Positions 1 through 58,452 of a stretch of 58,452 nucleotides of DNA are shown one piece after another; within the stretch, counting starts at the first letter, position 1, and every line of letters starts with the position of its first letter. The notes beneath the pieces are model-generated. The model worked only from the letters and a program-made list of their open reading frames with translations, searched no databases and was not told the origin of the DNA. The stretch is from a virus, in IMG/VR virus record IMGVR_UViG_3300024430_000001, positions 1 to 58,452 of that record; one strand, given 5' to 3'. The translations under genes and the position numbers were made by a program.

Positions 1-102
1 GGGTGCTCCCTAGCGCGGAGGGTTCAGATCTTCCGATTGATCTTCCGGACGTCACGCGATGTGACGGCCTTCAAGCCCAACGCCGCGCGATGCGGCTGAG
101 GA
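1..102. other. Left genome end, putative cos region
   Basis: Non-coding stretch before the small terminase gene. Its first seven bases (GGGTGCT) are also the last seven of the window. If the two copies are merged, the junction forms a dyad GGGAG-GGTG-CTCCC. The HNH gene lies just left of the junction and the terminase genes just right of it, the usual position of cos in HNH-encoding actinophages. Cos identity is inference. Confidence 0.5.
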
Positions 103-111
103 GTGATGGAC

Positions 112-678
112 ATGCCTCGTGGAGGTGCCCGCAACCGGTCCGGCCCGCGGCCCGACCCGGATTCCGGCCGCTCTGACCGGCGCAATTTCACGCTGACCGC
201 GCTGCCGAGCGAAGGCTACAAGCGCAACCCCCCCGGGTTCCCGCTGGAACCGATCGTGCTGTTCTCCGAGTACTGGGAAGGCTCCGGCCGGGAGCGCTTC
301 AAGGTCAAGGAGCAGGACAAGCAGTCCAGCGAGTCGTTTCGCGACCGTGAGTCCGAGGTGTGGGCGGAGGCGTGGAAGACGCCGCAGGCTTGCGCGTGGT
401 CAATGCAGTCGTGGCGGTGGCCGATCGTCGCCGAGTACTGCCGGCTGAAGACCGTCGTCGAGCTGGATCCGTCGGCATCAGCTGCCCTCGTGGCGCAGCT
501 GCACCGGTACCGGGACCAGCTGGGGCTGACGCCAGCTGGCTTGAAGGAAAACGGCTGGGCGATCGCCGTTGACGAGGTGGCACAGAAGCGCGGCACGGCG
601 AAGGAGCCGACCGAAGAAGAGTCGGGCGATGATGTGCGCCGACGCCTGATGGTCGTCCCCCATGCGGCTGGAGGCTAG
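112..678 (+). CDS. Terminase small subunit
   Basis: 188-aa protein that should recognise the packaging site and load the large terminase. It has the N-terminus common to actinophage small terminases (Arg/Gly/Pro-rich, then RSDRRNFTLTALPSEGY) and a central helical block containing TPQACAWSMQSWRW, followed by LGLTPAGLKENGWAI near residue 150. The ATG at 112 is chosen because GAGGAG lies 8 nt upstream; GTG 103 and ATG 106 sit on or too close to that ribosome binding site. It overlaps the large terminase by 17 nt. The family assignment is by pattern recognition. Confidence 0.8.
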   Translation: MPRGGARNRSGPRPDPDSGRSDRRNFTLTALPSEGYKRNPPGFPLEPIVLFSEYWEGSGRERFKVKEQDKQSSESFRDRESEVWAEAWKTPQACAWSMQSWRWPIVAEYCRLKTVVELDPSASAALVAQLHRYRDQLGLTPAGLKENGWAIAVDEVAQKRGTAKEPTEEESGDDVRRRLMVVPHAAGG

Positions 679-2353
679 ACAGTACGTCGTCGACTTCCCG
701 ACGCTCTGGGTCGTTCCCGCGTGGATCCAGCGGCACTGCATCATCGCCGACGGCTTCCGCAAGGGCCGTCCGTTCCGGATGTACGACTGGCAGCTGTGGG
801 GCACCGCCAACCACTACCGAATCAAGGTCGGCGCCCGGCAGGACCCGGCGTTTCTGGCGGGCGATCCGGATGCGATGCCGATCCGCTCGGCGGCGTTCCA
901 CAATCGACGGTCGCAGGTCATCGCTCCGCAGAAGACGGGCAAGGGCCCGTGGTCGGCTGCGATTGTGTGCGCCGAAGCCGTCGGCCCGGTGCTGTTCCTG
1001 GACTGGGCAAAAGAAGGCGACCAGTTCGCCTGCGCCGACTACGACTGTGGCTGCGGGTGGGTCTACGACTACCAGCCCGGCGAACCTATGGGTCATCCGT
1101 GGGCGACGCCGCTGATTCAGCTCCTGGCCACGTCCGAGGATCAGGTCGACAACGTCTACAGGCACCTGAAGGGCATGGCCCGCGGTCCACGGCTGAAAGA
1201 CCGGATGAAGGTCCGCGAGGGATTCATCCGGATCCTCAGCGAGGACGACGACCCCGACTCGAGCCGGATCGACGTCGTCACAGCGTCGGCGCAAAGCCGG
1301 CTGGGTCAGCCACTCACCTTCTGCTTGCAGGACGAAACCGGCCTGTACACGGCTACTAACAAGCTCATCAAGGTCGCCGAGACGATGCGCCGCGGTGCCG
1401 CTGCGATGGGCGGACGAAGCATCGAGACGACAAACTGCTACGACCCGTCGGAGCAGTCGGTGGCACAGCGGACCCACGAGTCGCGACGCCCGGACATTTT
1501 CAAGTTCTACGAGCCGCCTCCCGCGGGCTTGAAGTACACGGTGAAGGCCGAGCGGGCACGGATTCACGCCTACAACTACGTGGGCTCGCCGCACGCCGAC
1601 CGGCACGGCATCGAGGCCGAAGCCGCCGAGCTGATGGAGAAAGACCCCGGGCAGGCGGAGCGGTTCTACGGCAACCGGATCGTGGCCGGCTTGGGGACGT
1701 GGTGCTCACGGGAACAGTGGGACCTCCGTAGGAAGCCGACCCCGGTACCCGACCGTACGGCTGTCGTGCTGGGATTCGACGGCTCCGACGTGGACGACTG
1801 GACCGGGATCCGTGCGGAGACCCGCGACGGATACCAGTTCACGCCCACCTTCGCCGACGGCCGGCCGATGATCTGGGACCCGTCCGAGCACGGCGGGCAA
1901 GTGCCGCGGCTGGAAGTCAACGCTGCCGTCGACGATCTGTTCCGCCGCTTCATCGTCGTGCGCATGTACCCCGACACGCGCGAGTGGGCCACGGAGATCG
2001 ACGCCTGGGCCGAAAAGTACGGTGAGAAGCGGGTCATCCGCTGGGCGACACATCGGCTGGTGCAGATGCACGCCGCTTGCGAGCGGCAGCGCATCGACGT
2101 CACGAAATCGGACAGCAACTTCCACCACGACGGCTGCGAGATCACCACCCGGCACGTGTCGAGCGCGAAGAAGCAGAACCGGCCGAACAACCGGTACGTC
2201 CTGGTGAAACCAGGCGACGGCCGAAAGATCGACATGGCCGTGGTGTCCATCCTCTGCCACGAAGCCGCTGGCGACGTGACCGCGGCGAACGCCTGGCCAC
2301 CGCCCGAGGTCAGCTCGAAGATGGTCGTCTTCCGCAGCCGGAGCCGCCGTTAG
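662..2353 (+). CDS. Terminase large subunit
   Basis: 563-aa packaging motor. The ATPase half has a degenerate Walker A, APQKTGKGPWS, around residues 89-99, and a Walker B with catalytic Glu, CLQDETG, around 221-227. The C-terminal nuclease half begins near VLGFDGSDVDDW (about 369-380), whose Asp residues fit the RNase H-like metal site. Length and order are normal for Terminase_6/Terminase_1-like proteins. It starts inside the small subunit gene, which implies translational coupling, and the portal gene follows 10 nt downstream. Confidence 0.95.
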   Translation: MRLEARQYVVDFPTLWVVPAWIQRHCIIADGFRKGRPFRMYDWQLWGTANHYRIKVGARQDPAFLAGDPDAMPIRSAAFHNRRSQVIAPQKTGKGPWSAAIVCAEAVGPVLFLDWAKEGDQFACADYDCGCGWVYDYQPGEPMGHPWATPLIQLLATSEDQVDNVYRHLKGMARGPRLKDRMKVREGFIRILSEDDDPDSSRIDVVTASAQSRLGQPLTFCLQDETGLYTATNKLIKVAETMRRGAAAMGGRSIETTNCYDPSEQSVAQRTHESRRPDIFKFYEPPPAGLKYTVKAERARIHAYNYVGSPHADRHGIEAEAAELMEKDPGQAERFYGNRIVAGLGTWCSREQWDLRRKPTPVPDRTAVVLGFDGSDVDDWTGIRAETRDGYQFTPTFADGRPMIWDPSEHGGQVPRLEVNAAVDDLFRRFIVVRMYPDTREWATEIDAWAEKYGEKRVIRWATHRLVQMHAACERQRIDVTKSDSNFHHDGCEITTRHVSSAKKQNRPNNRYVLVKPGDGRKIDMAVVSILCHEAAGDVTAANAWPPPEVSSKMVVFRSRSRR

Positions 2354-2363
2354 GGGGTCGCAC

Positions 2364-3797
2364 GTGGCGATGTCCCCCGAAGACATGCTGGTCCACCTGG
2401 ACGGCAAGCTGCTGGCCAAACAGCGGCATCTGCGCCGTCTGGACGCCTACTACAAAGGCCAGCAGCCGCTTCGGTTCTTGGCGTTGGAGCTGAAGGAGGA
2501 GTTCGGGGACAGGTTGGCCGAGGTGGTCATCAACTGGCCGCAAATGGTCGCCGACGCCTACGAGGCCCGCCTCGATCTGACTGGCTTTCGGTTTCCCAAC
2601 TCTAAATCGGACGGTGTCACCGTCGACGAGTCCGACGAGGACCTGTGGGGCGTGTGGCAGGACAACGATCTAAGCCGCCAATCCCAGCAAGCGCACCTGG
2701 AATCGATCATCCTCGGTCGCGCCTACGTAATTGTGGGCGCCCGGGGCCAGCTTCGCGAAGATCCCGCCGATCTCGAAGACCTGCCGGACCCGCTCGACAC
2801 GGCCACCGACTCGCCGCTGATCACCGTGGAGCATCCCACCCAGTGCATCACCGAAGACGACCCGCGCACCCGGCGGCCCATGGCGGCTCTGAAACGGTGG
2901 AAAGACTCGCAGAAGGTCAACCGGGCGACACTCTACCTCCGCGGCTCGACCCGACATTACGTGTGGGCACGCAAGTGGATGCTCGTCGACGTCGATGAGC
3001 ACCGCCTGGGCGTGGTGCCCGTGGTGCCGCTGATCAACCGGGCGCGCATGCTCGAACTGGACGGCGAATCCGAGTTCGGTTCGGTCATCTCCATCGCCGA
3101 CGCCGCGAACAAGATGGCCACCGACATGATGGTCTCCGGCGAATTCCACGCCATGCCGCGCCGGTGGGCGCTGGGCATGACGAAGGACGACTTCGTCGAC
3201 AGCGAAGGCAACGACATCTCGCCATTCGAACAGATCGCGGGCCGGATCTGGGCACACGGCAAGAAGCCTGGCGAGGTTGAGGTCGGGCAGTTCGCAGAAT
3301 CGGACCTGGCGGTCTTTCACAACACGATCAAGCTTCTCGCGGAGGTCGCTGGCCAGCTCGCGGGGCTGCCGCCGCATTACGGCTTCTCCCACGACAACCC
3401 GGCCTCCGCTGACGCGATCCGCTCATCCGAAGCGCGGATGGTCAAGCGGGTGGAGCGCAAACACACCGGCTGGGGCTCGGATTGGCGCCGGGTCATGGCT
3501 TTGGCGCTGCTGATCCGCGACGGCGAGAAGTGGGACCGCCGGGTCCTGCGTGCGAAGACCATCTGGCGCGACGCCTCCACGCCCACTGTGGCGCAGGCCG
3601 CCGATGCGGTGGTCAAGAAGCGTCAGGCCGGCATCATCACCAACAAGCAGGCCCGAATCGACCTCGGCTATGCCCCGGAAGAGATCCGGCGCATGGAGGA
3701 AGAGGACGAGGCGGAGGCTGCCCGCGATCCGCTGGCCGCGCTCGCCCGCCGTGGCGAGTTGGTAACGGCGGGCGGCGGCGGTGGCGACGACACCTGA
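2364..3797 (+). CDS. Portal protein
   Basis: 477-aa SPP1 Gp6-like portal that would form the dodecameric ring at the head vertex through which DNA enters and leaves. Recognisable stretches are LAGLPPHYGFSHDNPASADA and the following AIRSSEARMVKR in the stem/wing region, and an acidic, Gly-rich C-terminus. The GTG start at 2364 sits 5 nt after AGGGGG; ATG 2370 is the alternative. It overlaps the next gene by 17 nt, as is usual for portal/MuF pairs. Confidence 0.93.
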   Translation: MAMSPEDMLVHLDGKLLAKQRHLRRLDAYYKGQQPLRFLALELKEEFGDRLAEVVINWPQMVADAYEARLDLTGFRFPNSKSDGVTVDESDEDLWGVWQDNDLSRQSQQAHLESIILGRAYVIVGARGQLREDPADLEDLPDPLDTATDSPLITVEHPTQCITEDDPRTRRPMAALKRWKDSQKVNRATLYLRGSTRHYVWARKWMLVDVDEHRLGVVPVVPLINRARMLELDGESEFGSVISIADAANKMATDMMVSGEFHAMPRRWALGMTKDDFVDSEGNDISPFEQIAGRIWAHGKKPGEVEVGQFAESDLAVFHNTIKLLAEVAGQLAGLPPHYGFSHDNPASADAIRSSEARMVKRVERKHTGWGSDWRRVMALALLIRDGEKWDRRVLRAKTIWRDASTPTVAQAADAVVKKRQAGIITNKQARIDLGYAPEEIRRMEEEDEAEAARDPLAALARRGELVTAGGGGGDDT

Positions 3798-4791
3798 GTT
3801 CGCCGTCGGCCACTACCAGTGGCGGGCCGAACTCGCGGAAGCAACGGCGCAGGTGGCCGCGCAGGCATGGAGCCAGGTCGAGACCGCGGCGATAGCCCAA
3901 TCCTGGGCGCTGCTGGTGCAGCCACTGAGTTTCGTAGTCGCGGGTGCACAGTACGCCGCAGCTCAGGCCGCCGATGCTTATGTGGACACCGCCGCGGCCT
4001 ACGGGGGCATGTCGGCGCTGGCCGAAGGGGCGGTGAGTGCCGCCGCGCTGGCGGGGATCGCCTCGGATGGCCGCGACTTGGTCAGCCTGTTGTTTCAGGC
4101 GGCCATTTCGGCACTCGGAGCCCTCCGGATCGGCGTGGATGAGCGGATGGCCATGGCGACCGGTCTGGCCACCCTGGAAATGATCACCCGCACGCAGGTG
4201 GCGGACGCCGGACGCGTCGCCGACCAGGTGGCGCTGACTGCCCGCCCGGGATTGGACGGCTACGTCCGCATGGTCGTCGGTAAAACCTGCTCGCGCTGCG
4301 TCGTCCTCGCCGGCCGCTGGTACCGCTGGAATGCAGGCTTCGACCGGCACCCGCGCTGCGACTGCATACATATTCCGGCCCAGGAGTCCGATTCGGACGA
4401 CCTGAGCGTAGACCCGATGGCCTTCTTTCGATCACTGTCCAAAAAGGAACAGGATCAGGTGTTCACGAAGGCTGGTGCCGAGGCGATCCGCGATGGTGCC
4501 GACATCTTCCGTGTCGTCAACGCGCGGCGCGGCGCGGTCGGGTTGACACCCGCCGGTGGTGGACGGCGAACCCTGGAAGAGCGGGCAGCGGCTCGCTTCG
4601 GCCGTGAACGTGGTCGCCTGACCCGCACGAATGTCTTCGGACGGCAGCACTTCACCACCTTCGAGGCCATCACCCTCCCCGGCATTCGCAAACGCCGCAT
4701 ACGCCTCATGCCCGAGTCGATCTACGAACTGGCCAACGGCAACCGCGGCGAAGCAATCCGGCTGCTCAAAGCCCACGGCTACATCCTCTGA
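3781..4791 (+). CDS. MuF-like minor head protein
   Basis: 336-aa head morphogenesis protein of the VG15/MuF type. The diagnostic segment is around residues 165-200: TCSRCVVLAGRWYRW, then DRHPRCDCIHIP, a Cys/His-rich motif of MuF-like proteins. Its place directly after the portal, starting at a GTG inside the portal's 3' end, supports the call. The C-terminal part (about 230-336) is basic; it might be an extra effector-like domain, but I cannot identify one. Confidence 0.85.
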   Translation: MATTPEFAVGHYQWRAELAEATAQVAAQAWSQVETAAIAQSWALLVQPLSFVVAGAQYAAAQAADAYVDTAAAYGGMSALAEGAVSAAALAGIASDGRDLVSLLFQAAISALGALRIGVDERMAMATGLATLEMITRTQVADAGRVADQVALTARPGLDGYVRMVVGKTCSRCVVLAGRWYRWNAGFDRHPRCDCIHIPAQESDSDDLSVDPMAFFRSLSKKEQDQVFTKAGAEAIRDGADIFRVVNARRGAVGLTPAGGGRRTLEERAAARFGRERGRLTRTNVFGRQHFTTFEAITLPGIRKRRIRLMPESIYELANGNRGEAIRLLKAHGYIL

Positions 4792-4795
4792 CTTC

Positions 4796-4836
4796 CCGGC
4801 GCGACGCCGGAAGGAACTCCCAGGCGCGACGCCTGG
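4796..4836 (+). repeat. Two tandem stem-loops with identical CGA loops
   Basis: CCGGCG-CGA-CGCCGG (4796-4810) is followed by CCAGGCG-CGA-CGCCTGG (4820-4836). Both are perfect hairpins with the same 3-nt loop, and they lie in the 66-nt gap between the MuF-like and scaffold genes. No T-run follows, so they look more like mRNA stability or processing structures than terminators. Confidence 0.7.
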
Positions 4837-4857
4837 CCCAATCACGGAAGGGTCGCG

Positions 4858-5397
4858 ATGACCACGCCCGATGCACCGCCCGCCCCACCGGCACCCAACC
4901 CGGCACCCCCTGTCCCGCCGACCCCGGACGACGAGCCGCTTGGCCCCGCTGGGATCAAGGCGCTCAAGGAAGAGCGCGAAGCTCGCAAGGCGCTGGAGAA
5001 GGAGCTGGAGCCCGTTCGTCAGCTCGCCGCCGCACTGACTGGAGGCAAGACGCCGCCGGGCAAGACGGAGTTCGAGCTCATCAACGAGCGGCTGGCCGCG
5101 CAGGACAAGACCATCGCCGACCAGGCTGTGGCGCTGCTGCGTGCGGACATCGCGGGCGAGAAGAAGCTGACACCCGATCAGGCGGCAGAACTGCGTGGGA
5201 CGACCCGCGAAGAGCTTGCCGCGCATGCGGACCGGCTGCTCGCGCTGTTCGGCAAGGCGCCGGAAGCCGACCCGCCGCGGCGCGGTGTCCGCCCGGACCC
5301 GGCGCAGGGCGCCCGCCCCGGTGAGAAGACGTCGGCGGCAGACCTCGGCCGGGCCGAGGCGGCGAAGCGGTTCAAGAAGCCGGGCGGCGCCACCTGA
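4858..5397 (+). CDS. Head scaffolding protein
   Basis: 179-aa protein with a Pro/Ala-rich N-terminus (residues 1-30), a charged coiled-coil stretch (GIKALKEEREARKALEKELE, about 32-51), and a basic C-terminus (RAEAAKRFKKPGG) of the type that binds the capsid protein. Position between MuF and decoration/capsid genes is typical of phage scaffolds. It would guide prohead assembly and leave before DNA packaging. A ribosome binding site (GGAAGGG) precedes the ATG. Confidence 0.85.
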   Translation: MTTPDAPPAPPAPNPAPPVPPTPDDEPLGPAGIKALKEEREARKALEKELEPVRQLAAALTGGKTPPGKTEFELINERLAAQDKTIADQAVALLRADIAGEKKLTPDQAAELRGTTREELAAHADRLLALFGKAPEADPPRRGVRPDPAQGARPGEKTSAADLGRAEAAKRFKKPGGAT

Positions 5398-5425
5398 TCA
5401 TGAACCTCTGGAAGAGAGATAAACA

Positions 5426-6136
5426 ATGACGTATATCGGTGTGACGAGCACCAGCTATCAGGTGGAAAACCGCCAATGGCTGCTCAGCTCCCACGGAACC
5501 GGGCCAGGCACCACGCCCAGCATTACCCTTGACGTGTCCGCGTTCACCGCGGCGATCCACTACCCCAACGGCTACATCCCGTCCGGCACCCCACTCGCGC
5601 AGATCACCGCCACGGAGCTGTACGGGCCGTATTCGGTGACCGACGAGGTGCAAACCCTCACCGAGGGCGGAAGCGGCCTGACATCGTTCACGATCACCTT
5701 CGACGGGCAGACCACCGCCTCGATCGACGATGACGCCACCGCCGCAGACGTGCAGGCGGCGCTGGAGGCACTGTCCAACATCGCGCCGGGCGACGTCACC
5801 GTCACCGGCGGCCCGCTCGCCAGCGGGCCCTTCACGGTGACGTTCGGCGGCAACTACGCCGACACCAACGTCCCGGCGATGACCACCACCCCGACCGGTG
5901 GCACCGGCACCGTTGTCGTGGCCACCACCACCGCAGGTGGCGCGGAGGGCGCGGGCGGACTCGAGGTTGCCCGTGGGCTGCTGTTCTCGGCGGTCAAGGT
6001 CCCGGACCTGGCCGACAACACCAAGGACGTCGGCGCCGCGATGCTCATCCACGGCATGGTCTCCCTGTCCAAGCTGCCGTTCACGCTGGACGCGAACGGG
6101 CAGGCCGACCTCAAGCACATCCACTTCGTGGCCTGA
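5426..6136 (+). CDS. Capsid decoration protein with an inserted Ig-like domain
   Basis: 236-aa protein in the lambda gpD position, directly before the major capsid gene. The first 75 residues and the last 60 (VAAMLIHGMVSLSKLP-type ending with Asp/Leu-rich tail) look like a head decoration protein. Between them, about residues 76-170, lies a Thr/Gly-rich module (FTITFDGQTTASI, then TAADVQAALEALSNI and GDVTVTGGP) of a kind found repeatedly in structural proteins of actinophages. That module is probably surface-exposed on the capsid. Ribosome binding site GGAAGAGAG lies 8 nt upstream. Confidence 0.75.
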   Translation: MTYIGVTSTSYQVENRQWLLSSHGTGPGTTPSITLDVSAFTAAIHYPNGYIPSGTPLAQITATELYGPYSVTDEVQTLTEGGSGLTSFTITFDGQTTASIDDDATAADVQAALEALSNIAPGDVTVTGGPLASGPFTVTFGGNYADTNVPAMTTTPTGGTGTVVVATTTAGGAEGAGGLEVARGLLFSAVKVPDLADNTKDVGAAMLIHGMVSLSKLPFTLDANGQADLKHIHFVA

Positions 6137-6152
6137 CGGGAGCGACTGACTG

Positions 6153-7187
6153 ATGGCTATCTTTTTCGACGCCCCCGTCCCACCGGACGCCCTGACCGCC
6201 TTCGTGCGGGAAGTTCCCGTGCCGGCCGGCCTGGAATGGCTGAACTCCTTCCCCCGCAGGGATCACGACTCCAACACGGTCGACTTCGCCGAGATCGTGC
6301 GCACCAATCGCACTGCCCGGTACCGGTCGTGGGACGGGCGTATCCACGTCTCGGCCCGTGACACCGGCAGTGAGAAGCGTGTCCCGCTGATCCCCCTGTC
6401 CAGTTCGCTGAGCATGGGCGAATACGAGCGGCTTCAGCTGGAATTCGCCCGCACCGCGGGCACCAACCAGCAGGCGCTGGCGCGATCCATCTACAACGAC
6501 AGCACCAACCTGACCCGCGAGGTTCAGAACCGGCTGGAGCAGGCGTGGGGTGACACGCTCACTGACGGCAAACTCACCATCGACGAAGAGGGTTTCCGGG
6601 GTGAGGCCGACTTCGGCGTCCCCGCGACGCACCTCGTCACCGCTGGGACTGCATGGACGAACCCGGCCGCGCTGGCACTCACCGACATGATGGCCTGGCT
6701 GGACGCCTGGGTGGCCACCAACGGGACCGCACCCGGCCAGATGCGCACCTCCCAGCGCACCACACGGCTGTTGCAGACCAACACACAGATCATCGGTGCG
6801 GCAGTCGGCACCACGTCGGGCAAGACCCGCGTCAACCGCGAAGAACTCAACGACCTCTTCGCCTCCGAGGGCCTGCCGCCGCTCGGCCGGCCATACGACG
6901 CGGTGGTCGACGTTGACGGCACCACCACCCGCACCATGCCCGAAGATCGGCTGCTGTTCCTGCCCGCCAACCTCGACGACCTGGGCCACACCGCCTGGGG
7001 CGTGTCAGCCACCGCTCTCGAACTGGTCGACTCCGGCGACTCCGACATGTCGTTCGAAGAAGCGCCGGGCATCGTCGGCGTGGTGGAGAAGATCGGCCCA
7101 CCCTACCGCCAGTTCACGTACGTCGATGCTGTTGCAATGCCCATCTTGGACGACGCCCGCAAGCTGTTCATCGCGGAGGTGTTCTGA
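6153..7187 (+). CDS. Major capsid protein (lambda gpE-like)
   Basis: 344-aa protein, the usual length for the lambda E family of HK97-fold capsid proteins. Supporting segments are the N-terminal PDALTAFVREVP, the E-loop-like VPLIPLSSSLSMGEYERLQL (about 77-96), and the C-terminal PPYRQFTYVDAVAMPILDD. It follows scaffold and decoration genes as in lambda. ATG 6153 sits after GGGAGCGACTG. It should be the most abundant virion protein. Confidence 0.92.
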   Translation: MAIFFDAPVPPDALTAFVREVPVPAGLEWLNSFPRRDHDSNTVDFAEIVRTNRTARYRSWDGRIHVSARDTGSEKRVPLIPLSSSLSMGEYERLQLEFARTAGTNQQALARSIYNDSTNLTREVQNRLEQAWGDTLTDGKLTIDEEGFRGEADFGVPATHLVTAGTAWTNPAALALTDMMAWLDAWVATNGTAPGQMRTSQRTTRLLQTNTQIIGAAVGTTSGKTRVNREELNDLFASEGLPPLGRPYDAVVDVDGTTTRTMPEDRLLFLPANLDDLGHTAWGVSATALELVDSGDSDMSFEEAPGIVGVVEKIGPPYRQFTYVDAVAMPILDDARKLFIAEVF

Positions 7188-7189
7188 CC

Positions 7190-7594
7190 ATGGCCAACAA
7201 GCCGAAACTGCGCACCTACGTCCACCTCGCCATACCAGACGCCGACGGCAAGCCGACCGGCATGACCGAGTCGTTCGGGCCGGGCGATACCGTCCCGGAC
7301 TGGGCTGTCCCGCTCATCACCAACCCGAAGGCATGGGAAGTCGCACCGACCGCAGCGACGGCTCCCGCGCGGCAGGTGCGGGCAGAATCCACTGCCACCC
7401 CCGGCCCGGCGCCGACGCCGCCCGACATCAGCCGCACGGACGGGCCGAAGGTGCCGCCCCGCGGCGGCGCCGGATCCGGACGCGACGCATGGGCCGCCTA
7501 CGCAGCAGCCCACGGCGCCGAAATCAACGACGCGGCCACCCGCGAGGACATCATCGCCGCCCTCGACGAGCAGGGCATCCCCACCGCCGAGTAA
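7190..7594 (+). CDS. Head-associated protein with C-terminal HeH/SAP-like motif
   Basis: 134-aa protein, 2 nt after the capsid gene. The N-terminal 55 residues describe a small beta-rich domain (TYVHLAIPDADGK, then FGPGDTVPDW). A Pro/Ala linker follows, and residues 100-134 (DAWAAYAAAHGAEI, then TREDIIAALDEQG) resemble the LEM/HeH-type helical hairpin seen in proteins at this genome position. Function unknown; a DNA- or head-binding role is inference. Confidence 0.75.
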   Translation: MANKPKLRTYVHLAIPDADGKPTGMTESFGPGDTVPDWAVPLITNPKAWEVAPTAATAPARQVRAESTATPGPAPTPPDISRTDGPKVPPRGGAGSGRDAWAAYAAAHGAEINDAATREDIIAALDEQGIPTAE

Positions 7595-7597
7595 ACC

Positions 7598-7628
7598 CCG
7601 GGGCGGCCAGCCTCCGGTGCCGCCCCGG
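7598..7628 (+). terminator. GC-rich stem-loop after the capsid transcript
   Basis: Perfect 10-bp stem CCGGGGCGGC/GCCGCCCCGG with an 11-nt loop in the only gap of the head operon. No T-run follows, so it may attenuate transcription or stabilise the capsid mRNA end. Confidence 0.5.
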
Positions 7629-7651
7629 ACCCAACGCGAGGGGGGAAACGC

Positions 7652-8059
7652 ATGCCACCGGAGCTGTTCACCGCGGCGGAACTGCGGACGTTCATGAACA
7701 AGCCCGATCTGTCCGATGACGCGGCGGCACTGGCCCTGGCGCTGGCCACCGTCGAGATCCGCAACTTGGTCCGGCCCGCCGTGTACGACGCGCTCACCGA
7801 CGTGACTGCGTTCAAGGGCATCGCGCTGCGGCTGGGCAAGGCTTTCGCCTACAACCCCAACGGACACAAGTCCGAAAAAATCGACGACTACGAGTACGTC
7901 AACCATGCAGCCGACAGCGCCGGACCCCTCTACCTCACCGACGCCGAAATCGACCGCATCGGCAAACTCCTCGGCCGCGGCGGACCCCACTCCATCCGAC
8001 CCGGATACCCGTCACCCACCTACAGCGGCGTCACCTACAGCGGGGCAGGGCAGTACTGA
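7652..8059 (+). CDS. Head-tail connector (adaptor, gp6-like)
   Basis: 135-aa protein. The N-terminal helical pattern (LFTAAELRTFMNKPDLSDDA, then ATVEIRNLVRPAVYD) matches adaptor proteins that dock on the portal; the C-terminus is a Tyr/Gly/Pro tail (PGYPSPTYSGVTYSG), typical of actinophage adaptors. A GAGGGGGG ribosome binding site precedes the ATG. Its stop overlaps the next start by one base. Confidence 0.75.
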   Translation: MPPELFTAAELRTFMNKPDLSDDAAALALALATVEIRNLVRPAVYDALTDVTAFKGIALRLGKAFAYNPNGHKSEKIDDYEYVNHAADSAGPLYLTDAEIDRIGKLLGRGGPHSIRPGYPSPTYSGVTYSGAGQY

Positions 8060-8454
8060 TGTCCGCCTCCACAGCTCTCACCCGAGGCAGAGCAGCCGCA
8101 GAAGCACTCATGGTAGACACCTGCACTATCCGGCGCCGGACCGGCGAGACGACCAACGCGAGCACCGGCGCAGTCACGCCGACCTACATGCAGCTGTACA
8201 GCGGCAAGTGCCGCGTGCAGCAGCGCGAGGCGCAGGGCCGCACCGAGGACGTCGGCGAGGACTACCTCATTATGCAGATGCGCCAGCTACAGCTGCCGGT
8301 CATCGGCACGGAAGGCTTGCGGCCAGACGACGAGGTGCTGATCACCGCGTCCACCAATGACCCGCATCTCCTGGACAGGGTGTACTACATCCGGGACGTG
8401 CCAGCAAAGACCCACGCGACATCGCGACGATTGTCCATTCAGGAGCGGACATGA
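8059..8454 (+). CDS. Head-closure (stopper) protein
   Basis: 131-aa beta-rich protein (VDTCTIRRRTGETTN, then YSGKCRVQQ and VIGTEGLRPDDEVLI, then RVYYIRDVPAKTHATSRRL), the pattern of actinophage head-closure proteins next to the adaptor. It would plug the portal until the tail joins. It overlaps its neighbours by 1 and 4 nt. Confidence 0.7.
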   Translation: MSASTALTRGRAAAEALMVDTCTIRRRTGETTNASTGAVTPTYMQLYSGKCRVQQREAQGRTEDVGEDYLIMQMRQLQLPVIGTEGLRPDDEVLITASTNDPHLLDRVYYIRDVPAKTHATSRRLSIQERT

Positions 8455-8843
8455 TGCTTGTTGATGCCCGGGAGCTGACCGCGTACCGAATCGCGTTGGA
8501 TTTGGCGGCGGCGGATGTGCTTCCGGAGGCTTGCCGGGTGGTGCAGAAGGGGTCGGTCAATATCAAAACCCATGCGCGGCAACTAGCCCCACATGGCCCG
8601 CATACGCCGCGCTACGTCAATTCGATCACCTTTGACTCATGGGAGACCAAGACGGCGGCGGTCAGCGAGATCGGCCCGCGTAACGAGCCCGACTCCCTAC
8701 AGGGCGACCTGGGCAACATCTTTGAAGACGGGTCTCCGACCTCACCGCCGATTCCTCATATGCGTCCCGCGGGTGCGGCCGAGGAGCCCCGCTTCACCAA
8801 AGCCATGGAGGATCTGGCCGAGCGGCTGCTGGGGCGGGCATGA
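8451..8843 (+). CDS. HK97 gp10-like head-tail/tail protein
   Basis: 130-aa protein with segments typical of HK97 gp10-type proteins: VVQKGSVNIKTHAR (residues 31-44), SITFDSWE, and EIGPRNEPDSLQGDLGNIFE ending in a Pro-rich PPIPHMRPA. Its place between stopper and tail terminator fits. GTG- or ATG-initiated; the first ATG of two is taken, overlapping the previous stop by 4 nt. Confidence 0.75.
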   Translation: MMLVDARELTAYRIALDLAAADVLPEACRVVQKGSVNIKTHARQLAPHGPHTPRYVNSITFDSWETKTAAVSEIGPRNEPDSLQGDLGNIFEDGSPTSPPIPHMRPAGAAEEPRFTKAMEDLAERLLGRA

Positions 8844-9244
8844 GCGGCCGGGCGCATTCCGACGCCTTCATGGCGCTGCTGGGGGCGAACCCGAAGCTGA
8901 ACCCACTCAAGGGCAAGGTGCCGCAGGGAACCGAACCGCCGTACGTGACTGTGTACTTCTCGGACACGCATCCAGCCGACGAGCAGGCCAACAACCTTGA
9001 CGGGGGATCCCAGCGCTACACGCTGTGGGCGACCACCCACAGCGTGGGCGAGAACGAAGACGCAGCGCTCATCGTGTCCGATCAAGTCGGCGCCAGTGTG
9101 CTCGACGTAACCCCGACCGTGCCAGGGCGCACATGCTGGCCTATCCGCCGAGAACTCGGCCGCGACGTCCGGCGCGATGAGTCCACCGGCATCACCGTCC
9201 AGGACAAGGTCGACGTCTACCGGATCGAGTCCATGCCCGCCTAA
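8840..9244 (+). CDS. Tail terminator / completion protein
   Basis: 134-aa protein with the pattern of DUF3168-like tail terminators (PPYVTVYFSDTHPADEQANN, QRYTLWATTHSVG, then TVQDKVDVYRIE at the end). It would cap the tail tube at the end that joins the head. Overlaps the preceding gene by 4 nt. A 71-nt gap follows. Confidence 0.7.
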   Translation: MSGRAHSDAFMALLGANPKLNPLKGKVPQGTEPPYVTVYFSDTHPADEQANNLDGGSQRYTLWATTHSVGENEDAALIVSDQVGASVLDVTPTVPGRTCWPIRRELGRDVRRDESTGITVQDKVDVYRIESMPA

Positions 9245-9315
9245 CGGGCGATACCTTTCACCGCAACGTTTCTCCGCCGTGCGGCGGACATCCTCACCGA
9301 TAGGGGGTGTGCCGC

Positions 9316-9672
9316 ATGGCGGCACTCACTGTCCAAACCATCACAGCCGCCGGGATCGTGCCGGCCGCGCCGACACAGATATCGGCATGGGGCACGCCGG
9401 ACACCATCTCGTCCGGCGACATCGGCGACCGCGGCGTCATCGCTGAGATCATCAACGGCACGGCCGGATCGCTGGACTTCCGTGTCGAGGACCCGGGCAC
9501 CACTCCTGCGGGAAATGCTGCGGCGAACGGTTACACGACCCACACCGTCGCGGCCGGCGCTGCCCGCCGGGTGTTCATCGGCCGGCACAACGTCGACCTC
9601 GTCGCGGGCACCGTGAGCGTTGGCGCGTCTGCGAGCGACGCCGCGTTCACCATCCGCCTCTTCAGGTACTAG
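9316..9672 (+). CDS. Small structural protein of unknown role
   Basis: 118-aa protein rich in Ala, Gly and Thr with predicted beta strands throughout and no charged coiled coil, like many tail or head decoration proteins (MAALTVQTITAAGIVPAAP at the N-terminus, DAAFTIRLFRY at the end). The ATG at 9316 is chosen over GTG 9307 because AGGGGG lies 9 nt upstream. Position in the tail module suggests a virion component. Confidence 0.65.
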   Translation: MAALTVQTITAAGIVPAAPTQISAWGTPDTISSGDIGDRGVIAEIINGTAGSLDFRVEDPGTTPAGNAAANGYTTHTVAAGAARRVFIGRHNVDLVAGTVSVGASASDAAFTIRLFRY

Positions 9673-9681
9673 GGGGCGACT

Positions 9682-9954
9682 GTGGACGAGTTCACCTGGC
9701 TGCACAACCCGACCACCGACGGCTACTGGCAGTGCCCGGCCGAGGCGGTCGACGCATGGCTGCGCCGCGGATGGGAGCAATCCGAACCGCCGCCCGATGA
9801 GAGCACCACCAAGGACCCCCGCCCGATGGCCACCCCCGTCACCGACGCACCGGTCCTTGACGTTGGCGCCGCCGCCGCTGCGGATGACACGCCACCCACC
9901 ACTGCGCGAGTTACGCGACGGACGACCGCCGCCGCGACCGAAGAGAAGGAGTAA
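9682..9954 (+). CDS. Hypothetical protein preceding the tail tube gene
   Basis: 90-aa protein from a GTG with AGGGGGCGAC upstream. The first 35 residues form a compact Trp-rich domain (FTWLHNPTTDGYWQCP, then AWLRRGWEQS); the rest is a Thr/Ala-rich linker. Similar short proteins sit before the tube gene in other actinophages. Role unknown. Confidence 0.65.
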   Translation: MDEFTWLHNPTTDGYWQCPAEAVDAWLRRGWEQSEPPPDESTTKDPRPMATPVTDAPVLDVGAAAAADDTPPTTARVTRRTTAAATEEKE

Positions 9955-9957
9955 GAC

Positions 9958-10440
9958 GTGGCGGACATCCCCGTCGATGGAAAGACCCGCGTGGCCTACG
10001 TGCCAACGATCGCCAGCAAGAGCGCCCCGACGGTGGCGGAGCTGAACGCCGGCATCCTGCTGCAATCGACCATGACGGCTGACGGACTGGTGGGGTTCGA
10101 GGCGACCACGGCAGACGTAGACACGACCTCACTGGCCAGCGAGTTCGACACGGTCACCGTGGGTCGAGATTCGTTCTCGAACACCATGGTGCGGCTCAAA
10201 AAGCAGACCGGCACGGACACCATCTACGACACCCTGACCAAGGGTACGGCCGGCTACATCGTGGTCCGGCGCTATGTCGCCCAGGCGACCGCATGGGCCG
10301 CCGACCAGAAGGTCAACGTGTACCCGATCATCTGCGGGCGCGAGCGTGAGCTGCCGCCAGAGGCGAACACGGTCGCGCGGTACGAGGTGCCGACAAAGAT
10401 CAACGACGAGCCGGTGCTCCGCGCCACCGTCGCCGCCTGA
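9958..10440 (+). CDS. Major tail tube protein
   Basis: 160-aa protein in the position of the tail tube subunit, upstream of the chaperones. It is beta-rich with segments VDGKTRVAYVPTIASKSAPT at the start, TVGRDSFSNTMVRLKKQ in the middle and KINDEPVLRATVAA at the end. It would polymerise on the tape measure protein. GTG start 3 nt after the previous stop. Confidence 0.85.
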   Translation: MADIPVDGKTRVAYVPTIASKSAPTVAELNAGILLQSTMTADGLVGFEATTADVDTTSLASEFDTVTVGRDSFSNTMVRLKKQTGTDTIYDTLTKGTAGYIVVRRYVAQATAWAADQKVNVYPIICGRERELPPEANTVARYEVPTKINDEPVLRATVAA

Positions 10441-10450
10441 TTCCTGAGCC

Positions 10451-10484
10451 GAGAGCACGGACCACCAGCCCGGTCCGTGCTCTC
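10451..10484 (+). terminator. Strong stem-loop after the tail tube gene
   Basis: Perfect 13-bp stem GAGAGCACGGACC/GGTCCGTGCTCTC with an 8-nt loop. No T-run follows. Position fits partial termination that gives more tube protein than chaperone. Confidence 0.65.
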
Positions 10485-10518
10485 GCCCACTTCACGGGCT
10501 GGACTCGAAGGGCTGGAC

Positions 10519-11082
10519 ATGAGCACCAAAAACGGCAAAGGAAAGCCGGACATCAAGAAGATGCTCCGCCAGGCGAAGCTACCCGAGACAACCGTCCCCG
10601 TCTGTCTGCGAGGCGACTTGCAGGCAGAATTCGAACGGCTTGACCGGGCGCTGAGCTCAGACGAGCAGCAGCGTGACGACTCGCTTGCAGGTGACGGTGG
10701 CCGGGCGGTCGCCGAGCAGATCGAGGCGTTGCGTGCGGAGATGCGCGGCCACACCGTCGACTTCCGCCTGCGCGCGATGAAGCGCCCCGACTGGCGCGAG
10801 CTGATGAACGCCCACCCTCCGCGGCGCGCCGAAGACGGCAGCGTCGACGACCGCGACAAGTTCGTCGGCGTCAACGTGGAGACGTTCTTCGCCGCCATGG
10901 TCCGGGCCTGCGTAGTCGAGCCCGAACTTGATGAGGAGGATTGGACGCTTCTGCTTGACGAGGCGCTGACCGATAGGCAGTTCAACGAGCTGTCCGATGC
11001 CGCTTGGATGCTCAACCGCGGACAGGTAAAGATCCCTTTCTCGCCCGCCGCCTCGAAGATCCTGCGCTCCGACAGCGAGTAG
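10519..11082 (+). CDS. Tail assembly chaperone G
   Basis: 187-aa acidic protein, the short product of the lambda G/GT-like gene pair. N-terminus is basic (STKNGKGKPDIKKMLRQ), the middle is a helical LRAMKRPDWRELM type seen in actinophage chaperones, and the C-terminus is ALTDRQFNELSDAAWMLNRG. It would coat the tape measure protein before tube polymerisation. Start ATG 10519 follows GAAGGG. A -1 frameshift near its end produces the longer GT form. Confidence 0.88.
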   Translation: MSTKNGKGKPDIKKMLRQAKLPETTVPVCLRGDLQAEFERLDRALSSDEQQRDDSLAGDGGRAVAEQIEALRAEMRGHTVDFRLRAMKRPDWRELMNAHPPRRAEDGSVDDRDKFVGVNVETFFAAMVRACVVEPELDEEDWTLLLDEALTDRQFNELSDAAWMLNRGQVKIPFSPAASKILRSDSE

Positions 11083-11441
11083 AGGCGGCGGAGCGCTTGG
11101 GCATCTCGCTACGCCGCTTTGACGGCTGGGAGCCTGCGGAGGAGACGACGTACGAGTACGACGGCGACGGCCGGCTGGTCCGTTCGGTCACCACCCGCGA
11201 GACGGAGTGGACCGAGGAAGAACAGGACTGGATGCTCGCCCTGTCCGAATACCGGGCATCGCTGTGCCCCTGCGGGTGCGGGCATCCGCTGCGGGAGACG
11301 GCCGCACAAGAGGGCACCCACGAGTGGACTGTGCCGCCTCCGGTGCGGTGCTTGGCTCGGGATGCTCTGTCGATAGCCCAGAACACGGCTCAGCGGGACC
11401 GACCGGAGGCACTGCTCTGGCGGGTGGAGCGGCGACGCTAG
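10519..11441 (+). CDS. Tail assembly chaperone GT (programmed -1 frameshift product)
   Basis: Predicted 307-aa fusion: the first 174 codons are G, then ribosomes slip one base back at CCCTTTC (11034-11040) and read on to the stop at 11439-11441. The T part begins FLARRLEDPALRQR and includes a Cys motif (CPCGCGHPL). The T frame has no credible start of its own, overlaps G, and lies just before the tape measure gene, as in lambda and most siphoviruses. In lambda only a few percent of ribosomes shift; the rate here is unknown. Confidence 0.85.
11034..11091 (+). promoter_or_regulatory. -1 ribosomal frameshift signal
   Basis: Slippery heptamer C CCT TTC fits X XXY YYZ in the G frame; after slipping the tRNAs pair with CCC and TTT. 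Five nt downstream starts a perfect 10-bp stem, CCGCCGCCTC (11045-11054) with GAGGCGGCGG (11082-11091), loop 27 nt. The G stop codon lies inside the loop/stem region. Confidence 0.85.
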
Positions 11442-11761
11442 CGGGCCAGGAACCAGATCGTGACCAGCGCCACGGCTATGGCTCCGCCAGCGAGCCACGG
11501 CGCGAGTCGCGGCCACAGCGGCTTATCCAGGTATTCGTCGGGCATGAGCACTTGCGGGTGTCCCTGGTAGTACTCCACTCGGCCGCCCGGTGGCACTTCG
11601 ACCGCGATGGTTGGACGGGTCAGCACGGAAATAAGGGCGTGGAAGCCGTAGGCAATCAGCCACAGTCCGCCGGTCAGGATCGACAGCAAGATGTGGGCGG
11701 CATGCCACCAGCGACCCATGCTGCCCGATTTCAGCATCAACACCGTCGGCTCAGTCTGCAC
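11438..11761 (-). CDS. Membrane protein encoded against the tail operon
   Basis: 107-aa protein with two predicted membrane helices, about residues 21-47 (HAAHILLSILTGGLWLIAY) and 84-105 (LWPRLAPWLAGGAIAVALV), separated by a polar segment VEVPPGGRVEYYQG. It is the only minus-strand gene in the first 22 kb and overlaps the end of GT by 4 nt tail to tail. GTG start with CGGAG upstream and a TATACA box about 10 nt further. The topology resembles small superinfection-exclusion or lysogenic conversion proteins; that role is inference. Confidence 0.75.
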   Translation of the reverse strand: MQTEPTVLMLKSGSMGRWWHAAHILLSILTGGLWLIAYGFHALISVLTRPTIAVEVPPGGRVEYYQGHPQVLMPDEYLDKPLWPRLAPWLAGGAIAVALVTIWFLAR

Positions 11762-11830
11762 TCCGGCACTGTATAGCTATCGGTCACTGCCCGGCGTCAT
11801 CCGATCATCCGACCGGGCCGGGGGTGAGCG

Positions 11831-14542
11831 GTGGCGCTACGGACCGTCGGCATCCGGCTTATGGCCGAAGTCTCCGCCTACACGGCAGGCTTGGGCAGAG
11901 CGTCTGCGGCGACCAGATCGTTCACGCAGGATCTGGACGCCGCAGCCCGCGCCGGACAGCTGGATGCGGTCGCCGACCAAGCGGGACGCATGGGATTGGC
12001 GCTGGCGGGCGGATTCCTGCTGGTGGAGCAGGCAGCAGCGCGATTCGAGCAGCAAATGTCCAGGGTGGATGCTGTCACCGATACGACAGCCCAGGGCATG
12101 CGGGACCTGGCGGACGCTGCGATCCAGGCGGGCAAGGACACCAGCTTTTCGGCGATCGAGGCGGCAAGGGCTGAGGAGGAGCTGGCGAAGGCCGGCATCG
12201 CGGTCTCCGACATTCTCGGCGGCGCCCTCAAGGGCTCCCTGGCTCTGGCCGCAGCCGGTTCGCTCGATCTCGCTGAGGCTGCGGATATCGCGGCCAAGAC
12301 CATGAATATCTTCAAGCTGCGCGGCAGCGACGTCGGCCACATCGCCGACGTCCTCGCGGCGGCGGCGAACAAGAGTGCCACCGACGTGCACGAGATGGGC
12401 GAAGCCCTGCGCATGGGCGGTCTCGCCGCCAACGCGGCTGGTATGAGCTTGGAGGAGACGGTCGGCACGCTGGCCGCGTTCGCCGACCGGGCGCTGATCG
12501 GCTCGGACGCCGGCACCTCGCTGAAGACCATGCTGCTGATGTTGCAAGCGCCGACCGACAAATCGGCAGCCCTCATGAAGCAGCTCGGTATCGACGTTTA
12601 TGACCTGCAAGGAAACTTCATCGGCACAACAAAGCTCGCGACCGAGCTGCGCGAAGCTTTGGGCCACATGACACAGGAGCAGCGCAACGCTGCCCTGGCG
12701 CAGATTTTCGGCGCCGACGCCGTGCGCGCGGCGAACGTGCTATACGAGATCGGCGAGCGCGGCGTCCGAGACTACACGGATGCGGTCAACGACCAGGGCG
12801 CAGCTGCCGACACCGCGCGCCAGAAGACCGACAACCTGATCGGCGATATCGAGCGGCTGACGGGCGAGCTGGAGGCGCTGGCAATCCAGTCGGGCTCTGG
12901 CGCAAATGAAGGGCTGCGGGTCCTGGTCCAGATGGCCGAAATGCTTGCGGCCGGATTCGGCGCGCTCCCCGCACCGCTGAGCGGGACAGCCGTCGTCCTG
13001 GCAGCCGTGGCGGGCGCCGGCCTGCTGGCGTTCTCCGCGTTCGTCAGGATGCGCTCCGGTGCAGCCAACGCGGTTTCCGAACTGCGGGCCATGGGGCCGG
13101 CTGGCGAACGCGCGGCGGCCGGATTGGACCGGGCCGGAAAGCACGCATCGAAGGCGGCGCTCGGCTTCGCCGCGCTCATGGTTGCCCAGGCCGCGCTGTC
13201 GTCGTTTGACGAACCGGCCGCAGAGGTGGACCGGCTCACCAAGTCGCTGGAGGAATTGGGCAAGACCGGTGCCCGCACGGGCGAACTCCGCAGGATCGCC
13301 GGTGGTGATCTGCATGCTTTCGCCCGCGACCTCGAGCGTGACGGCTATGCCGTGTCAAGCTTCGCCCGGTCGTTCGAGTCGACGATTCCGGTGTTTCGGC
13401 AGGTCGAAGAACTGCTCATCGGCGCGTCGTTCAGTCGCGCGTCCGAGAATATCCGCGCGATGGATCAGGCCATAGTCGGCTTGGTCCAGCAGGGCAAGCT
13501 GGATGAAGCCCGCATCGCGATGACGAGGTTGGCGCAGGAATCAGGACTATCCTGGGACGAATTTTCCAAGCGGCTACCCGCAGCGACGCAGGCGATTGCC
13601 GATGCCGAGAAGTCGGCATCGGGTATGGCACAAGCCGAGGCCCGCGCCGCAAAGAATGCCGAGCTGATGGCCGAAGGCATGCTCTCAGCCGAAGCGGCGG
13701 GCAAGAAGATTCTAGAGATCTTCGAGTCGCTCAATGGTGCGGCCCACGAGTGGGCCGAGGCGGAAATAAATGTCGAGGATGCTCTCGACAAGCTGACCGA
13801 CGGGTTCAGGGAAAACGGCCGGACGCTAGACGTCAATACGGATAAGGGCCGCGAGAACAAAGAGAACCTGCTGGCAATGGCCAAGGCCGCCGTTGAGGCA
13901 TATCAGGCGCGCTACAACGAAACCGGCTCCATCGCACAGGCATCGGCGGCATACGAGCAGTACATCGCTCGGCTCCGCGTAGCGCTGATTCAGCAGGGCC
14001 TCACTAAGCAGCAGGCTCAAGAGCTGATCGACACCTACGCGCGGATGCCGTCTCAGGTAGCAACGACGGTGCAAGCCAACGGCTTGGGGAACGTGATTGG
14101 CCAAATGCGCACCCTTCTCGGCCTGCTCGGCCGGCTGGTGCCCTTCGGCGGCGCGCTGTCCATCGCAGGCTGGGCACTGTCCCGCCGTTGGGGTGGCATC
14201 ACCGAGCATGCCGAAACCGGACTGCTCAGAGACGCTGCCGTCTACAGCCCGCAGGGCCCCGCACGGTATGCGTTCGCCGAGCCCGCGACGGGTGGTGAAG
14301 CGTTCATCCCCAAGCACGGCGACCCGTCTCGGTCGCTGGGGATCCTCAATCGTGCGGCTGGATGGTACGGCCACACGCTGATGCCAGCGGGCGGGATGGC
14401 TGGCGGAGGCGTCGGCGCGATCACGCTGACCGTGCGCGTGGACGGCCGGGTTCAAGTGCAGGGCACGGGGGTGCTGTCGGGGCTGCGGGACGAGATCGAA
14501 CTCCGCGGCGGCGACGTCCAGAAAGTCCTGGGGAGGCGATGA
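11831..14542 (+). CDS. Tape measure protein
   Basis: 903-aa TP901-like tail length protein. Residues 1-350 are Ala-rich helices with the family segment GLALAGGFLLVEQAAARFEQ and MSRVDAVTDTTAQGMRDLA; hydrophobic helices lie near 385-405 (TAVVLAAVAGAGLLAFSAF) and 755-780. The C-terminus ends with a Gly/Val beta segment. At roughly 0.15 nm per residue the tail would be about 135 nm. GTG start after CCGGGGGTGAG; its stop overlaps the next possible start by 4 nt. Confidence 0.93.
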   Translation: MALRTVGIRLMAEVSAYTAGLGRASAATRSFTQDLDAAARAGQLDAVADQAGRMGLALAGGFLLVEQAAARFEQQMSRVDAVTDTTAQGMRDLADAAIQAGKDTSFSAIEAARAEEELAKAGIAVSDILGGALKGSLALAAAGSLDLAEAADIAAKTMNIFKLRGSDVGHIADVLAAAANKSATDVHEMGEALRMGGLAANAAGMSLEETVGTLAAFADRALIGSDAGTSLKTMLLMLQAPTDKSAALMKQLGIDVYDLQGNFIGTTKLATELREALGHMTQEQRNAALAQIFGADAVRAANVLYEIGERGVRDYTDAVNDQGAAADTARQKTDNLIGDIERLTGELEALAIQSGSGANEGLRVLVQMAEMLAAGFGALPAPLSGTAVVLAAVAGAGLLAFSAFVRMRSGAANAVSELRAMGPAGERAAAGLDRAGKHASKAALGFAALMVAQAALSSFDEPAAEVDRLTKSLEELGKTGARTGELRRIAGGDLHAFARDLERDGYAVSSFARSFESTIPVFRQVEELLIGASFSRASENIRAMDQAIVGLVQQGKLDEARIAMTRLAQESGLSWDEFSKRLPAATQAIADAEKSASGMAQAEARAAKNAELMAEGMLSAEAAGKKILEIFESLNGAAHEWAEAEINVEDALDKLTDGFRENGRTLDVNTDKGRENKENLLAMAKAAVEAYQARYNETGSIAQASAAYEQYIARLRVALIQQGLTKQQAQELIDTYARMPSQVATTVQANGLGNVIGQMRTLLGLLGRLVPFGGALSIAGWALSRRWGGITEHAETGLLRDAAVYSPQGPARYAFAEPATGGEAFIPKHGDPSRSLGILNRAAGWYGHTLMPAGGMAGGGVGAITLTVRVDGRVQVQGTGVLSGLRDEIELRGGDVQKVLGRR

Positions 14543-17370
14543 GGTGCTGGGCCTGCTTGGTCGTAATCCTGCTGTGGGGGTTGGTGGCAGTCGTGCCGTA
14601 TGACCCCGCTGAGCCTCTGGTGTTCCGGGTCGAGCTGGAAATCGACGGCGTGATGGTGGATGTCACCGCGCGGGCCCGCGCGGTGGACAAGGTGCGACTG
14701 TCGGTGGGGCGGTCGCCGGGGGCGATCCAGCCGGAGACCTCAACGCTTGACGTGACGTTAGGCAATGCGGACGGCTGGCTGACCGAGGGTAATCCTCTGT
14801 CGCCATGGTACTCGCACATCGGCCGCGGCGTCCGCCTGCGACTGTCGGTGTTGGACATTCTGCCGGACCCGGCAGTGCTGTTCGACGGCCGGATCGTTTC
14901 GCTGGTCGCCGACTATCCGCAGGGTAGCGACTCGCGGATGCGGTTGACCGCGATCGGACTGTGGGGGCAAATCGGCCTAGGTGACGATCCGCTGCGGTCT
15001 GCCCTGTACCGATCCATGTCCGGCATCGCGCCAGGCGATTACATCCCACTCGAGTACTGGCCGATGGAAGACGGATCGGATGCCTCACGGTTTTCCAGCG
15101 CTCTTCCCGACGGCATGAGCGTCTTCCCGACCGGGGTGACGTTCGCGGCAGACAGCACACTGATAAGTTCCAGCCCCCTGCCCACGTTCAGCGCCACAGG
15201 CTCGGCTGCCTTCCCGGTCCGGGCCTACACCTTCACGGGCAGCTGGTGGGTGCAGGTGGCGCTGAAAATCCCCACAGCTCCCACGTTCCCGGCTGTACCG
15301 GGCACCGACACTGAGCTGATCGACGTGTTCACCACCGGAGGCGCTGTCGCCCGATGGCGCGTTTTCCTCAACACGTTCGATACAAGCCTTGCGGCACTTA
15401 AGGTCTGGGGCTACAACAGCGCCGGGGTGCTAATTGAGACCATGCAAGGAAGCCTGGGATCTGGGGGAACGCTCCCCGCGCCGTCCGAACTGTGGGGACA
15501 GTGGGCGATGCTCTCCTTGGGGGAAAACGACTATGGGCCGGCGGTCGGGGAACACAGCGTGTACGTCGGCTTGGCTACTGAGGCAACCCACAACATCATC
15601 GGCGGCCCAGACTTCGTCGGCCGCGGCGGCTCGATTTCCTCGGTGCGGGTCAACGGCAATCCCCGACTGCCCAGCTATGGGCACCTGGGCATATGGGTCG
15701 ATCCGGCATTTACCGACGAAGAGGCAGTGCACAACATCCTGGCGCTGAAAGCCTGGGATGGAGAGCAGGCACACGAGCGGGCGGAGCGGCTGTGTCGCGA
15801 GCAGGGCCTGGCCATCAGTATTACTGGCTCGACATCGACCCTGATGGGGCCACAGCGGCCCGCCACGCTGCCTGTACTGCTCGCCGAGTGCGAACTTGCC
15901 GATCAGGGGCTGGCGGGCGATGGCGGCATCGATGGTGCGCTCACCTATGTCACCCGTACCGCGCTTTACCGGCTGGAGCCGGAAGCCACCATCGCGGCGG
16001 TGTCCGGGGATGATCTGCCCACGACGTGGGACTACCGTCATGTGCGAAATCTCGTCGTTTCATCACGCCCTGGCGGTGGGAGCGCTACCGCCCAGGATGA
16101 CGAGCATATTGCCCGCACTGGTGCGACGCTGCGCGACACACCCATAGTGAACGTTGCGACCGACGATCAGCTGCCAGGCGACGCACAGTGGCGGCTCCAC
16201 AAGGGACTCGCACCCGAGCCACGCTACCCCGCAGTGCCGATCAATATGCGCAACCGGGCAGCGGCGGCCCAGGCTGAGCAGGTGCTCACCATCCGGCCCG
16301 GCGCGCGGCTGATGATCCCCGAGTCGGCGCTGCCCGGCACCCACCCCCCGGGCGGCATCGACGGGCTAATCGTGGGCTGGACCGCATCCATGGACGCACG
16401 CGAGTGGCTATGGAGACCCCACGTCGTGCCCTATTCGACGTATCGCGATATCGGAGTGTATGGCGCGGCATCTGCGGTCTCCCGGTACGACTCCGCGCAC
16501 TCCACGCTTGTGTCCGGAGTGGACGCCGATGACACCACGTTGCTGGTTCACGCCGCATTGGATCACGCGCTGTGGGTTACCGGCTCCAGCGCGCCGACGT
16601 TTCCGCTCGACGCGAGTTGTTCCGGCATTCGCTTGCCCGTGTCCGCGATTGCTTCTGCCGCAACGGACACTTTCACCCGGTCGGTCACCAACGGTTGGGG
16701 CACATCGGATTCTGGCCACGCATACGCCTTCACTGGCGGTACGATCCCAGACGACTACGACGTCAATGGGTCGGCCGGCACGATGACGCTGACCACGGCC
16801 AACGTCTCACGCCGGGCGGTACTCGACACCGGCTCGGCCAATCACTATCTCAGGGCGCGGGTCACCGTGCCGGTCCTGCCCACCGGCGCGGGCATCAATG
16901 TGAGCTTGGTGCTGCGATTCGCCGATATGTCCAATCACTACGTTGCTGGGTTGCGCATCGAGACCACGGGCGCCGTGACGCTGCTCGTGGAGCGCGTCGT
17001 CAGCGGGGTGTTCACCACGCTCACGTCGGCCACCATCGCCGGCTGGACGCACGTCGCTGGCGCGAGCTACCACCTGGCCGCCGAGATCTCGGGCACGACG
17101 CTGCGCGCCACCGCATGGAGACCGACGGACGCCGAGCCCGGATGGCGGTACACGACCACGGACAGCTCACTGTCTGGTCACACCTCGGCCGGGGTGCGCG
17201 CGAGCCGGGTCACCGGCAACACCAACACCGACCCGGTGATCAGCTGGGATGACCTGTCTGTCCCCAATCCGCAGCGGTTCACGGTGACCCGGCTCGCGGA
17301 TGGCATCGACAAGCCTCTGCCTGCCGGGGGACAGGTGCGGCTGTGGCGTCCCGACCGATACGCGCTGTGA
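14539..17370 (+). CDS. Large minor tail protein with C-terminal lectin-like domain
   Basis: Up to 943 aa. From about residue 19 (PYDPAEPLVFRVELEIDGV) it has the beta-rich start of actinophage distal tail proteins. Two jelly-roll-like regions are visible: one near 210-390 (YTFTGSWWVQVALKIPTAP) and one near 715-920 (LRARVTVPVLPTGAGINVSL). They suggest carbohydrate binding at the tail tip. The start is doubtful: ATG 14539 is only 2 nt from the ribosome binding site GGGAGG and gives a signal-peptide-like start (CWACLVVILLWGLVAVV) unusual for a tail protein. GTG 14593 is an in-frame alternative. Confidence 0.82.
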   Translation: MRCWACLVVILLWGLVAVVPYDPAEPLVFRVELEIDGVMVDVTARARAVDKVRLSVGRSPGAIQPETSTLDVTLGNADGWLTEGNPLSPWYSHIGRGVRLRLSVLDILPDPAVLFDGRIVSLVADYPQGSDSRMRLTAIGLWGQIGLGDDPLRSALYRSMSGIAPGDYIPLEYWPMEDGSDASRFSSALPDGMSVFPTGVTFAADSTLISSSPLPTFSATGSAAFPVRAYTFTGSWWVQVALKIPTAPTFPAVPGTDTELIDVFTTGGAVARWRVFLNTFDTSLAALKVWGYNSAGVLIETMQGSLGSGGTLPAPSELWGQWAMLSLGENDYGPAVGEHSVYVGLATEATHNIIGGPDFVGRGGSISSVRVNGNPRLPSYGHLGIWVDPAFTDEEAVHNILALKAWDGEQAHERAERLCREQGLAISITGSTSTLMGPQRPATLPVLLAECELADQGLAGDGGIDGALTYVTRTALYRLEPEATIAAVSGDDLPTTWDYRHVRNLVVSSRPGGGSATAQDDEHIARTGATLRDTPIVNVATDDQLPGDAQWRLHKGLAPEPRYPAVPINMRNRAAAAQAEQVLTIRPGARLMIPESALPGTHPPGGIDGLIVGWTASMDAREWLWRPHVVPYSTYRDIGVYGAASAVSRYDSAHSTLVSGVDADDTTLLVHAALDHALWVTGSSAPTFPLDASCSGIRLPVSAIASAATDTFTRSVTNGWGTSDSGHAYAFTGGTIPDDYDVNGSAGTMTLTTANVSRRAVLDTGSANHYLRARVTVPVLPTGAGINVSLVLRFADMSNHYVAGLRIETTGAVTLLVERVVSGVFTTLTSATIAGWTHVAGASYHLAAEISGTTLRATAWRPTDAEPGWRYTTTDSSLSGHTSAGVRASRVTGNTNTDPVISWDDLSVPNPQRFTVTRLADGIDKPLPAGGQVRLWRPDRYAL

Positions 17371-17380
17371 AAGGAATGCG

Positions 17381-17839
17381 ATGAGCACGGTGCCGACGGT
17401 GGCCGCAGGTCAGATCATCTTGGCCGACGACCACAACTCTCACCTTCTGGCCTGGACGGCGTACACCCCCACGTGGGCTTCTTCGGCAGGCAGTGTGGCG
17501 ATAGGCAACGGCACATTGTCCGGCCGGTACCGCAAGGTCGGTAAGACGGTGGATTTCGTCGTGGCACTCACGGCGGGCTCCACTACGACCTATGGCACGG
17601 CGGGGGCGTTCTGGTCGTTCGGGCTTCCGCCGATCGGTGTCCCGACAATGCCTTTCGTGTTCCCGCTGCGCATGATTGACACCCTGACTCTGGAGTATGA
17701 GGGATTCGCTATAGCGGCAGCTGGCGGCAGCACTGTCGAGCTATTCAAGCCCGTGTCCGGCCGCATCCTCAACAACTCGCCGTTCGCCTTTGGCAACACG
17801 GACGCTCTGTCTTTCAACGGCACCTACGAGATCTCTTAG
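17381..17839 (+). CDS. Tail tip / fibre protein
   Basis: 152-aa beta-rich protein starting MSTVPTVAAGQIILADDHNS, a start shared by short tail fibre-like proteins of actinophages, followed by WTAYTPTWASSAGSVAIGNG, a pattern seen in phage receptor-binding tips. AAGGAAT precedes the ATG. Its place after the large tail protein fits host adsorption; binding partner unknown. Confidence 0.7.
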   Translation: MSTVPTVAAGQIILADDHNSHLLAWTAYTPTWASSAGSVAIGNGTLSGRYRKVGKTVDFVVALTAGSTTTYGTAGAFWSFGLPPIGVPTMPFVFPLRMIDTLTLEYEGFAIAAAGGSTVELFKPVSGRILNNSPFAFGNTDALSFNGTYEIS

Positions 17840-17846
17840 GAGAAAA

Positions 17847-18110
17847 ATGCCTTACGGCACAATGGAATTGATGAACGGCGGCGGCGCCGCCTACATTTTC
17901 GAAGCCCAGCGGGTGGTGGGCTCCGGGACGGTGGCCTTCAACTTCCGGATCTCCACGACCTACGGCTACGCGTCCGAGGCCGACTGGGACGACGTCATGC
18001 AGGAGGTCATGGACTACTTCGCTGCCAACTTCATCAACGTGGTGGGTCGCAAACAGCATCCTGGCAGCGGCGATGCGGGCGCCCAGGCCACTATCACCCC
18101 GACACCGTAG
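17847..18110 (+). CDS. Small structural protein of unknown role
   Basis: 87-aa protein from an ATG with TAGGAGA 5 nt upstream. Starts MPYGTMELMNGGGAAYIFEA and carries NFRISTTYGYASEADWDDVM. No family recognised. It lies between the tip protein and endolysin genes, so is probably a minor tail component. Confidence 0.65.
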   Translation: MPYGTMELMNGGGAAYIFEAQRVVGSGTVAFNFRISTTYGYASEADWDDVMQEVMDYFAANFINVVGRKQHPGSGDAGAQATITPTP

Positions 18111-18146
18111 GGGCTTCCCCAACCCGCCTACCCGAGAGGAGGCGTG

Positions 18147-19118
18147 ATGCGTCTGCTCTGGCTCGCTGACGTGCTCCGCGCCGCGGGACTCACTGTGCAC
18201 GAGGTGTCCGGCTGGAAAACTCGAGGCTCGGATACCTATGGTCCTGTCCGTGGCATCACCTGCCACGAAACGCAGGGCAGCCTGCGGTCCACGGATGCCG
18301 GTGAAATCGGCGTCCTGCTGAACGGGTCGGCGACCGCGAATCCGCCGATCGCGCAGCTGTACCTGTCCAGGTCCGGTGCGTGGCATGTGGTGGCGTCGGG
18401 CACCTGCTACCACAACAAAACCGGCTGGGCCGGCCCGAACAAGGGCTACGGCAACGATGCGCTGCTCGGTATCGAAGCCCAGCATGCCAAAGGCGAGCCG
18501 TGGACTGCGCTTCAGTACGAGTCGTATGTGCGCGGCGTGGCCGCGCTGGTCGCCCACAAGGCGTCTGGCTACGACGTGGCGGTGTCACGTGTCGGTGGCC
18601 ATTTCGAGCATCAGCCGGGCGAGAAGTCCGATCCCGGCTTCGACATGAACGTGTTCCGTCGGCGAGTGGCGGATGTCCTAAGTGGAGACGACATGGCTGT
18701 CAATCAGCAAGATTTCGACGCACTGATCTGGCGCCTCGAAGCGCTGATCAACAATCGGCCTACCGTGATAGGTGGCCCCCTCAAGGGCGAGAGGAACGTG
18801 CTGGCGGCCACTTTGGGTGATGTGCAGGCCCGTATCGCCGCCGAGCAGGCCCGCGATGCCGCGCTGTCGGCCACCGTCGAAGCGCTGGCCGAGATGGTCC
18901 GCCAGGGCGGCGGAGACGTGGACGCTGCGGCGATCCTGTCCCGCATCGACGACCGGGTGACCGAGGTCAAAGCGCAAATCACCGAGGTGCACCAAGACGA
19001 GATGGCCCGGCTCGCGGAGGTTATGCAGCAGGCGCTGCGGGACAGGGACGCCCGGATCGCCTCGCTGGAGACCGAGCTGGACGGGCTGCGCGGCGGCGAC
19101 GCGGCGCCGCAGGGGTAG
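18147..19118 (+). CDS. Endolysin, N-acetylmuramoyl-L-alanine amidase
   Basis: 323-aa lysin. Residues 1-175 form an Amidase_2 domain that cleaves the bond between MurNAc and L-Ala in peptidoglycan. Expected zinc ligands are His40 (ITCHETQG), His152 (RVGGHFEH) and Asp162 (EKSDPGF). Residues 185-225 (QQDFDALIWRLEALINNRPT) match a segment common after actinophage amidases, and the rest is a long coiled coil (230-315) instead of a standard cell-wall-binding domain. ATG 18147 follows AGAGGAGG; GTG 18144 is too close to it. Confidence 0.92.
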   Translation: MRLLWLADVLRAAGLTVHEVSGWKTRGSDTYGPVRGITCHETQGSLRSTDAGEIGVLLNGSATANPPIAQLYLSRSGAWHVVASGTCYHNKTGWAGPNKGYGNDALLGIEAQHAKGEPWTALQYESYVRGVAALVAHKASGYDVAVSRVGGHFEHQPGEKSDPGFDMNVFRRRVADVLSGDDMAVNQQDFDALIWRLEALINNRPTVIGGPLKGERNVLAATLGDVQARIAAEQARDAALSATVEALAEMVRQGGGDVDAAAILSRIDDRVTEVKAQITEVHQDEMARLAEVMQQALRDRDARIASLETELDGLRGGDAAPQG

Positions 19119-19122
19119 TGAC

Positions 19123-19386
19123 GTGTGGCCGGAGTTGGAGCCGTTCGCTGGCCCGGTCGGGATTGGCACGGTGGTTCTCGCTGCGATCTGGATGGTGCTG
19201 ACCGGCCGGCTCATCCCCGCCCGGACCCACGAGCGGGAGATCGCCGCGAAGCAGGCAGAGATCGACCGCCTGTCGGCGGCGCTGGAGAAGGTCGAAGCGC
19301 AGCGCGACAAGCTCATGGGTCTCGCGGGCGAGGTGACAGTCGGCATCGTCCGGGCCATTCCGTCGGCACGGGACTCGGTGCCATGA
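19123..19386 (+). CDS. Lysis-cassette membrane protein with coiled coil
   Basis: 87-aa protein with an N-terminal membrane helix (about residues 10-27, VGIGTVVLAAIWMVLTG) and a charged coiled coil (AKQAEIDRLSAALEKVEAQR). The topology is Rz- or holin-partner-like. It lies between endolysin and holin genes. GTG start; the stop overlaps the next start by 4 nt. Confidence 0.7.
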   Translation: MWPELEPFAGPVGIGTVVLAAIWMVLTGRLIPARTHEREIAAKQAEIDRLSAALEKVEAQRDKLMGLAGEVTVGIVRAIPSARDSVP

Positions 19387-19571
19387 GGTGGCCGTGGTCG
19401 CGCCGACGTAAGGCGGAGGAAGCAGAGGCGCTTCGGGCGGCACAGGAACGCCTGGATGACGCGAAGCGCAAGGACGCCGAGGTGAACTCGCTGGCTGACC
19501 AACTGCGGCAGATCCGAGACGCGAACCATTTCGCCGAGATGCTGGCGGCGAGTTTCAGGGACCGGAGATGA
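19383..19571 (+). CDS. Small basic coiled-coil protein
   Basis: 62-aa protein starting MRWPWSRRRKAEEAEALRAA, with a basic head and an Ala/Glu/Arg coiled coil. Similar short proteins follow lysis genes in actinophages. Function unknown. Overlaps both neighbours by 4 nt. Confidence 0.65.
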   Translation: MRWPWSRRRKAEEAEALRAAQERLDDAKRKDAEVNSLADQLRQIRDANHFAEMLAASFRDRR

Positions 19572-19852
19572 GGATCTTCTCAACCATGCTGCTGGCTATG
19601 GCCTTTCTGGGCGGGCTGACGTTCGTCGTCTTCTATGCGACGACGGCACGCTGGTGGCGATCGGACGTAGGCCGTAACGCGATGATTTTCGCCGGCTGCG
19701 AGACGATCATCTTGGGGTTGTCGCTGACGGTGCGGATATTCGGCGACTTCCCTGGTCGGGAGCTGGTTGCCATGACCATGTTTGCGCTATTCACGGTGGC
19801 GATCTGGTGGCGGGTGGTGGCGTTGATCCGCGCCCAGCGCCGAAAGGACTAG
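19568..19852 (+). CDS. Multi-pass membrane protein
   Basis: 94-aa protein with three predicted membrane helices (MLLAMAFLGGLTFVVFYA; FAGCETIILGLSLTVRIF; MTMFALFTVAIWWRVVALI) and a basic C-terminus. It is part of the lysis cassette and could be a second holin or an antiholin. Such proteins are common in actinophage lysis regions. Confidence 0.7.
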   Translation: MRIFSTMLLAMAFLGGLTFVVFYATTARWWRSDVGRNAMIFAGCETIILGLSLTVRIFGDFPGRELVAMTMFALFTVAIWWRVVALIRAQRRKD

Positions 19853-19908
19853 CTTTCGCCGCCGCCATGCCTGACCTGGGGAGATCAAGGGGCGGGGGGG
19901 TGCCGACC

Positions 19909-20058
19909 GTGGCTGTGCACTGGCGTGTGGGTGCTGGCTATGCCTGTGGTGTCGGCTGCCGCTGGGAGTCGCAGACGGTCACCTCCACCCGTAGCCGGGC
20001 TGGGGTGACCTGCCGAGGGTGCATGCGCACCCGCGTGTGGGCGCAGGCCCATGACTGA
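19909..20058 (+). CDS. Small zinc-ribbon-like protein
   Basis: 49-aa protein with four Cys in a CGVGC...CRGC arrangement (HWRVGAGYACGVGCRW, then VTCRGCMRTRVW). The GTG at 19909 has GGGGGG 8 nt upstream and is chosen over GTG 19900 and ATG 19867, which lack a spaced ribosome binding site. Function unknown. Confidence 0.5.
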   Translation: MAVHWRVGAGYACGVGCRWESQTVTSTRSRAGVTCRGCMRTRVWAQAHD

Positions 20059-20090
20059 TTCTTTCCTTCAATCCCTCGAGGAGGGCCATT

Positions 20091-20501
20091 ATGACCACAC
20101 CCACGAAGAACCGGCCGTGGTTCGGCCGCGACCCCGCGTTGTGGATCAACGCGATCAGCATTTTCCTCATGATCGGCGTCGGTTTCGGGCTGCCCATCAA
20201 CGATGGCCTGTCCGCAGGTATCGTCGCGCTCCTGACGGTAGGCGCGACGACGTGGACTGCCGTGCACACCCGGCCGTGGGCGCCCACCATCTTCACTGGT
20301 CTCATCGGCGCGGGCGCGGCGCTTCTGGCCGAGTTCGGGCTGGATGCGACGCAGGAACAGGTGTCGATGATCGCGGCTGGGGTGTCGGCGGTGCTGATGC
20401 TCATCGCCCGCAACCAGATCACCCCGTCCCATGACCCGCGACCGCTCACTGCGGCGGCAGCGGTAGTCCACGGACCGCCCGACTCGGAGCTTCGGCGGTA
20501 G
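20091..20501 (+). CDS. Holin
   Basis: 136-aa protein that should form membrane pores releasing the endolysin. It begins NRPWFGRDPALWINAIS, a start common in actinophage holins, and has three to four hydrophobic helices (IFLMIGVGFGLP; GIVALLTVGATTWTAV; FTGLIGAGAALLAEFG; MIAAGVSAVLMLIA). The C-terminal 25 residues are polar. GAGGAGGG lies upstream of the ATG. Last gene of the late operon before a terminator. Confidence 0.8.
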   Translation: MTTPTKNRPWFGRDPALWINAISIFLMIGVGFGLPINDGLSAGIVALLTVGATTWTAVHTRPWAPTIFTGLIGAGAALLAEFGLDATQEQVSMIAAGVSAVLMLIARNQITPSHDPRPLTAAAAVVHGPPDSELRR

Positions 20502-20593
20502 ACTGGAGGCAGGTGCGGGGGTTCCGGTAGTTGCGTGCTGCGTGACATCCGTCCCAGCGGCGGCGAGATGCCGGCCCCGACCTGTCCAGCGTT

Positions 20594-20625
20594 GCGCCCG
20601 TCCTCTTCGGAGGGCGGGCGCTTCT
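20594..20625 (+). terminator. Late operon terminator
   Basis: Stem GCGCCCGTCCTC/GAGGGCGGGCGC with one G-T pair and a TTCG loop, followed by TTCTGC. The right arm and tail (GGGCGCTTCTGC) recur in the terminators at 21626 and 22443. Confidence 0.8.
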
Positions 20626-20639
20626 GCGCGTTCCGGTGT

Positions 20640-20669
20640 TGTCACCTTAGCGATGTCACCCGGAGGTGA
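20640..20669 (+). promoter_or_regulatory. TGTCACC repeats upstream of the antirepressor gene
   Basis: Two TGTCACC copies (20640-20646 and 20654-20660), 14 bp apart, and a small inverted repeat TCACC-CGGA-GGTGA (20656-20669). They lie in the 309-nt gap 20502-20810, which otherwise holds only the terminator and no gene I can support. A regulatory role is inference. Confidence 0.4.
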
Positions 20670-20810
20670 GAGAATTTCTTGGGCATGAAAACGGCCCGGT
20701 CGGCTGCCTGCCTACCCAGCGGCGGCCGTCCCGGACCGATGCCTTGGCTGACGAGCAGATTTAGGTGGCCTCGCCAGCTTCACCCCTCTACCGAAGGGAA
20801 CCCCACAACT

Positions 20811-21611
20811 ATGCACCAACTGAACCTTGTGGCCAACACTCTCGATCAACTTCGTTGTGAAGATGAGACCGGAGAGTGGTGGCTAGCCCGCTCCCTGATG
20901 CCCGTCATGGGCTACGTCAAGTGGGAGAACTTCGAGGAAGTGATCACGCGCGCCCGTGCGGCGGCGCGTAACTCCGGCCTCGACCCTGATCAGCATGCTT
21001 CCCGGCTCCAGGAAGTTGGGACGAAGTGGACACCGGGCGCAGGTGGTCGGGTTGACTACCGGCTCACCCGCTACGGCGCCTATCTGCTGGCAATGAACGG
21101 CGACCCGCGTAAGCCGGAGATCGCTGGGGCGCAGACCTACTTCGCGGTCAAGACCCGCGAGGCGGAGGCCGCGGCCCTGATCCCGTCTCCACGGCGGCCC
21201 CTCACCAACCGCGAGCTGGCCCTGATGGTCATCGAGGAAGCTGACCGGGCCGACCGGGCGGAGGCCGCGCTGGGGATCACCCAGCCGAAGGCGGAGGCAT
21301 ACGACGTCTTCCTCGACGCGGACGGCACCTACTCCTTTGAGCAGGTCGCCAAGATGCTGCATGCCGAGACCGGGCTGGGGCGCAACAATTTGATGAAGCG
21401 GCTGCGGGAACTCGGCGTGCTCGAGAAGAACAACGTCCCCTATCAGCGTCACCTCGAGCACTTCCACGTCGTCGCCCAGCACTTCGAGGGCGCAGACGGG
21501 CGACGCCGCGTCACCCACACCACCCGGGTCTATCCGTCCGGAGTGGACTTCATTCGACGCAAGGTGCTCGCCGGGCGCGGCATGCTGACCCCGGCTCTTA
21601 TGTCCCCCTAG
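20811..21611 (+). CDS. Phage antirepressor (BRO-N/KilAC type)
   Basis: 266-aa protein. Residues 1-125 resemble the BRO/DinD-like N-domain (ETGEWWLARSLMPVMGYVKW, then YRLTRYGAYLLAMNGD). Residues 165-255 resemble the ANT/KilAC C-domain (TYSFEQVAKMLHAETGLGRN, then MKRLRELGVLEKNNVPYQ). Such proteins bind and inactivate phage repressors and favour lytic growth. It stands alone between two terminators, 13 kb from the repressor gene. GAAGGGAA precedes the ATG. Confidence 0.85.
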   Translation: MHQLNLVANTLDQLRCEDETGEWWLARSLMPVMGYVKWENFEEVITRARAAARNSGLDPDQHASRLQEVGTKWTPGAGGRVDYRLTRYGAYLLAMNGDPRKPEIAGAQTYFAVKTREAEAAALIPSPRRPLTNRELALMVIEEADRADRAEAALGITQPKAEAYDVFLDADGTYSFEQVAKMLHAETGLGRNNLMKRLRELGVLEKNNVPYQRHLEHFHVVAQHFEGADGRRRVTHTTRVYPSGVDFIRRKVLAGRGMLTPALMSP

Positions 21612-21625
21612 GGCTCGGTCACCCT

Positions 21626-21660
21626 GCGCCCGCCCTCCGAAGAGGGCGGGCGCTTCTGCT
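21626..21660 (+). terminator. Terminator of the antirepressor gene
   Basis: Perfect 12-bp stem GCGCCCGCCCTC/GAGGGCGGGCGC with a CGAA tetraloop, followed by TTCTGCT. Confidence 0.85.
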
Positions 21661-21668
21661 ATTGCCCC

Positions 21669-21697
21669 TTGCGCTAATAAACGGCGTCGTTTATTCT
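21669..21697 (+). promoter_or_regulatory. Promoter with palindromic operator in its spacer
   Basis: -35 TTGCGC (21669-21674), 17-bp spacer, -10 TATTCT (21692-21697). A perfect palindrome AATAAACG-GCGT-CGTTTATT (21676-21695) fills the spacer, so a bound protein would block RNA polymerase. The small DNA-binding protein two genes downstream is the likely repressor (inference). Confidence 0.7.
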
Positions 21698-21744
21698 GGG
21701 TGTACGGCCGCAGGGAGTGGCCCGGACCCGAAGGAGCAGCCGCA

Positions 21745-22047
21745 ATGCCGATCACGACCACCATCTTTGGCCAGGACACCCGCCACGCCGAGCCGAGGCC
21801 CGAGATGAGGCCCGAGATCTCAGCCGAGTTTTACGCCGCGCTCGCCGCTGCCGGAGTCACGGCGGACGCAGAGATTGAGCCCGACGGCCAAATCACCATC
21901 GAGACCAACTGCACCCAGATATGCGTAGGTGCAGAGGACGGCTGGATCACCGCCACCGCACGGTACGCCGACGACACTGAGGCGATGATCTACGAGGGTG
22001 AGTCGCTGACCGACCTGGCGGCGGCGATCGCCCGGACGCTGCGGTGA
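21745..22047 (+). CDS. Hypothetical protein
   Basis: 100-aa acidic protein (SAEFYAALAAAGVTADAEIE, then QITIETNCTQICVGAEDGW) with an alternating strand pattern and no recognised family. AAGGAG lies 8 nt before the ATG. It is the first gene behind the palindromic promoter and overlaps the next gene by 4 nt (GTGA). Confidence 0.7.
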   Translation: MPITTTIFGQDTRHAEPRPEMRPEISAEFYAALAAAGVTADAEIEPDGQITIETNCTQICVGAEDGWITATARYADDTEAMIYEGESLTDLAAAIARTLR

Positions 22048-22277
22048 GCCAGGCCGCACGCCGACCCGGCCGTCCGGGCCTGGGCGACCGGGTCGCAGTC
22101 CGCCTGGACCCCGAAGTCCGCGCCGGTCTCGCCCGGTGGGCTGAGGGCCGGCCGGACGTCGACCGCAGGCGCGGGCGACCGGTCGAGGCTGACGCCGTCC
22201 GGGTAATCGTCGAGGAGCGGCTGGCGGCTGAGGGCATCCTCCGGCCGGGGGACGCTACGAGCGCGTCGGAGTGCTAA
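22044..22277 (+). CDS. Small ribbon-helix-helix-like DNA-binding protein
   Basis: 77-aa basic protein. The core DRVAVRLDPEVRAGLARWAE followed by a helix ADAVRVIVEERLAAEG is the strand-helix-helix layout of RHH repressors of the Arc/CopG type. GTG start overlapping the preceding stop. Translationally coupled to the gene before it, so it probably controls the promoter at 21669. Confidence 0.7.
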   Translation: MSQAARRPGRPGLGDRVAVRLDPEVRAGLARWAEGRPDVDRRRGRPVEADAVRVIVEERLAAEGILRPGDATSASEC

Positions 22278-22442
22278 CCTGGGACAGTTCGTTGTTCATT
22301 GAGGTTTGGTTGCGGGTGGCGCCCAGCGTCCCGGTAATCCCGTCGCGGGACTAACTGTCCCGCCCTTCATTGAGGAGTGGTCGTCTTCGACGTGCCAGCC
22401 TGAGCACGATGCTGCGGGGCTCGCCCCCGCCCTTCGCTGATA
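22278..22442. other. Intergenic region with structured repeats
   Basis: Contains a direct repeat TTCATTGAGG (22293-22302 and 22366-22375) and inverted GGGACAGTT (22279-22287) with AACTGTCCC (22353-22361). A local GGGAC/GTCCC stem uses the same right arm, so alternative pairings are possible. No gene seen. Could be a leader or small RNA; untested. Confidence 0.45.
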
Positions 22443-22480
22443 GAAGCGCCCGCTTTCCCGTAGGAGAGCGGGCGCTTCTG
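22443..22480. terminator. Bidirectional terminator
   Basis: Stem AGAAGCGCCCGCT.../...AGCGGGCGCTTCT with one mismatch and a CGTA loop, A-rich to its left and TTCT to its right. It separates convergent genes ending at 22277 (+) and 22506 (-). Third member of the GGGCGCTTCTGC terminator set. Confidence 0.8.
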
Positions 22481-22505
22481 CTCATTGCGAGATGGGGGTT
22501 GCGGT

Positions 22506-22811
22506 CTAGCCTCGCTGCCGGATGCCGCGCTCGGCCAGCAGGTGGCGGTTGCGGACGCCAGTCTTGGACATGCCGAGGCGGGCGGCGATCTGGCGGTAGG
22601 ACCAGCCGAGGCCGCGCAATCGCAGGATCTCCGTATCGGGGATGTCGACGCGTCCCCGTGGCCCGCGTCGACGGGTGGGCACTTTGCCGTGGATGGCTTT
22701 CCAGAGGGTCTTGCTGTGGCGGATGCCGAGTTCGTCGATGATCTCGCGCAGGGTGCGGCCCTTGCGGTAGAGCCGCACCGCTTGTGTGGTCTGTCGGGCT
22801 GTGAGCGGCAT
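22506..22811 (-). CDS. HTH protein, transposase/sigma-r4 type
   Basis: 101-aa basic protein with two helix-turn-helix motifs: QAVRLYRKGRTLREIIDELG near the N-terminus and LRLRGLGWSYRQIAARLGMS near the C-terminus. This two-HTH layout is common in small phage regulators. No ribosome binding site before the ATG, so leaderless translation is possible. Confidence 0.7.
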   Translation of the reverse strand: MPLTARQTTQAVRLYRKGRTLREIIDELGIRHSKTLWKAIHGKVPTRRRGPRGRVDIPDTEILRLRGLGWSYRQIAARLGMSKTGVRNRHLLAERGIRQRG

Positions 22812-22837
22812 GCATCGATGCTATGCCGCAATGAGGA

Positions 22838-23149
22838 TCAGGCGCGGCAGGGCTCGCGGTATTTGTTGAGGTCGGACCCTTTGAGGACGACGATGGTGTC
22901 GATCTCGGTGCAGTCGTCGTCGCCCTCGGCGTAGTCCCGCGCGATAGCCTGCGCGGCCGCGCGCTCGTCGAGGTAGCCGCCTCCGGCGAAGTTGGCCGAC
23001 TGGTACTGGGTGCTGTCCCAGCGGTCCGGGTCGTAGCTGTCGTTGATCGACCAGTTGCACGACACGCCGACCTCGGGTCGGGTGGGGTCGAAGGCCATCA
23101 GGAATGCCTGGTCGTCGGTGAGGGTGACGCGGTAGATGTTGCGGCTCAT
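22838..23149 (-). CDS. Hypothetical protein, divergent from the RHH gene
   Basis: 103-aa acidic protein (RVTLTDDQAFLMAFDPTRPE, NFAGGGYLDERAAAQAIARD, DCTEIDTIVVLKGSD). No family recognised. AGGAGAA precedes the ATG. Its promoter TTGCCA-N18-TACATT lies in the inverted repeat shared with the divergent gene at 23242, so both are probably co-regulated. Confidence 0.7.
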   Translation of the reverse strand: MSRNIYRVTLTDDQAFLMAFDPTRPEVGVSCNWSINDSYDPDRWDSTQYQSANFAGGGYLDERAAAQAIARDYAEGDDDCTEIDTIVVLKGSDLNKYREPCRA

Positions 23150-23183
23150 GGCTTCTCCTGGGTGAGGGGTGGCGCTTCAACGG

Positions 23184-23239
23184 AATAAATGTACCACACT
23201 TAAAGACGACTTGGCAAGAATAGGTGTGGTACATTTATT
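23184..23239. promoter_or_regulatory. 16-bp inverted repeat operator between divergent genes
   Basis: AATAAATGTACCACAC (23184-23199) and its exact complement GTGTGGTACATTTATT (23224-23239), 24 bp apart. Each arm contains the -10-like TACATT of one divergent promoter. Arm spacing is 40 bp, close to four helical turns, which would put bound proteins on the same face. Confidence 0.8.
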
Positions 23240-23241
23240 GC

Positions 23242-23460
23242 GTGAGCGAGGAGAAGAAGCGCAGAGGAAGACCCGCCACCGGCGTGACCCCCAAGCGCAA
23301 CCTGCGAGTCGGCCCGGTCTGGGATGAGGCAGCCGCGATCGCCGAGGCGCGCGGCGAAACCATCACCGACGTGGCCCGGCCCATCCTGGAACGCGGCTTG
23401 CGCCGCTACATCCGGCAGCACGGGCAGGAGGGGGTTGGCGACCAATCGGCGACGGGGTAG
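23242..23460 (+). CDS. RHH-type repressor, probably autoregulated
   Basis: 72-aa basic protein. GVTPKRNLRVGPVWDEAAAI gives a strand then helix, and ETITDVARPILERGLRRYIR gives the second helix: the ribbon-helix-helix pattern. The GTG at 23242 begins 2 nt after the right arm of the inverted repeat, so the transcript is nearly leaderless. Candidate to bind that repeat and control both divergent genes. Confidence 0.7.
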   Translation: MSEEKKRRGRPATGVTPKRNLRVGPVWDEAAAIAEARGETITDVARPILERGLRRYIRQHGQEGVGDQSATG

Positions 23461-23529
23461 TGTGACGGCACTGGTTCGCCAGTCCTCATTGCGATCTGAT
23501 CGCACCGCACGTCCGTGAGACGGGTGGTT

Positions 23530-23598
23530 CCCGGCCGAGGCCGGGCCTCTTTGCGATTTGCGCCCCACCCGGCACGTAGCCGGGTGGGGCGCTCTTTC
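23530..23598 (+). terminator. Two tandem terminators
   Basis: CCCGGC-CGAG-GCCGGG followed by CCTCTTTG (23530-23552), then a perfect 14-bp stem GCGCCCCACCCGGC/GCCGGGTGGGGCGC with loop ACGTA followed by TCTTTCG (23560-23598). They close the RHH gene's transcript. Confidence 0.8.
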
Positions 23599-23630
23599 GT
23601 ATCCGGTCCTGGTCTGCCAGGCTCGCCGGT

Positions 23631-23810
23631 ATGCCGTCTCCATCCGATCCGCGTCCCGCTGATCCTGTCGCACCTCCCGCCGAGGCGGTGTGCTGTGGCC
23701 GGGGGTCGTGGGCGCCGAAAGCCGGGGCTCCGCTGGTGGTGGGATGCCAGCTGTGCAAGCTCTCGCCGACGTACTGGCGCAAACAGTCCGCCCCCGCCGC
23801 CTCGGAGTGA
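23631..23810 (+). CDS. Short Cys-rich protein
   Basis: 59-aa protein with CCGRGSW and CQLCKLSPTYWRK, a Cys pattern seen in other small actinophage proteins. Pro-rich N-terminus (SPSDPRPADPVAPPAEA). Ribosome binding site is weak. Lies between a double terminator and another terminator that overlaps its stop codon. Confidence 0.55.
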   Translation: MPSPSDPRPADPVAPPAEAVCCGRGSWAPKAGAPLVVGCQLCKLSPTYWRKQSAPAASE

Positions 23811-23828
23811 GGCAGGCGGGGGCGGTTC
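23788..23828. terminator. Terminator overlapping a stop codon
   Basis: Perfect 11-bp stem CCGCCCCCGCC/GGCGGGGGCGG with a 16-nt loop that contains the TGA of the Cys-rich gene, followed by TTCTGT. Lies between convergent genes ending at 23810 (+) and 23836 (-). Confidence 0.75.
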
Positions 23829-23835
23829 TGTCGTG

Positions 23836-24120
23836 TCAGTCGGCGGCGGCGCGCTCGACCGTGGCGTACATACCGGTGTCGCCGAACTCCCAGTCTTCAG
23901 TGCGCGACCAGCCCTGCTCAGACAGGATTCGGTCTGCCGCTTCGCCAGCCGCTTCGGTGCCGTCCCGTCCAGGCACGCCGGTGTCGGCGTCGCCCATCGC
24001 CATCTCGCCCGTCATGTCCTGCCCTGTGCCGGACAGGTCGTCGGCCATCTCGTAGACGCCGACTTCGTAGGTCGCATCGGGGGCGATCTCGGTCAATATG
24101 GCTGCCTGGTGCATTTTCAT
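23836..24120 (-). CDS. Hypothetical acidic protein
   Basis: 94-aa, Asp/Glu/Met-rich protein (TYEVGVYEMADDLSGTGQDM, WSRTEDWEFGDTGMYATVE). No family recognised. GAGAGGAA precedes the ATG. First of several minus-strand genes punctuated by hairpins. Confidence 0.65.
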   Translation of the reverse strand: MKMHQAAILTEIAPDATYEVGVYEMADDLSGTGQDMTGEMAMGDADTGVPGRDGTEAAGEAADRILSEQGWSRTEDWEFGDTGMYATVERAAAD

Positions 24121-24146
24121 GGTCGGGTTCCTCTCGCGTTTGGGTG

Positions 24147-24180
24147 CGCCCCGTCCGGCTGTTGCGAGCCGGACGGGGCG
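24147..24180. terminator. 14-bp hairpin between minus-strand genes
   Basis: Perfect stem CGCCCCGTCCGGCT/AGCCGGACGGGGCG with a 6-nt loop. The T-run (ATTTTG) is on the plus-strand side although the flanking genes are read leftward. Confidence 0.6.
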
Positions 24181-24191
24181 ATTTTGTCATG

Positions 24192-24695
24192 TCAGCCGAT
24201 CGGGTTCGGCATCCACTTCATGCCCCACCACTCGTGGTGGTCGTCGGGGATGACGGTGCTGATGCCGTGCTGGCCGGGCATGTCCTGCCAGCCGTCGGCG
24301 AGCATGAGCTTTCGAGGGTGCTCGTACACCCACGATTCCGCCATCACGCCGAGTCTGGTGATGAGGGGCTGTGTCGTGTCGTGGACCAGCTCGTAGACGT
24401 CGGTGCCGATGTCGTCAAGCCGGTAGCCGCGGCGGACGTAGGCGTTACGCACCAGGATCACCACGCGAAGGCCGCCGATCTCGCCGTCCCAGCGGAGGGT
24501 GGGGCGCAGGAGACGCCATGCAGCCGGTGTGCCGTCGACGGTCGCGATGACCATCCAGTCGCCGGGACGGTCGTCGAGCCGGCTTTCAGCGTCACGCAGC
24601 ATGTCGTAGGCGAGACCGATGTCATCGCGTAGGGGGTCGACGAGTGCCCGGTAGCGGGGGTCGCCGTACTCCAGCGTCAGGGCTTCGATCTTCAA
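24192..24695 (-). CDS. Hypothetical protein, GNAT-like pattern
   Basis: 167-aa protein. The middle (GDWMVIATVDGTPAAWRLLR) and later VRRGYRLDDIGTDVYELV recall the strand layout of GNAT acetyltransferases, but no clear acetyl-CoA loop is seen, so this is tentative. TTG 24695 is chosen because GAGGGAG lies 6 nt upstream, the same leader as its operon neighbours; an ATG at 24743 would lie inside a hairpin. Confidence 0.6.
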   Translation of the reverse strand: MKIEALTLEYGDPRYRALVDPLRDDIGLAYDMLRDAESRLDDRPGDWMVIATVDGTPAAWRLLRPTLRWDGEIGGLRVVILVRNAYVRRGYRLDDIGTDVYELVHDTTQPLITRLGVMAESWVYEHPRKLMLADGWQDMPGQHGISTVIPDDHHEWWGMKWMPNPIG

Positions 24696-24719
24696 TGTGG
24701 CTCCCTCTATGGTTGGGGA

Positions 24720-24754
24720 GCCACCCCGAGGTGATACCAGCATCTCGGGGTGGC
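24720..24754. terminator. 11-bp hairpin between minus-strand genes
   Basis: GCCACCCCGAG/CTCGGGGTGGC with a 13-nt loop, between the 43-aa gene and the 167-aa gene. Punctuates the leftward transcript. Confidence 0.55.
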
Positions 24755-24760
24755 GTCTTA

Positions 24761-24892
24761 TTACTGGCCGGTCAGTTTCTTGAGCGTGCCGTCCGGCTGT
24801 CGCTCCCAGATGCCCGCCTCGGCCCGCTTGCGCGGCTCCTGCTGGGAGCCCTGGTGGTTGTCGCCGCTGGGTTTCTCGTCCTTCTTGGCCAT
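24761..24892 (-). CDS. 43-aa hypothetical protein
   Basis: Short polar protein (MAKKDEKPSGDNHQGSQQEP, then WERQPDGTLKKLTGQ). A GGGAGGG ribosome binding site sits 8 nt before the ATG, and the ending in DGTLKKL is a pattern seen in small actinophage proteins. Same operon as the genes on either side. Confidence 0.65.
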   Translation of the reverse strand: MAKKDEKPSGDNHQGSQQEPRKRAEAGIWERQPDGTLKKLTGQ

Positions 24893-24917
24893 GCCGGCCA
24901 CCCTCCCTGTGTCTTGG

Positions 24918-25235
24918 CTACTGCTGGTCGGGCTGCCGGATGGTCAGACCCCGCTGTACGAGCAGGTCGAGCACCTGCGCCGCGTGGGCTTCCGGGCTGA
25001 GGTCGCCTCGGTCGACGGCTTCGACCTCGGCGGCCATCTCGGGCGTGACCCCCGTGAGGATCAGCGGCCGGGCCTCGGCCGGGTAGTAGCCCAGGCTCGC
25101 CCACTGTGCGGCGACCTCCGGAGTGACCCGCGGGTCCATTCGGTACCAGTCCCCGCCGATGCGGGGCGTTGCGAGCTGTTCGGCCAGGCGGCAGTAGATC
25201 CGGACGTATGCCCAGGTCTCTTTGATGGCGTCCAT
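24918..25235 (-). CDS. Hypothetical protein, first gene of promoter copy A
   Basis: 105-aa mostly helical protein (IKETWAYVRIYCRLAEQLAT, PEAHAAQVLDLLVQRGLTIR). No family recognised. GAGGGAG lies before the ATG; the duplicated promoter at 25268-25336 drives it. Confidence 0.7.
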   Translation of the reverse strand: MDAIKETWAYVRIYCRLAEQLATPRIGGDWYRMDPRVTPEVAAQWASLGYYPAEARPLILTGVTPEMAAEVEAVDRGDLSPEAHAAQVLDLLVQRGLTIRQPDQQ

Positions 25236-25267
25236 TGGACTCCCTCTGTGTAGTTTTCAATCCCCCG

Positions 25268-25336
25268 TGCTTGTGCCTACAGCCTAACCCATCCTCCGTA
25301 ACATACGCAACATACATAAGTGTCAGCTAGGCGACA
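25268..25336 (-). repeat. 69-bp direct repeat, promoter copy A
   Basis: Identical over 69 bp to 26371-26439. Read leftward it holds -35 TTGCGT (25310-25305), an 18-bp spacer and -10 TAGGCT (25286-25281), plus upstream tandem GTATGTTGC/GTATGTTAC repeats and GCTGACACTTA. The stop codon of the gene at 25327-25803 lies inside it. Confidence 0.85.
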
Positions 25337-25803
25337 GAACGTGCGGAGCGGTCGTGCTTCGCAGCGATCCCCCACAGGTCGATCTCGCCGATGGCCTGCC
25401 GAATCTCCGGTACGGCAGCGTGCCATGCCTCCGTCCCGTCATACGGGCCGTAGATCATCTCGCCGTGGAGGGTGACCCCATCCGGCAGCACCGAAGCCAC
25501 GGCCTGCCGAAACTCCTCGACAACCGCGGCGACCTCAAAGCCGTCGTCGGTGATGCCAGCCAGAGCGACGTAGTCCTCCAGGTTATCTGAGCTATCGCCC
25601 ATGAGCAGGTGCCAGTTGCCGAACTCTGTGGTCGCTCCGGCGTCCGGGTCGACTGAGGGCGTCTCCTCCGGCTCGTAGGGGCTAACCAGCGCCACGGGCC
25701 GGCCGTAGTGGGTGATGACCACCTCGTCGCCGCGGATGATCGCGTTAAGCATGTCGCGCCACCCCCGCTGGATATCGGTCGACTTCATATCGATGCGGGC
25801 CAT
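25327..25803 (-). CDS. Phd/YefM-like antitoxin domain fused to an unknown domain
   Basis: 158-aa protein. Residues 5-45 (MKSTDIQRGWRDMLNAIIRG, then EVVITHYGRPVALVSPYE) match the DNA-binding N-domain of Phd/YefM antitoxins. The remaining 110 residues (NWHLLMGDSSDNLEDYVALA, VAAVVEEFRQAVASVLPDGV) are unlike the short toxin-binding tail of Phd and no toxin gene is adjacent. Probably a repressor or an orphan immunity-type protein. ATG 25803 is used because a hairpin separates it from the previous gene; GTG 25899 would overlap that gene by 4 nt. Confidence 0.65.
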   Translation of the reverse strand: MARIDMKSTDIQRGWRDMLNAIIRGDEVVITHYGRPVALVSPYEPEETPSVDPDAGATTEFGNWHLLMGDSSDNLEDYVALAGITDDGFEVAAVVEEFRQAVASVLPDGVTLHGEMIYGPYDGTEAWHAAVPEIRQAIGEIDLWGIAAKHDRSARSVA

Positions 25804-25847
25804 GATGTCTTGTCCTGTCTGCGAAATGGCGGTTATGGATTCCCCAC

Positions 25848-25888
25848 GCAGCCGCGTCGGGATCTCAGCTTCATCCCGACGCGGCTGC
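25848..25888. terminator. 16-bp perfect hairpin between minus-strand genes
   Basis: GCAGCCGCGTCGGGAT/ATCCCGACGCGGCTGC with a 9-nt loop, in the gap between the HTH protein and the Phd-like gene. No T-run on the leftward side. Confidence 0.65.
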
Positions 25889-25895
25889 ATTGTGA

Positions 25896-26354
25896 TCACA
25901 GCTGCTCGAATGCTTCCCCGAAGTACTCGCCGTCCGGCAGCAGCTCTTCGGAAGCACTAACCCGCACCCGGTCACCCACCTGCACGGGGCGCATCTCCGG
26001 TTTGTAAACCGCGCCGCCAAGATCCCCGATGACCGTGACCGTCTGGTCTCCGGCCTCGATTGTCAGCCGCGGCATGCTGCCGTACGGCCCCCGCTCCTGC
26101 GTGATGACCGCGACGGTGCCCTCGATCTGCCAGCGGATGTGGGTGGTCACGTGCTCGGTGCCGCGCCAATCTTTGCGGCGCGTCTTAATTTCCACCTGCT
26201 TGATCATTGCGTGCTCCTCGGCGGTGGGGAGGGAGGCGGGCTCGATGACCCATGCGCGACCGGCTTTAACGGCCTGGATGCGGCCGGTCCGACACCAGCG
26301 GCGAACGGTCGTGACGCTGACCTGGACTTTCTCGGCTGCCTGCGCGGTGTTCAT
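25896..26354 (-). CDS. HTH (excisionase/MerR-like) protein with C-terminal domain
   Basis: 152-aa protein. Residues 1-45 (NTAQAAEKVQVSVTTVRRWC, then GRIQAVKAGRAWVIEP) form the helix-turn-helix and wing of excisionase/MerR-type DNA-binding domains. Residues 70-152 are beta-rich (VAVITQERGPYGSMPRLTIE, VTVIGDLGGAVYKPEMRPVQ). ATG 26354 follows GAGGGAGG and is the first gene behind promoter copy B. Confidence 0.72.
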   Translation of the reverse strand: MNTAQAAEKVQVSVTTVRRWCRTGRIQAVKAGRAWVIEPASLPTAEEHAMIKQVEIKTRRKDWRGTEHVTTHIRWQIEGTVAVITQERGPYGSMPRLTIEAGDQTVTVIGDLGGAVYKPEMRPVQVGDRVRVSASEELLPDGEYFGEAFEQL

Positions 26355-26370
26355 CTGGACCTCCCTCTCT

Positions 26371-26439
26371 TGCTTGTGCCTACAGCCTAACCCATCCTCC
26401 GTAACATACGCAACATACATAAGTGTCAGCTAGGCGACA
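26371..26439 (-). repeat. 69-bp direct repeat, promoter copy B
   Basis: Second identical copy, 1,103 bp from copy A. Read leftward: -35 TTGCGT (26413-26408), 18-bp spacer, -10 TAGGCT (26389-26384). It drives the HTH and Phd-like genes. Confidence 0.85.
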
Positions 26440-26442
26440 TGA

Positions 26443-26532
26443 GCCGGAGATGCATCGCCGTCCAGTGACGAGGTCGCCGCGCTGCTCCTGCGTCAGGGCA
26501 TGCACGGCGACCTCATCGACGCTGAGGACTAA
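26443..26532 (+). pseudogene. Remnant of a plus-strand coding frame
   Basis: A 29-codon open stretch without a start, ending ALLLRQGMHGDLIDAED then TAA, directly after an in-frame TGA and just outside repeat copy B. It reads like the C-terminus of a gene but nothing upstream continues it. It may mark a past recombination at the repeat. Could also be chance. Confidence 0.3.
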
Positions 26533-26540
26533 GCGGCTGA

Positions 26541-26894
26541 CTAGTCGTTGAGCAGCGGCGCCCACGCCTGCCGCAACGCGCCAAGGATCCGCGGCCCGCG
26601 CAGCCACTCCAGCACCTCGCGTTCCTGCCGGTAGTCGATGGGGCACTGGTAGCAGATTCGGCGGCTGGACGTCAGGAGAAAGACGTTGAACACCTGCTCG
26701 TCCCGATCCTCCCCTGCCATAAAGAAGCCGTCGTGGAGCGGGTGGGTGGCGTCGTACCACTCCCAGGCGTATACCTGGTTGAGCGTTGGCGCAAGGGCGT
26801 CTATCCGTGACCTGAGATCGGCGAAGCTCGCGCAGCGGTTCAGATTTTCCGAGTCGTCAGCCACAATCGGCCGACTCACTTCCCACAGATGCAC
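26541..26894 (-). CDS. Hypothetical protein, third gene of the PNK-like operon
   Basis: 117-aa protein (SENLNRCASFADLRSRIDAL, VYAWEWYDATHPLHDGFFMA, then SSRRICYQCPIDYRQEREVL). No family recognised. GTG 26894 follows AGAGAGG by 8 nt; GTG 26912, overlapping the previous stop, is the alternative. Acts in the same leftward operon as the kinase-like gene. Confidence 0.6.
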   Translation of the reverse strand: MHLWEVSRPIVADDSENLNRCASFADLRSRIDALAPTLNQVYAWEWYDATHPLHDGFFMAGEDRDEQVFNVFLLTSSRRICYQCPIDYRQEREVLEWLRGPRILGALRQAWAPLLND

Positions 26895-26908
26895 CGGCTC
26901 ATCCTCTC

Positions 26909-27448
26909 TCACGTCGCGTCTGACCACAGGTCGGTCAAGGCCGCGTCGATGTCCTCGTCGGGGTGACTGGCGGTCGGCTCCGCTGGGGCTTCCTCGACGG
27001 CGGGCCGGTCGCCGGTCGGCGGGGGTCCGACCGCCTGGCGGCGCCGGTGCGCCCGCTGCTGCTTGCCGATCGCGTCAGCAGTCACCCCGTAGCCCAGTAC
27101 CGACAGCCGGTCGGCGATCTCCTGCTGGGTCGCCTCCCCCCATGCCGGATGGCAGAGCAGCCGTCCGATGTAGTCGGTGGCCTGGCGGGCGTACTGCTCG
27201 GCGGCCGCCCTTCGGCGAGCAACCTCGGCGATCCGCTGGGGGATCGGCAGCAGCATCAGATCAAGGTCGTCGACCGAACCGGCAGGCAGGAGGCTGCCGA
27301 CCGGGGGCAGGAAGATGAGGAGGCGATCCGGCTCGTCGGTCGCCTCCGCGCCGCCGTCAGCCGACTGGAGGTCGCCCGCTGTCTCCGGGAGCACCGACTC
27401 GTGGTCGGCGTCCAGCTCGGCGAGGGTGCGGTCCGTGGTCGCGGTCAT
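26909..27448 (-). CDS. Hypothetical protein with C-terminal HTH-like helices
   Basis: 179-aa protein. Acidic N-terminus (about 1-55), a helical middle (MLLPIPQRIAEVARRRAAAE), then an HTH-like TQQEIADRLSVLGYGVTADA before a basic segment QQRAHRRRQ. The acidic C-terminus ends ALTDLWSDAT. ATG overlaps the kinase-like gene's stop by 4 nt, so the two are translated together. Confidence 0.65.
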   Translation of the reverse strand: MTATTDRTLAELDADHESVLPETAGDLQSADGGAEATDEPDRLLIFLPPVGSLLPAGSVDDLDLMLLPIPQRIAEVARRRAAAEQYARQATDYIGRLLCHPAWGEATQQEIADRLSVLGYGVTADAIGKQQRAHRRRQAVGPPPTGDRPAVEEAPAEPTASHPDEDIDAALTDLWSDAT

Positions 27449-28095
27449 CGCGGGCTGGCTTCGGCTTGGTGTTCCGCCCACATCTGCCGGATGCGGTCGG
27501 CGCCGACCGGCTCGGGCCGGGCGTCGTCGGGTGCGGGCTGGGATCGGGCGAGGTCGCGGGCGATGCAGATCTCGATCGGCACGTCGAGCAAGCTGACGAT
27601 CTCCAGGCGAGCGCCGGCCGTGGCCGCTAGTGCGACCGCTTCCGCGACCCGCTCGGCGGTCAGATGAGTGTCGTCCATGATCACGTCGTAGCCGTGAGAC
27701 AGCAGCGCAGATACTGCCGCGTGCTGGATCACGCTCACCATCGCCTCAGCGTCGACATCGCCATGCGGCCACGGACCACGCCGCAGCATGGCCCGGATGT
27801 CATCCCTGTTGACGCGGGCACGCCGCGCCGGGTCGGTGGCCACCCAGGCTCGTGCCCAGGTGCTCTTGCCGGATCCAGGCAGACCGCGGGTGATGACGAG
27901 GGTGGGCGCGAACCGGTCGAGCAGTGCGCCGCGCTCCCGGTCGGACAGCTCGGCGCTGTAGGTCAGCATGCGCAGCGCGTCGCGGGCGTCGGCCAGGGTC
28001 ACCGCGCCCAGGGCACGCAGCGCAGCCTCAGCCTCGTCGATGAGCGGGTGGCCGGCCCACAGGCGCGGATCGTCGCGATAGGTGGGGTCGATCAT
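27445..28095 (-). CDS. Polynucleotide kinase-like P-loop protein
   Basis: 216-aa protein. Residues 66-200 match the 5'-kinase domain of T4 Pnk-type/AAA_33 enzymes: Walker A GLPGSGKST (71-79), ARVNRDDIRAML (94-104) and IMDDTHLTAERV (139-150). Such kinases phosphorylate 5'-OH ends of RNA or DNA, sometimes as part of tRNA repair. No phosphatase domain follows. The helical N-terminal 60 residues are extra. It heads a three-gene leftward operon. Confidence 0.82.
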   Translation of the reverse strand: MIDPTYRDDPRLWAGHPLIDEAEAALRALGAVTLADARDALRMLTYSAELSDRERGALLDRFAPTLVITRGLPGSGKSTWARAWVATDPARRARVNRDDIRAMLRRGPWPHGDVDAEAMVSVIQHAAVSALLSHGYDVIMDDTHLTAERVAEAVALAATAGARLEIVSLLDVPIEICIARDLARSQPAPDDARPEPVGADRIRQMWAEHQAEASPR

Positions 28096-28119
28096 GGCGG
28101 TCTCCTCTACGGTGTAGGG

Positions 28120-28150
28120 GAGACCGGGCTACTACGGGTGGCCCGGTCTC
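28120..28150. terminator. 10-bp hairpin upstream of the PNK-like operon
   Basis: GAGACCGGGC/GCCCGGTCTC with an 11-nt loop, followed on the plus side by TCTCTATG. It separates the 93-aa gene from the kinase-like gene on the leftward transcript. Confidence 0.55.
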
Positions 28151-28160
28151 TCTATGTCGG

Positions 28161-28442
28161 TCAGGCGCACTCGGTGCGCAGCTCGGGCAGCCAGCCGATC
28201 ACGTGGTCGTTGGCCTCGACGATCAGGCTCAGGACCGCGTCGAGTGCGTCCGCCCGTGCCGGTCCGGTGAACGAGCCGTCGGCGTAGGCCCAGCCGGGTA
28301 ACCGCTGGGCGGTGTTGTTGACGAGCCAGGCGTACACGGCGTCGGCTGCGGCGCGGGCGACGGTCGGGGTCTCGTCATCGGCGAATCCGCGGGCGGTTTC
28401 CGTGAGGGTCCATTCCGGGTCGGTCAGGGTCATCTTCGTCAT
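28161..28442 (-). CDS. Hypothetical protein under triple-dyad control
   Basis: 93-aa protein (ARAAADAVYAWLVNNTAQRL, ADALDAVLSLIVEANDHVIG), mostly helical, no recognised family. The ATG lies 11 nt from the nearest dyad and has no clear ribosome binding site. Divergent from the HTH gene at 28548. Confidence 0.65.
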   Translation of the reverse strand: MTKMTLTDPEWTLTETARGFADDETPTVARAAADAVYAWLVNNTAQRLPGWAYADGSFTGPARADALDAVLSLIVEANDHVIGWLPELRTECA

Positions 28443-28452
28443 GGTTTTAGTT

Positions 28453-28537
28453 TACGGCAGAAGTGCCGTATAAACCAAGAAGCTTACGGCGGAATCGCTG
28501 TAAACTTGCTGACACTTAATACGGCGGGAGTGCCGTA
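28453..28537. promoter_or_regulatory. Three 18-bp dyad operators between divergent genes
   Basis: TACGGC-AGAAGT-GCCGTA (28453-28470), TACGGC-GGAATC-GCTGTA (28485-28502), TACGGC-GGGAGT-GCCGTA (28520-28537). Centres are 32 and 35 bp apart, about three helical turns each. The outer two touch AT-rich -10-like boxes (TTATAC leftward, TATAGT rightward). Confidence 0.82.
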
Positions 28538-28547
28538 TAGTGGGGGT

Positions 28548-28790
28548 ATGGCAGAACGACTCGGCAACAACGCCGCAGCCGCCCACCTCGGCATACGGCC
28601 GTCCACGTGGCGCGACTACGTCGCAGACGGCCGCGCTCCTGCCCCTGACGGCATCGACGAAGGCTTCGGCAAGCCGTACTGGCTCAAGAGCAGCCTGGAC
28701 AAATGGCAGGCGTCGCGCCCCGGCCGCGGCCGCCGTCGAATAGGAGGCCACTTGGCGGATAGCGCCGAGGTACGGGCGGAGCTTCAGTAG
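28548..28790 (+). CDS. Small HTH DNA-binding protein
   Basis: 80-aa protein. GNNAAAAHLGIRPSTWRDYV is a helix-turn-helix of the AlpA/excisionase kind, followed by WLKSSLDKWQASRPGRGRRR. Likely binds the dyads at 28453-28537 and controls its own gene and the divergent one (inference). GGGGG precedes the ATG. Confidence 0.72.
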   Translation: MAERLGNNAAAAHLGIRPSTWRDYVADGRAPAPDGIDEGFGKPYWLKSSLDKWQASRPGRGRRRIGGHLADSAEVRAELQ

Positions 28791-28956
28791 CATGGACTCG
28801 TGATCGAATGGGAACTGCCGCACCATCGTGACATTAATTGTCGTTGATCCGACAGTGGCATGTACCTGCTCGTGATGAGATGACTGCCTTATGTCACTAG
28901 CCGCAAACGAGGAACCCGTGCGACGGTAACCTCAGGAAAGAAAGGGCGTTTAGCCA

Positions 28957-29181
28957 TTGCCACGCCCGCGTCACAGATACGGCGAATACGAGCAGTTGCT
29001 CACAGCACTGGAGAGTAAGAGGTGGCTGGTAGACGGAGGTGGAGATAGGCACTTTCGACTGAGGTGCCCCTGCCCGCGGCGATGTATGTTGGTCGTTTCG
29101 ACGACACCAAGATCGCGATCCGGCACCTTTCAGATCGTGAAACGGCAACTCCGCAAGCAAACGTGTTGGAAGGAGGACTGA
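28957..29181 (+). CDS. HicA-like putative toxin
   Basis: 74-aa basic protein. YEQLLTALESKRWLVDGGGD followed by RHFRLRCPCPRRCMLVVSTT and a C-terminal basic helix fits the small double-stranded-RNA-binding fold of HicA/YcfA proteins, with the His in DRHFR at the expected catalytic place. HicA toxins cut mRNA. The start is TTG with GGAAAGAAAGGG upstream. Its stop overlaps the next start by 1 nt. The 166-nt gap before it holds no other gene. Confidence 0.55.
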   Translation: MPRPRHRYGEYEQLLTALESKRWLVDGGGDRHFRLRCPCPRRCMLVVSTTPRSRSGTFQIVKRQLRKQTCWKED

Positions 29182-29495
29182 TGAACGACTATCTCATCTC
29201 TGTCGAGATGTGGTTTGTTGGCCCGGCCGAGAGCACGGAGGACGACTTCGAGGCGTTCCTGAACCAGGTGCTAGCGCAACTGGAGAACATCGAACGCGAG
29301 GTCACGCTCGCCGCCCGCCTACGCGAAAAGATGGCCGACTTCGGCACAGTTGCCGAAGGTGAGACCTTCGACGAGGCACTAGCCAGCTATCTGATCGACC
29401 TGAGAACCGCGCTTCACGCCGCCGGCGCTAACACGCAGGGGTGGCCGCAGTTCGTGGTCAAAGATCAGAAGGCTCACGAACTCCAATCGGCTTAG
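29181..29495 (+). CDS. Partner of the HicA-like protein
   Basis: 104-aa acidic protein (LISVEMWFVGPAESTEDDFE, FLNQVLAQLENIEREVTLAA, LRTALHAAGANTQGWPQF). It does not look like HicB, which starts with a partial RNase H fold. Size, charge and a translational coupling TGATG with an AAGGAGG site suit a neutralising partner. A strong terminator follows, so the pair forms its own unit. Confidence 0.55.
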   Translation: MNDYLISVEMWFVGPAESTEDDFEAFLNQVLAQLENIEREVTLAARLREKMADFGTVAEGETFDEALASYLIDLRTALHAAGANTQGWPQFVVKDQKAHELQSA

Positions 29496-29510
29496 CCCCC
29501 CTCAATGACT

Positions 29511-29540
29511 AAAGCCCCCGCCGAGTGCGGGGGCTTTTTT
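29511..29540 (+). terminator. Strong intrinsic terminator
   Basis: AAAGCCCCCGC/GCGGGGGCTTT with a 5-nt loop and T6 tail. Best rho-independent terminator in the window; ends the HicA-like pair. Confidence 0.92.
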
Positions 29541-29565
29541 CGCGTTCACCTCGCGCGGACGGGAG

Positions 29566-29748
29566 TCAGCCCCGCTGCCGCTTCGCCAGATACGCCGACC
29601 ACCGCTGTGTGCACACCTCACACCACACGGCTGGCCTGGTCCGCAGTGTCACATCCTGCGCATCGGCGGGGATCGGGATACCGCACTGGGTGTGGTCACC
29701 AGCGCCGGTCTCGTGGTCGGCGATATGCCGGACGTAGGGCTCGGTCAC
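29566..29748 (-). CDS. Small zinc-binding-like protein
   Basis: 60-aa protein with HTQCGIP and AVWCEVCTQRW, a His/Cys pattern common in short actinophage proteins (possible zinc site). GTG with GGGAGGAG 5 nt upstream; overlaps the gene before it by 4 nt. Confidence 0.65.
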   Translation of the reverse strand: MTEPYVRHIADHETGAGDHTQCGIPIPADAQDVTLRTRPAVWCEVCTQRWSAYLAKRQRG

Positions 29749-29897
29749 CGCTGCTCCTCCCGCAGCCAGGCCAGCAGCCGCTGGCACACCTCGTCGGAGT
29801 CATCCCACCTGCGACGCAAGGCCGAATCGCACAGCAGCCGCTCGGCCTCTGCCGCCCCAGGGTGGCGTGGGGTGAGGACCAGCTCGATGACGGTCAC
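29745..29897 (-). CDS. 50-aa hypothetical protein
   Basis: Helical protein (AEAERLLCDSALRRRWDDSD, CQRLLAWLREEQR). GTG with GGAGG 5 nt upstream. Both its ends overlap neighbours by 4 nt (GTGA), the pattern of genuine genes in this phage. Confidence 0.65.
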   Translation of the reverse strand: MTVIELVLTPRHPGAAEAERLLCDSALRRRWDDSDEVCQRLLAWLREEQR

Positions 29898-30070
29898 CAC
29901 TGCCTCCGCCTGATCGCCGCGGTCGCCTCGTCGATGCGCCGGCCCAGCGGCTCCCCGTCAGCACGCGGGCGTAGCCGCGGTCGGCGGCGGGTGGCCCGGT
30001 AGCGCGTGTGGCAGATGACCGTCAGCAGCGTCACCACAGCCAGAGCTAGCAGTCCTAGGGCTACATCCAT
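29894..30070 (-). CDS. 58-aa single-pass membrane protein
   Basis: Starts with a hydrophobic helix (VALGLLALAVVTLLTVI, residues 3-19), then a basic tail (RYRATRRRPRLRPR). First gene of a three-gene leftward operon. GAGGTGTGGC precedes the ATG. Function unknown. Confidence 0.65.
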   Translation of the reverse strand: MDVALGLLALAVVTLLTVICHTRYRATRRRPRLRPRADGEPLGRRIDEATAAIRRRQW

Positions 30071-30210
30071 GCCACACCTCGGTGGAGGGAGATGGTGCCG
30101 GGGATGCGGCGACTAGAGTGAGAGTGCGCGCGACCCGGCACGCGATGGGTTTCGAGCCAGGGGCCGAGTGGCCCGTCTCGATGTCTAACGCTCATTCAAG
30201 CCGATAGGTA

Positions 30211-30271
30211 GCGGAACACTCCACCACTGTTCCGCTGGAACACTTTGTGTACCGGACACTGCGGGTACCCT
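30211..30271 (+). promoter_or_regulatory. Operator and leaderless promoter of the first GntR gene
   Basis: Inverted repeat GCGGAACA/TGTTCCGC (30211-30218, 30228-30235) and a further GGAACACT (30237-30244). -10-like TACCCT (30266-30271) ends 6 nt before the ATG, so the mRNA is probably leaderless. Confidence 0.6.
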
Positions 30272-30277
30272 GGCGGT

Positions 30278-31024
30278 ATGGCCGAGCCTGCATTTCGCCT
30301 GATCGCGGACTCGATCCGCGCGGACATCACCGCCCGCCGCCTCGTCGAAGGCGACCGGCTGCCCACCGTCCGCGACCTGGCCGCCCGCTACGAGGTCCCG
30401 ATCGGGACAGTCACGCGCGCACTCGATCTGCTCCGCGCTGAAGGCGTGATCGTCTCCCATCACGGCCGCGGCCTCTACGTCCGCTCGTTCGCCCGGATCG
30501 TCCGCTCCTCACCAGGCCGGCTCGCCAAATCCCACTGGGGCGCAGGACATGCCATCCAGGACGCCGACACTGGCGACCGGGTCCGGGTCGTGCACGTCGA
30601 GGTCAGCGAGGTCCCCGCCCCGCCGTGGGCCGCCGAGGCGTTCGCACTGCCCGAGGGTGTGAGTGTGCTGGCCCGCGTCCGCAGGTTCGCCGTGGACGAC
30701 CGGATCGTGCAGCTGGCCACCTCCTACCTGCCACTGGCCGTCGTCCACACCGTGCCCTCCGTCGCCTACACCGGACCAGGACCAGGCGGGATTTACGCAC
30801 GCATGGCCGAGGCGGGACTGGAGCCGGTCAGGTTCCGGGAGCGCATCCGCAGCCGTACGCCCACTTCCGACGAGGCGACGATGCTGGCCCTGCCGACCGG
30901 GGTTGCCGTGCACGAGATCACCCGCTGGGCGTGGACACACGACGGGCAGTGTGTGGAGGTCAACCGCATGATTCTCGATGCGTCGGCCTACGACCTGGAG
31001 TATCTGTTCAGCTCGGAGGGCTGA
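30278..31024 (+). CDS. GntR-family regulator (HutC/UTRA type)
   Basis: 248-aa protein. Residues 8-72 form the winged helix (AEGDRLPTVRDLAARYEVP-type; PIGTVTRALDLLRAEGVIV; HHGRGLYVR). Residues 80-245 form a UTRA ligand domain (LPEGVSVLARVRRFAVDDRI; EVNRMILDASAYDLEYLF). The family includes KorSA-like repressors of actinobacterial conjugative elements. Probably autoregulated through the GGAACA repeats. Ligand unknown. Confidence 0.87.
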   Translation: MAEPAFRLIADSIRADITARRLVEGDRLPTVRDLAARYEVPIGTVTRALDLLRAEGVIVSHHGRGLYVRSFARIVRSSPGRLAKSHWGAGHAIQDADTGDRVRVVHVEVSEVPAPPWAAEAFALPEGVSVLARVRRFAVDDRIVQLATSYLPLAVVHTVPSVAYTGPGPGGIYARMAEAGLEPVRFRERIRSRTPTSDEATMLALPTGVAVHEITRWAWTHDGQCVEVNRMILDASAYDLEYLFSSEG

Positions 31025-31124
31025 TCGGTACCCGCCGCGCATCCTTCGTTAGAGCGCGGCGGGCCGGGCTGCCGGGTGTCTGTGCGGAGATCCCCTGATC
31101 GGCATGCCACCATCCACCATAAGC

Positions 31125-31185
31125 TGTCCAGTCCTGTCTAGTTGATGAACTGGTGTGAACAGAACTGGACATGTCTGATAACTGG
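31125..31185 (+). promoter_or_regulatory. Operator region of the second GntR gene
   Basis: TGTCCAGT (31125-31132) with its complement ACTGGACA (31164-31171), and three AACTGG copies (31148, 31163, 31180) 15 and 17 bp apart. Lies in the 181-nt gap between the two GntR genes. Confidence 0.6.
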
Positions 31186-31205
31186 CGCGGTGCCATCCTG
31201 GCACG

Positions 31206-31511
31206 GTGGATCGCTGGTCACGGACGACAGTGCGGGACCAGATAGCCGCCGACCTGCGCCGACGCATCGCCGACGGGGAGTGGCCCGAAGACCGGCGCAT
31301 GCCGGGTGAGGTGGCGTTATCCCAGGAGTACGAGGTGGCTCGGGGAACCATCCGGGAGGCGCTGGCCGTACTGCGCGAGGAAGGTCTCATTGAGACCGAC
31401 CGGGGCCGCGGATCATGGGTGGTACGACCGGTCAAGCGCCCAGCAGAACCGCCGCGGCGGGCCAGCCCGGACAGCTGGCGCACCTCGCCGTTCCAGCCGC
31501 CGCCCGGATGA
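31206..31511 (+). CDS. Short GntR winged-helix regulator
   Basis: 101-aa protein: only a winged helix (TVRDQIAADLRRRIADGEWP, MPGEVALSQEYEVARGTIRE, DRGRGSWVV) and a Pro-rich tail, without a ligand domain. GTG start. Probably a plain DNA-binding repressor of a nearby promoter. No ribosome binding site is obvious. Confidence 0.78.
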   Translation: MDRWSRTTVRDQIAADLRRRIADGEWPEDRRMPGEVALSQEYEVARGTIREALAVLREEGLIETDRGRGSWVVRPVKRPAEPPRRASPDSWRTSPFQPPPG

Positions 31512-31545
31512 ATGTGCCAACGTTCCGGGTGAATGTGCCAATGTT
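31509..31545 (+). repeat. Two 16-bp direct repeats, 21-bp period
   Basis: TGAATGTGCCAACGTT (31509-31524) and TGAATGTGCCAATGTT (31530-31545), one mismatch, two helical turns apart. The first overlaps the stop of the short GntR gene. Likely a protein binding site. Confidence 0.7.
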
Positions 31546-31901
31546 GAGGAATCAACCGTACGGCCGATTCTCCCTAACTGTTAGCTACCCGTGCAATTTG
31601 CGGCGTGCTTTTGCATGACAGTTGCGGCCCGATTGACCGGATGGGCGCGCTCCCATGGGGGCGGAAATGCGGCCCGGCATCTTATGCCCGACCGGCCATG
31701 GTTAGTCAAGACCAAGAATGTTGACCAATATTCGCGGCCGTGAATAGACCATTCATGTTAGGTCTTGATGACCCCTTGTCAACAGGAGTACCTTCACATT
31801 CTCCCTGGTGAGGCTGGTGCGAGACCCACCGGGGAGACACACCCAGCGGACGGCATCCGCGACAGCCGCCCTCACCGCCCCATGCGCCCGAGGAGGCACC
31901 C
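31546..31901 (+). promoter_or_regulatory. Gene-free region with inverted repeats and a promoter
   Basis: About 356 nt more AT-rich than its surroundings and without a gene I can support. TCAAGACC near 31708 and GGTCTTGA near 31761 form an inverted repeat; ATTC/GAAT arms flank GCGGCCGT between them. TTGATG then TACCTT about 18 bp on gives a candidate promoter (about 31764-31793) for the genes to the right. Confidence 0.45.
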
Positions 31902-32012
31902 ATGACCCTGCCCGCCCATCTCCGAAGCCGCTGGCGCCGCATCGCCGCCCGCATCGACGCCTGGATGCTCGACGCAGCCGGAATCACCCTCAGCCGCCAC
32001 CCACGACACTAA
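31902..32012 (+). CDS. 36-aa hypothetical protein
   Basis: Short Arg-rich protein (MTLPAHLRSRWRRIAARIDA, then WMLDAAGITLSRH). AGGAGG lies 6 nt before the ATG, the main reason for calling it. A hairpin follows the stop. Confidence 0.55.
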   Translation: MTLPAHLRSRWRRIAARIDAWMLDAAGITLSRHPRH

Positions 32013-32019
32013 CCACGCT

Positions 32020-32041
32020 CGTGCGGCCCTCCCGCCGCACG
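32020..32041 (+). terminator. Small hairpin after the 36-aa gene
   Basis: CGTGCGGC/GCCGCACG with a 6-nt loop, no T-run. The following 195 nt (32042-32237) are very GC-rich, Pro/Ala-coding in any frame, and hold no gene I can support. Confidence 0.45.
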
Positions 32042-32237
32042 CCCGCAACGCCGCGGGCAACACCCATCCCCGGCCCGGCGCCGCCTCCGCCACGGCGCCC
32101 GGCCCACCCCGCATCACACCGCCCGGACGCCGCCACGCCGGACGCCGCCCCCGGGCGGCAAGCACCACCCGGACGCAGCCATGAGCCGACGCTGCGCCCG
32201 GCACATCGGGGGACAGCACAACCGAAAGGACACCCCA

Positions 32238-32822
32238 GTGACTGAGCAACGAGAACCCTCACCGTCACCTGCCAAACCGAAGCCTTACCGCGCCTGCGCC
32301 CGCACCGCCGCCGCCCTGGCCTCCATCGGCCTGGCCCTCGCCATCGCAGGTGCCCTCCTCGCGGCCCGCGCCGGTCAAGGCATCGGTGCCGGTGCCTCCC
32401 TGACGGCCTCCCGGATGGGCTTCGGCATGGCTGTCATCGGCAGCGTCTGGCTGGTGCTCGTCCACCTCCGACGCCAGTTCCGCGAGCAGGAGCAGCTGCG
32501 GGCCGAAGATCACAAGCTGCTGGTGAGGATGGCTGCGGATATCGCGGCCCTCAAAAGTCGCGTGGACTCGGCAGGATCTCATGCAACAGTGGCAGCCCCG
32601 GCCGGACAGTCTCAATCGCCGCAGACCGGCCGCGGGCGCCGGCGCAAAGGGAAGGCCAATCAGCAGACGGACGCGGCCCAGGTGACCACCCCTGCGGCGG
32701 TGAACGGCTTCCGTACCTTGCAGCACGGACGAGATGACGCCTGGCTTGACGACATGTCCGAAGCGTTCCGGCTCGGACGCGAGGCCGAGCGGCGGCGAGG
32801 GCAGCGTCCGGCTGGCGAATGA
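32238..32822 (+). CDS. Membrane protein with coiled coil
   Basis: 194-aa protein. Two hydrophobic helices (ALASIGLALAIAGALLAA, about 26-43; MGFGMAVIGSVWLVLV, about 60-75), then a coiled coil (REQEQLRAEDHKLLVRMAAD) and a polar basic tail. Layout recalls spread (Spd) proteins of actinobacterial conjugative elements, but sequence alone does not prove it. GTG 32238 has AAGGA 8 nt upstream; ATG 32181 is an alternative. Confidence 0.65.
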   Translation: MTEQREPSPSPAKPKPYRACARTAAALASIGLALAIAGALLAARAGQGIGAGASLTASRMGFGMAVIGSVWLVLVHLRRQFREQEQLRAEDHKLLVRMAADIAALKSRVDSAGSHATVAAPAGQSQSPQTGRGRRRKGKANQQTDAAQVTTPAAVNGFRTLQHGRDDAWLDDMSEAFRLGREAERRRGQRPAGE

Positions 32823-32830
32823 AAGGCTGG

Positions 32831-32867
32831 CGGGTGCCCCTGGGGTCAGACAGGGGCACCCGTCTCG
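32831..32867. terminator. Bidirectional terminator between convergent genes
   Basis: 12-bp stem CGGGTGCCCCTG/CAGGGGCACCCG with an 8-nt loop followed by TCTCG. Separates the membrane gene (+) and the integrase gene (-). Confidence 0.75.
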
Positions 32868-32869
32868 CG

Positions 32870-33844
32870 TTATATTCCGCCCATCACGTCGACGCGATCG
32901 TAAGCCCTTCGTGCCCGCGCAGACCGCGCCGATCGACCATAGCGGCGCAGCATTTGAGGCGAATCCCACCCATTCAGCTCCATAAGATCACCTTCCGCGC
33001 CGCCAGCATCCAGCCAGCGGTGCGTGAAGGTATGGCGAAATTGATGAGGGTAGATTTTTAAGCCGATGCGCTTGCCCCGGCTTTCGATGGCTTGATAGAC
33101 GCCGCTCGGTGTGAGGGGACCTTTGGTGCCGAGCCACAGCCGGGAGGTGAACCGACCCGCCCTGTGGGTCGCTCTGGAACGCAGGTATCGGTCAAGGGCC
33201 TGGGCGCATTTGGCATCGAATTTGATGATGCGCTGCTTGCCGGCTTTTCCGGTGACCAGGAGTTCGAAGTTCCTCAAGTTCAAGTCATCTACTTCCAGGA
33301 CGGCCACCTCGGCGAGACGAGCTCCGCTGCACGCGTAGAGCCGTATCAGCGCAGCGTCGCGGCGGGACGAGAAATCTCGTCCCTTCTCGCAATCCTGGAC
33401 GAGGCGGGCAAGATCTTCACTTGCGATGACCGGCACGACTTTGTCGTCAATCGAGGGCGGCGACATCGACGCCAACGGGCTGGTCGTTTCCTCCTCGGCC
33501 GCATACCATTTCCAAAACTGTTGCAAGGCCCGATATTGATTGTTGGCATAGCCTTTTTCGTACGGACGCCCCTTCGGGCAGGGGGTCCGGGGATGACTGC
33601 GCGGCTTGCCACATCCGCAGCGCGTGCCACCTTCTTGAAACCAGGCCATGTAGAGCTCAAGGTGGCGTTTGCTGACGCTCGCCCAGTCGGCCACGTCTTG
33701 ATCGATAAGCCACCATGCGAGCTTCGCTGCGGCATCGGTGTAGGTGCGGCGCGTCTTGGGACTACGTCCCTTGGCGCGGAGCGAAAGCTCGAAGGATTCG
33801 ATCCATACCTGAAAGCTGGGGGGAAGATCTTCGTCAGGTCTCAT
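32870..33844 (-). CDS. Tyrosine-type integrase
   Basis: 324-aa site-specific recombinase. N-terminal SAM-like core-binding domain (about 8-120) contains a Cys insert TRCGCGKPRSHPRTPC. Catalytic residues fit the family: Arg176 (SGARLAEVAVLE), Lys200, His267 and Arg270 (YPHQFRHTF), Trp293 and Tyr302 (RRYGRS). It would recombine attP with the host tRNA-Thr. ATG 33844 follows GAGAGGA; ATG 33883 has no ribosome binding site. It lies next to attP, as is usual. Confidence 0.93.
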   Translation of the reverse strand: MRPDEDLPPSFQVWIESFELSLRAKGRSPKTRRTYTDAAAKLAWWLIDQDVADWASVSKRHLELYMAWFQEGGTRCGCGKPRSHPRTPCPKGRPYEKGYANNQYRALQQFWKWYAAEEETTSPLASMSPPSIDDKVVPVIASEDLARLVQDCEKGRDFSSRRDAALIRLYACSGARLAEVAVLEVDDLNLRNFELLVTGKAGKQRIIKFDAKCAQALDRYLRSRATHRAGRFTSRLWLGTKGPLTPSGVYQAIESRGKRIGLKIYPHQFRHTFTHRWLDAGGAEGDLMELNGWDSPQMLRRYGRSARSARARRAYDRVDVMGGI

Positions 33845-33859
33845 ATCTAGGCGGATCCT

Positions 33860-34011
33860 CTCTGACCGGTGTGCGATGGACATGCCGCATCGCTGCGGCG
33901 GTGTCGTTCCTGGTCAGAGGAACTTTGAGCCCAGTATCGGACTCGAACCGATAACCTTCCGCTTACAAGGCGGATGGGGCTCAACGGTATGCGATTCCTG
34001 CATCTGACCGG
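33860..34011. repeat. TCTGACC repeats around attP
   Basis: TCTGACCGG occurs at 33861-33869 and 34003-34011, and CTCTGACC (33860-33867) has its complement GGTCAGAG at 33912-33919. The three copies bracket the attP core and are candidate integrase arm-type sites. Confidence 0.5.
33927..33975 (-). other. attP core, 3' part of a tRNA-Thr(UGU)
   Basis: Read leftward: anticodon stem-loop CCGC-CTTGTAA-GCGG, variable bases, T arm ATCGG-TTCGAGT-CCGAT and acceptor strand ACTGGGC then TC. No D arm or 5' acceptor strand precedes it, so it is not a whole tRNA. Integration here would rebuild the host tRNA-Thr gene. It sits 83 bp upstream of the integrase start. Confidence 0.88.
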
Positions 34012-34063
34012 GGGACAGTCGAACGCAAAGGCGATAGGCGGATGGTGTAAAAATTGTTAATAG

Positions 34064-34639
34064 TCAATCTTTACTTTCTGGCGCTCCCCCAACAATGTCG
34101 ATTTGCTCCTTAATGCCACGCACGCGCTCCTCACGGTGACGTGCCTCCCGCGCCAGCTCGAGCACGATCCATCGGCGCTTCGTCTCATCATCAAGCGCTG
34201 TCGAGTTCTGGATGGTCTCCACGATCCAGGCGTCCTCGGGCGGTACGACGGACACCGGCAACTGACCCCGCTCGTAGTAGCCGACGCGCATAAGTAAGTC
34301 CATTTGGTCACGGTCAGTACGGTCGGCGACCTGGCGCACACTGGACTCGGCAACGTCGACTTCCATTCGAAGCCATCTGTCGATAGTGCGCTCGCGAAAG
34401 TCGATCTTTCTTGCAAGCGCGGCCTTGTTGCGACGGGGTATCTCGTCAAGCAATTCGTTGATGATCGTCGCCCATACTTCCCGGTTCACTACTCCCGCCA
34501 CCAGCGCATCGTACCGGACACCAGTGTCCGGTCGCGAGGGTTCCGCATGGCGCAGTACACGTGGAGTCAGTAAGTCGATACCCCTGCGGCGGATCGCTCG
34601 GTCACGTTGACGCAGATCCATACCTCGCTGGATAGCCAT
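34064..34639 (-). CDS. Immunity repressor (HTH)
   Basis: 191-aa protein. The central part (LLDEIPRRNKAALARKIDFR, then ERTIDRWLRMEVDVAESSVR) looks like an HTH DNA-binding domain; the C-terminus is charged and helical. The gene is leftward and divergent from the early operon, next to attP and integrase. Its promoter TTGACC-N17-TAGAGT has a dyad operator in the spacer, and the -10 ends 6 nt before the ATG, so the mRNA is leaderless and self-regulated. Confidence 0.78.
   Translation of the reverse strand: MAIQRGMDLRQRDRAIRRRGIDLLTPRVLRHAEPSRPDTGVRYDALVAGVVNREVWATIINELLDEIPRRNKAALARKIDFRERTIDRWLRMEVDVAESSVRQVADRTDRDQMDLLMRVGYYERGQLPVSVVPPEDAWIVETIQNSTALDDETKRRWIVLELAREARHREERVRGIKEQIDIVGGAPESKD
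34514..34531. promoter_or_regulatory. Repressor operator inside the repressor gene
   Basis: Perfect dyad CCGGACA-CCAG-TGTCCGG within the repressor coding sequence. Best match to the operator consensus; may act as an auxiliary site for looping. Confidence 0.75.
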
Positions 34640-34645
34640 GACGCC

Positions 34646-34722
34646 ACTCTATGCGGACATTCGTGTCCGGTCAAACCTCAAAAACCACACCCTTGCCAGA
34701 CACGCATGTCCAGACCTATAGT
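34646..34722. promoter_or_regulatory. Divergent lysis/lysogeny promoters with dyad operators
   Basis: Leftward: -35 TTGACC (34674-34669), 17-bp spacer, -10 TAGAGT (34651-34646), operator GCGGACA-TTCG-TGTCCGG (34653-34670). Rightward: -35 TTGCCA (34693-34698), 18-bp spacer, -10 TATAGT (34717-34722), operator CCAGACA-CGCA-TGTCCAG (34696-34713). Half sites GTCGGACA (34721-34728) and CTGGACA (34755-34761) follow. Confidence 0.83.
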
Positions 34723-34729
34723 CGGACAC

Positions 34730-35059
34730 GTGAGTCGCAGAAACGCCAGAAAGTCTGGACATCCAAGTCGGTACGCGCCACGTATCCGCTTACGCGAGTA
34801 CAGATCCAATGGCAAGAAGGAAGCGCTTCTTGACGCCGCCACCTACGCCCTTGGAAAGACCACGGACCTCTCCCGAGCCGAACTGTTTGAGGTAAGCGAC
34901 CGCACCATCCGCCGCGCCCGGCTCGGCATTCTGGGCGAGGATTTCATGGCGAAGGTCGTATCCGCGCTGAAACCTCACGAGTCCGACCTTGTCAATCTCG
35001 ATCTGGCTATCACGACCGTCGGGCTCGATACCTTCTTCGAGGTGTCCGATGGCTGGTGA
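34730..35059 (+). CDS. Early DNA-binding protein (Cro/excisionase-like position)
   Basis: 109-aa basic protein from a GTG only 7 nt after the rightward -10, hence leaderless. KKEALLDAATYALGKTTDLS then RAELFEVSDRTIRRARLGIL resembles a helix-turn-helix. First gene of the rightward early transcript, the place of Cro or excisionase. Function inferred from place. Confidence 0.65.
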   Translation: MSRRNARKSGHPSRYAPRIRLREYRSNGKKEALLDAATYALGKTTDLSRAELFEVSDRTIRRARLGILGEDFMAKVVSALKPHESDLVNLDLAITTVGLDTFFEVSDGW

Positions 35060-35294
35060 CTCTGTGCGAAGCATCGCTGGCCGGATAGCGGCCCACGCTC
35101 GTTGGGCCAAGCAAGATCGGGTTGACGGCACCAAGCCGGCCCGAGCGGGCTTCATGAATCGGTTCATCCGAGAGGTTGATCCAGAGGGAGTCCTGCCGCC
35201 TGACGAGCGCGCCCGACGGGCGAACAGCGCGATGCGCGCTCACATGTCCCGCTTGGCGCTGCGTAGTGCCAAGCGGCGAGCCAAGGCCGCATGA
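35049..35294 (+). CDS. Conserved small basic protein
   Basis: 81-aa protein (GRIAAHARWAKQDRVDGTKP, then FMNRFIREVDPEGVLPPDER and RANSAMRAHMSRLALRSAKR). This composition is common in actinophage early regions; function unknown. ATG overlaps the previous gene by 11 nt. Confidence 0.75.
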   Translation: MAGDSVRSIAGRIAAHARWAKQDRVDGTKPARAGFMNRFIREVDPEGVLPPDERARRANSAMRAHMSRLALRSAKRRAKAA

Positions 35295-35467
35295 GGATGA
35301 GCAGGCCCACGCCTCCGCCCAAGCCAACGCCCCCTTCGCGGCCCACCCCGGCAAGCAAGCCGCCCTCTGGTCCGCCACCCACGGGCCGCCCTAGCGCGCC
35401 CCCGAGACTCCACCAACTGACCGCAGCGATCGTCGCCATCGCGATCTTTATCCCATTGATCACCTGA
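35291..35467 (+). CDS. 58-aa proline-rich single-pass membrane protein
   Basis: Residues 1-38 are Pro-rich (SRPTPPPKPTPPSRPTPASK); residues 40-57 form a hydrophobic helix (LTAAIVAIAIFIPLIT). ATG overlaps the preceding stop by 4 nt. Could place a polar tail at the membrane; role unknown. Confidence 0.6.
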   Translation: MRMSRPTPPPKPTPPSRPTPASKPPSGPPPTGRPSAPPRLHQLTAAIVAIAIFIPLIT

Positions 35468-35792
35468 GTTTGCCGGGCGGGCGTGTGAGGTCTGCTCCGC
35501 GCCTGTCCGCTGCACGGCCTGTCGTCGTCCTCATCGATCCACGGCGGCAGGCGCAAGACCCCGGTCCCGTCCGGTGAGGGGGTGGCGGGCGGGACCGGCG
35601 AAAGGCTCCGGCATCAGCCGGGGGACGTCGTGACGCAGACACCTGCGAAGACGACGTGGCGCGTGGGGCGCCGAGGGCCAGCCGGCCAACTGGGGCGGCC
35701 GGCTGGCCATCCCAGACCTGAATAGCCGCAAAGAAAACGGCCCGGCTGCGATCCGGGCCGATTGGATCAACGGAAGGAACAAGGGACTCCCG
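35468..35792 (+). other. Gene-free leader of the right-arm operon
   Basis: 325 nt without a supported gene. Holds a perfect 12-bp inverted repeat GGCCAGCCGGCC (35676-35687)/GGCCGGCTGGCC (35697-35708) and a smaller GGCCCGG/CCGGGCC stem (35739-35759). They may terminate the early transcript or structure the operon leader. Confidence 0.5.
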
Positions 35793-36245
35793 ATGACCAC
35801 TGAACAGATCGTAACCCAGCCGCAGGAGCCGATCGACATTGACGTGGCTATGGCCCGGCTGATCCTGCTGCGCCGTGAGTGCGGGCTGCCTCGGCCGCTC
35901 GGCTACGACATCTCCTATGCGGAGACCGGCTATCAGGGCATCTCTCTCCGAGTCGCCAGCAGCGAGGCTGTGTTCGCGTGGGCGGACGCCCTCGGCGTCC
36001 TGAGCAGCGGCCACGTCCCCGGCGAGGCTTGGCTCTGGTCGTGGAACGGCTGGACTGTGCGGATCTACGCCATCGTCAAGCCGGAAGTCGCGCCATCCGA
36101 TCTGGACGACGAGACGGCGTCCGAGCTGGAGCAGATCGCGGGAGCGGCGCCGCTGGTGTCGGACGAGACGATCCGTGAGGCCGAGCGCATCGAAGATCTG
36201 TACCGCACCGGCGTGATTGGCTCGGACGGGGTGATGGCGTCATGA
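35793..36245 (+). CDS. Hypothetical protein, first gene of the right-arm operon
   Basis: 150-aa acidic protein (MARLILLRRECGLPRPLGYD, SLRVASSEAVFAWADALGVL, WLWSWNGWTVRIYAIVKPEV). Mixed strand/helix pattern, no recognised family. GGAAGGAACAAGGGA precedes the ATG. Begins a 21-kb chain of overlapping genes. Confidence 0.72.
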   Translation: MTTEQIVTQPQEPIDIDVAMARLILLRRECGLPRPLGYDISYAETGYQGISLRVASSEAVFAWADALGVLSSGHVPGEAWLWSWNGWTVRIYAIVKPEVAPSDLDDETASELEQIAGAAPLVSDETIREAERIEDLYRTGVIGSDGVMAS

Positions 36246-36469
36246 GCGCCCTGGAGCTGTCGTGGACCGGGTGCGGTGTCTCTGCGACGACCCGGATCGA
36301 GGCCCGCCCCGACGAGAACGGGGCGACCCTGGACGCCGTCCTTTACGCCTGCCGTGAGCACTCCGGTGTGGCTATCGATGCCGTGAGGGACTGGGGTCGG
36401 GCGGCGTGCCCGATGGCGGTCCAGGTTCCCGACTCGGCCTGCTGCGGTGAGACGGATGTGAGGTCGTGA
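36242..36469 (+). CDS. Small Cys-containing hypothetical protein
   Basis: 75-aa protein (VSATTRIEARPDENGATLDA, VLYACREHSGVAIDAVRDWG, DSACCGETD). Cys positions could bind metal. Overlaps neighbours by 4 nt. Function unknown. Confidence 0.65.
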   Translation: MSALELSWTGCGVSATTRIEARPDENGATLDAVLYACREHSGVAIDAVRDWGRAACPMAVQVPDSACCGETDVRS

Positions 36470-36687
36470 GCACCGCGACCCTGCCCGCCCCCGCCGCGTA
36501 CGCCGCGGCGGTCTCGGCGACGGCCTGCGCGATGGGCTGGCCGCTGGACACGGCGGCGTGGGCGCTGGAGCCGCGAGGTGAGGGCGAATGCGGATGGCTG
36601 CTCGGCTGCCGTGAGGCGGCTGCGGATGGTGACTGGCTGTGTGCCGGTCACCATGCGGAGATCACCCGTAGGGCGGTGCGGCGATGA
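36466..36687 (+). CDS. Small Cys/His hypothetical protein
   Basis: 73-aa protein, Ala-rich N-terminus then GECGWLLGCREAAADGDWLC and AGHHAEITRR, a Cys/His set that may bind zinc. GTG start overlapping the previous stop by 4 nt. Confidence 0.65.
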   Translation: MSTATLPAPAAYAAAVSATACAMGWPLDTAAWALEPRGEGECGWLLGCREAAADGDWLCAGHHAEITRRAVRR

Positions 36688-37124
36688 TGGCCGACAGCAA
36701 GCCGCTGTGCACGTGCGGCAACCCGGCGAAGGGGCGCTGTGACTATCCGTGGCTGTGCTGGGGCTGCACACCCGAGAACCGTGACGCCTACCCAGTGCTG
36801 GTGACCTTCACTGAGCGGCATGTGGTGTGGGTGGCCGCCGAGGATCAGGAGGCCGCCGTCATGGCGGTGGAGTGTGAACCGTGGGAGTACATCGATCCCT
36901 CCGAGACGCAGATCAGCGCCGATTGTGCCGCTGACGGACCACGGGACGAGTTCGACTGGGAGGACGTGTACGAGGGCGGCCACCTGTCCTACGAGGGTCT
37001 GGCGTGTGACGCCCATGTGACGGCGTGGCGTCGGCACCTGCGGTCGGTGGAGGTTGAGGCGGCCGAACTGGTGCGCCGGGTGCTGTCTGCCGAGACCGTG
37101 ACGGTGGACGGGGCGGTGCTGTGA
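36684..37124 (+). CDS. Zinc-ribbon hypothetical protein
   Basis: 146-aa protein with CTCGNPAKGRCDYPWLCWGC at residues 8-27 (likely zinc ribbon), a strand segment VLVTFTERHVVWVAAEDQEA, and an acidic middle. Function unknown. Overlaps by 4 nt with the previous gene and by 1 nt (TGATG) with the next. Confidence 0.7.
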   Translation: MMADSKPLCTCGNPAKGRCDYPWLCWGCTPENRDAYPVLVTFTERHVVWVAAEDQEAAVMAVECEPWEYIDPSETQISADCAADGPRDEFDWEDVYEGGHLSYEGLACDAHVTAWRRHLRSVEVEAAELVRRVLSAETVTVDGAVL

Positions 37125-37351
37125 TGGCCACCCCCGCTGCCACCCCGATCTACGTCACCCACATGCGCATGGACGAGGTCAAGCTCGGCGAGACCGTGCT
37201 TTACGACGGCGAGCTGTGGAAGGTCGAGGAGCGGACGCGGGTCCGGCGAACACGTGAGCCGGCGTTCATGGGCGTCAGCTTGGCCACCGGCGTCCGTGAG
37301 GTGCTGGCCTACGACAACCTGCACGCTGACGCCCAGGTCGTGACGTTATGA
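37124..37351 (+). CDS. Small beta-rich hypothetical protein
   Basis: 75-aa protein: strands IYVTHMRMDEVKLGETVLYD and LWKVEERTRVRRTREP suggest an SH3-like barrel. No family named. ATG 37124; GTG 37121 is equally possible. Confidence 0.65.
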   Translation: MATPAATPIYVTHMRMDEVKLGETVLYDGELWKVEERTRVRRTREPAFMGVSLATGVREVLAYDNLHADAQVVTL

Positions 37352-37539
37352 GCACCGTCCGCCCGTTCAAAGCGGCGACCGGCCGCTCCGCGAAGGCCAG
37401 GCAGCAGGCCGACCTGATCGGGACCTGCGCCGCCTGTAAGCGGGGGATCTTCACCGGCCAAGACCGTGTGCGGGTCACGACTCCGCACCTGATCGGCCTC
37501 GTCCACGACCCTGACTGTGTCCCGGATGGTGCGCGATGA
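37348..37539 (+). CDS. Small zinc-finger-like protein
   Basis: 63-aa basic protein with CAACKRGIFTGQDRVRV and a later HDPDC, a CxxC...HxxxC-like set. Common type in actinophages. Function unknown. Confidence 0.65.
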   Translation: MSTVRPFKAATGRSAKARQQADLIGTCAACKRGIFTGQDRVRVTTPHLIGLVHDPDCVPDGAR

Positions 37540-37805
37540 GGGACTGGCGAGACGACGCGGCATGCCTGGGCTACGACCCCGAGGGCTGGTGGCCGGTGGG
37601 TCAAAGCCACTCCCCGCCTAACGCCGGTCGGGTGGCGGCGGCGAAAGCCATCTGCCGCCGCTGCCCATCCCAAAACCCGTGCCTCACCTGGGCGCTGGAG
37701 AACGGCGAACACGGCATCTGGGGCGGCATGACCGAGGAGGAGCGGCTGATCCTCCTCGGCCGCGAGGACTGGCTGGCCCGCGCCGAGGTGGTGACCCATG
37801 GGTGA
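37536..37805 (+). CDS. WhiB-family iron-sulfur transcription factor
   Basis: 89-aa protein with the four Fe-S cluster Cys (Cys10, Cys40, Cys43, Cys49: DDAACLGYDP, AICRRCPSQNPCL) and the turn GIWGGMTEEER at 60-70. WhiB-like proteins bind sigma factor region 4 and are restricted to actinobacteria and their phages. It may redirect host transcription. Overlaps neighbours by 4 and 8 nt. Confidence 0.92.
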   Translation: MRDWRDDAACLGYDPEGWWPVGQSHSPPNAGRVAAAKAICRRCPSQNPCLTWALENGEHGIWGGMTEEERLILLGREDWLARAEVVTHG

Positions 37806-38298
37806 CGCCGTCCTGCTCTTGCTGTCCGCTGGCGGAAGCCTGGCCATGGGTGCCGGTATCACGTGGGCTGTCGTGGAGTGGCGGCTGGCTGTGGCTGAGG
37901 ACGCCGAGCGGCGGGCTGTGGCCATCCGCGACGAGGCGGCCCGCATCGAAGCCCACGCCGCCGCCCTTGAGGCAACCGCTCGGGCGTTGTACACCGACAC
38001 GTCAGAGCTGCCCGTGGTTGTGCCCGTGTCGGTGCGGGTGCGCGCCGGCCTGATGCTCACCGAGGTCCGAGAGTGGGCTGCCGGGCTGGGCCCGGACCGG
38101 TCCCCGGACTGGCAGCCTGGCGAGCTGGCCGCGTTGACCCGTCCGCCGCTGCGCACCAAATCCGGCACCCCGGCCCGTCAGCGCCGGTGGATTCTGCCCG
38201 GCCAACCCGAAACCCCTGCAACCCCTTCGCCCGTGCTGTTGGCGCGGCTGCCGTTCGATCCGACCCGGCGGTTCCGGGTGGAGGTGAGACACCCATGA
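37798..38298 (+). CDS. Membrane-anchored hypothetical protein
   Basis: 166-aa protein with an N-terminal membrane helix (VLLLLSAGGSLAMGAGITWA) and an Ala/Glu coiled coil (AVAIRDEAARIEAHAAALEA). The rest is Pro/Arg-rich. Function unknown. Confidence 0.68.
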   Translation: MGDAVLLLLSAGGSLAMGAGITWAVVEWRLAVAEDAERRAVAIRDEAARIEAHAAALEATARALYTDTSELPVVVPVSVRVRAGLMLTEVREWAAGLGPDRSPDWQPGELAALTRPPLRTKSGTPARQRRWILPGQPETPATPSPVLLARLPFDPTRRFRVEVRHP

Positions 38299-38486
38299 GC
38301 CAGGCGCAAGAACAACTTCGTGTGGCCGCCGTCGTGCTGCCGTCCCTGCTTGTCCTGCTGGTTGCGGCCGGTCTGTGGGGTGCCCGCGTCGCCGACATAA
38401 CGCAGCGGGCAGCCGCCCGGATCGTCGGCCAGTGGCGTTCTCGTCGTGAGCGGATCTGGCGTGAGCGGGAGGGGCGGTCGGCATGA
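38295..38486 (+). CDS. Small single-pass membrane protein
   Basis: 63-aa protein: hydrophobic helix VAAVVLPSLLVLLVAAGLWG (about 10-29), then a basic tail (GQWRSRRERIWREREGR). Follows another membrane-anchored protein. Function unknown. Confidence 0.65.
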   Translation: MSQAQEQLRVAAVVLPSLLVLLVAAGLWGARVADITQRAAARIVGQWRSRRERIWREREGRSA

Positions 38487-39103
38487 GCCTGTCCAAAGCG
38501 CTCGACCAGTTTGATCACATCGTCGCCGACAGCGACCTCAGCGGCTCCGTGATCAAGGCGCTCGACGACTTGGAGGACGACGCGTTCCTGAGCGTGATCC
38601 TGCGCCGTCTCGGCACCCTGCCGACCAACAGGGCGATCTGGAAGGGCCTGTGCGACCCGGTGCTCATCGACCGCACCATCGGATGCCTGGAGGAGCTGGC
38701 CGAGGAGATGGGTGAGGACGTGCGCCGCAGGGCACTGCCCGCAGCGCACGGCAAAGCCAAGCAGCTCAACGTCGTCGGGACCCGCTTGCAGATGGCCAGG
38801 GCGGCGGCGCTCCGGCGCGAGGACCGCGTGGCCCGTATTGAGACAGTCCGGGAGATGACACATCAGCTGCTGAGGCGGCTCACCCTCGCCGTCAACACGC
38901 ACCGCCTGGCCTGCATCGAACAGAACCTGTCACCGGAGCCGCACGACCTGGCGCTGTGGGAAACGCTTGACGAGCTGCGGCTCCCGGAGGCAGGTCAGGA
39001 AGGGGCCGGTCCCTCGCTGGCCGAGCAGATCGCCGACGGGCGCTGGTATCACGCGGACGCGTCCACATCGGACACCGCGACCTCCGAGGCGGTGACCCGA
39101 TGA
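38483..39103 (+). CDS. Helical hypothetical protein
   Basis: 206-aa, mainly helical protein (SGSVIKALDDLEDDAFLSVI, EELAEEMGEDVRRRALPAAH, REMTHQLLRRLTLAVNTHRL). No family recognised. Overlaps neighbours by 4 nt. Confidence 0.7.
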   Translation: MSLSKALDQFDHIVADSDLSGSVIKALDDLEDDAFLSVILRRLGTLPTNRAIWKGLCDPVLIDRTIGCLEELAEEMGEDVRRRALPAAHGKAKQLNVVGTRLQMARAAALRREDRVARIETVREMTHQLLRRLTLAVNTHRLACIEQNLSPEPHDLALWETLDELRLPEAGQEGAGPSLAEQIADGRWYHADASTSDTATSEAVTR

Positions 39104-39858
39104 GCCTCACCGACCAGCAGATCGCCCAGCTGAGCAGCCTCCTCGCCAGCCTGAAGCAGCGCGTCAGCGACCCGTTGTCCTGCTGTGATGAGGCCAAGAC
39201 CGGCGTTGCGGCTGCCGAAGACCTGCTGGACGAGGTCGAGCGGCTGCGTGCCGAGAATCAGCGCCTGGCGGAGCGGGTGGCCGAGGAGCACGACCGGGCG
39301 ACCGGTGCCCTGGCGGAGGCTGATGAAGTGGTCGCGGCCACGCGGCAGGCAGCCATCAACGGCTTCACGGCGGTGCGGCAAAAACTCCTGGCTGCCCTCG
39401 GCCGTAAGGACGACCGGCGTACCCAGCTGGTTGAGTACGTCGCCGACCTCGCCGCCGAGCGGGACCAAGTGTGCGCTGAGCTGGAGCGGGAGAGGCAGGC
39501 CACTCATCGGGTAGCCGATCAGCTTGGCGCGCTGACCATGTGCGGCATCGATGGCTGTGTGCTGTCCGATGCGATCGACCATTGCCACGGCGAGGATCAC
39601 GGCTACTGCTGCACCGAGGACTACGCCGAGCAGGACACCGGCGTGGCCGTGCATCGGGACCACCTGCCAGCCGCGCTGATGGCCAACCTGGCTGCTGTCC
39701 GCGCCGAGCTGGAGCGGGCCCGACCGGTGGTCGAGGCGGCGAAGGCGCTGCGCTCAACGTGGCGCGGCAGCTCGGTGCCCCGCATTCCGGAGGAGTCCGC
39801 AGTGGCTGCCGCTGCGGACGCCTGGACCGCCTCCGAGGAGGTGGGCGACCGTGGGTGA
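39100..39858 (+). CDS. Coiled-coil hypothetical protein with Cys/His patch
   Basis: 252-aa protein. Long coiled coils at about 35-75 (DLLDEVERLRAENQRLAERV) and 115-150, a Cys/His patch MCGIDGCVLSDAIDHCHGED with YCCTEDYAEQ, and another helix (VRAELERARPVVEAAKALRS). Similar architecture is frequent in actinophages. Function unknown. Confidence 0.7.
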   Translation: MSLTDQQIAQLSSLLASLKQRVSDPLSCCDEAKTGVAAAEDLLDEVERLRAENQRLAERVAEEHDRATGALAEADEVVAATRQAAINGFTAVRQKLLAALGRKDDRRTQLVEYVADLAAERDQVCAELERERQATHRVADQLGALTMCGIDGCVLSDAIDHCHGEDHGYCCTEDYAEQDTGVAVHRDHLPAALMANLAAVRAELERARPVVEAAKALRSTWRGSSVPRIPEESAVAAAADAWTASEEVGDRG

Positions 39859-40090
39859 CCAGATCGACCTCACCGACCAGCAGTCGCTCAAATCCGCGCG
39901 CCACTACCGTGCACGCAAAGCCAACGCCGCGCGGAACGGCAACCACGCCGCCGCCGCACAAGCCGGTCTTGCCCGCGAGGTGATGGGCATGCCGTGGGCG
40001 ACCCGTGACGAACTGCGGGAGGCGATCCCCCCGGCCTACACCGAGTTCATCGGCGTCCAGCTACTGGCGGCGATCGGGGTGATGTCGTGA
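39851..40090 (+). CDS. Small hypothetical protein
   Basis: 79-aa protein (QQSLKSARHYRARKANAARN, LAREVMGMPWATRDELREAI, YTEFIGVQLLAAIG). GTG start inside the previous gene's 3' end. Function unknown. Confidence 0.65.
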   Translation: MGDQIDLTDQQSLKSARHYRARKANAARNGNHAAAAQAGLAREVMGMPWATRDELREAIPPAYTEFIGVQLLAAIGVMS

Positions 40091-40365
40091 TGACCCCGAA
40101 CTGGTTGCGCCGTCTGGGTTCTGCTGCTCTCTCGCGGGAGATCGCCCGGGTCCGGCTCGACCGTGAGTGCTGGAAGCGGCGGGCGCTGGGAGCGGAGACG
40201 CGCGAGCGGGCCGCCCGTGACCGGGCAGAGCAGCAGCGGCTGCTGATGGATCGCCAGGTGCAGCGAATCCAGCAATTGGAAGCTGAGCTGGCCGAGGCCC
40301 AGGCCACGGCCGAAGGGCTCGCCCAAACCAACACTGATCTTGAAAAGGAACTGGACAACCGATGA
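40090..40365 (+). CDS. Coiled-coil hypothetical protein
   Basis: 91-aa protein: basic N-terminus, then a coiled coil (LLMDRQVQRIQQLEAELAEA). ATG 40090; GTG 40087 is the alternative. Sits before the Sak4-like gene. Confidence 0.65.
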   Translation: MTPNWLRRLGSAALSREIARVRLDRECWKRRALGAETRERAARDRAEQQRLLMDRQVQRIQQLEAELAEAQATAEGLAQTNTDLEKELDNR

Positions 40366-41270
40366 GCGGGTTCGTGTTCACCAAAGCCACGAAGAAGGCG
40401 CTGAAGGCACGTGTGGCGATCGAGGGGCCGTCGGGTAGCGGCAAGACGTGGACGGCGCTGACGATCGCCCGGGCGCTGGGCAAACGGATCGCGCTGGCCG
40501 ACACCGAGCACCGGTCAGCGTCGAAGTACGCAGACGTGTTCGACTTCGACACCCTGGCGGTTGAGCGGTTCGCCCCTGAGGTGCTGATTGAGATCCTGGC
40601 TGCTGCCGCGAGTCATGACGTGGCGATCGTGGACAGCCTGTCGCACTGGTGGATGGGCACCGACGGCATGCTGGAGCAGGTCGACCGGGCCGCGAAACGC
40701 TCCGGTGGCGGGAACTCGTTCGCCGGGTGGAAGGAGATGCGCCCGCACGAACGCCGCATGATCGAGGCGATGCTGGCCTTCCCCGGTCACCTGATCGTGA
40801 CACTACGGTCGAAGACCGAGTGGGTGATCGAGGAAAACGACCGGGGACGGAAGGTGCCCCGCAAGATCGGCCTGAAGGCTGAGCAGCGCGAAGGGCTGGA
40901 GTACGAGTTCGACCTGGTCGGATCGATGGACCACGAGAACACCATGGTGGTCACCAAATCCCGATGCCCGGCCCTGGCCGGCGCGGTTGTGCAGCGGCCG
41001 GACGAGTCTTTCGGCCGGACACTGCTGGACTGGCTGGAGTCCGGCGAAGCCGAAGGCCCGTCCGCCATCGACATCCGCGACGAGGCACTAGATCCACTGT
41101 TGACGGTCGATGACCTGCGCAAGCTGTACGAGAAAGCCGAGCAATATCAGCGGCTCGGCGCCGCGGTGATGACCGACACCGGCGATGTGGCCGCCCTCGG
41201 TGACTTCATCCGCAACAAGGCCCGCGAGGCGCAGACGCGCGCCCGTGCTGCCGCGGAGGTGTCGGCATGA
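40362..41270 (+). CDS. Sak4-like recombination ATPase
   Basis: 302-aa RecA-fold protein. Walker A GPSGSGKT (22-29), Walker B VAIVDSLSHW (87-96). This compact ATPase type (AAA_24/Sak4) anneals single strands in phage recombination together with an SSB. The C-terminus is helical (LTVDDLRKLYEKAEQYQRLG). It lies in the early operon before replication genes. Confidence 0.82.
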   Translation: MSGFVFTKATKKALKARVAIEGPSGSGKTWTALTIARALGKRIALADTEHRSASKYADVFDFDTLAVERFAPEVLIEILAAAASHDVAIVDSLSHWWMGTDGMLEQVDRAAKRSGGGNSFAGWKEMRPHERRMIEAMLAFPGHLIVTLRSKTEWVIEENDRGRKVPRKIGLKAEQREGLEYEFDLVGSMDHENTMVVTKSRCPALAGAVVQRPDESFGRTLLDWLESGEAEGPSAIDIRDEALDPLLTVDDLRKLYEKAEQYQRLGAAVMTDTGDVAALGDFIRNKAREAQTRARAAAEVSA

Positions 41271-41764
41271 ACCGTGCAGACATCCTCCACCAGGTCATCC
41301 GCCTGGAAGCCGCTGCGGCAGCGGCCCGATTCAAAGCGGACATACTGCGGGAACTGCTCAACCGGGACGCGATCGCCGAATTCGAGGAGCAGGGAACGGC
41401 ACCGACGTGGCGGACCCCGTCGGCCACCGTGTCCCTGCCCGTGTCGAAAACGCGGGCGGTCGTGTCCGATCCGGACGCGGTGCTGCGGTGGGTGCGCACA
41501 CGGCATCCGTCCGAAGTGGTCGAGCAGGTGCGCCCCGCTTTCGCGCGGGCCCTGCCCGGCCTGCTGAAGGTGTCCGGCGATGTGGTGATCGATCCGGAGA
41601 CCGGTGAGGTCGTGCCCGGCATGGCCGTGGCCGAAGGCGGGATACCCGGATCGCTGCGGATCGTCCCCACCGATGAAGCCAAGGCCCGCATCGCTTCCGA
41701 GGCGGCCGACATGCTGGCGGCAGTGGAGGCGGCGCTGGACGAGCCGTCGGGCGGTGAACGCTGA
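41267..41764 (+). CDS. Hypothetical protein next to the recombinase
   Basis: 165-aa protein. Helical N-terminus (ILHQVIRLEAAAAAARFKAD, ILRELLNRDAIAEFEEQGTA), then a beta segment (ATVSLPVSKTRAVVSDPDAV). This neighbour is common beside Sak4-like genes; Gam- or SSB-like roles are possible but unproven. Confidence 0.68.
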   Translation: MNRADILHQVIRLEAAAAAARFKADILRELLNRDAIAEFEEQGTAPTWRTPSATVSLPVSKTRAVVSDPDAVLRWVRTRHPSEVVEQVRPAFARALPGLLKVSGDVVIDPETGEVVPGMAVAEGGIPGSLRIVPTDEAKARIASEAADMLAAVEAALDEPSGGER

Positions 41765-42375
41765 TGCTGATCCTGGTCACCGGCTGGCGTAAGCACCCTT
41801 CCCGGGATGCCGTGTGGAAGGTACTCGACGACATCACCGCACCACTGTCGGATCTCCAACTTGTCACGGTGCTGCACGGCGCCGCGCCGGGCGCGGACGG
41901 ACACGCCGACGCGTGGTGTCGGATGCGCGGCGCGTCGGCCATTCCGTTCCCCGCCCGAGACTACGGCCAGTGGCCAGGGTGCGGACCGCGACGCAACAAG
42001 GTGATGGTGCGCACTTTCGCCGCCCATGCTGAGCCCACGAAACGGGCCGTCGCGTTCCCGCAACCGGGGTGGGAGACGGCCGAGCGCTGCGGTACACGGG
42101 GCTGTATCGCGCTGCTGCGTGAGGCGGGGTTCGAGGGCACCTACCTGTGGTGCACACCCGAGGAGGCGGTGGAACACGCACTCAGCGACGGCCACCTCAT
42201 GTACCGGGGCCAGCTCCTGTGCTCGGACTGCTGGCAGCCACTGAAGAACGTCGAGCACGACTACGTGACTCGTGAGGCGATCGCCCCGGAGTGCGCGATC
42301 TGCGGCGGTGTCCCTGACGCCAGCCACCCCAACGTGCCGATGCCCGGCCAGTCCGAGATCGGGGTGTCGTCGTGA
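41764..42375 (+). CDS. SLOG-domain protein with C-terminal zinc ribbon
   Basis: 203-aa protein. Residues 1-115 resemble the YspA-type SLOG domain: ILVTGWRKHPSRDAVWKVLD, then VTVLHGAAPGADGHADAW, a nucleotide-binding Rossmann-like fold. Residues 155-190 hold LCSDCWQPL and PECAICGGVP, a likely zinc ribbon. SLOG domains sense nucleotide signals in anti-phage systems; here it may be a sponge or a nucleotide enzyme. Start overlaps the previous stop by 1 nt. Confidence 0.72.
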   Translation: MLILVTGWRKHPSRDAVWKVLDDITAPLSDLQLVTVLHGAAPGADGHADAWCRMRGASAIPFPARDYGQWPGCGPRRNKVMVRTFAAHAEPTKRAVAFPQPGWETAERCGTRGCIALLREAGFEGTYLWCTPEEAVEHALSDGHLMYRGQLLCSDCWQPLKNVEHDYVTREAIAPECAICGGVPDASHPNVPMPGQSEIGVSS

Positions 42376-42632
42376 GCCTGTCTGATCTGTCCGGCGCGAC
42401 CACAGAGCCGACACCCGCCGAGGTCCGGGTCACATGCGGCTACTGCTCTAACCAGCCAGCGGCCTACGTCCTGGTCATGTGGTGGACCGCGATGAAGGAG
42501 CGCACGACCGAGGTGGTGTGCGAGGACTGCGGCGAATCCAGCATTCGAGACGGTGGCCGGCTCGGCATCGTGCACCTGTACCGCGTCGACTTCGCGACTC
42601 CAGCGCGGGAGGTGCACGATGTCGACGCTTGA
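42372..42632 (+). CDS. Zinc-ribbon hypothetical protein
   Basis: 86-aa protein with CGYCSNQPAAYVLVMWW and VVCEDCGESSI, two CxxC pairs forming a zinc ribbon. GTG start. The next gene starts 14 nt before its end. Confidence 0.68.
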   Translation: MSLSDLSGATTEPTPAEVRVTCGYCSNQPAAYVLVMWWTAMKERTTEVVCEDCGESSIRDGGRLGIVHLYRVDFATPAREVHDVDA

Positions 42633-42978
42633 GCCGACCGTCCAGGTCACCCAGTACGCGGTCAACGTGTACCCGGACCCAGACAGCATCAACGCCAGCC
42701 TGTACGAGATCACCGTCGAGTACCGGGGCAAGGGCCAGTGGGCGGTGTGCTGGAAAGGCGACTGCTTCGACGCCGACGGCCGACGCTCCTACGAGCCGAT
42801 CCCGTCGGAGCGAACCGGCGAGTGGCTGGCCCGCCATCGCTTCGACCACGACACCGCGATCGAGTTGGCGAAGCGGATCGCCCCGACGCTGATGGTCAAC
42901 GGCATGACGGCTGCGGGTTGCTGGGAGTGGGAGCAGAACCAGCGCGCGCGGTTGGGGGTGTCTGGTGTCTCCGTTTGA
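42619..42978 (+). CDS. Hypothetical protein
   Basis: 119-aa protein (YAVNVYPDPDSINASLYEIT, GKGQWAVCWKGDCFDADGRR, EWLARHRFDHDTAIELAKRI). Alternating strands then helices; no family named, though similar proteins are common in actinophages. The next gene overlaps by 14 nt. Confidence 0.68.
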   Translation: MSTLEPTVQVTQYAVNVYPDPDSINASLYEITVEYRGKGQWAVCWKGDCFDADGRRSYEPIPSERTGEWLARHRFDHDTAIELAKRIAPTLMVNGMTAAGCWEWEQNQRARLGVSGVSV

Positions 42979-43465
42979 GACGACAGCCGCCGAGTGTGCG
43001 GCAGATGCTGCGGCCGATGAGCAGCAGCGGCGGGAGGACCGTCGCCTGCTCGCGCGCACGCTGAAGTGGGCGCGAGACAACGGTCGCGTTCGCGACCGGC
43101 GCTACGAGGGCGGCAGGTTCGCCGTCTACGTGTGGACCTGCCCTGATGGGCGGGTGTGGCTGGGCCCGTCTGGCGACGTCACGGTTTACGTCGGCTTCCA
43201 CAGCCTCCAGCCGGAGACCGTGCGGGAGGCGGTGGACCTGCTGGTGGCTCTCGGAGTGCTGCCGGTGGAGATGTCGTCGGCCTACGAGGCGGGCCGGGAG
43301 TCGGCCTACGTGCCCGATGTCGTCGAGTGGTCCACCCGGTGGCCGTATGGCGGAGTGGACCTGTGCTGGGACGAGTCGGAGGCCCGGGCCCGGCATGGCC
43401 GGTATCCGCGTGAGTCGGTGCTGGTGCAGCGCCGTGTTGGCCCCTGGACGGAGGTGGCCGGGTGA
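42965..43465 (+). CDS. Hypothetical protein
   Basis: 166-aa protein (ARTLKWARDNGRVRDRRYEG, GRFAVYVWTCPDGRVWLGPS, ETVREAVDLLVALGVLP). No family recognised. GTG start; overlaps the methylase gene by 4 nt. Confidence 0.65.
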   Translation: MSPFETTAAECAADAAADEQQRREDRRLLARTLKWARDNGRVRDRRYEGGRFAVYVWTCPDGRVWLGPSGDVTVYVGFHSLQPETVREAVDLLVALGVLPVEMSSAYEAGRESAYVPDVVEWSTRWPYGGVDLCWDESEARARHGRYPRESVLVQRRVGPWTEVAG

Positions 43466-44283
43466 AGCCTCCATTCACCTACTACGGCGGCAAGCTTTCC
43501 ATCGCCCAAGACATCGTCGCCGCGCTGCCGGACCATCTGCACTACGTCGAGCCGTTCGCCGGCTCCCTGGCTGTGTTGCTGGCCAAGCCGCCGTCGCCGA
43601 TGGAGACGGTCAACGACCTCGACGAGCAGCTGATGACGTTCTGGCGGGTGCTGCGCGACCGGCCAGCGGATCTCGTTCGCGCCGCGGCGTTGACGCCGCA
43701 CTCCCGGGCGGAGCACCAGCTGGCCTACCAGCCGGCCGTCGACGAGCTGGAGACTGCCCGCCGGGTGTGGGTGCTGCTCACGCAAGCACGGTCCGGCACG
43801 CTGCGCCGCACCGGATGGCGCTACTACGTCAACCCCCGCGGGTCCAGCGCGTCCATGCCCGACTACCTCGAGGCCTACGTCGACCGCATCCTGCCCGCCG
43901 CTGAACGGCTGCGGGCCGTGTCGCTCGAGGCCCGCCCCGCGCTGGAGATCATCACCAAGTACGGGCAGCACCCGGAAGTCCTGTTGTACGTCGACCCGCC
44001 CTACCTCGCCGCCACCCGCGGCCACCTCAACTACCGCCACGAGATGAGCGGCGAGGCCGACCACCGCGAGCTTGCCGACGCGCTGCACGCCGCCGCGGCG
44101 GCGGTCGTGCTGTCCGGCTACGACTCGCCGCTGTACCAGGAGCTGTACGCGGGATGGCACCGGCACGAGATCGCCACCGGGACCGGACAAGGCGGCACCT
44201 GGCAGGACCGCACCGAAGTGTTGTGGTCCAACCGGACGCTTGGTGTCCAGCCGTCCCTGTTCGAACTGACGGAGGTGGCCTGA
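43462..44283 (+). CDS. DNA adenine methyltransferase (D12/Dam type)
   Basis: 273-aa enzyme that methylates N6 of adenine using S-adenosylmethionine. Motif YYGGK at 7-11 binds the cofactor; DPPY at 178-181 is the catalytic motif IV. Length is normal. It may shield phage DNA from host restriction or mark replication state. Target sequence unknown. GTG start. Confidence 0.9.
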   Translation: MKPPFTYYGGKLSIAQDIVAALPDHLHYVEPFAGSLAVLLAKPPSPMETVNDLDEQLMTFWRVLRDRPADLVRAAALTPHSRAEHQLAYQPAVDELETARRVWVLLTQARSGTLRRTGWRYYVNPRGSSASMPDYLEAYVDRILPAAERLRAVSLEARPALEIITKYGQHPEVLLYVDPPYLAATRGHLNYRHEMSGEADHRELADALHAAAAAVVLSGYDSPLYQELYAGWHRHEIATGTGQGGTWQDRTEVLWSNRTLGVQPSLFELTEVA

Positions 44284-44284
44284 G

Positions 44285-44683
44285 ATGGCCCTGTACCTCG
44301 TGCGCGAACGCCGCCCCGCCGAGCTGCCGACCACCTGGGACGCCGCCGAAGGGCGGGCGGTGCGCTGGTCGGGCTGGTCACCGCCACACCGGATCTTCGT
44401 CTGCCCGCCGCCGCCTGAGCCGGACACCTGCTGCAACTGCGGCCAGGCCGCCGACGAGGAGACCGCCACCGGCTACATCCAGCCGCTACCGGCCGATGTG
44501 GTCGAGGAGGACCGGGTGGTCGCGTCGAAGCGCCGCCCGGGCAGCACCTGGGGCCGGACGGTCAAGAGGCTGGCACACGAGTACCTGCGGCTGCTCGCGT
44601 TCCGCTGTCCGGCCTGCGGACATGTGGACATCTACGACGAGCACACCAAAGAGCTGACCCACGACGAGCCGGAGGTGGCCTGA
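44285..44683 (+). CDS. Zinc-finger hypothetical protein
   Basis: 132-aa protein with CCNCGQAADEETATGYIQ and FRCPACGHVDIYDEHTKELT, two CxxC pairs of a zinc ribbon frequently seen in actinophage early regions. Function unknown. Starts 1 nt after the methylase stop. Confidence 0.7.
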   Translation: MALYLVRERRPAELPTTWDAAEGRAVRWSGWSPPHRIFVCPPPPEPDTCCNCGQAADEETATGYIQPLPADVVEEDRVVASKRRPGSTWGRTVKRLAHEYLRLLAFRCPACGHVDIYDEHTKELTHDEPEVA

Positions 44684-44684
44684 G

Positions 44685-45158
44685 ATGGCCGAATACAGCA
44701 GGATCGTTAGCGATCCTTACCGCGAGGACTTCGTTTGCTGGGCATCCAACCCGGGCGAGGACTACCCGTACGACCACGACCACGCGGGCGATTGCGACTG
44801 GGGATGGGCCTGCAACCAGGCCGGATGCAGGTGGCGTGCCGACCATGCTCCGTGTCCCGACCACGCGCCGACCGTTTTCCTGGGGCTGCGCCTGGTCGAG
44901 TGTCAGGCCGAACCGCGGCACTGGCTGTGGGTGCACGATCGGGAGGACTACGGCCACGGTTGCCCGTTGTGCTGGTACGAGCAGGCGGCGGCCGAGTTGG
45001 CGCCGCTCCAGATGACTGCGGGGCAGCGGGCGCATCGCTGGTGCTGGCTGGTTAACCCGCTCAAACGGGCGGCCGTTTGGGCGCATGTCGCCCGCATCCG
45101 CAGCTTTGGCGATCCGTGGTGTCGGCATGTCGATGTGCGCTGGCGGTGGTCGCGGTGA
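44685..45158 (+). CDS. Cys/His-rich hypothetical protein
   Basis: 157-aa protein with DHDHAGDCDWGWACNQAGCR and APCPDHAP, then GHGCPLCWYEQAAAEL and a C-terminal basic helix. Several potential metal ligands. No recognised family. Confidence 0.68.
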   Translation: MAEYSRIVSDPYREDFVCWASNPGEDYPYDHDHAGDCDWGWACNQAGCRWRADHAPCPDHAPTVFLGLRLVECQAEPRHWLWVHDREDYGHGCPLCWYEQAAAELAPLQMTAGQRAHRWCWLVNPLKRAAVWAHVARIRSFGDPWCRHVDVRWRWSR

Positions 45159-45265
45159 TCACCGACCGGGAGTGGTTGCGTGCCATCGTCTTGCACCTGC
45201 TGGCCATCGAGCGTCCGTGGGCGCGTCGTCTGCGGCTGCGCCGAGAGCGGATGGGGCGCCGATGA
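45155..45265 (+). CDS. 36-aa hypothetical protein
   Basis: Arg/Leu-rich helical peptide (REWLRAIVLHLLAIERPWAR, RLRLRRERM). GTGA overlap with the previous gene and ATGA overlap with the next support it. Confidence 0.55.
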   Translation: MITDREWLRAIVLHLLAIERPWARRLRLRRERMGRR

Positions 45266-45579
45266 GCCCGAGACCGCGCTTCCCTCGACGCAAGCCGCGC
45301 GGCCGATTCGACCGAGCGGTCCTTGCCCCGCTGATCCGCCCGTCCGCTCCCGTCGCATGGGTGTCGCTCGGGTTGACCGAGCGTCGCGCCACGCTACTGC
45401 GTGCCATCCAGGCCGGTGAGGTCAAGGCGGGTCGCGGCAGCTACGAACGGTGCTGGCGCTGGAAAGGCAGCACCGTTACCGCCGCAGTGGACGAACTCAT
45501 CGCCGCCGGCTGGGCACGGGGCAGCAAGACGGTGGAGCTGACCGAGGCGGGACAGTCCGTTTTGGACGGTGCGCCATGA
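45262..45579 (+). CDS. Winged-helix-like hypothetical protein
   Basis: 105-aa basic protein. LTERRATLLRAIQAGEVKAG, then TVTAAVDELIAAGWARGSKT and VELTEAGQSVL, reads as a winged-helix DNA-binding fold. N-terminus is Arg/Pro-rich. Possibly a regulator. Confidence 0.65.
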   Translation: MSPRPRFPRRKPRGRFDRAVLAPLIRPSAPVAWVSLGLTERRATLLRAIQAGEVKAGRGSYERCWRWKGSTVTAAVDELIAAGWARGSKTVELTEAGQSVLDGAP

Positions 45580-45935
45580 GCGGCTACACCTACGTGCACA
45601 TCTGGCCGATCACCGACCTGGACCGGCCTATCTCCGCCCTGCGCGCCGAGGCGTGCGCGGTACTGGATGCGATGGCCGCCCAAGCCGGGGCCCGGATCGT
45701 GGGTGATCCGGTGTGGACGGTGTCGGGTGAGCGGCTGATCTGCCGCGCCCCGGCCCGCCCGCTGCGCGATGACGAGCTGCCAGCGTTCGCGCCGGGGCAG
45801 CGGACCCCGGAGGCGGTGATCGCCGAGATCCGGCGCCTGTCCCGGCTCGATAAGGGCGTGAACGAGATCGCGTCGCGGCTGGGTGTGGCTCCGGCGACGG
45901 TGCGGCTGTACAAGCCCAGGGAGGTGGCGGCATGA
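45576..45935 (+). CDS. HTH hypothetical protein
   Basis: 119-aa protein. C-terminal RLSRLDKGVNEIASRLGVAP then ATVRLYKPRE is a helix-turn-helix; the N-terminal 70 residues are mixed alpha/beta. Probably DNA-binding. Confidence 0.65.
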   Translation: MSGYTYVHIWPITDLDRPISALRAEACAVLDAMAAQAGARIVGDPVWTVSGERLICRAPARPLRDDELPAFAPGQRTPEAVIAEIRRLSRLDKGVNEIASRLGVAPATVRLYKPREVAA

Positions 45936-46756
45936 CGTCGGTGTCTGTGCAGCTGGGCTATCAGGGCGATCCGCGGCACGGCTACACGCTGGCCGACATC
46001 GGCCGGCTTGCACAGAAGTCCGCACGAATCGCGGGATGGCAGTCGTCGGACTATGCGGCCCGCTGCGACGAGGCGTGGTCGGGCATCGTGGCCTACCTGT
46101 ACGCCGCCGACCTGCCGCCGCCCGAGCGGGATCTGGTCGACGCAGGCTGCCTGGCGGTCAGGCGGGAGCAGCAGGCAGTGCGGCATCTCCGTGGGGTCGT
46201 GGCGGCGGAGGGTGGCGGCTACCGCCGTATGGGCGGCTACGAGCGGTACTGGCGCTACCACGCCCGTGCGACACCGTCGCCGGAGCAGATCGTGGTGGAT
46301 CGCGCGGCGGTGTGGCAGATCCTGCCCCTGCTCAGCTACAAGCAGCGCGCCGCCCTGGACGCCTACATCGACCACGGGCTGTCGATCGCCGCGGCTGCCG
46401 ACGCGCTTGGGATCGGCTACCCGGCCATGGCCAGCCGTCTGGAGGCGGCCAGGCGACGGTTTCTGGCGGCGTGGCATGAGCACGAGACACCGTCGCGGAA
46501 GTGGCGCTACCGCTGGCCTCTGGACCGCATGACCCCATGCGGCACGGACACAGGCTATTTCCGTCACCTGCGGTGGGGGGAGCAGGCGTGTGGCGGCTGC
46601 CGGGAGGCGCATCGTCTAGTCGTCGCGAGGAGCAGGGCACGGCGTAAGGCCAGCGCTGGGTCTGAGGCTGTCGCGGACCCGGCACCGGTTGGCCGGTATC
46701 CGCGGACCCGGTCGGCGGCGAAGGCGGCAGACCGTCGTGCTCGGGAGGCGGCGTGA
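45932..46756 (+). CDS. Sigma-70-like regulator with zinc ribbon
   Basis: 274-aa protein. LPLLSYKQRAALDAYIDHGL then SIAAAADALGIGYPAMASRL matches a sigma region 4 HTH (about 128-170). Preceding helices could be a region 2 remnant. Residues about 200-228 hold CGTDTGYFRHLRWGEQACGG with a further C, a zinc-ribbon pattern. Could act as a phage sigma or anti-sigma-type regulator of late genes; inference. Last gene before a convergent minus-strand gene. Confidence 0.68.
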   Translation: MTSVSVQLGYQGDPRHGYTLADIGRLAQKSARIAGWQSSDYAARCDEAWSGIVAYLYAADLPPPERDLVDAGCLAVRREQQAVRHLRGVVAAEGGGYRRMGGYERYWRYHARATPSPEQIVVDRAAVWQILPLLSYKQRAALDAYIDHGLSIAAAADALGIGYPAMASRLEAARRRFLAAWHEHETPSRKWRYRWPLDRMTPCGTDTGYFRHLRWGEQACGGCREAHRLVVARSRARRKASAGSEAVADPAPVGRYPRTRSAAKAADRRAREAA

Positions 46757-46761
46757 TCAGC

Positions 46762-47067
46762 TCACTGGTCTCCGCTGGATGCGGAACGACGGCGACGGGG
46801 CGGCTCGACGTCAACGCGCGGCGGGACGCCTTTAGCTCGGGCGATGCGGCGGACGTAGCCGACGGACCAGCCGAGGTGGTTCGCCACATCGGTGACGGTG
46901 GGCGCGCCGGTGACCTCTTCCGCGATGGCGGCATTGAGTTCGGCGGTGGCGTCGTCGATCAGTTTCTTCGCTGCGGCCTTGGCCTCCTCAACGGCCTTTT
47001 GCGCGGCGAGGAGCTTTTCGGACGGTTGGTAGGCCACGTCGGCAGTGTCGCATATGGGCGGGGTCAT
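46762..47067 (-). CDS. HTH protein, leftward, autoregulated
   Basis: 101-aa protein. Coiled coil (KLLAAQKAVEEAKAAAKKLI), then PTVTDVANHLGWSVGYVRRI as a helix-turn-helix, then a basic tail (PPRRRRSASS). ATG 47067 is chosen because a TACAAT -10 box lies 10 nt upstream (leaderless); a GTG at 47118 would read through the operator. The gene interrupts the rightward operon and may insulate replication genes. Confidence 0.68.
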   Translation of the reverse strand: MTPPICDTADVAYQPSEKLLAAQKAVEEAKAAAKKLIDDATAELNAAIAEEVTGAPTVTDVANHLGWSVGYVRRIARAKGVPPRVDVEPPRRRRSASSGDQ

Positions 47068-47118
47068 GGACAGCATTGTATTCGACACTAGCAAGTTCGG
47101 TACAGTCGGTGTCGACAC
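47044..47118. promoter_or_regulatory. AGTGTCG operator repeats before the replication genes
   Basis: AGTGTCG (47044-47050), its complement CGACACT (47083-47089), and the palindrome GTGTCGACAC (47109-47118). They surround the leftward promoter box TACAAT and lie just before the rightward replication transcript, so one protein may control both. Confidence 0.65.
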
Positions 47119-47167
47119 TATGAGTTACCATTAGTACGAACGAACGAAGATCGGGAGCGAGGAAACC

Positions 47168-47920
47168 GTGGCGCGAAGCCGCACACTCAAGCCGGAGTTT
47201 TGGACCGACGAGGTGATCGTCGAGTTGTCCTTTCCGGCCCGGCTGTTCTATCAAGGCTGCTGGAACTTCGCCTTGTGCGATCACGGGCACCTCGACGATT
47301 CGCCGAAGAGCCTGAAGCTGAAGATCCTGCCCGCCGACGACGTGGACCCTGTCGCGCTCGTCGACGAACTCATCAAGCACGGCCGGCTGGTGCGCAAGGA
47401 AACCCCGGACGGGCGCACGTATCTGCACGTGAGCACGCTGGCCAAGCACACCAAGATGGACACTCGCTGGAACACGCGGTGCCAGTACTGCGCCCTCGAA
47501 GGACTCACCAAGCCCGCCAGTCCTCGCGCCGCCCCAGATGACCTCACCGAAACTCACGCGAGTTCGGATGAGCTCTCCGAAACTCCGCCCAGTAAGGGAA
47601 AGGAAAGTAAGGGAAAGGAAAGTAAAGAGAGTGGTGCGCGCAAGCGCGGCACCCGCATCCCCGATGACTTCACCGTGACGCCGGAGATGGTGGCGTGGGC
47701 TCGCGAGAAGTGCCCCAACGTCGACGGCAAGCGCGAGACCGAGAAGTTCATCCACCACTGGCGCGGCGAGACCGGCGTCAAAGCGACCAAGCTGGACTGG
47801 GACGCCACCTGGAAAAAGTGGATGCTCACCGCCGCCGACTACAGGTCGGCCAGAGCTTCACCGCAACCGGACTACGAACCGGCCTACCTGCAACCGCTCG
47901 CACGGTCGGGGGCTGTGTGA
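47168..47920 (+). CDS. Replication initiation (replisome organizer-like) protein
   Basis: 250-aa protein. Residues 1-100 (ARSRTLKPEFWTDEVIVELS, FPARLFYQGCWNFALCDHGH, LKLKILPADDVDP) are the winged-helix start of phage replisome organizers; a Lys/Ser linker (KGKESKGKESKES) follows, and residues 160-240 are a DnaD-like C-domain (IHHWRGETGVKATKLDWDAT). It should load the DnaB helicase encoded two genes later. GTG with GGGAGCGAGG upstream. Confidence 0.8.
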   Translation: MARSRTLKPEFWTDEVIVELSFPARLFYQGCWNFALCDHGHLDDSPKSLKLKILPADDVDPVALVDELIKHGRLVRKETPDGRTYLHVSTLAKHTKMDTRWNTRCQYCALEGLTKPASPRAAPDDLTETHASSDELSETPPSKGKESKGKESKESGARKRGTRIPDDFTVTPEMVAWAREKCPNVDGKRETEKFIHHWRGETGVKATKLDWDATWKKWMLTAADYRSARASPQPDYEPAYLQPLARSGAV

Positions 47921-48105
47921 TGACGATCTGCGACCTCTGCCCCGGCTCGGCGATCTGGCTCCTGGAAGCGCAGACCCCGGACGGCTCCGGCATGACCGCC
48001 GTCGCCTGCCACCGCGACGTGGACATCGCCCGCGCGCTGCTGGCCCGGCTTGGGCCGCCCACTGTCACCCCACTCGACGAATCCATGATCCCGGAGGGAC
48101 GATGA
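47920..48105 (+). CDS. Small Cys hypothetical protein
   Basis: 61-aa protein (TICDLCPGSAIWLLEAQTPD, MTAVACHRDVDIARALLARL) with CxxC and CH. Typical companion between organizer and helicase genes. Function unknown. Confidence 0.65.
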   Translation: MTICDLCPGSAIWLLEAQTPDGSGMTAVACHRDVDIARALLARLGPPTVTPLDESMIPEGR

Positions 48106-49415
48106 CCACCCGCGTTCCACCCCATGACCTCGGCGCGGAGCAATGCGTCCTCGGCGCGATGATGCTCAGCCCTGTAGCTGCCACCCGCGCGGCCGAGCTG
48201 CTACGGCCGGAGGACTTCTACCGTCCGGCGCACAGCATCGTGTTCGCCGCGATCGCCGCCGCGTCGGAGGCCCGGGAGCCGATCGACGCTACCGCGGTCG
48301 CCTCGCGGCTGGACGCCTCCGGCGAGCTGGCCCGCGTCGGCGGCGCCCCGTACCTGCACGAGCTGATTGCCATGGTGCCCACTGCCGCATCGGTCGGCTG
48401 GTACGCCCAGATCGTCGCCGGCCGGTCCAGCCTGCGCCGCCTCATCGAAGCCGGCACCCAGATCGCCCACCTCGGCTATGAACTGGAACGCGACCCGGGA
48501 GACGCCGCGGTGATCGCCGGCAAGCTCCTGGCCGATGCCACCCAAACCCGCACCCGCGGCGACATGCTGACGCTGGCCGACATCATCCCGGGCGGCCTCG
48601 ACGCCATCGAGCGCGCTGGCAACGGCGCGAACACCCCGAGCATCCACACCGGCATCACCGACCTCGATGACACCACTGGCGGCCTGAGGGAAGGCCAGCT
48701 CGTTGTGATCGCCGGACGTCCGGGCATGGGCAAATCCATCCTCGGCGTCGAGCTCGCCCGCAGAACCGCCCTACTGAGCAACCGCCCGGCCGCGATCTTC
48801 TCGCTGGAGATGTCCCGCAACGAAGTCTTCAACCGGCTCATCTCCGCCCACGCCGGCATCCCCCTGGCCGCCATCACCATGGGCCAGCTGTCCCAGCGCG
48901 ACTGGGACACCGTCTCTGCGGTCAGCGGACGCATATCCCACGCCCCGCTCTACATCGACGACTCCGCCCCGCTGAGCCTGCCCGACATCGTGTCCCGCGC
49001 CCGCCGCGCACACGCCCGCACCCCGCTGGCGCTAGTCGTCGTCGACTACCTCCAGCTGATGACCATGGGCCGCAAGGTCGAGAACCGACAGCAGGAGGTG
49101 GCCGAGATCAGCCGCGGGCTCAAGTTGTTGGCCAAGGAGCTCGGCTGCCCCGTCGTCGCCGCCGCCCAACTGAACCGGCTCTCCGAGCAGCGCGCCGACA
49201 AGCGCCCACACCTGGCCGACCTGCGCGAATCCGGCGCGGTAGAGCAGGATGCCGACATCGTGATCCTGCTCTACCGGGAGCAGTACTACAACGCGAAGAC
49301 TCCGCGTGGCAACGAGATCGATCTGATCTTAGCCAAGCACCGCAATGGCCCCACCGGCGTCGTCGTCGCCCATGCCGACTTCGAGCACGCCCGGCTGAAG
49401 AACAAGACGCCGTGA
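48102..49415 (+). CDS. Replicative DNA helicase (DnaB-like)
   Basis: 437-aa hexameric 5'-3' helicase. N-domain starts PPHDLGAEQCVLGAMMLSP. Walker A GRPGMGKS at 205-212, Walker B VVVDYLQLM near 310, and the arginine-finger region RESGAVEQDADIVILLYRE at the end. Full length for the family. It unwinds DNA at the phage fork. Overlaps its neighbours by 4 nt and 1 nt. Confidence 0.95.
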   Translation: MTTRVPPHDLGAEQCVLGAMMLSPVAATRAAELLRPEDFYRPAHSIVFAAIAAASEAREPIDATAVASRLDASGELARVGGAPYLHELIAMVPTAASVGWYAQIVAGRSSLRRLIEAGTQIAHLGYELERDPGDAAVIAGKLLADATQTRTRGDMLTLADIIPGGLDAIERAGNGANTPSIHTGITDLDDTTGGLREGQLVVIAGRPGMGKSILGVELARRTALLSNRPAAIFSLEMSRNEVFNRLISAHAGIPLAAITMGQLSQRDWDTVSAVSGRISHAPLYIDDSAPLSLPDIVSRARRAHARTPLALVVVDYLQLMTMGRKVENRQQEVAEISRGLKLLAKELGCPVVAAAQLNRLSEQRADKRPHLADLRESGAVEQDADIVILLYREQYYNAKTPRGNEIDLILAKHRNGPTGVVVAHADFEHARLKNKTP

Positions 49416-51073
49416 TGAGCGCCCTCGGCGGGTTCATCTGGTCGGTCGGCGAGGTGCTGCGCGGCTTCTACCGGCCGAACCAGTACGGCAATGTGGTCCT
49501 GCCGTTCACGATCCTGCGCCGCCTCGACTGCACCCTCGGCCACAACGCGTTCGCCGAGCTGTTGGCTGGCGGCGACGGCCTGGCCGACAGGCTGACCGGC
49601 TACCTCGACCGGCTCCCGCCTGAGGTCGACGTGTTCCAGTATTTCGACTTCAACAAGGAGATCGCCGCGCTGGAGAAGGCGTGCCTGCTGCGCCAGGTCG
49701 TCACCGCCTTCAGCAGTGTCGACCTGCATCCGGACGTCGTGTCCAATGCCGACATGGGCGATGCGTTCGAGTACATCATCCGCAAGTTCAACGAGGCCGC
49801 GAACGAAACCTCCGGTGACCACTACACGCCGCGGGACGCGATCCGGCTGCTCGTCGACCTGCTGTTTGCCGGCGAGGATCTGGCCGAGCCAGGTACCCGC
49901 ACGGTCTACGACCCGACCGCAGGCACGGGCGGCATGCTGGCCCTGGCCGAGGAACATCTGCACGCACATAAGCCTGGCGTGAGGCTGAGCCTGTACGGGC
50001 AGGAGTTCAACCCCCAGTCCTATGCGATCTGCAAATCGGATCTGCTGGTCAAAGGCCACGACCCGTCCAACATCGCCTTCGGCAACACGCTGACCGACGA
50101 CGCGTTCAAGGGCCGCCGATTCGACTTCTGCATGTCCAATCCGCCGTACGGCGTCGACTGGAAGCAATACGCCAAGGCCATCACCGCCGAACGCGACTCC
50201 GCCGGTCCCTACGGACGGTTCGCCCCTGGCCTCCCGGCGACCTCCGACGGGCAGATGCTGTTCCTGCTCCACCTGGTCGCGAAGATGCGAGCACCGGAGG
50301 ACGGCGGCGGCCGTGCCGGGATCGTGATGAACGGCTCGCCGCTGTTCAACGGCGCCGCCGAGTCTGGGCCCTCCAACATCCGCAAGTGGCTCCTGGAGAA
50401 CGACCTGGTCGACGCGATAGTCGCGCTGCCGACCGGCATGTTCTTCAACACGGCCATTGCGACGTACCTCTGGGTCCTCGACAACGCCAAGCACCCTGAC
50501 CGCAGAGGCCTGGTCCAGCTCATCGATGGCACGTCGTTCTGGACCAAGATGCGCAAGAACCTCGGCTCCAAGGGTCGCGAGATCAGCGACACCGACCGCG
50601 CCAAGATCCTCCGGCTGTACGACGACTTCACCGACGCCGACCCGGACTGCTCCAAGATCCTGCGCACCGACGAGTTCGGCTACTGGACCATCACCGTTGA
50701 ACGCCCCCTCGTCGACGAGTCCGGCAACCCTGTCGTCGACCGCAACGGCAAGCCCAAGCCGGACCCGAAGGAGCGCGACACCGAGAACGTCCCGTTCACC
50801 TACGGCGGCTCGGCCGTCGGCGCAGCCGGCAAGGACGAGGTCATCCAGGCGTACTTCGACGCCGAGGTGAAGCCCCACGTCCCCGACGCCTGGATCGACT
50901 GGACCAAGACCAAGACCGGCTACGAGATCCCCTTCACTCGCCACTTCTACAAGTACATCCCACCCCGCCCTCTCGCCGAAATCGACGCCGACCTGGAGAA
51001 GCAGGTCACCGTCGTGCTTGACCTGCTGCGGGAGATGGCCCCTGACCGCCCTCCCGCCCTCCTCGAAGACTGA
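49415..51073 (+). CDS. Orphan type I-like N6-adenine methyltransferase (HsdM)
   Basis: 552-aa protein. Residues 1-150 are the HsdM N-domain (FIWSVGEVLRGFYRPNQYGN, VVLPFTILRRLD). Cofactor motif DPTAGTGGM at 166-174 and catalytic NPPYG at 242-246. No HsdS or HsdR gene is adjacent, so sequence recognition must come from elsewhere or from its own C-terminal half (about 420-520, unusual Asp/Lys-rich segment NPVVDRNGKPKPDPKERDTE). Probably protects phage DNA. GTG 49412 is the alternative start. Confidence 0.87.
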   Translation: MSALGGFIWSVGEVLRGFYRPNQYGNVVLPFTILRRLDCTLGHNAFAELLAGGDGLADRLTGYLDRLPPEVDVFQYFDFNKEIAALEKACLLRQVVTAFSSVDLHPDVVSNADMGDAFEYIIRKFNEAANETSGDHYTPRDAIRLLVDLLFAGEDLAEPGTRTVYDPTAGTGGMLALAEEHLHAHKPGVRLSLYGQEFNPQSYAICKSDLLVKGHDPSNIAFGNTLTDDAFKGRRFDFCMSNPPYGVDWKQYAKAITAERDSAGPYGRFAPGLPATSDGQMLFLLHLVAKMRAPEDGGGRAGIVMNGSPLFNGAAESGPSNIRKWLLENDLVDAIVALPTGMFFNTAIATYLWVLDNAKHPDRRGLVQLIDGTSFWTKMRKNLGSKGREISDTDRAKILRLYDDFTDADPDCSKILRTDEFGYWTITVERPLVDESGNPVVDRNGKPKPDPKERDTENVPFTYGGSAVGAAGKDEVIQAYFDAEVKPHVPDAWIDWTKTKTGYEIPFTRHFYKYIPPRPLAEIDADLEKQVTVVLDLLREMAPDRPPALLED

Positions 51074-51089
51074 ACGGAGACACCCCGCC

Positions 51090-51242
51090 ATGACCGACTT
51101 GACAATCGAAACCACCGGCACCCCCACCCACGTCATCGACTGGTCCTGGTGGTGGGTGCTGTCGCCGCTGTGGATCAGCGCCGGGATCGTCGTGCTGATC
51201 CTCGCGATCGTGGCGGCCGTGGCCGTCGTCAAGACCCGCTGA
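51090..51242 (+). CDS. 50-aa membrane protein
   Basis: Hydrophobic helix (LSPLWISAGIVVLILAIVAA, about 24-45) after a short polar N-terminus; a WSWWW cluster precedes it. Function unknown. It lies between the methyltransferase and small right-arm genes. Confidence 0.6.
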   Translation: MTDLTIETTGTPTHVIDWSWWWVLSPLWISAGIVVLILAIVAAVAVVKTR

Positions 51243-51271
51243 CCGTCTGCCCGCCAATCAAGGAGGCCCCA

Positions 51272-51610
51272 ATGGCTATGAGCGACTACGAAGAAGTACC
51301 CGTGATCGACGCAGCGAGGCGCTGTGGCGTCCGGTGGGCACCATGGATGGGCGACTGGTTCGTGTCCTGGAGTCCCCGCAACGACAACAGCAACGCCGAG
51401 GGCAGATGGGACCACTGGGTGGAGCTGGCGGTGGCCATCCTCCAGGACCCCATGACTCAGATCGTGCGTCCGGAGGCGTTCGCCGCAGCGGCCGGGCTGG
51501 CGCGGTTCAACTTCGACAGCGAGTCGAACCGTGCCCTGACCGAGGCTGAGGTCGCTTCCCGCTTCGGGCCTGAGACGCCTTCGGACACCGCTGAGGCGGT
51601 GTCCCGGTGA
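51272..51610 (+). CDS. Hypothetical protein
   Basis: 112-aa protein (VPVIDAARRCGVRWAPWMGD, WDHWVELAVAILQDPMTQIV). AAGGAGG lies 5 nt before the ATG. No family recognised. Confidence 0.68.
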   Translation: MAMSDYEEVPVIDAARRCGVRWAPWMGDWFVSWSPRNDNSNAEGRWDHWVELAVAILQDPMTQIVRPEAFAAAAGLARFNFDSESNRALTEAEVASRFGPETPSDTAEAVSR

Positions 51611-51813
51611 CCGAGACCCCCGACCGAGCCATCTCGATCAAGGAAAGTCCCATGGGGGCGCTGTTCTGGTTCCTCCGCAGCTCGTGGTCGTACCTCGGCT
51701 GCGATCGTGGCGCGGGCCGCTGGAGGGCCCGCCGCACCTATCTGGCTGGGCTTGTCCCGGCTGCGGTCAAGTTCATGCGCCTTACGCGCGCCGACGAACG
51801 GGCAAGCCGGTGA
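51607..51813 (+). CDS. Hypothetical protein, uncertain frame
   Basis: 68-aa frame from GTG (GTGA overlap) starting VTETPDRAISIKESP and then FWFLRSSWSYLGCDRGAG. In another frame the same DNA encodes GWACPGCGQVHAPYARRRTG, a typical actinophage zinc motif. One frame may be real and the other an overlap, or a frameshift separates them. Confidence 0.45.
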   Translation: MTETPDRAISIKESPMGALFWFLRSSWSYLGCDRGAGRWRARRTYLAGLVPAAVKFMRLTRADERASR

Positions 51814-52151
51814 CCGAGACCCCCGACACCACCCCAGCCGCCGCGCTGAAGCCGACCCAGTACGAGATGTTCTGGCAGATCCCGGATGGCCACACCGCGA
51901 GCGTCGCTGTGGTCCGCGAGTACGAGGTGGAGCTGACCTATCCGAACGGCGGGCGTAGCTATCGGAGCGTCGGCCCGCAAGCCGAGCTGGCGACCGCACT
52001 GGCCGCCTCTCCTGCCAGGTGGGATCCGCCCGGCCCTCCGGGAGTGATCCGGTATCGGGATGTTGTGACGGTCACTGGCGCGTGGACCTTGCCGGAGGGG
52101 GCGGCTGAGGTGTCCCGCACCCTCACCTCAAGATCGGAGGCTGTGCGGTGA
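51810..52151 (+). CDS. Hypothetical protein
   Basis: 113-aa protein (YEMFWQIPDGHTASVAVVRE, YEVELTYPNGGRSYRSVGPQ). Its first seven codons repeat those at 51607 almost exactly. Beta-rich. GTG with GTGA overlap. Function unknown. Confidence 0.62.
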   Translation: MTETPDTTPAAALKPTQYEMFWQIPDGHTASVAVVREYEVELTYPNGGRSYRSVGPQAELATALAASPARWDPPGPPGVIRYRDVVTVTGAWTLPEGAAEVSRTLTSRSEAVR

Positions 52152-52522
52152 GCACCGGCATGCCCGCGGGGATCTGGCTGACCAAGTTCGGCGTGATCGT
52201 GGCCGACTACTTCGGCCACGTCCCGTACCACGTCGGCAGCTCCCTCGACCGCAAAGACTGGCGCGACGTGGACGTGCGCCTGATCCTGCCGGACGGCGAG
52301 TTCGAGCAGCAGTTCGGCACCCCGCAAAGCGCACAGGTCAACAAGCGGCTCGCCGCGGTCACCCTCGCCTTCTCCGCGCTCGGCCAGCAAATGACCGGGC
52401 TGCCGATCGACTTCCAAATCCAGCCGCAGTCGTGGGCCAACGAGCGGTACCCGACCGGTCGGTCGGCGTTGATCGAACTCGACCCGTTCCCGCCTACCGA
52501 AGGTCCGGAGGCAACTCGATGA
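52148..52522 (+). CDS. Nucleotidyltransferase-like protein
   Basis: 124-aa protein. YHVGSSLDRKDWRDVDVRLI contains G-S followed by D-V-D after about ten residues, the signature of minimal nucleotidyltransferases, which transfer NMP to a substrate. The rest (FSALGQQMTGLPIDFQIQPQ) fits the fold's C-terminal half. Substrate unknown. GTG start. Confidence 0.65.
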   Translation: MSTGMPAGIWLTKFGVIVADYFGHVPYHVGSSLDRKDWRDVDVRLILPDGEFEQQFGTPQSAQVNKRLAAVTLAFSALGQQMTGLPIDFQIQPQSWANERYPTGRSALIELDPFPPTEGPEATR

Positions 52523-52827
52523 CCTCCCAGAGCCCCGTACAGCCTTCACCGCGAGTCATCCCAGGCTCGGGTACCCGGGACGCCGGTTCGGGCTTCCACT
52601 GCCCAATGACGACACCGGACGGGGCATCACTGGCCGCCTTGGGCGAGGCGATGTTCGAGGTCTGGTTGCACGGCAACTGGCTGTTCCTGACCGAGAAGAT
52701 GGCTACCCCGGCCAAGGAAGCGGCGGCCGCTGCCGTCGAACGGCACTGGACGCGGATGTACGCCGACGACGGCGAGACCACCAGCGAGGAGACCCGCGCC
52801 GCGCTGAGGTGGTGGACCAATGCCTGA
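52519..52827 (+). CDS. Hypothetical protein
   Basis: 102-aa protein (SLAALGEAMFEVWLHGNWLF, LTEKMATPAKEAAAAAVERH). Pro/Ser-rich N-terminus, helical C-terminus. No recognised family. Confidence 0.65.
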   Translation: MTSQSPVQPSPRVIPGSGTRDAGSGFHCPMTTPDGASLAALGEAMFEVWLHGNWLFLTEKMATPAKEAAAAAVERHWTRMYADDGETTSEETRAALRWWTNA

Positions 52828-53176
52828 GCGCATCCAACGCCGCCGCACCCGCGGCTGGCGCATGCCCGAGGGAGCCCGCTACATCGGTCGCCCCACCCGC
52901 TACGGCAACCCTTGGCGGATCACTCAGGCCGAGGACGGCTGGTTGATCGTCCACGCCACCCAGCCGCCCGTCGGCCCTATCCCATCACGAGACAGTGCTG
53001 ACCGGCTGCTGCTCACCCTCTATCGGGACCACCTCGACCACCATCCGGAACTGGTGGCGCAGGCCCGGCGTGAACTGGCTGGCAAAGACCTCGCCTGCTT
53101 CTGTGCCGTCAACGCCCCGTGCCATGGAGATCTGCTCCTGGCTGCCGCTAACACCCCCAGGGAGACCCAGCCGTGA
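52820..53176 (+). CDS. DUF4326-like protein
   Basis: 118-aa protein with the DUF4326 pattern: RIQRRRTRGWRMPEGARYIG, RPTRYGNPW, then ELAGKDLACFCAVNAPCHGD, with Cys and His positions that suggest metal or nucleotide binding. Function of the family is unknown. Common in actinophage right arms. Overlaps neighbours by 8 and 4 nt. Confidence 0.8.
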   Translation: MPERIQRRRTRGWRMPEGARYIGRPTRYGNPWRITQAEDGWLIVHATQPPVGPIPSRDSADRLLLTLYRDHLDHHPELVAQARRELAGKDLACFCAVNAPCHGDLLLAAANTPRETQP

Positions 53177-53562
53177 CCCACCCCTCGATCACACCCACCT
53201 ACGACAGCCGCGAAACCGGCCCCGCCTACTGGGTCACCACCACCATCGACGGCCGCCCGGTCGGCTTCCAGCGCCCAGTCGACGACCCCTTCGGACGCAC
53301 CACCGTCCGGGTCGGATGGCGCGATCTGCTCCGCGGACTGATGCAACGCGGACTCACCGTCGAGGTGACTGTGGGCGGCGACCCGGAACGCGTCAACGAC
53401 GTCCTCGAGCTGGACTCCAACCAGCTCGTCCGCGGACGCACCCGTGCTGGCGAGTTCCGCCAGGAGCTTCACCGGGCCATGTCGCGGATGGTCACCGACG
53501 AGGCGTTCGAGGAGATCGTGGCCGCTGACGCCGCACAGCAGACGGAAGGGGAACGGCCGTGA
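53173..53562 (+). CDS. Hypothetical protein
   Basis: 129-aa protein (GPAYWVTTTIDGRPVGFQRP, TTVRVGWRDLLRGLMQRGLT, EFRQELHRAMSRMVTDEAFE). Beta-rich start, helical end. No recognised family. GTG start. Confidence 0.65.
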   Translation: MTHPSITPTYDSRETGPAYWVTTTIDGRPVGFQRPVDDPFGRTTVRVGWRDLLRGLMQRGLTVEVTVGGDPERVNDVLELDSNQLVRGRTRAGEFRQELHRAMSRMVTDEAFEEIVAADAAQQTEGERP

Positions 53563-53867
53563 CCGACCAGATGGACGGATCGTCTGTCCACGACCCGCTC
53601 GGCCTCGTCGAGGCGTTCCTTCGCGACCCCGCTCCAGGCGAGCTGGTCGAGTGGGAGCAGGAACTCGTCTCCCGCCCGGTGCGGCCCGGCTACCGCCGCT
53701 CAACGTACGAGGAGCGGCTGGAGGATCTGTTGCGCGCAGCGCTCCCGGTCGTCTCCTACGTCTCCGCTGGACGGTCCTATGTGGACGTGGAGCCCTACCC
53801 GGATGCGACGGCACGCCGAGTCAACGCCCAAATCCGCGCCCTGCTCGGAGAGGAGCCCACATCGTGA
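53559..53867 (+). CDS. Hypothetical protein
   Basis: 102-aa acidic protein (LGLVEAFLRDPAPGELVEWE, YRRSTYEERLEDLLRAALPV). GTGA overlaps at both ends. No family recognised. Confidence 0.62.
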   Translation: MTDQMDGSSVHDPLGLVEAFLRDPAPGELVEWEQELVSRPVRPGYRRSTYEERLEDLLRAALPVVSYVSAGRSYVDVEPYPDATARRVNAQIRALLGEEPTS

Positions 53868-54043
53868 CCGACCTCGACCGCTACTCCACGGCCGAACTGG
53901 CTAACGCCTTAGCCCGTCGCGGTGCACTGCCCGAATGCCCCTGCGGCAAGTGGAAGACCTACCTCGGCACTTACGACGCCGACGGGTACACCATCCGCTG
54001 TCACGGCTGCTTGCGAGCCATAGGGAAGTGCATATGCCTGTGA
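53864..54043 (+). CDS. Small zinc-ribbon protein
   Basis: 59-aa protein with CPCGKWKTYLG and RCHGCLRAIGKCICL, CxC...CxxC...CxC. Likely zinc binding. GTG start with 4-nt overlap. Confidence 0.65.
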   Translation: MTDLDRYSTAELANALARRGALPECPCGKWKTYLGTYDADGYTIRCHGCLRAIGKCICL

Positions 54044-54294
54044 CCGCCTTGACCGCCGAAGCCAAACTCGAGCTGCTGTTGAAGCTGTGGGCCGAGCAGA
54101 CCATCACGGTCCGCCTGGAACCGGGCGGGGTGCTGCTGATTGGCGGCGTCACGCACTTCAGCGAATGCGACATGCACACCGCCGTCACGCAGCTGAAGGA
54201 GCTGACCGGCGCGGCTGGCGGGCACGTCCACGACATCAGATCTGGCTTGCTGTGCCTCACCGATGATGGGCGAATCATCGAGGTCACGCCATGA
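54034..54294 (+). CDS. Hypothetical protein
   Basis: 86-aa protein (TAEAKLELLLKLWAEQTITV, RLEPGGVLLIGGVTHFSECD). Starts 10 nt inside the previous gene. No recognised family. Confidence 0.6.
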   Translation: MPVTALTAEAKLELLLKLWAEQTITVRLEPGGVLLIGGVTHFSECDMHTAVTQLKELTGAAGGHVHDIRSGLLCLTDDGRIIEVTP

Positions 54295-54953
54295 CCGACA
54301 TTCTGAGCCTCATAGACGGCGCCCTGGGCGACTACCAGGTCAGCCGAGACGCGATGCGCTGGACACCAGACGACCCGCTGGCCGAGGAGCCTGCGCCCGT
54401 CGCCCCGGTTGCCACCCGTGTGGCGTGGGCACCGGCAGGGACCGACCCGCGTCACACCGAACGGTGGGCCGATCTCGCCCCCTATGTGGACGACGTGGCG
54501 ATCGAGCGACATTGGTCAATGCAGCGGCTTATCAATGAGGCCGTGATGCTGGCCGAGTTTGGGGTATACCAGCAACGCTGCGTTGTCGGCTTCGACGGAG
54601 CCGCTGACACATCGGCGGCATACATCGACGAGCGGGCGTGGACCGACGCTGTGGACTCGTTGGTGGAGGAGATCGCAGCACGGGCAGGCGTTCCTATGCA
54701 CGTGCTGGGCGGCACTGGCGACGAGACGCTGGAGCGGATCAGGCGGGCCTTCGCGGTCGACTGGCCCGAACCCTTAACGATCCGCCTGACCCTGCGGGCC
54801 GAGATCGCCGGCTACGTCGGGTCGGCCCGCCGTGCCCGCTGGGCTGTCATCCGGGCTCTACGGCGAGCGCTGCGGACATCTGACCACATGCGCCACGTCC
54901 GCCACCAGTACCGGGTCCGCCAGCAGGCCCGGCGCAGGAGGGCGAGGCGATGA
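54291..54953 (+). CDS. Hypothetical protein
   Basis: 220-aa protein (YVDDVAIERHWSMQRLINEA, SLVEEIAARAGVPMHVLGGT), with a strongly basic C-terminus (RQQARRRRARR). Mixed helices and strands, no recognised family. Confidence 0.65.
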   Translation: MTDILSLIDGALGDYQVSRDAMRWTPDDPLAEEPAPVAPVATRVAWAPAGTDPRHTERWADLAPYVDDVAIERHWSMQRLINEAVMLAEFGVYQQRCVVGFDGAADTSAAYIDERAWTDAVDSLVEEIAARAGVPMHVLGGTGDETLERIRRAFAVDWPEPLTIRLTLRAEIAGYVGSARRARWAVIRALRRALRTSDHMRHVRHQYRVRQQARRRRARR

Positions 54954-55017
54954 GGCAATTACCGGTATTGACCTCGGAAAACTCCTCACCTGTACCCGCG
55001 AGTAACAAGGAAGTTTC

Positions 55018-55995
55018 ATGACCACCCGTCTCTGTGTGATCCCCGGCTGCCGGGACATCGGCCAGCACTCCGACGACTGCACCGGTGGCCGCTGCCGGGG
55101 CTGCCAACCCCGCCACACCGAACGGCCTATGGTGTGCACCTCCTGCCGGGTCCGGCTCGCAGCCGAACTCGCCGAGATCGGCACCCTCCACGCCGAGCTG
55201 TCCACTCACGACAGTCCGACGGTGGAGCGGGGTCCGTGGATGCCGAAGCGGCGCCGGCCCATCCCCACCACCGACCCCACCCGGTCGCCAGCATGGGCGT
55301 GGGTGGAGGAGGAAAGCACCGACCGAATCGCCTGCCTCCTGCCCGCAGGACCGGTGACGGTCAGCCGACAGGCCCGCATCTCCGGCAGCCGCGAACAAGC
55401 CGCACCGGTAAACCTGGACCAGCTCGACCTGTCCACCGCCACCCGCCCAGCCAGCCGGGCACTGCACGCTCGCGGTGTTCTCGGCCTCGATCCGGACCAG
55501 GTGGGCACGCTGTCCACCGCCACGATCCTGGACAGCCTCGTCCGCACCTGGCGGGACGCGCTCTGCCCCGACCAGCACCTGCCGCTCCCCACCGTGCCGA
55601 TCATGGTCGACTGGCTGGCCAAGCGCCTCGACGACGCCTGCGATCGGTTCCTGGCCATCGACGAGGCCGCCGACGAGATCCGGGAACTCCGCAACGCGAT
55701 GCGTGGTGTCCTCGGCCTCGTCGACGCCAAACGGGAGCTGTGTCACGGGGTGCCCTGCCGGTCCTGCGACCGGATGAGCCTCTACCGGGATGGACTGCTC
55801 GTCTCATGCGGATCCTGCGGCTTGAACTACAGCGAGCGGGACTATCGGGAGTGGGTTGGGCTGCTCGACGCCGACACACGGGAACGGCTCGAAGACGGCG
55901 AACTGGAGGTACCCGAGGCTGAGCGGCCGCTGCGGATACGGTCCGGGTCGGCCGGCAACGGCGGATGGCAAGCGAGCAGGAGGATGGCGGCATGA
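55018..55995 (+). CDS. Multi-zinc-finger hypothetical protein
   Basis: 325-aa protein. N-terminal CVIPGCRDIGQHSDDCTGGR, CRGC and VCTSCRVRLA suggest one zinc region; C-terminal GVPCRSCDRMSLYRDGLLVS and CGSCGLNYSERDYREW give a second. The middle (about 150-240) is helical. Widespread in actinophages, function unknown. GGAAG precedes the ATG. Confidence 0.75.
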   Translation: MTTRLCVIPGCRDIGQHSDDCTGGRCRGCQPRHTERPMVCTSCRVRLAAELAEIGTLHAELSTHDSPTVERGPWMPKRRRPIPTTDPTRSPAWAWVEEESTDRIACLLPAGPVTVSRQARISGSREQAAPVNLDQLDLSTATRPASRALHARGVLGLDPDQVGTLSTATILDSLVRTWRDALCPDQHLPLPTVPIMVDWLAKRLDDACDRFLAIDEAADEIRELRNAMRGVLGLVDAKRELCHGVPCRSCDRMSLYRDGLLVSCGSCGLNYSERDYREWVGLLDADTRERLEDGELEVPEAERPLRIRSGSAGNGGWQASRRMAA

Positions 55996-56225
55996 CCGAT
56001 GTCTACCGCTGGTGGTGCCACACGGGTGCCGAGATCACCCTGCCCACCGATGCCCCGCCGACCATGTACGACGGACTCAATCATGCGGTGGCCGTATGGG
56101 AGGGTGGCGCCATGGGGCAGATGCTCACCCGCTGCGGAGGGCGTGCCTGCCCGTATCCCGGACTTCGCGAGGTGCCCGGCCGTGGGCCTGTGGACTGTCC
56201 GGAGTGCCTGGAGCGTGAGGCATGA
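55992..56225 (+). CDS. Small Cys hypothetical protein
   Basis: 77-aa protein (VYRWWCHTGAEITLPTDAPP, LTRCGGRACPYPGLREVPGR, then CPECLE). CxxxxC and CPEC suggest zinc. Overlaps neighbours by 4 nt. Confidence 0.65.
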   Translation: MTDVYRWWCHTGAEITLPTDAPPTMYDGLNHAVAVWEGGAMGQMLTRCGGRACPYPGLREVPGRGPVDCPECLEREA

Positions 56226-56650
56226 GCGATCTGGTGGTGGCGATCCGCGCCGCGATAGACGAAGACGAGCGGATCGCTCGGGACGCGTTGCACGCCGACG
56301 CGGTCGACCCCGGAGTGTGGATGACCGAGCACCACAACTCCGAGACCCACAACGAACCGAACCGCTGCCACATCGCCGAGGACAGGGGTGGGCACTACTG
56401 GTCGGTGGCACACGAAGTGTTCATCCCGAACGCCGAGCACATGGCCCGCCATGATCCTGCCCGGGTGCTGCACCAGGTAGCCGCACACCGGGAGATCCTG
56501 GAACTACACGATAACGTCGTTAGGTCAACGCCGGCTGGCACTAAATTCATCTGGTGCCCGCAATGCGGCGGGGACGTCAACGATCCAGACCGCCCGTGCC
56601 CAACCCTGCGTGCCCTCGCCAAGGGCTATGGGATCGAGGCGGGGACGTGA
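56222..56650 (+). CDS. DUF6221-family protein
   Basis: 142-aa protein with the family pattern: SDLVVAIRAAIDEDERIARD, ARHDPARVLHQVAAHREIL, and PCPTLRALAKGYGI near the end. Widespread in actinophages and actinobacteria; function unknown. Stop overlaps the next GTG by 4 nt. Confidence 0.82.
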   Translation: MSDLVVAIRAAIDEDERIARDALHADAVDPGVWMTEHHNSETHNEPNRCHIAEDRGGHYWSVAHEVFIPNAEHMARHDPARVLHQVAAHREILELHDNVVRSTPAGTKFIWCPQCGGDVNDPDRPCPTLRALAKGYGIEAGT

Positions 56651-56922
56651 CGCAGCCCGCGATCGTCCGATTCCACGGCTCCTTGACGCTGATGGACCGG
56701 GACAGCCTGGCCCGCTACATCGGCACCACACCCGGCGAGATCCGTAAACGCTGCAAGCATGTGGCCGCAGACTGGGCGACCTGGCGAACCCTATGGAACG
56801 CCGAGCAGGTGGCCGAGGTCTTCGGCGCCACCCTGCCGTCGTGGGTGCCGCATTTCCGCGTCTATCCGATTGAGGTCTGCGACCTGGACGGCATCACCTC
56901 GGCGACACGCCGCGACCCCTGA
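56647..56922 (+). CDS. Hypothetical DNA-binding-like protein
   Basis: 91-aa protein: MDRDSLARYIGTTPGEIRKR, then helices (WNAEQVAEVFGATLPSWVPH), possible HTH. GTG start. Followed by a terminator. Confidence 0.62.
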   Translation: MTQPAIVRFHGSLTLMDRDSLARYIGTTPGEIRKRCKHVAADWATWRTLWNAEQVAEVFGATLPSWVPHFRVYPIEVCDLDGITSATRRDP

Positions 56923-56982
56923 TTTGCAGAAGATCCGTTCACCCTTTACGCTGGAGTCCAGCGAAGCTCTGCCCAAAAACGG

Positions 56983-57010
56983 AAGCCCGACCCCTGTGGC
57001 CGGGCTTTTC
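56983..57010 (+). terminator. Intrinsic terminator of the right-arm operon
   Basis: AAGCCCG/CGGGCTT stem with an 11-nt loop and T-rich tail (TTTTC). Confidence 0.85.
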
Positions 57011-57028
57011 TGCTGTCCGGGGGTGAGC

Positions 57029-57256
57029 ATGTACGACCTGGACGCCCGAATCACCCCCGCCCAAGCCGCCCGCCTGCTCGACCTCTCCCGGCAGCTGATC
57101 AAAGACTGGTACGACCGTGGCCGCCTGAAGCGTGGCGAAGACGGCCTAGTCCGATTGGGCGACGTGCTTAAGATCGAAGCTGAGACCCGCAACAACCGCC
57201 GCCGCGGCACCTTCGGACGTGGCGGCACCAGAAACTTACAGCTCGTAGCGGTGTAG
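57029..57256 (+). CDS. Small HTH protein
   Basis: 75-aa protein, MYDLDARITPAQAARLLDLS then RQLIKDWYDRGRLKRGEDGL, an HTH of the excisionase/AlpA kind, with a basic tail (RNNRRRGTFGRGGTRN). ATG with GGGGGTGAGC upstream. Its stop lies 10 nt inside the tRNA gene. Confidence 0.7.
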   Translation: MYDLDARITPAQAARLLDLSRQLIKDWYDRGRLKRGEDGLVRLGDVLKIEAETRNNRRRGTFGRGGTRNLQLVAV

Positions 57257-57321
57257 AGGAGCGGGTCGTCCTCGCGGGCCTCATAAGTCCGAGATCGCCG
57301 GTTCGAATCCGGCCACCGCAA
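57247..57321 (+). tRNA. tRNA-Met (anticodon CAU)
   Basis: Acceptor AGCGGTG pairs with CACCGCA except position 1 (A-A). D arm GAGG/CCTC with a 10-nt loop, anticodon arm CGGGC-CTCATAA-GTCCG (CAU at 57282-57284), T arm GCCGG-TTCGAAT-CCGGC. CCA is not encoded. A mismatch at the acceptor end is a mark of initiator tRNA, but lysidine-modified tRNA-Ile is also possible. Confidence 0.85.
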
Positions 57322-57328
57322 CTCAAAG

Positions 57329-57368
57329 CCGGAAGCCTCCAGCTGAAGGCCGTGAGGCTTCCGGGTCT
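57329..57368 (+). terminator. Terminator after the tRNA
   Basis: Perfect 11-bp stem CCGGAAGCCTC/GAGGCTTCCGG with a 14-nt loop followed by GTCTTGT. Confidence 0.75.
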
Positions 57369-57452
57369 TGTACTGCGGCAGCCCACACCGCAGGGGAGGT
57401 TCGCCGATCCCGGTCGGGCAATGACGCAAGCTTACCGTTGGCAGGAGCAGCC

Positions 57453-57830
57453 ATGCCTCGTGCCCAAAAGACCTGCTCGACTCCTAGCTGTCCTGAGATC
57501 GTCGCGAGTGGACGGTGCGAGGACTGCAAGCGTGACGCCGAACGCCAGCGCGGTACCGCATCACAGCGCGGCTACGGCCACAAGCACCGCACTGGCTTCC
57601 GTGCCGCCGTGCTCCGCCGGGATCCGATCTGCCGCTGCACCGACGACCACCGCGACCACTGCGGCGGGCTCGCTGCGTCCACCGTCGCCGACCACCACCC
57701 GCACAGCAGGCGGGACCTCGTCGCGCTCGGCCTCGACCCCAACAACCCCAACCACGGCCGTGGACTCTGCACCACATGCCACGGCTGGTGGACCTCGCAG
57801 GAACGGCCAGGAGGGTGGCACGCCCGATGA
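57453..57830 (+). CDS. HNH endonuclease
   Basis: 125-aa protein of the HNH type: zinc Cys CSTPSCPEIVASGRCEDC at the start, then GYGHKHRTGFRAAVLRRDPI, TVADHHPHSRRDLVALGLDP and CTTCHGWW. His and Asn of the motif are present. HNH proteins next to terminase help cut cos during packaging. ATG 57453 follows AGGAG; TTG 57438 is the alternative. First gene of the packaging-proximal group. Confidence 0.92.
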   Translation: MPRAQKTCSTPSCPEIVASGRCEDCKRDAERQRGTASQRGYGHKHRTGFRAAVLRRDPICRCTDDHRDHCGGLAASTVADHHPHSRRDLVALGLDPNNPNHGRGLCTTCHGWWTSQERPGGWHAR

Positions 57831-58021
57831 TCGGATATCTCCGCTACCGCCGCGAGTGCATCGGCGCGCTTGAGAAGCCCAGACTCCGCGACTACCTGAT
57901 CTACGTGACCTACACGCTGAAGGCCCGCGCGCTTCACGCCCTCGGCCTTCACACGTGGAGGACGTCCTATCCCGACGGGCACCGCCACGAACGCTGCACC
58001 TGGTGCGGTGCGACACGATGA
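57827..58021 (+). CDS. Hypothetical protein
   Basis: 64-aa protein (MIGYLRYRRECIGALEKPRL, YVTYTLKARALHALGLHTWR, then ERCTWCGATR). Helical with a C-terminal CxxC. Overlaps the HNH gene by 4 nt. Function unknown. Confidence 0.65.
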   Translation: MIGYLRYRRECIGALEKPRLRDYLIYVTYTLKARALHALGLHTWRTSYPDGHRHERCTWCGATR

Positions 58022-58182
58022 GCGACATCCACGTCATGCCGGCCGCCGACCTGGTCGAGCACACCGACACCCCCGACTGCGTCTGCGGACCACGCGTGGA
58101 ACCAGTGATGCGTGACGACGGCAGCAACGGCTGGGTGTACACGCACCCCAGCTTGGATGGGCGAGAGCTGAGCGAGGCGTGA
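58018..58182 (+). CDS. Small Cys hypothetical protein
   Basis: 54-aa protein with HTDTPDCVCGPRVEPVMRDD, a motif common in actinophage proteins of this size. ATGA overlap with the previous gene. Function unknown. Confidence 0.65.
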   Translation: MSDIHVMPAADLVEHTDTPDCVCGPRVEPVMRDDGSNGWVYTHPSLDGRELSEA

Positions 58183-58361
58183 TGGGCCAACAGGACACCG
58201 CGGCACCGCTCACGGTGGACAGTGCTCTGGCCAACGCGGCGCGGCTGCTGCACAACGCAGAGCTGATCACTGATCTGGCGTTGATGGAGCGGCTGGAGAA
58301 GCTGGCCGATTCGTGGATCAACGTGGCGGGACTGCTGGTTAACCGCGAGCAGCACGGCTGA
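58182..58361 (+). CDS. Small helical hypothetical protein
   Basis: 59-aa helical protein (SALANAARLLHNAELITDLA, LMERLEKLADSWINVAGLLV). Common in actinophage ends. ATG 58182; GTG 58179 also possible. Last gene before the right end. Confidence 0.65.
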   Translation: MGQQDTAAPLTVDSALANAARLLHNAELITDLALMERLEKLADSWINVAGLLVNREQHG

Positions 58362-58452
58362 CGGGCTCGGGCGCCGGTCACGGAGAGTCACGCCCACCCC
58401 TGGGGGAGGGACCCCAATGTCGACTAAGTAGAGGACCGCCGGGGAGGGTGCT
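58362..58452. other. Right genome end, putative cos region
   Basis: 91 nt without a gene, ending GGGGAGGGTGCT. CCCCTGGGGGAGGGACCCC at about 58397-58415 can form small hairpins. The final GGGTGCT repeats the first seven bases of the window. Confidence 0.5.

Follow-up and report, generated by a model that had tools for sequence, protein, structure and literature searches.

The polynucleotide kinase-like protein encoded at the head of three coupled genes at 26541-28095 raises the question of what a nucleic acid 5' kinase might do in a phage record that holds neither the phosphatase nor the RNA ligase of such repair systems. We analysed the locus within its window, the 58,452 bases that make up the whole IMG/VR virus entry IMGVR_UViG_3300024430_000001. 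The genes of this record include terminase, capsid E, amidase, KilAC antirepressor, tyrosine integrase, GntR, DnaB and HsdM methylase, and by this gene content it is a temperate tailed phage; the contig is that of an actinophage. Terminases related to its own in viral contigs are at most 76% identical, and a DNA-level search with positions 24000-34000 found no close phage. The 11 phage records related by terminase or integrase lack the kinase, and several of them are clearly fragments, so a comparison with empty sites was dropped. The answer that we consider fairly likely is that the first gene encodes a kinase-only enzyme of the T4 Pnk lineage, which carries an added N-terminal module and would heal 5' ends, with the host finishing the repair.

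Operon layout and control region

An earlier interpretation made from the letters of the DNA alone (the sequence-only reading) placed a three-gene operon at 26541-28095 and described its genes as coupled; these coordinates are correct, the strand is minus, and the coupling consists of stop-start overlaps at both junctions. The kinase gene (27445..28095, 216 aa) comprises a 64-residue N-terminal module followed by a T4-Pnk-type kinase domain without a phosphatase domain, and has a ribosome-binding-like site, GAGGAG, ahead of its start. Its stop overlaps the start of ORF2 (26909..27448, minus strand, 179 aa) in ATGA, and the stop of ORF2 overlaps the likely GTG start of ORF3 (26541..26912, minus strand, 123 aa) in GTGA. 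Because of these overlaps, ORF2 most likely starts at 27448 rather than 27481, and ORF3 most likely at the GTG at 26912 rather than at 26927. All three genes have a G+C content typical of coding sequence at codon positions 1/2/3, with values of 0.76/0.53/0.84 for the kinase gene, 0.78/0.52/0.88 for ORF2 and 0.67/0.42/0.82 for ORF3. This codon-position bias and the overlaps are what identify ORF2 as a gene; the kinase and ORF3 have homologues in addition.

A small orphan gene of 93 aa (28161..28442, minus strand), which has coding bias and is without a match in Pfam, PHROGs or NCBIfam, ends 65 bp upstream of the kinase gene on the same strand and may be in the same transcript, possibly as its first gene. 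Between this gene and the kinase start there is a strong hairpin (28120..28150, minus strand; -26.6 kcal/mol for a 67-nt region, z -4.0) that lacks a U-tract. Further upstream are three operator-like palindromes, TACGGC-N6-GCCGTA, that start at 28453, 28485 and 28520 (28453..28537), two of them perfect and one with a single mismatch. Matches to this pattern number 14 across the window against 3.0 expected, and perfect copies occur only in 28453..28537. The three palindromes sit in a divergent region adjoining a small HTH-like gene (28548..28790, plus strand; 80 aa from the ATG at 28548) whose product matches PHROG 597, DNA-binding protein (2e-13), and HTH_17 at a score under the curated cut-off (2e-4). 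This gene is a candidate regulator, and together with the palindromes it looks like a regulated control region; a sigma-70 promoter scan found no site. On the other side of the operon, a perfect direct repeat of 69 bp (25268-25336 and 26371-26439) is promoter-like (CTGACA ... TGTTAC), and one copy lies before each of two leftward genes.

The kinase domain and the missing phosphatase

The motifs GLPGSGKST, NRDD and DDTH are all present in the first gene product, and its interpretation as a nucleic acid 5' kinase was upheld by profiles, by a sequence match in the PDB and by predicted fold, each pointing to the T4 Pnk type. The profile matches are to Pfam AAA_33 (5e-20, 72.6 bits) and to PHROG 505, polynucleotide kinase (3e-29), and among solved structures the closest in sequence is T4 Pnk (PDB search, 3e-8). 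An AlphaFold2 model computed with eight input sequences has a mean pLDDT of 79.6; values exceed 90 over most of the kinase core and are near 60 in the N-terminal module. A Foldseek search with this model returned T4 Pnk at the top (2ia5, 3e-8; 1ly1, TM 0.79 on the target). The T4 residues K15, S16, D35, R38, D85, R122 and R126, which we take to be essential for kinase activity, align in all seven cases with the same residues in the phage kinase, namely K77, S78, D98, R101, D142, R180 and R184; T4 N87 aligns with H144, and histidine is also found here in some full-length relatives. The phage kinase thus shares its P-loop kinase domain, catalytic and lid residues and predicted fold with T4 Pnk (PseT; PHROG 505) and with actinophage and actinobacterial relatives, at aligned identities of 25-27% to T4 and 45-54% to the actinobacterial relatives. 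By homology, the first gene product is predicted to be a T4-Pnk-type 5'-OH polynucleotide kinase. The NCBIfam equivalog cut-off for L-seryl-tRNA(Sec) kinase (PSTK) was missed (36.9 vs 290.5 bits).

Unlike T4 Pnk, the phage kinase has no C-terminal HAD phosphatase and has an extra 64-residue N-terminal module, and no RNA ligase was found in its record. The protein ends just past the last kinase helix, so the phosphatase is cleanly missing. That no phosphatase is present, as the sequence-only reading had proposed, holds for this record as a whole: none was found fused, nearby or elsewhere, and positive controls worked. Twelve HAD queries each matched 42 fetched loci and gave nothing credible in the window, and neither did queries with a DNA ligase and a HAD_SAK-like protein. 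The capsid and KilAC proteins contain DxDG motifs, which were considered as signs of a hidden phosphatase and rejected, these proteins being unrelated to HAD enzymes. The same reading had seen no RNA ligase, and T4 RnlA and two phage RNA ligase queries likewise found nothing credible in the record, which as that of a virus may naturally be without genes of the host. The kinase domain is also related to that of the bacterial Pnkp1-Rnl-Hen1 RNA repair complex (4xrp, E 4.5e-8), but counterparts of Rnl and Hen1 are absent here, and ORF2 and ORF3 match no family.

At 45-54% identity, the closest relatives are with few exceptions kinase-HAD fusions of about 300-315 aa; they come from viral contigs, from phages and from genomes of Streptosporangiaceae and Micromonosporaceae. 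A tree places the phage kinase among these ordinary kinase-phosphatases, which points to an end-healing enzyme that has been trimmed and whose gap host enzymes may fill. Since the nearest sister is not resolved in this tree, we only infer that the kinase arose by losing the C-terminal HAD phosphatase, which is the simplest account. A bare kinase is unusual, because a survey of jumbo phages found the Pnk-type HAD phosphatase mostly fused to the kinase, and such enzymes tracking with ATP-grasp RNA ligases (PMC7824862), but it is not unprecedented. Kinase-only relatives recur on a Streptosporangium plasmid (L021) and in a genome from the order that includes Micromonosporaceae (L038), and less clearly in a third locus (L035). 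The plasmid and genome proteins are likewise Pnk-type kinases with no phosphatase fused to them, about 150-160 aa long, but they lack the N-terminal module that the phage kinase carries; in L038 a weak HAD_SAK_2-like gene lies two genes downstream of the kinase.

Three arrangements were noted among the fetched loci. In L062:3451-5290 a kinase-only Pnk gene is followed, two genes on, by one whose product resembles HAD_SAK_2 with a score under the cut-off, so that kinase and phosphatase may be split here. In a viral contig (L009:5542-6411) a Pnk-type kinase is fused to an RNase HI domain, an unusual end-processing fusion. In phage ctuNt529 (L087:3072-4888) a putative nucleotidyltransferase precedes a Pnk gene that shares an overlap with the gene of an ATP-dependent DNA ligase, forming a compact end-repair cassette.

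A Micromonosporaceae module at the kinase N-terminus

Residues 1-64 (27904..28095, minus strand) form a helical module that lies outside the Pnk fold, was absent from the sequence-only reading and is covered by no Pfam family. It is an uncharacterised domain common to otherwise unrelated small Micromonosporaceae proteins. The phage module is 58% identical to L064 over 53 residues (BLAST, E 2e-16) and 43-52% identical to five members, and it carries their signature PIID-AE--LRA ... EL--RE-A-L-RF (alignment A3). A profile built from six members matched in 10 of 111 Micromonosporaceae genomes; in a class-wide sample of 178 genomes it matched only in the centre genome, and a profile scan of viral contigs gave nothing. 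Members of the family (L064, L071, L074, L075, L078, L134, L138, L139 and others) usually stand alone or have other C-termini, several bearing paired cysteines, and none of the other members seen is fused to a kinase. Because module matches are so far confined to Micromonosporaceae proteins, a Micromonosporaceae host is suggested for the phage. The module may recruit the kinase to a host partner or aid its oligomerisation. An apparent match in the Actinoplanes phage phiAsp2 (E of 3) is not credible, and a link between the module and neighbouring GntR genes was rejected, as no more than 3 of 23 loci show it and some of the loci overlap.

Possible roles of the kinase

A kinase alone mends only the 5' end of a break, and ligation also needs 3' healing and a ligase. 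For activity, substrate, host dependence, module function and the direction of evolutionary change we propose the following. The ancestor was probably a kinase-phosphatase of an actinobacterium or a phage, from which the C-terminal HAD phosphatase was lost and to which the Micromonosporaceae module was added. The present kinase would most likely transfer the NTP gamma-phosphate to 5'-OH ends of RNA or DNA, healing breaks made by nucleases that leave such ends, with the module placing it on a host partner or aiding its oligomerisation. The 3'-end healing and the sealing are assumed to come from enzymes of the host. Genomes of the likely host order, which includes Micromonosporaceae, commonly encode a full-length Pnk, so 3' healing could come from the host. 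ORF2 and ORF3 would be co-translated accessory factors or passengers. The locus offers a clear example of a Pnk that lacks its phosphatase and carries an additional module restricted to one lineage, a variation on a known kind of enzyme, and it makes testable whether phages can lean on host enzymes to complete nucleic acid end repair.

One specific version of this explanation, which we put forward tentatively, is counter-defence RNA repair as in T4, where the kinase would help restore tRNAs cut by host anticodon nucleases during infection, and host phosphatase and ligase would complete the repair. In T4 the cut tRNA is mended by Pnk and RnlA (T4 record annotation), related Pnk genes of the actinophages Alleb and LukeCage have RNA ligase genes nearby, and the present record encodes one tRNA-Met. 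Against this version, neither an RNA ligase nor a phosphatase was found in the record, Pnk tracks with ATP-grasp ligases in a surveyed set of jumbo phages (PMC7824862), and the kinase gene sits in a leftward accessory region.

The kinase might instead serve DNA, restoring 5' phosphates at breaks or nicks for the host DNA ligase, for example during phage DNA replication or recombination, a role that we regard as rather unlikely. Nuclease-made DNA breaks mostly carry 5' phosphates from the outset, and the kinase gene does not adjoin the replication genes of the window (DnaB at 48102). In favour of the role, DNA is a substrate of T4 Pnk and is present in crystals of the enzyme (1rc8, 1rrc, 1rpz), and in ctuNt529 a DNA ligase gene and the Pnk gene overlap.

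The sequence-only reading had raised a different nucleic acid end system. In a distinct end-processing system of three proteins, the phosphatase, ligase or binding function that the kinase lacks would come from ORF2 or ORF3. The joining of all three genes by stop-start overlaps is what speaks for it, but neither ORF2 nor ORF3 matched an enzyme family, and searches of phages, plasmids, viral contigs and sampled genomes turned up the trio nowhere else. The only relative of ORF3 is WP_003958698.1 from Streptomyces clavuligerus plasmid pSCL3 (32% identity over 95%, E 1e-8), which shares the signatures HLWE, SFA-LR and WLRGP--LG; it is a solitary gene with no kinase found within 10 kb, whereas ORF3 lies in an operon with one. 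A profile scan of viral contigs with ORF3 gave nothing, and a structure search was dropped because the single-sequence model was too poor (pLDDT 52). ORF2 is an orphan; the weak matches (E 4e-4 to 0.01) that 22 genomes gave look compositional and were judged to be chance, and the HTH-like segment once noted in ORF2 was not backed by Pfam, PHROGs or NCBIfam. Because the ORF3 relative stands without a kinase and ORF2 is without relatives, the trio lacks support as a conserved system, and we find such a system doubtful. We give the same low weight to a broader alternative, in which a kinase-only Pnk steered by the module phosphorylates 5'-OH RNA fragments for decay by host 5'-monophosphate-dependent RNases rather than for resealing, or else forms a distinct end-processing system with ORF2 and ORF3.

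It is very unlikely that the protein works as a toxin, being a P-loop kinase of the zeta-toxin-like or another small-molecule type, or that it is the product of a moron gene with no bearing on nucleic acid ends: its score passes the Pfam Zeta_toxin cut-off (29 vs 22.3 bits), and overproduced full-length Pnk of phage LeBron (306 aa) is mildly toxic to its host (PMC13148394), but AAA_33 (72.6 bits) and the Pnk profiles score far higher, the T4 substrate-binding residues are retained, Pnk comes first in the fold search, and PADLOC gave no match. No antitoxin partner was recognised.

Two other features of the record were observed. Among the genes scanned, neither HsdS nor HsdR was recognised to accompany the HsdM-like type I methyltransferase encoded at 49412-51073. 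The tRNA-Met (CAT) gene, at 57247-57322, lies close to the end of the record and could be phage-borne or the remnant of an attachment site.

Follow-up and report, generated by a model that had tools for sequence, protein, structure and literature searches.

In mycobacteriophage BPs, the integrase (gene 32) and repressor (gene 33) genes run leftward and face a divergent cro-like gene (gene 34), and a palindromic operator, OR, lies between the -10 and -35 of PR. A further operator, Orep, is located downstream of Prep, a promoter unregulated in the lysogen; the repressor gene contains attP, and additional operators occur across the genome (PMC4557955). In the immB region of the telomere phage PY54, which has a Gram-negative host, a repressor (cI) and a cro gene are divergent; both are expressed from leaderless mRNAs, as shown by RACE, and Cro uses one operator (PMC4488713). 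Leaderless mRNAs are frequent in Streptomyces (PMC4681348), and in phiC31 a single frame yields three isoforms of the repressor (PMC4557955).

Each feature of the locus described here has a precedent in these phages, the operator in the PR spacer in BPs, the leaderless regulator genes in PY54. The locus resides in a virus record (IMG/VR IMGVR_UViG_3300024430_000001, positions 1-58,452), analyzed as one window of 58,452 bases with a G+C content of 67%. It is read, with a probability of about 0.8, as the immunity region of a temperate actinobacterial phage, with putative operators in the spacers of two divergent promoters and, most likely, a third, weaker start at a proposed promoter called Pint. 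As in BPs, integrase and repressor genes are leftward, the Cro-like gene is divergent, and a palindromic dyad lies in the PR spacer; unlike BPs, the window features a dyad also in the Prep spacer, an att core outside the repressor gene, and no further good sites. PY54, an unrelated phage, shares the divergent repressor and cro genes and the leaderless mRNAs, which are predicted for the window.

Gene order and probable integration site

Terminase, portal, protease, major head and endolysin genes occupy the left part of the window, an integrase gene the centre, and genes for a DnaB-like helicase and a replication initiation protein the right part. The terminase shares 50-55% identity with its counterparts in phages of Streptomyces, Gordonia and Arthrobacter, and the window is therefore assigned to an actinobacterial tailed phage. 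The gene order, as the position of the att core, is read directly from the DNA, and corresponds to a standard immunity layout. A tyrosine integrase gene (32870-33883, minus strand) is followed by a tRNA-Thr-derived, attP-like core, a repressor-like gene (34064-34639, minus strand), a divergent Cro-like gene (34730-35059, plus strand) and a gene of the PHROG 2842 family (35049-35294, plus strand). Two divergent regulator genes thus surround a control region, and integrase gene and att core are adjacent. Two GntR-type regulator genes (30245-31024 and 31206-31511, plus strand), one full length, the other made by the N-terminal domain only, are neighbours immediately to the left of the integrase gene; a WhiB-like transcription factor gene (37536-37805, plus strand) is part of the early rightward operon.

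The repressor-like protein (191 aa from ATG 34639) matches the transcriptional repressor family PHROG 3949 over residues 53-158 (E=1e-5). The 109-aa Cro-like protein is called an HTH protein from its position and from weak profile matches (E about 0.2); its counterparts at the same place in related phages match HTH families. Homologues of the two proteins were not found by tblastn in phages (for the repressor, also in plasmids), and exact-peptide scans gave no match in viral contigs (both proteins) or genome contigs (repressor). Distant alignments of repressors, as of Cro-like proteins, were too weak to use, and AlphaFold models of both the 191-aa repressor and the shorter form proposed below, made without alignment, had low confidence and no fold match. 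Since neither a homologue nor a confident fold was obtained, the assigned roles rest on weak profiles and position, and the putative identity of the repressor on a single modest profile match plus synteny. No peptidase domain match was found in the repressor-like protein, so induction may run via an Ant-type antirepressor rather than RecA cleavage. A gene of the Ant type (PHROG 130/63; DinD-like by NCBIfam) is located at 20679-21611 (plus strand), in the lysis-side region.

The order repressor, Cro-like, PHROG 2842 is common to Streptomyces phage Kromp (genes 36-39) and the IMG/VR relatives G003 (L008/L136), L132 and L133. In all, an integrase gene is followed by a leftward gene of repressor-like or HTH type and a divergent HTH gene running rightward, and the PHROG 2842 relative has the same place. 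These phages differ from the window in their operator sequences, and their repressors are not recognisably homologous to that of the window by pairwise search. Such operator differences are as expected for different immunity groups. In L132 the Cro-like gene has a leaderless-type PR (TTGCAA-17-TACAGT, 6 nt, ATG) with CTCCGG repeats in the spacer. Repeats of the CTCCGG type precede both divergent regulator genes in this metagenomic relative (2571-2723). G003 has a GTATC-type dyad beside the rightward start, and the rightward gene of Kromp a Shine-Dalgarno sequence, unlike the Cro-like gene of the window, predicted to be leaderless.

The attP-like core (33926-33976, minus strand) corresponds to the 3' part of a tRNA-Thr(TGT) gene, and likely is the attP core; no full tRNA was found at this position. 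None of 84,980 species genomes contained an exact 42-nt copy of the core, and viral contigs gave no exact match either. The order of integrase and repressor genes, both leftward, and the nearby core recall BPs, where integration truncates and thereby activates the repressor. The core lies some 90 bp past the stop of the repressor gene (34064), hence outside it, which argues against integration-dependent immunity of this type; it is considered very unlikely here. While the phage genome is circular, transcription from Prep could continue into the integrase gene, and integration would separate the two.

Predicted divergent promoters and operator dyads

Dyads, promoter-like boxes and start codons are observed features of the control region. 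A consensus scan identified Prep (TTGACC-17-TAGAGT, 34646-34674, minus strand, 9/12 matches) and PR (TTGCCA-18-TATAGT, 34693-34722, plus strand, 10/12 matches). By a strict simple scan the 58-kb window holds 5 sigma-70-like promoters, two of which are Prep and PR; between 33.8 and 35.8 kb they are the only promoter-like sites (0.3 expected from shuffles). ATG 34639 starts 6 nt past the Prep -10, GTG 34730 7 nt past the PR -10, and the two codons open frames of 191 and 109 aa. GTG 34730 is the sole in-frame ATG, GTG or TTG from PR to residue 73 of the Cro-like protein, and a leaderless start is therefore the natural reading for this gene. Both regulators are predicted to be expressed from leaderless mRNAs.

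Three dyads of one type, CCGGACA-N4-TGTCCGG, are found within 200 bp. OR (CCAGACACGCATGTCCAG, 34696-34713) resides in the PR spacer and has 2 mismatches (12/14), Orep (GCGGACATTCGTGTCCGG, 34653-34670) in the Prep spacer and has 1 mismatch (13/14), and Oint (CCGGACACCAGTGTCCGG, 34514-34531), inside the repressor ORF, has none (14/14). Predicted operators hence overlap both promoters. The initial annotation correctly placed dyads of this type in both spacers; the consensus it gave fits all three, perfectly in the internal copy only. Its placement exactly between the -35 and -10 boxes was nearly right: at each promoter the dyad covers the final 2-3 bases of the -35, and a gap of 1 bp at Prep, or of 3 bp at PR, separates it from the -10. 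On the Prep side, the order after the dyad is A, TAGAGT, 6 nt, ATG.

Palindromes may arise by chance in G+C-rich DNA, and when up to 3 mismatches are allowed the window is not enriched (12 sites versus 7.6 expected, not significant on its own); a test for clustering of short inverted repeats in general was also not significant, in contrast to the motif-specific test, which was. By first-order Markov resampling of the 58-kb window, sites expected per 58 kb are 0.0 with 0 mismatches, 0.04 with 1 and 0.6 with 2, and the sole further site with up to 2 mismatches is at 7295, within the virion gene block. Of the four sites of this quality, three cluster within 200 bp, at the only pair of divergent promoters. 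Because of these low expectations and the single site elsewhere, the clustering is not due to chance, and the view that the dyads are fortuitous palindromes is barely credible. Three symmetric sites in 200 bp, with no other good ones, also differ from Cluster A stoperators, asymmetric repressor sites which are many and genome-wide.

Paired GGACA-N4-TGTCC dyads are found at many other loci, where a repressor homologue is absent, one weak match apart; the motif alone therefore does not identify relatives. Tandem runs of the same dyad occur in many viral contigs of different backgrounds (at 2894 in L019, 4918 in L040, 8377 in L121, and others), and some look like repeat arrays rather than operators.

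Dyad quality decreases from the internal to the Prep to the PR copy, so that the poorest site is at PR and the two best are on the repressor side. A simple lysogeny repressor would not be expected to show this order, and the Cro-like protein may be a main user of the repressor-side sites. The dyads could even be mainly operators of the Cro-like protein, serving to shut off the repressor, which would use other sites or share these. In lambda-like switches both proteins share operators, which fits sharing. The PR spacer, however, is also filled by a dyad, and the inverted repeats seen between 34400 and 34800 include no other motif of comparable quality; primary use by the Cro-like protein is judged unlikely.

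The dyad within the repressor frame

Oint lies 108-125 bp downstream of ATG 34639, in agreement with the perfect copy reported earlier at 120 bp into the repressor gene. It may act as an auxiliary operator in the style of lac O2 or gal OI, from which the repressor loops to Orep or OR, or blocks elongation along the gene that encodes it, the repressor having ATG 34639 as single start. The best promoter and an ATG are indeed at Prep, the internal site is the strongest dyad, and repressors such as BPs gp33 are tetramers; gp33 is reported, however, not to bridge DNA molecules (PMC4557955). Centre-to-centre distances to the other dyads, 139 and 182 bp, correspond to 13.2 and 17.3 helical turns, and the sites are thus not in phase. 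Apart from the presence of the site itself, nothing found speaks for looping, which the initial annotation suggested as possible. An auxiliary role also leaves unexplained the TACGAT-N6-GTG beside the dyad, and is considered a less likely option.

When read in the direction of the repressor, Oint is followed by TACGAT, 6 nt, and GTG 34501, which is in the repressor frame; the distance from -10 to start resembles that at Prep. A promoter, Pint (TCGCGA-18-TACGAT, 34508-34537, minus strand), is proposed around the dyad, with a weak -35 (3/6) and a -10 matching at 4/6, from which a repressor of 145 aa (34064-34501, minus strand) would start 6 nt past the -10. The argument for Pint was made post hoc, after the site was seen. 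None of 128 strands with this dyad core at other retrieved loci has a -10 and a start at these distances; the combined pattern, searched in IMG/VR perhaps without the record of the window, matched twice, neither time convincingly (ORFs of 23 and 1 codons).

Three PHROG repressor profiles place the N-terminus within about 3 residues of GTG 34501: residue 7 of the short form aligns to position 10 of the PHROG 3949 profile, residue 4 to position 4 of PHROG 5301, and residue 12 to position 13 of PHROG 4583, the latter two matches being weak (E about 0.08). In codons 1-46 of the repressor gene the repressor frame is not preferred as coding, and the signal climbs near 34500; the test is weak, because the Cro-like gene fails it as well over its first 30 codons.

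The perfect dyad is better read as part of a third operator-promoter-start cassette, giving a shorter repressor or marking its true start, than as a looping site. If so, Oint, although inside the 191-aa ORF as first described, may sit at the start of the repressor domain rather than inside the gene. Taken as a whole, these observations point to GTG 34501 as a repressor start, on its own or together with ATG 34639, with about even chances. The fuller arrangement, in which two nested leaderless starts (ATG 34639 and GTG 34501) have their own promoters with the same operator motif in the spacers, and the perfect dyad sets the ratio of the 191-aa and 145-aa forms, is conceivable, with chances somewhat below even. 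A real third cassette would resemble the phiC31 repressor in yielding N-terminally nested repressors from one frame. The likeness would be one of arrangement; in phiC31 the sites are numerous and dispersed, and the divergent rep/cro layout is missing.

Operation and significance of the proposed switch

That the region is an immunity switch, with operators in the spacers and putative leaderless starts on both sides, as first proposed, is well supported by its anatomy and by synteny in related phages. Prep and PR would fire divergently, giving leaderless mRNAs for the repressor and the Cro-like protein from predicted RNA start sites. A protein bound to a dyad would fill the spacer between -35 and -10, and keep RNA polymerase off. 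At PR the dyad would keep lytic genes off; at Prep it would let the repressor regulate itself, or the Cro-like protein shut the repressor off. The perfect dyad most likely acts likewise at the weaker Pint, controlling a short repressor from the proposed second start, GTG 34501, made beside the 191-aa form or replacing it.

The locus adds a compact, readable immunity region of an actinobacterial phage, with a repressor having no close relative in the collections searched, and its operators predict the immunity specificity of this phage. If the third cassette is true, one operator motif would tune two repressor forms with no leader sequences, in a switch made by three cassettes, all leaderless.
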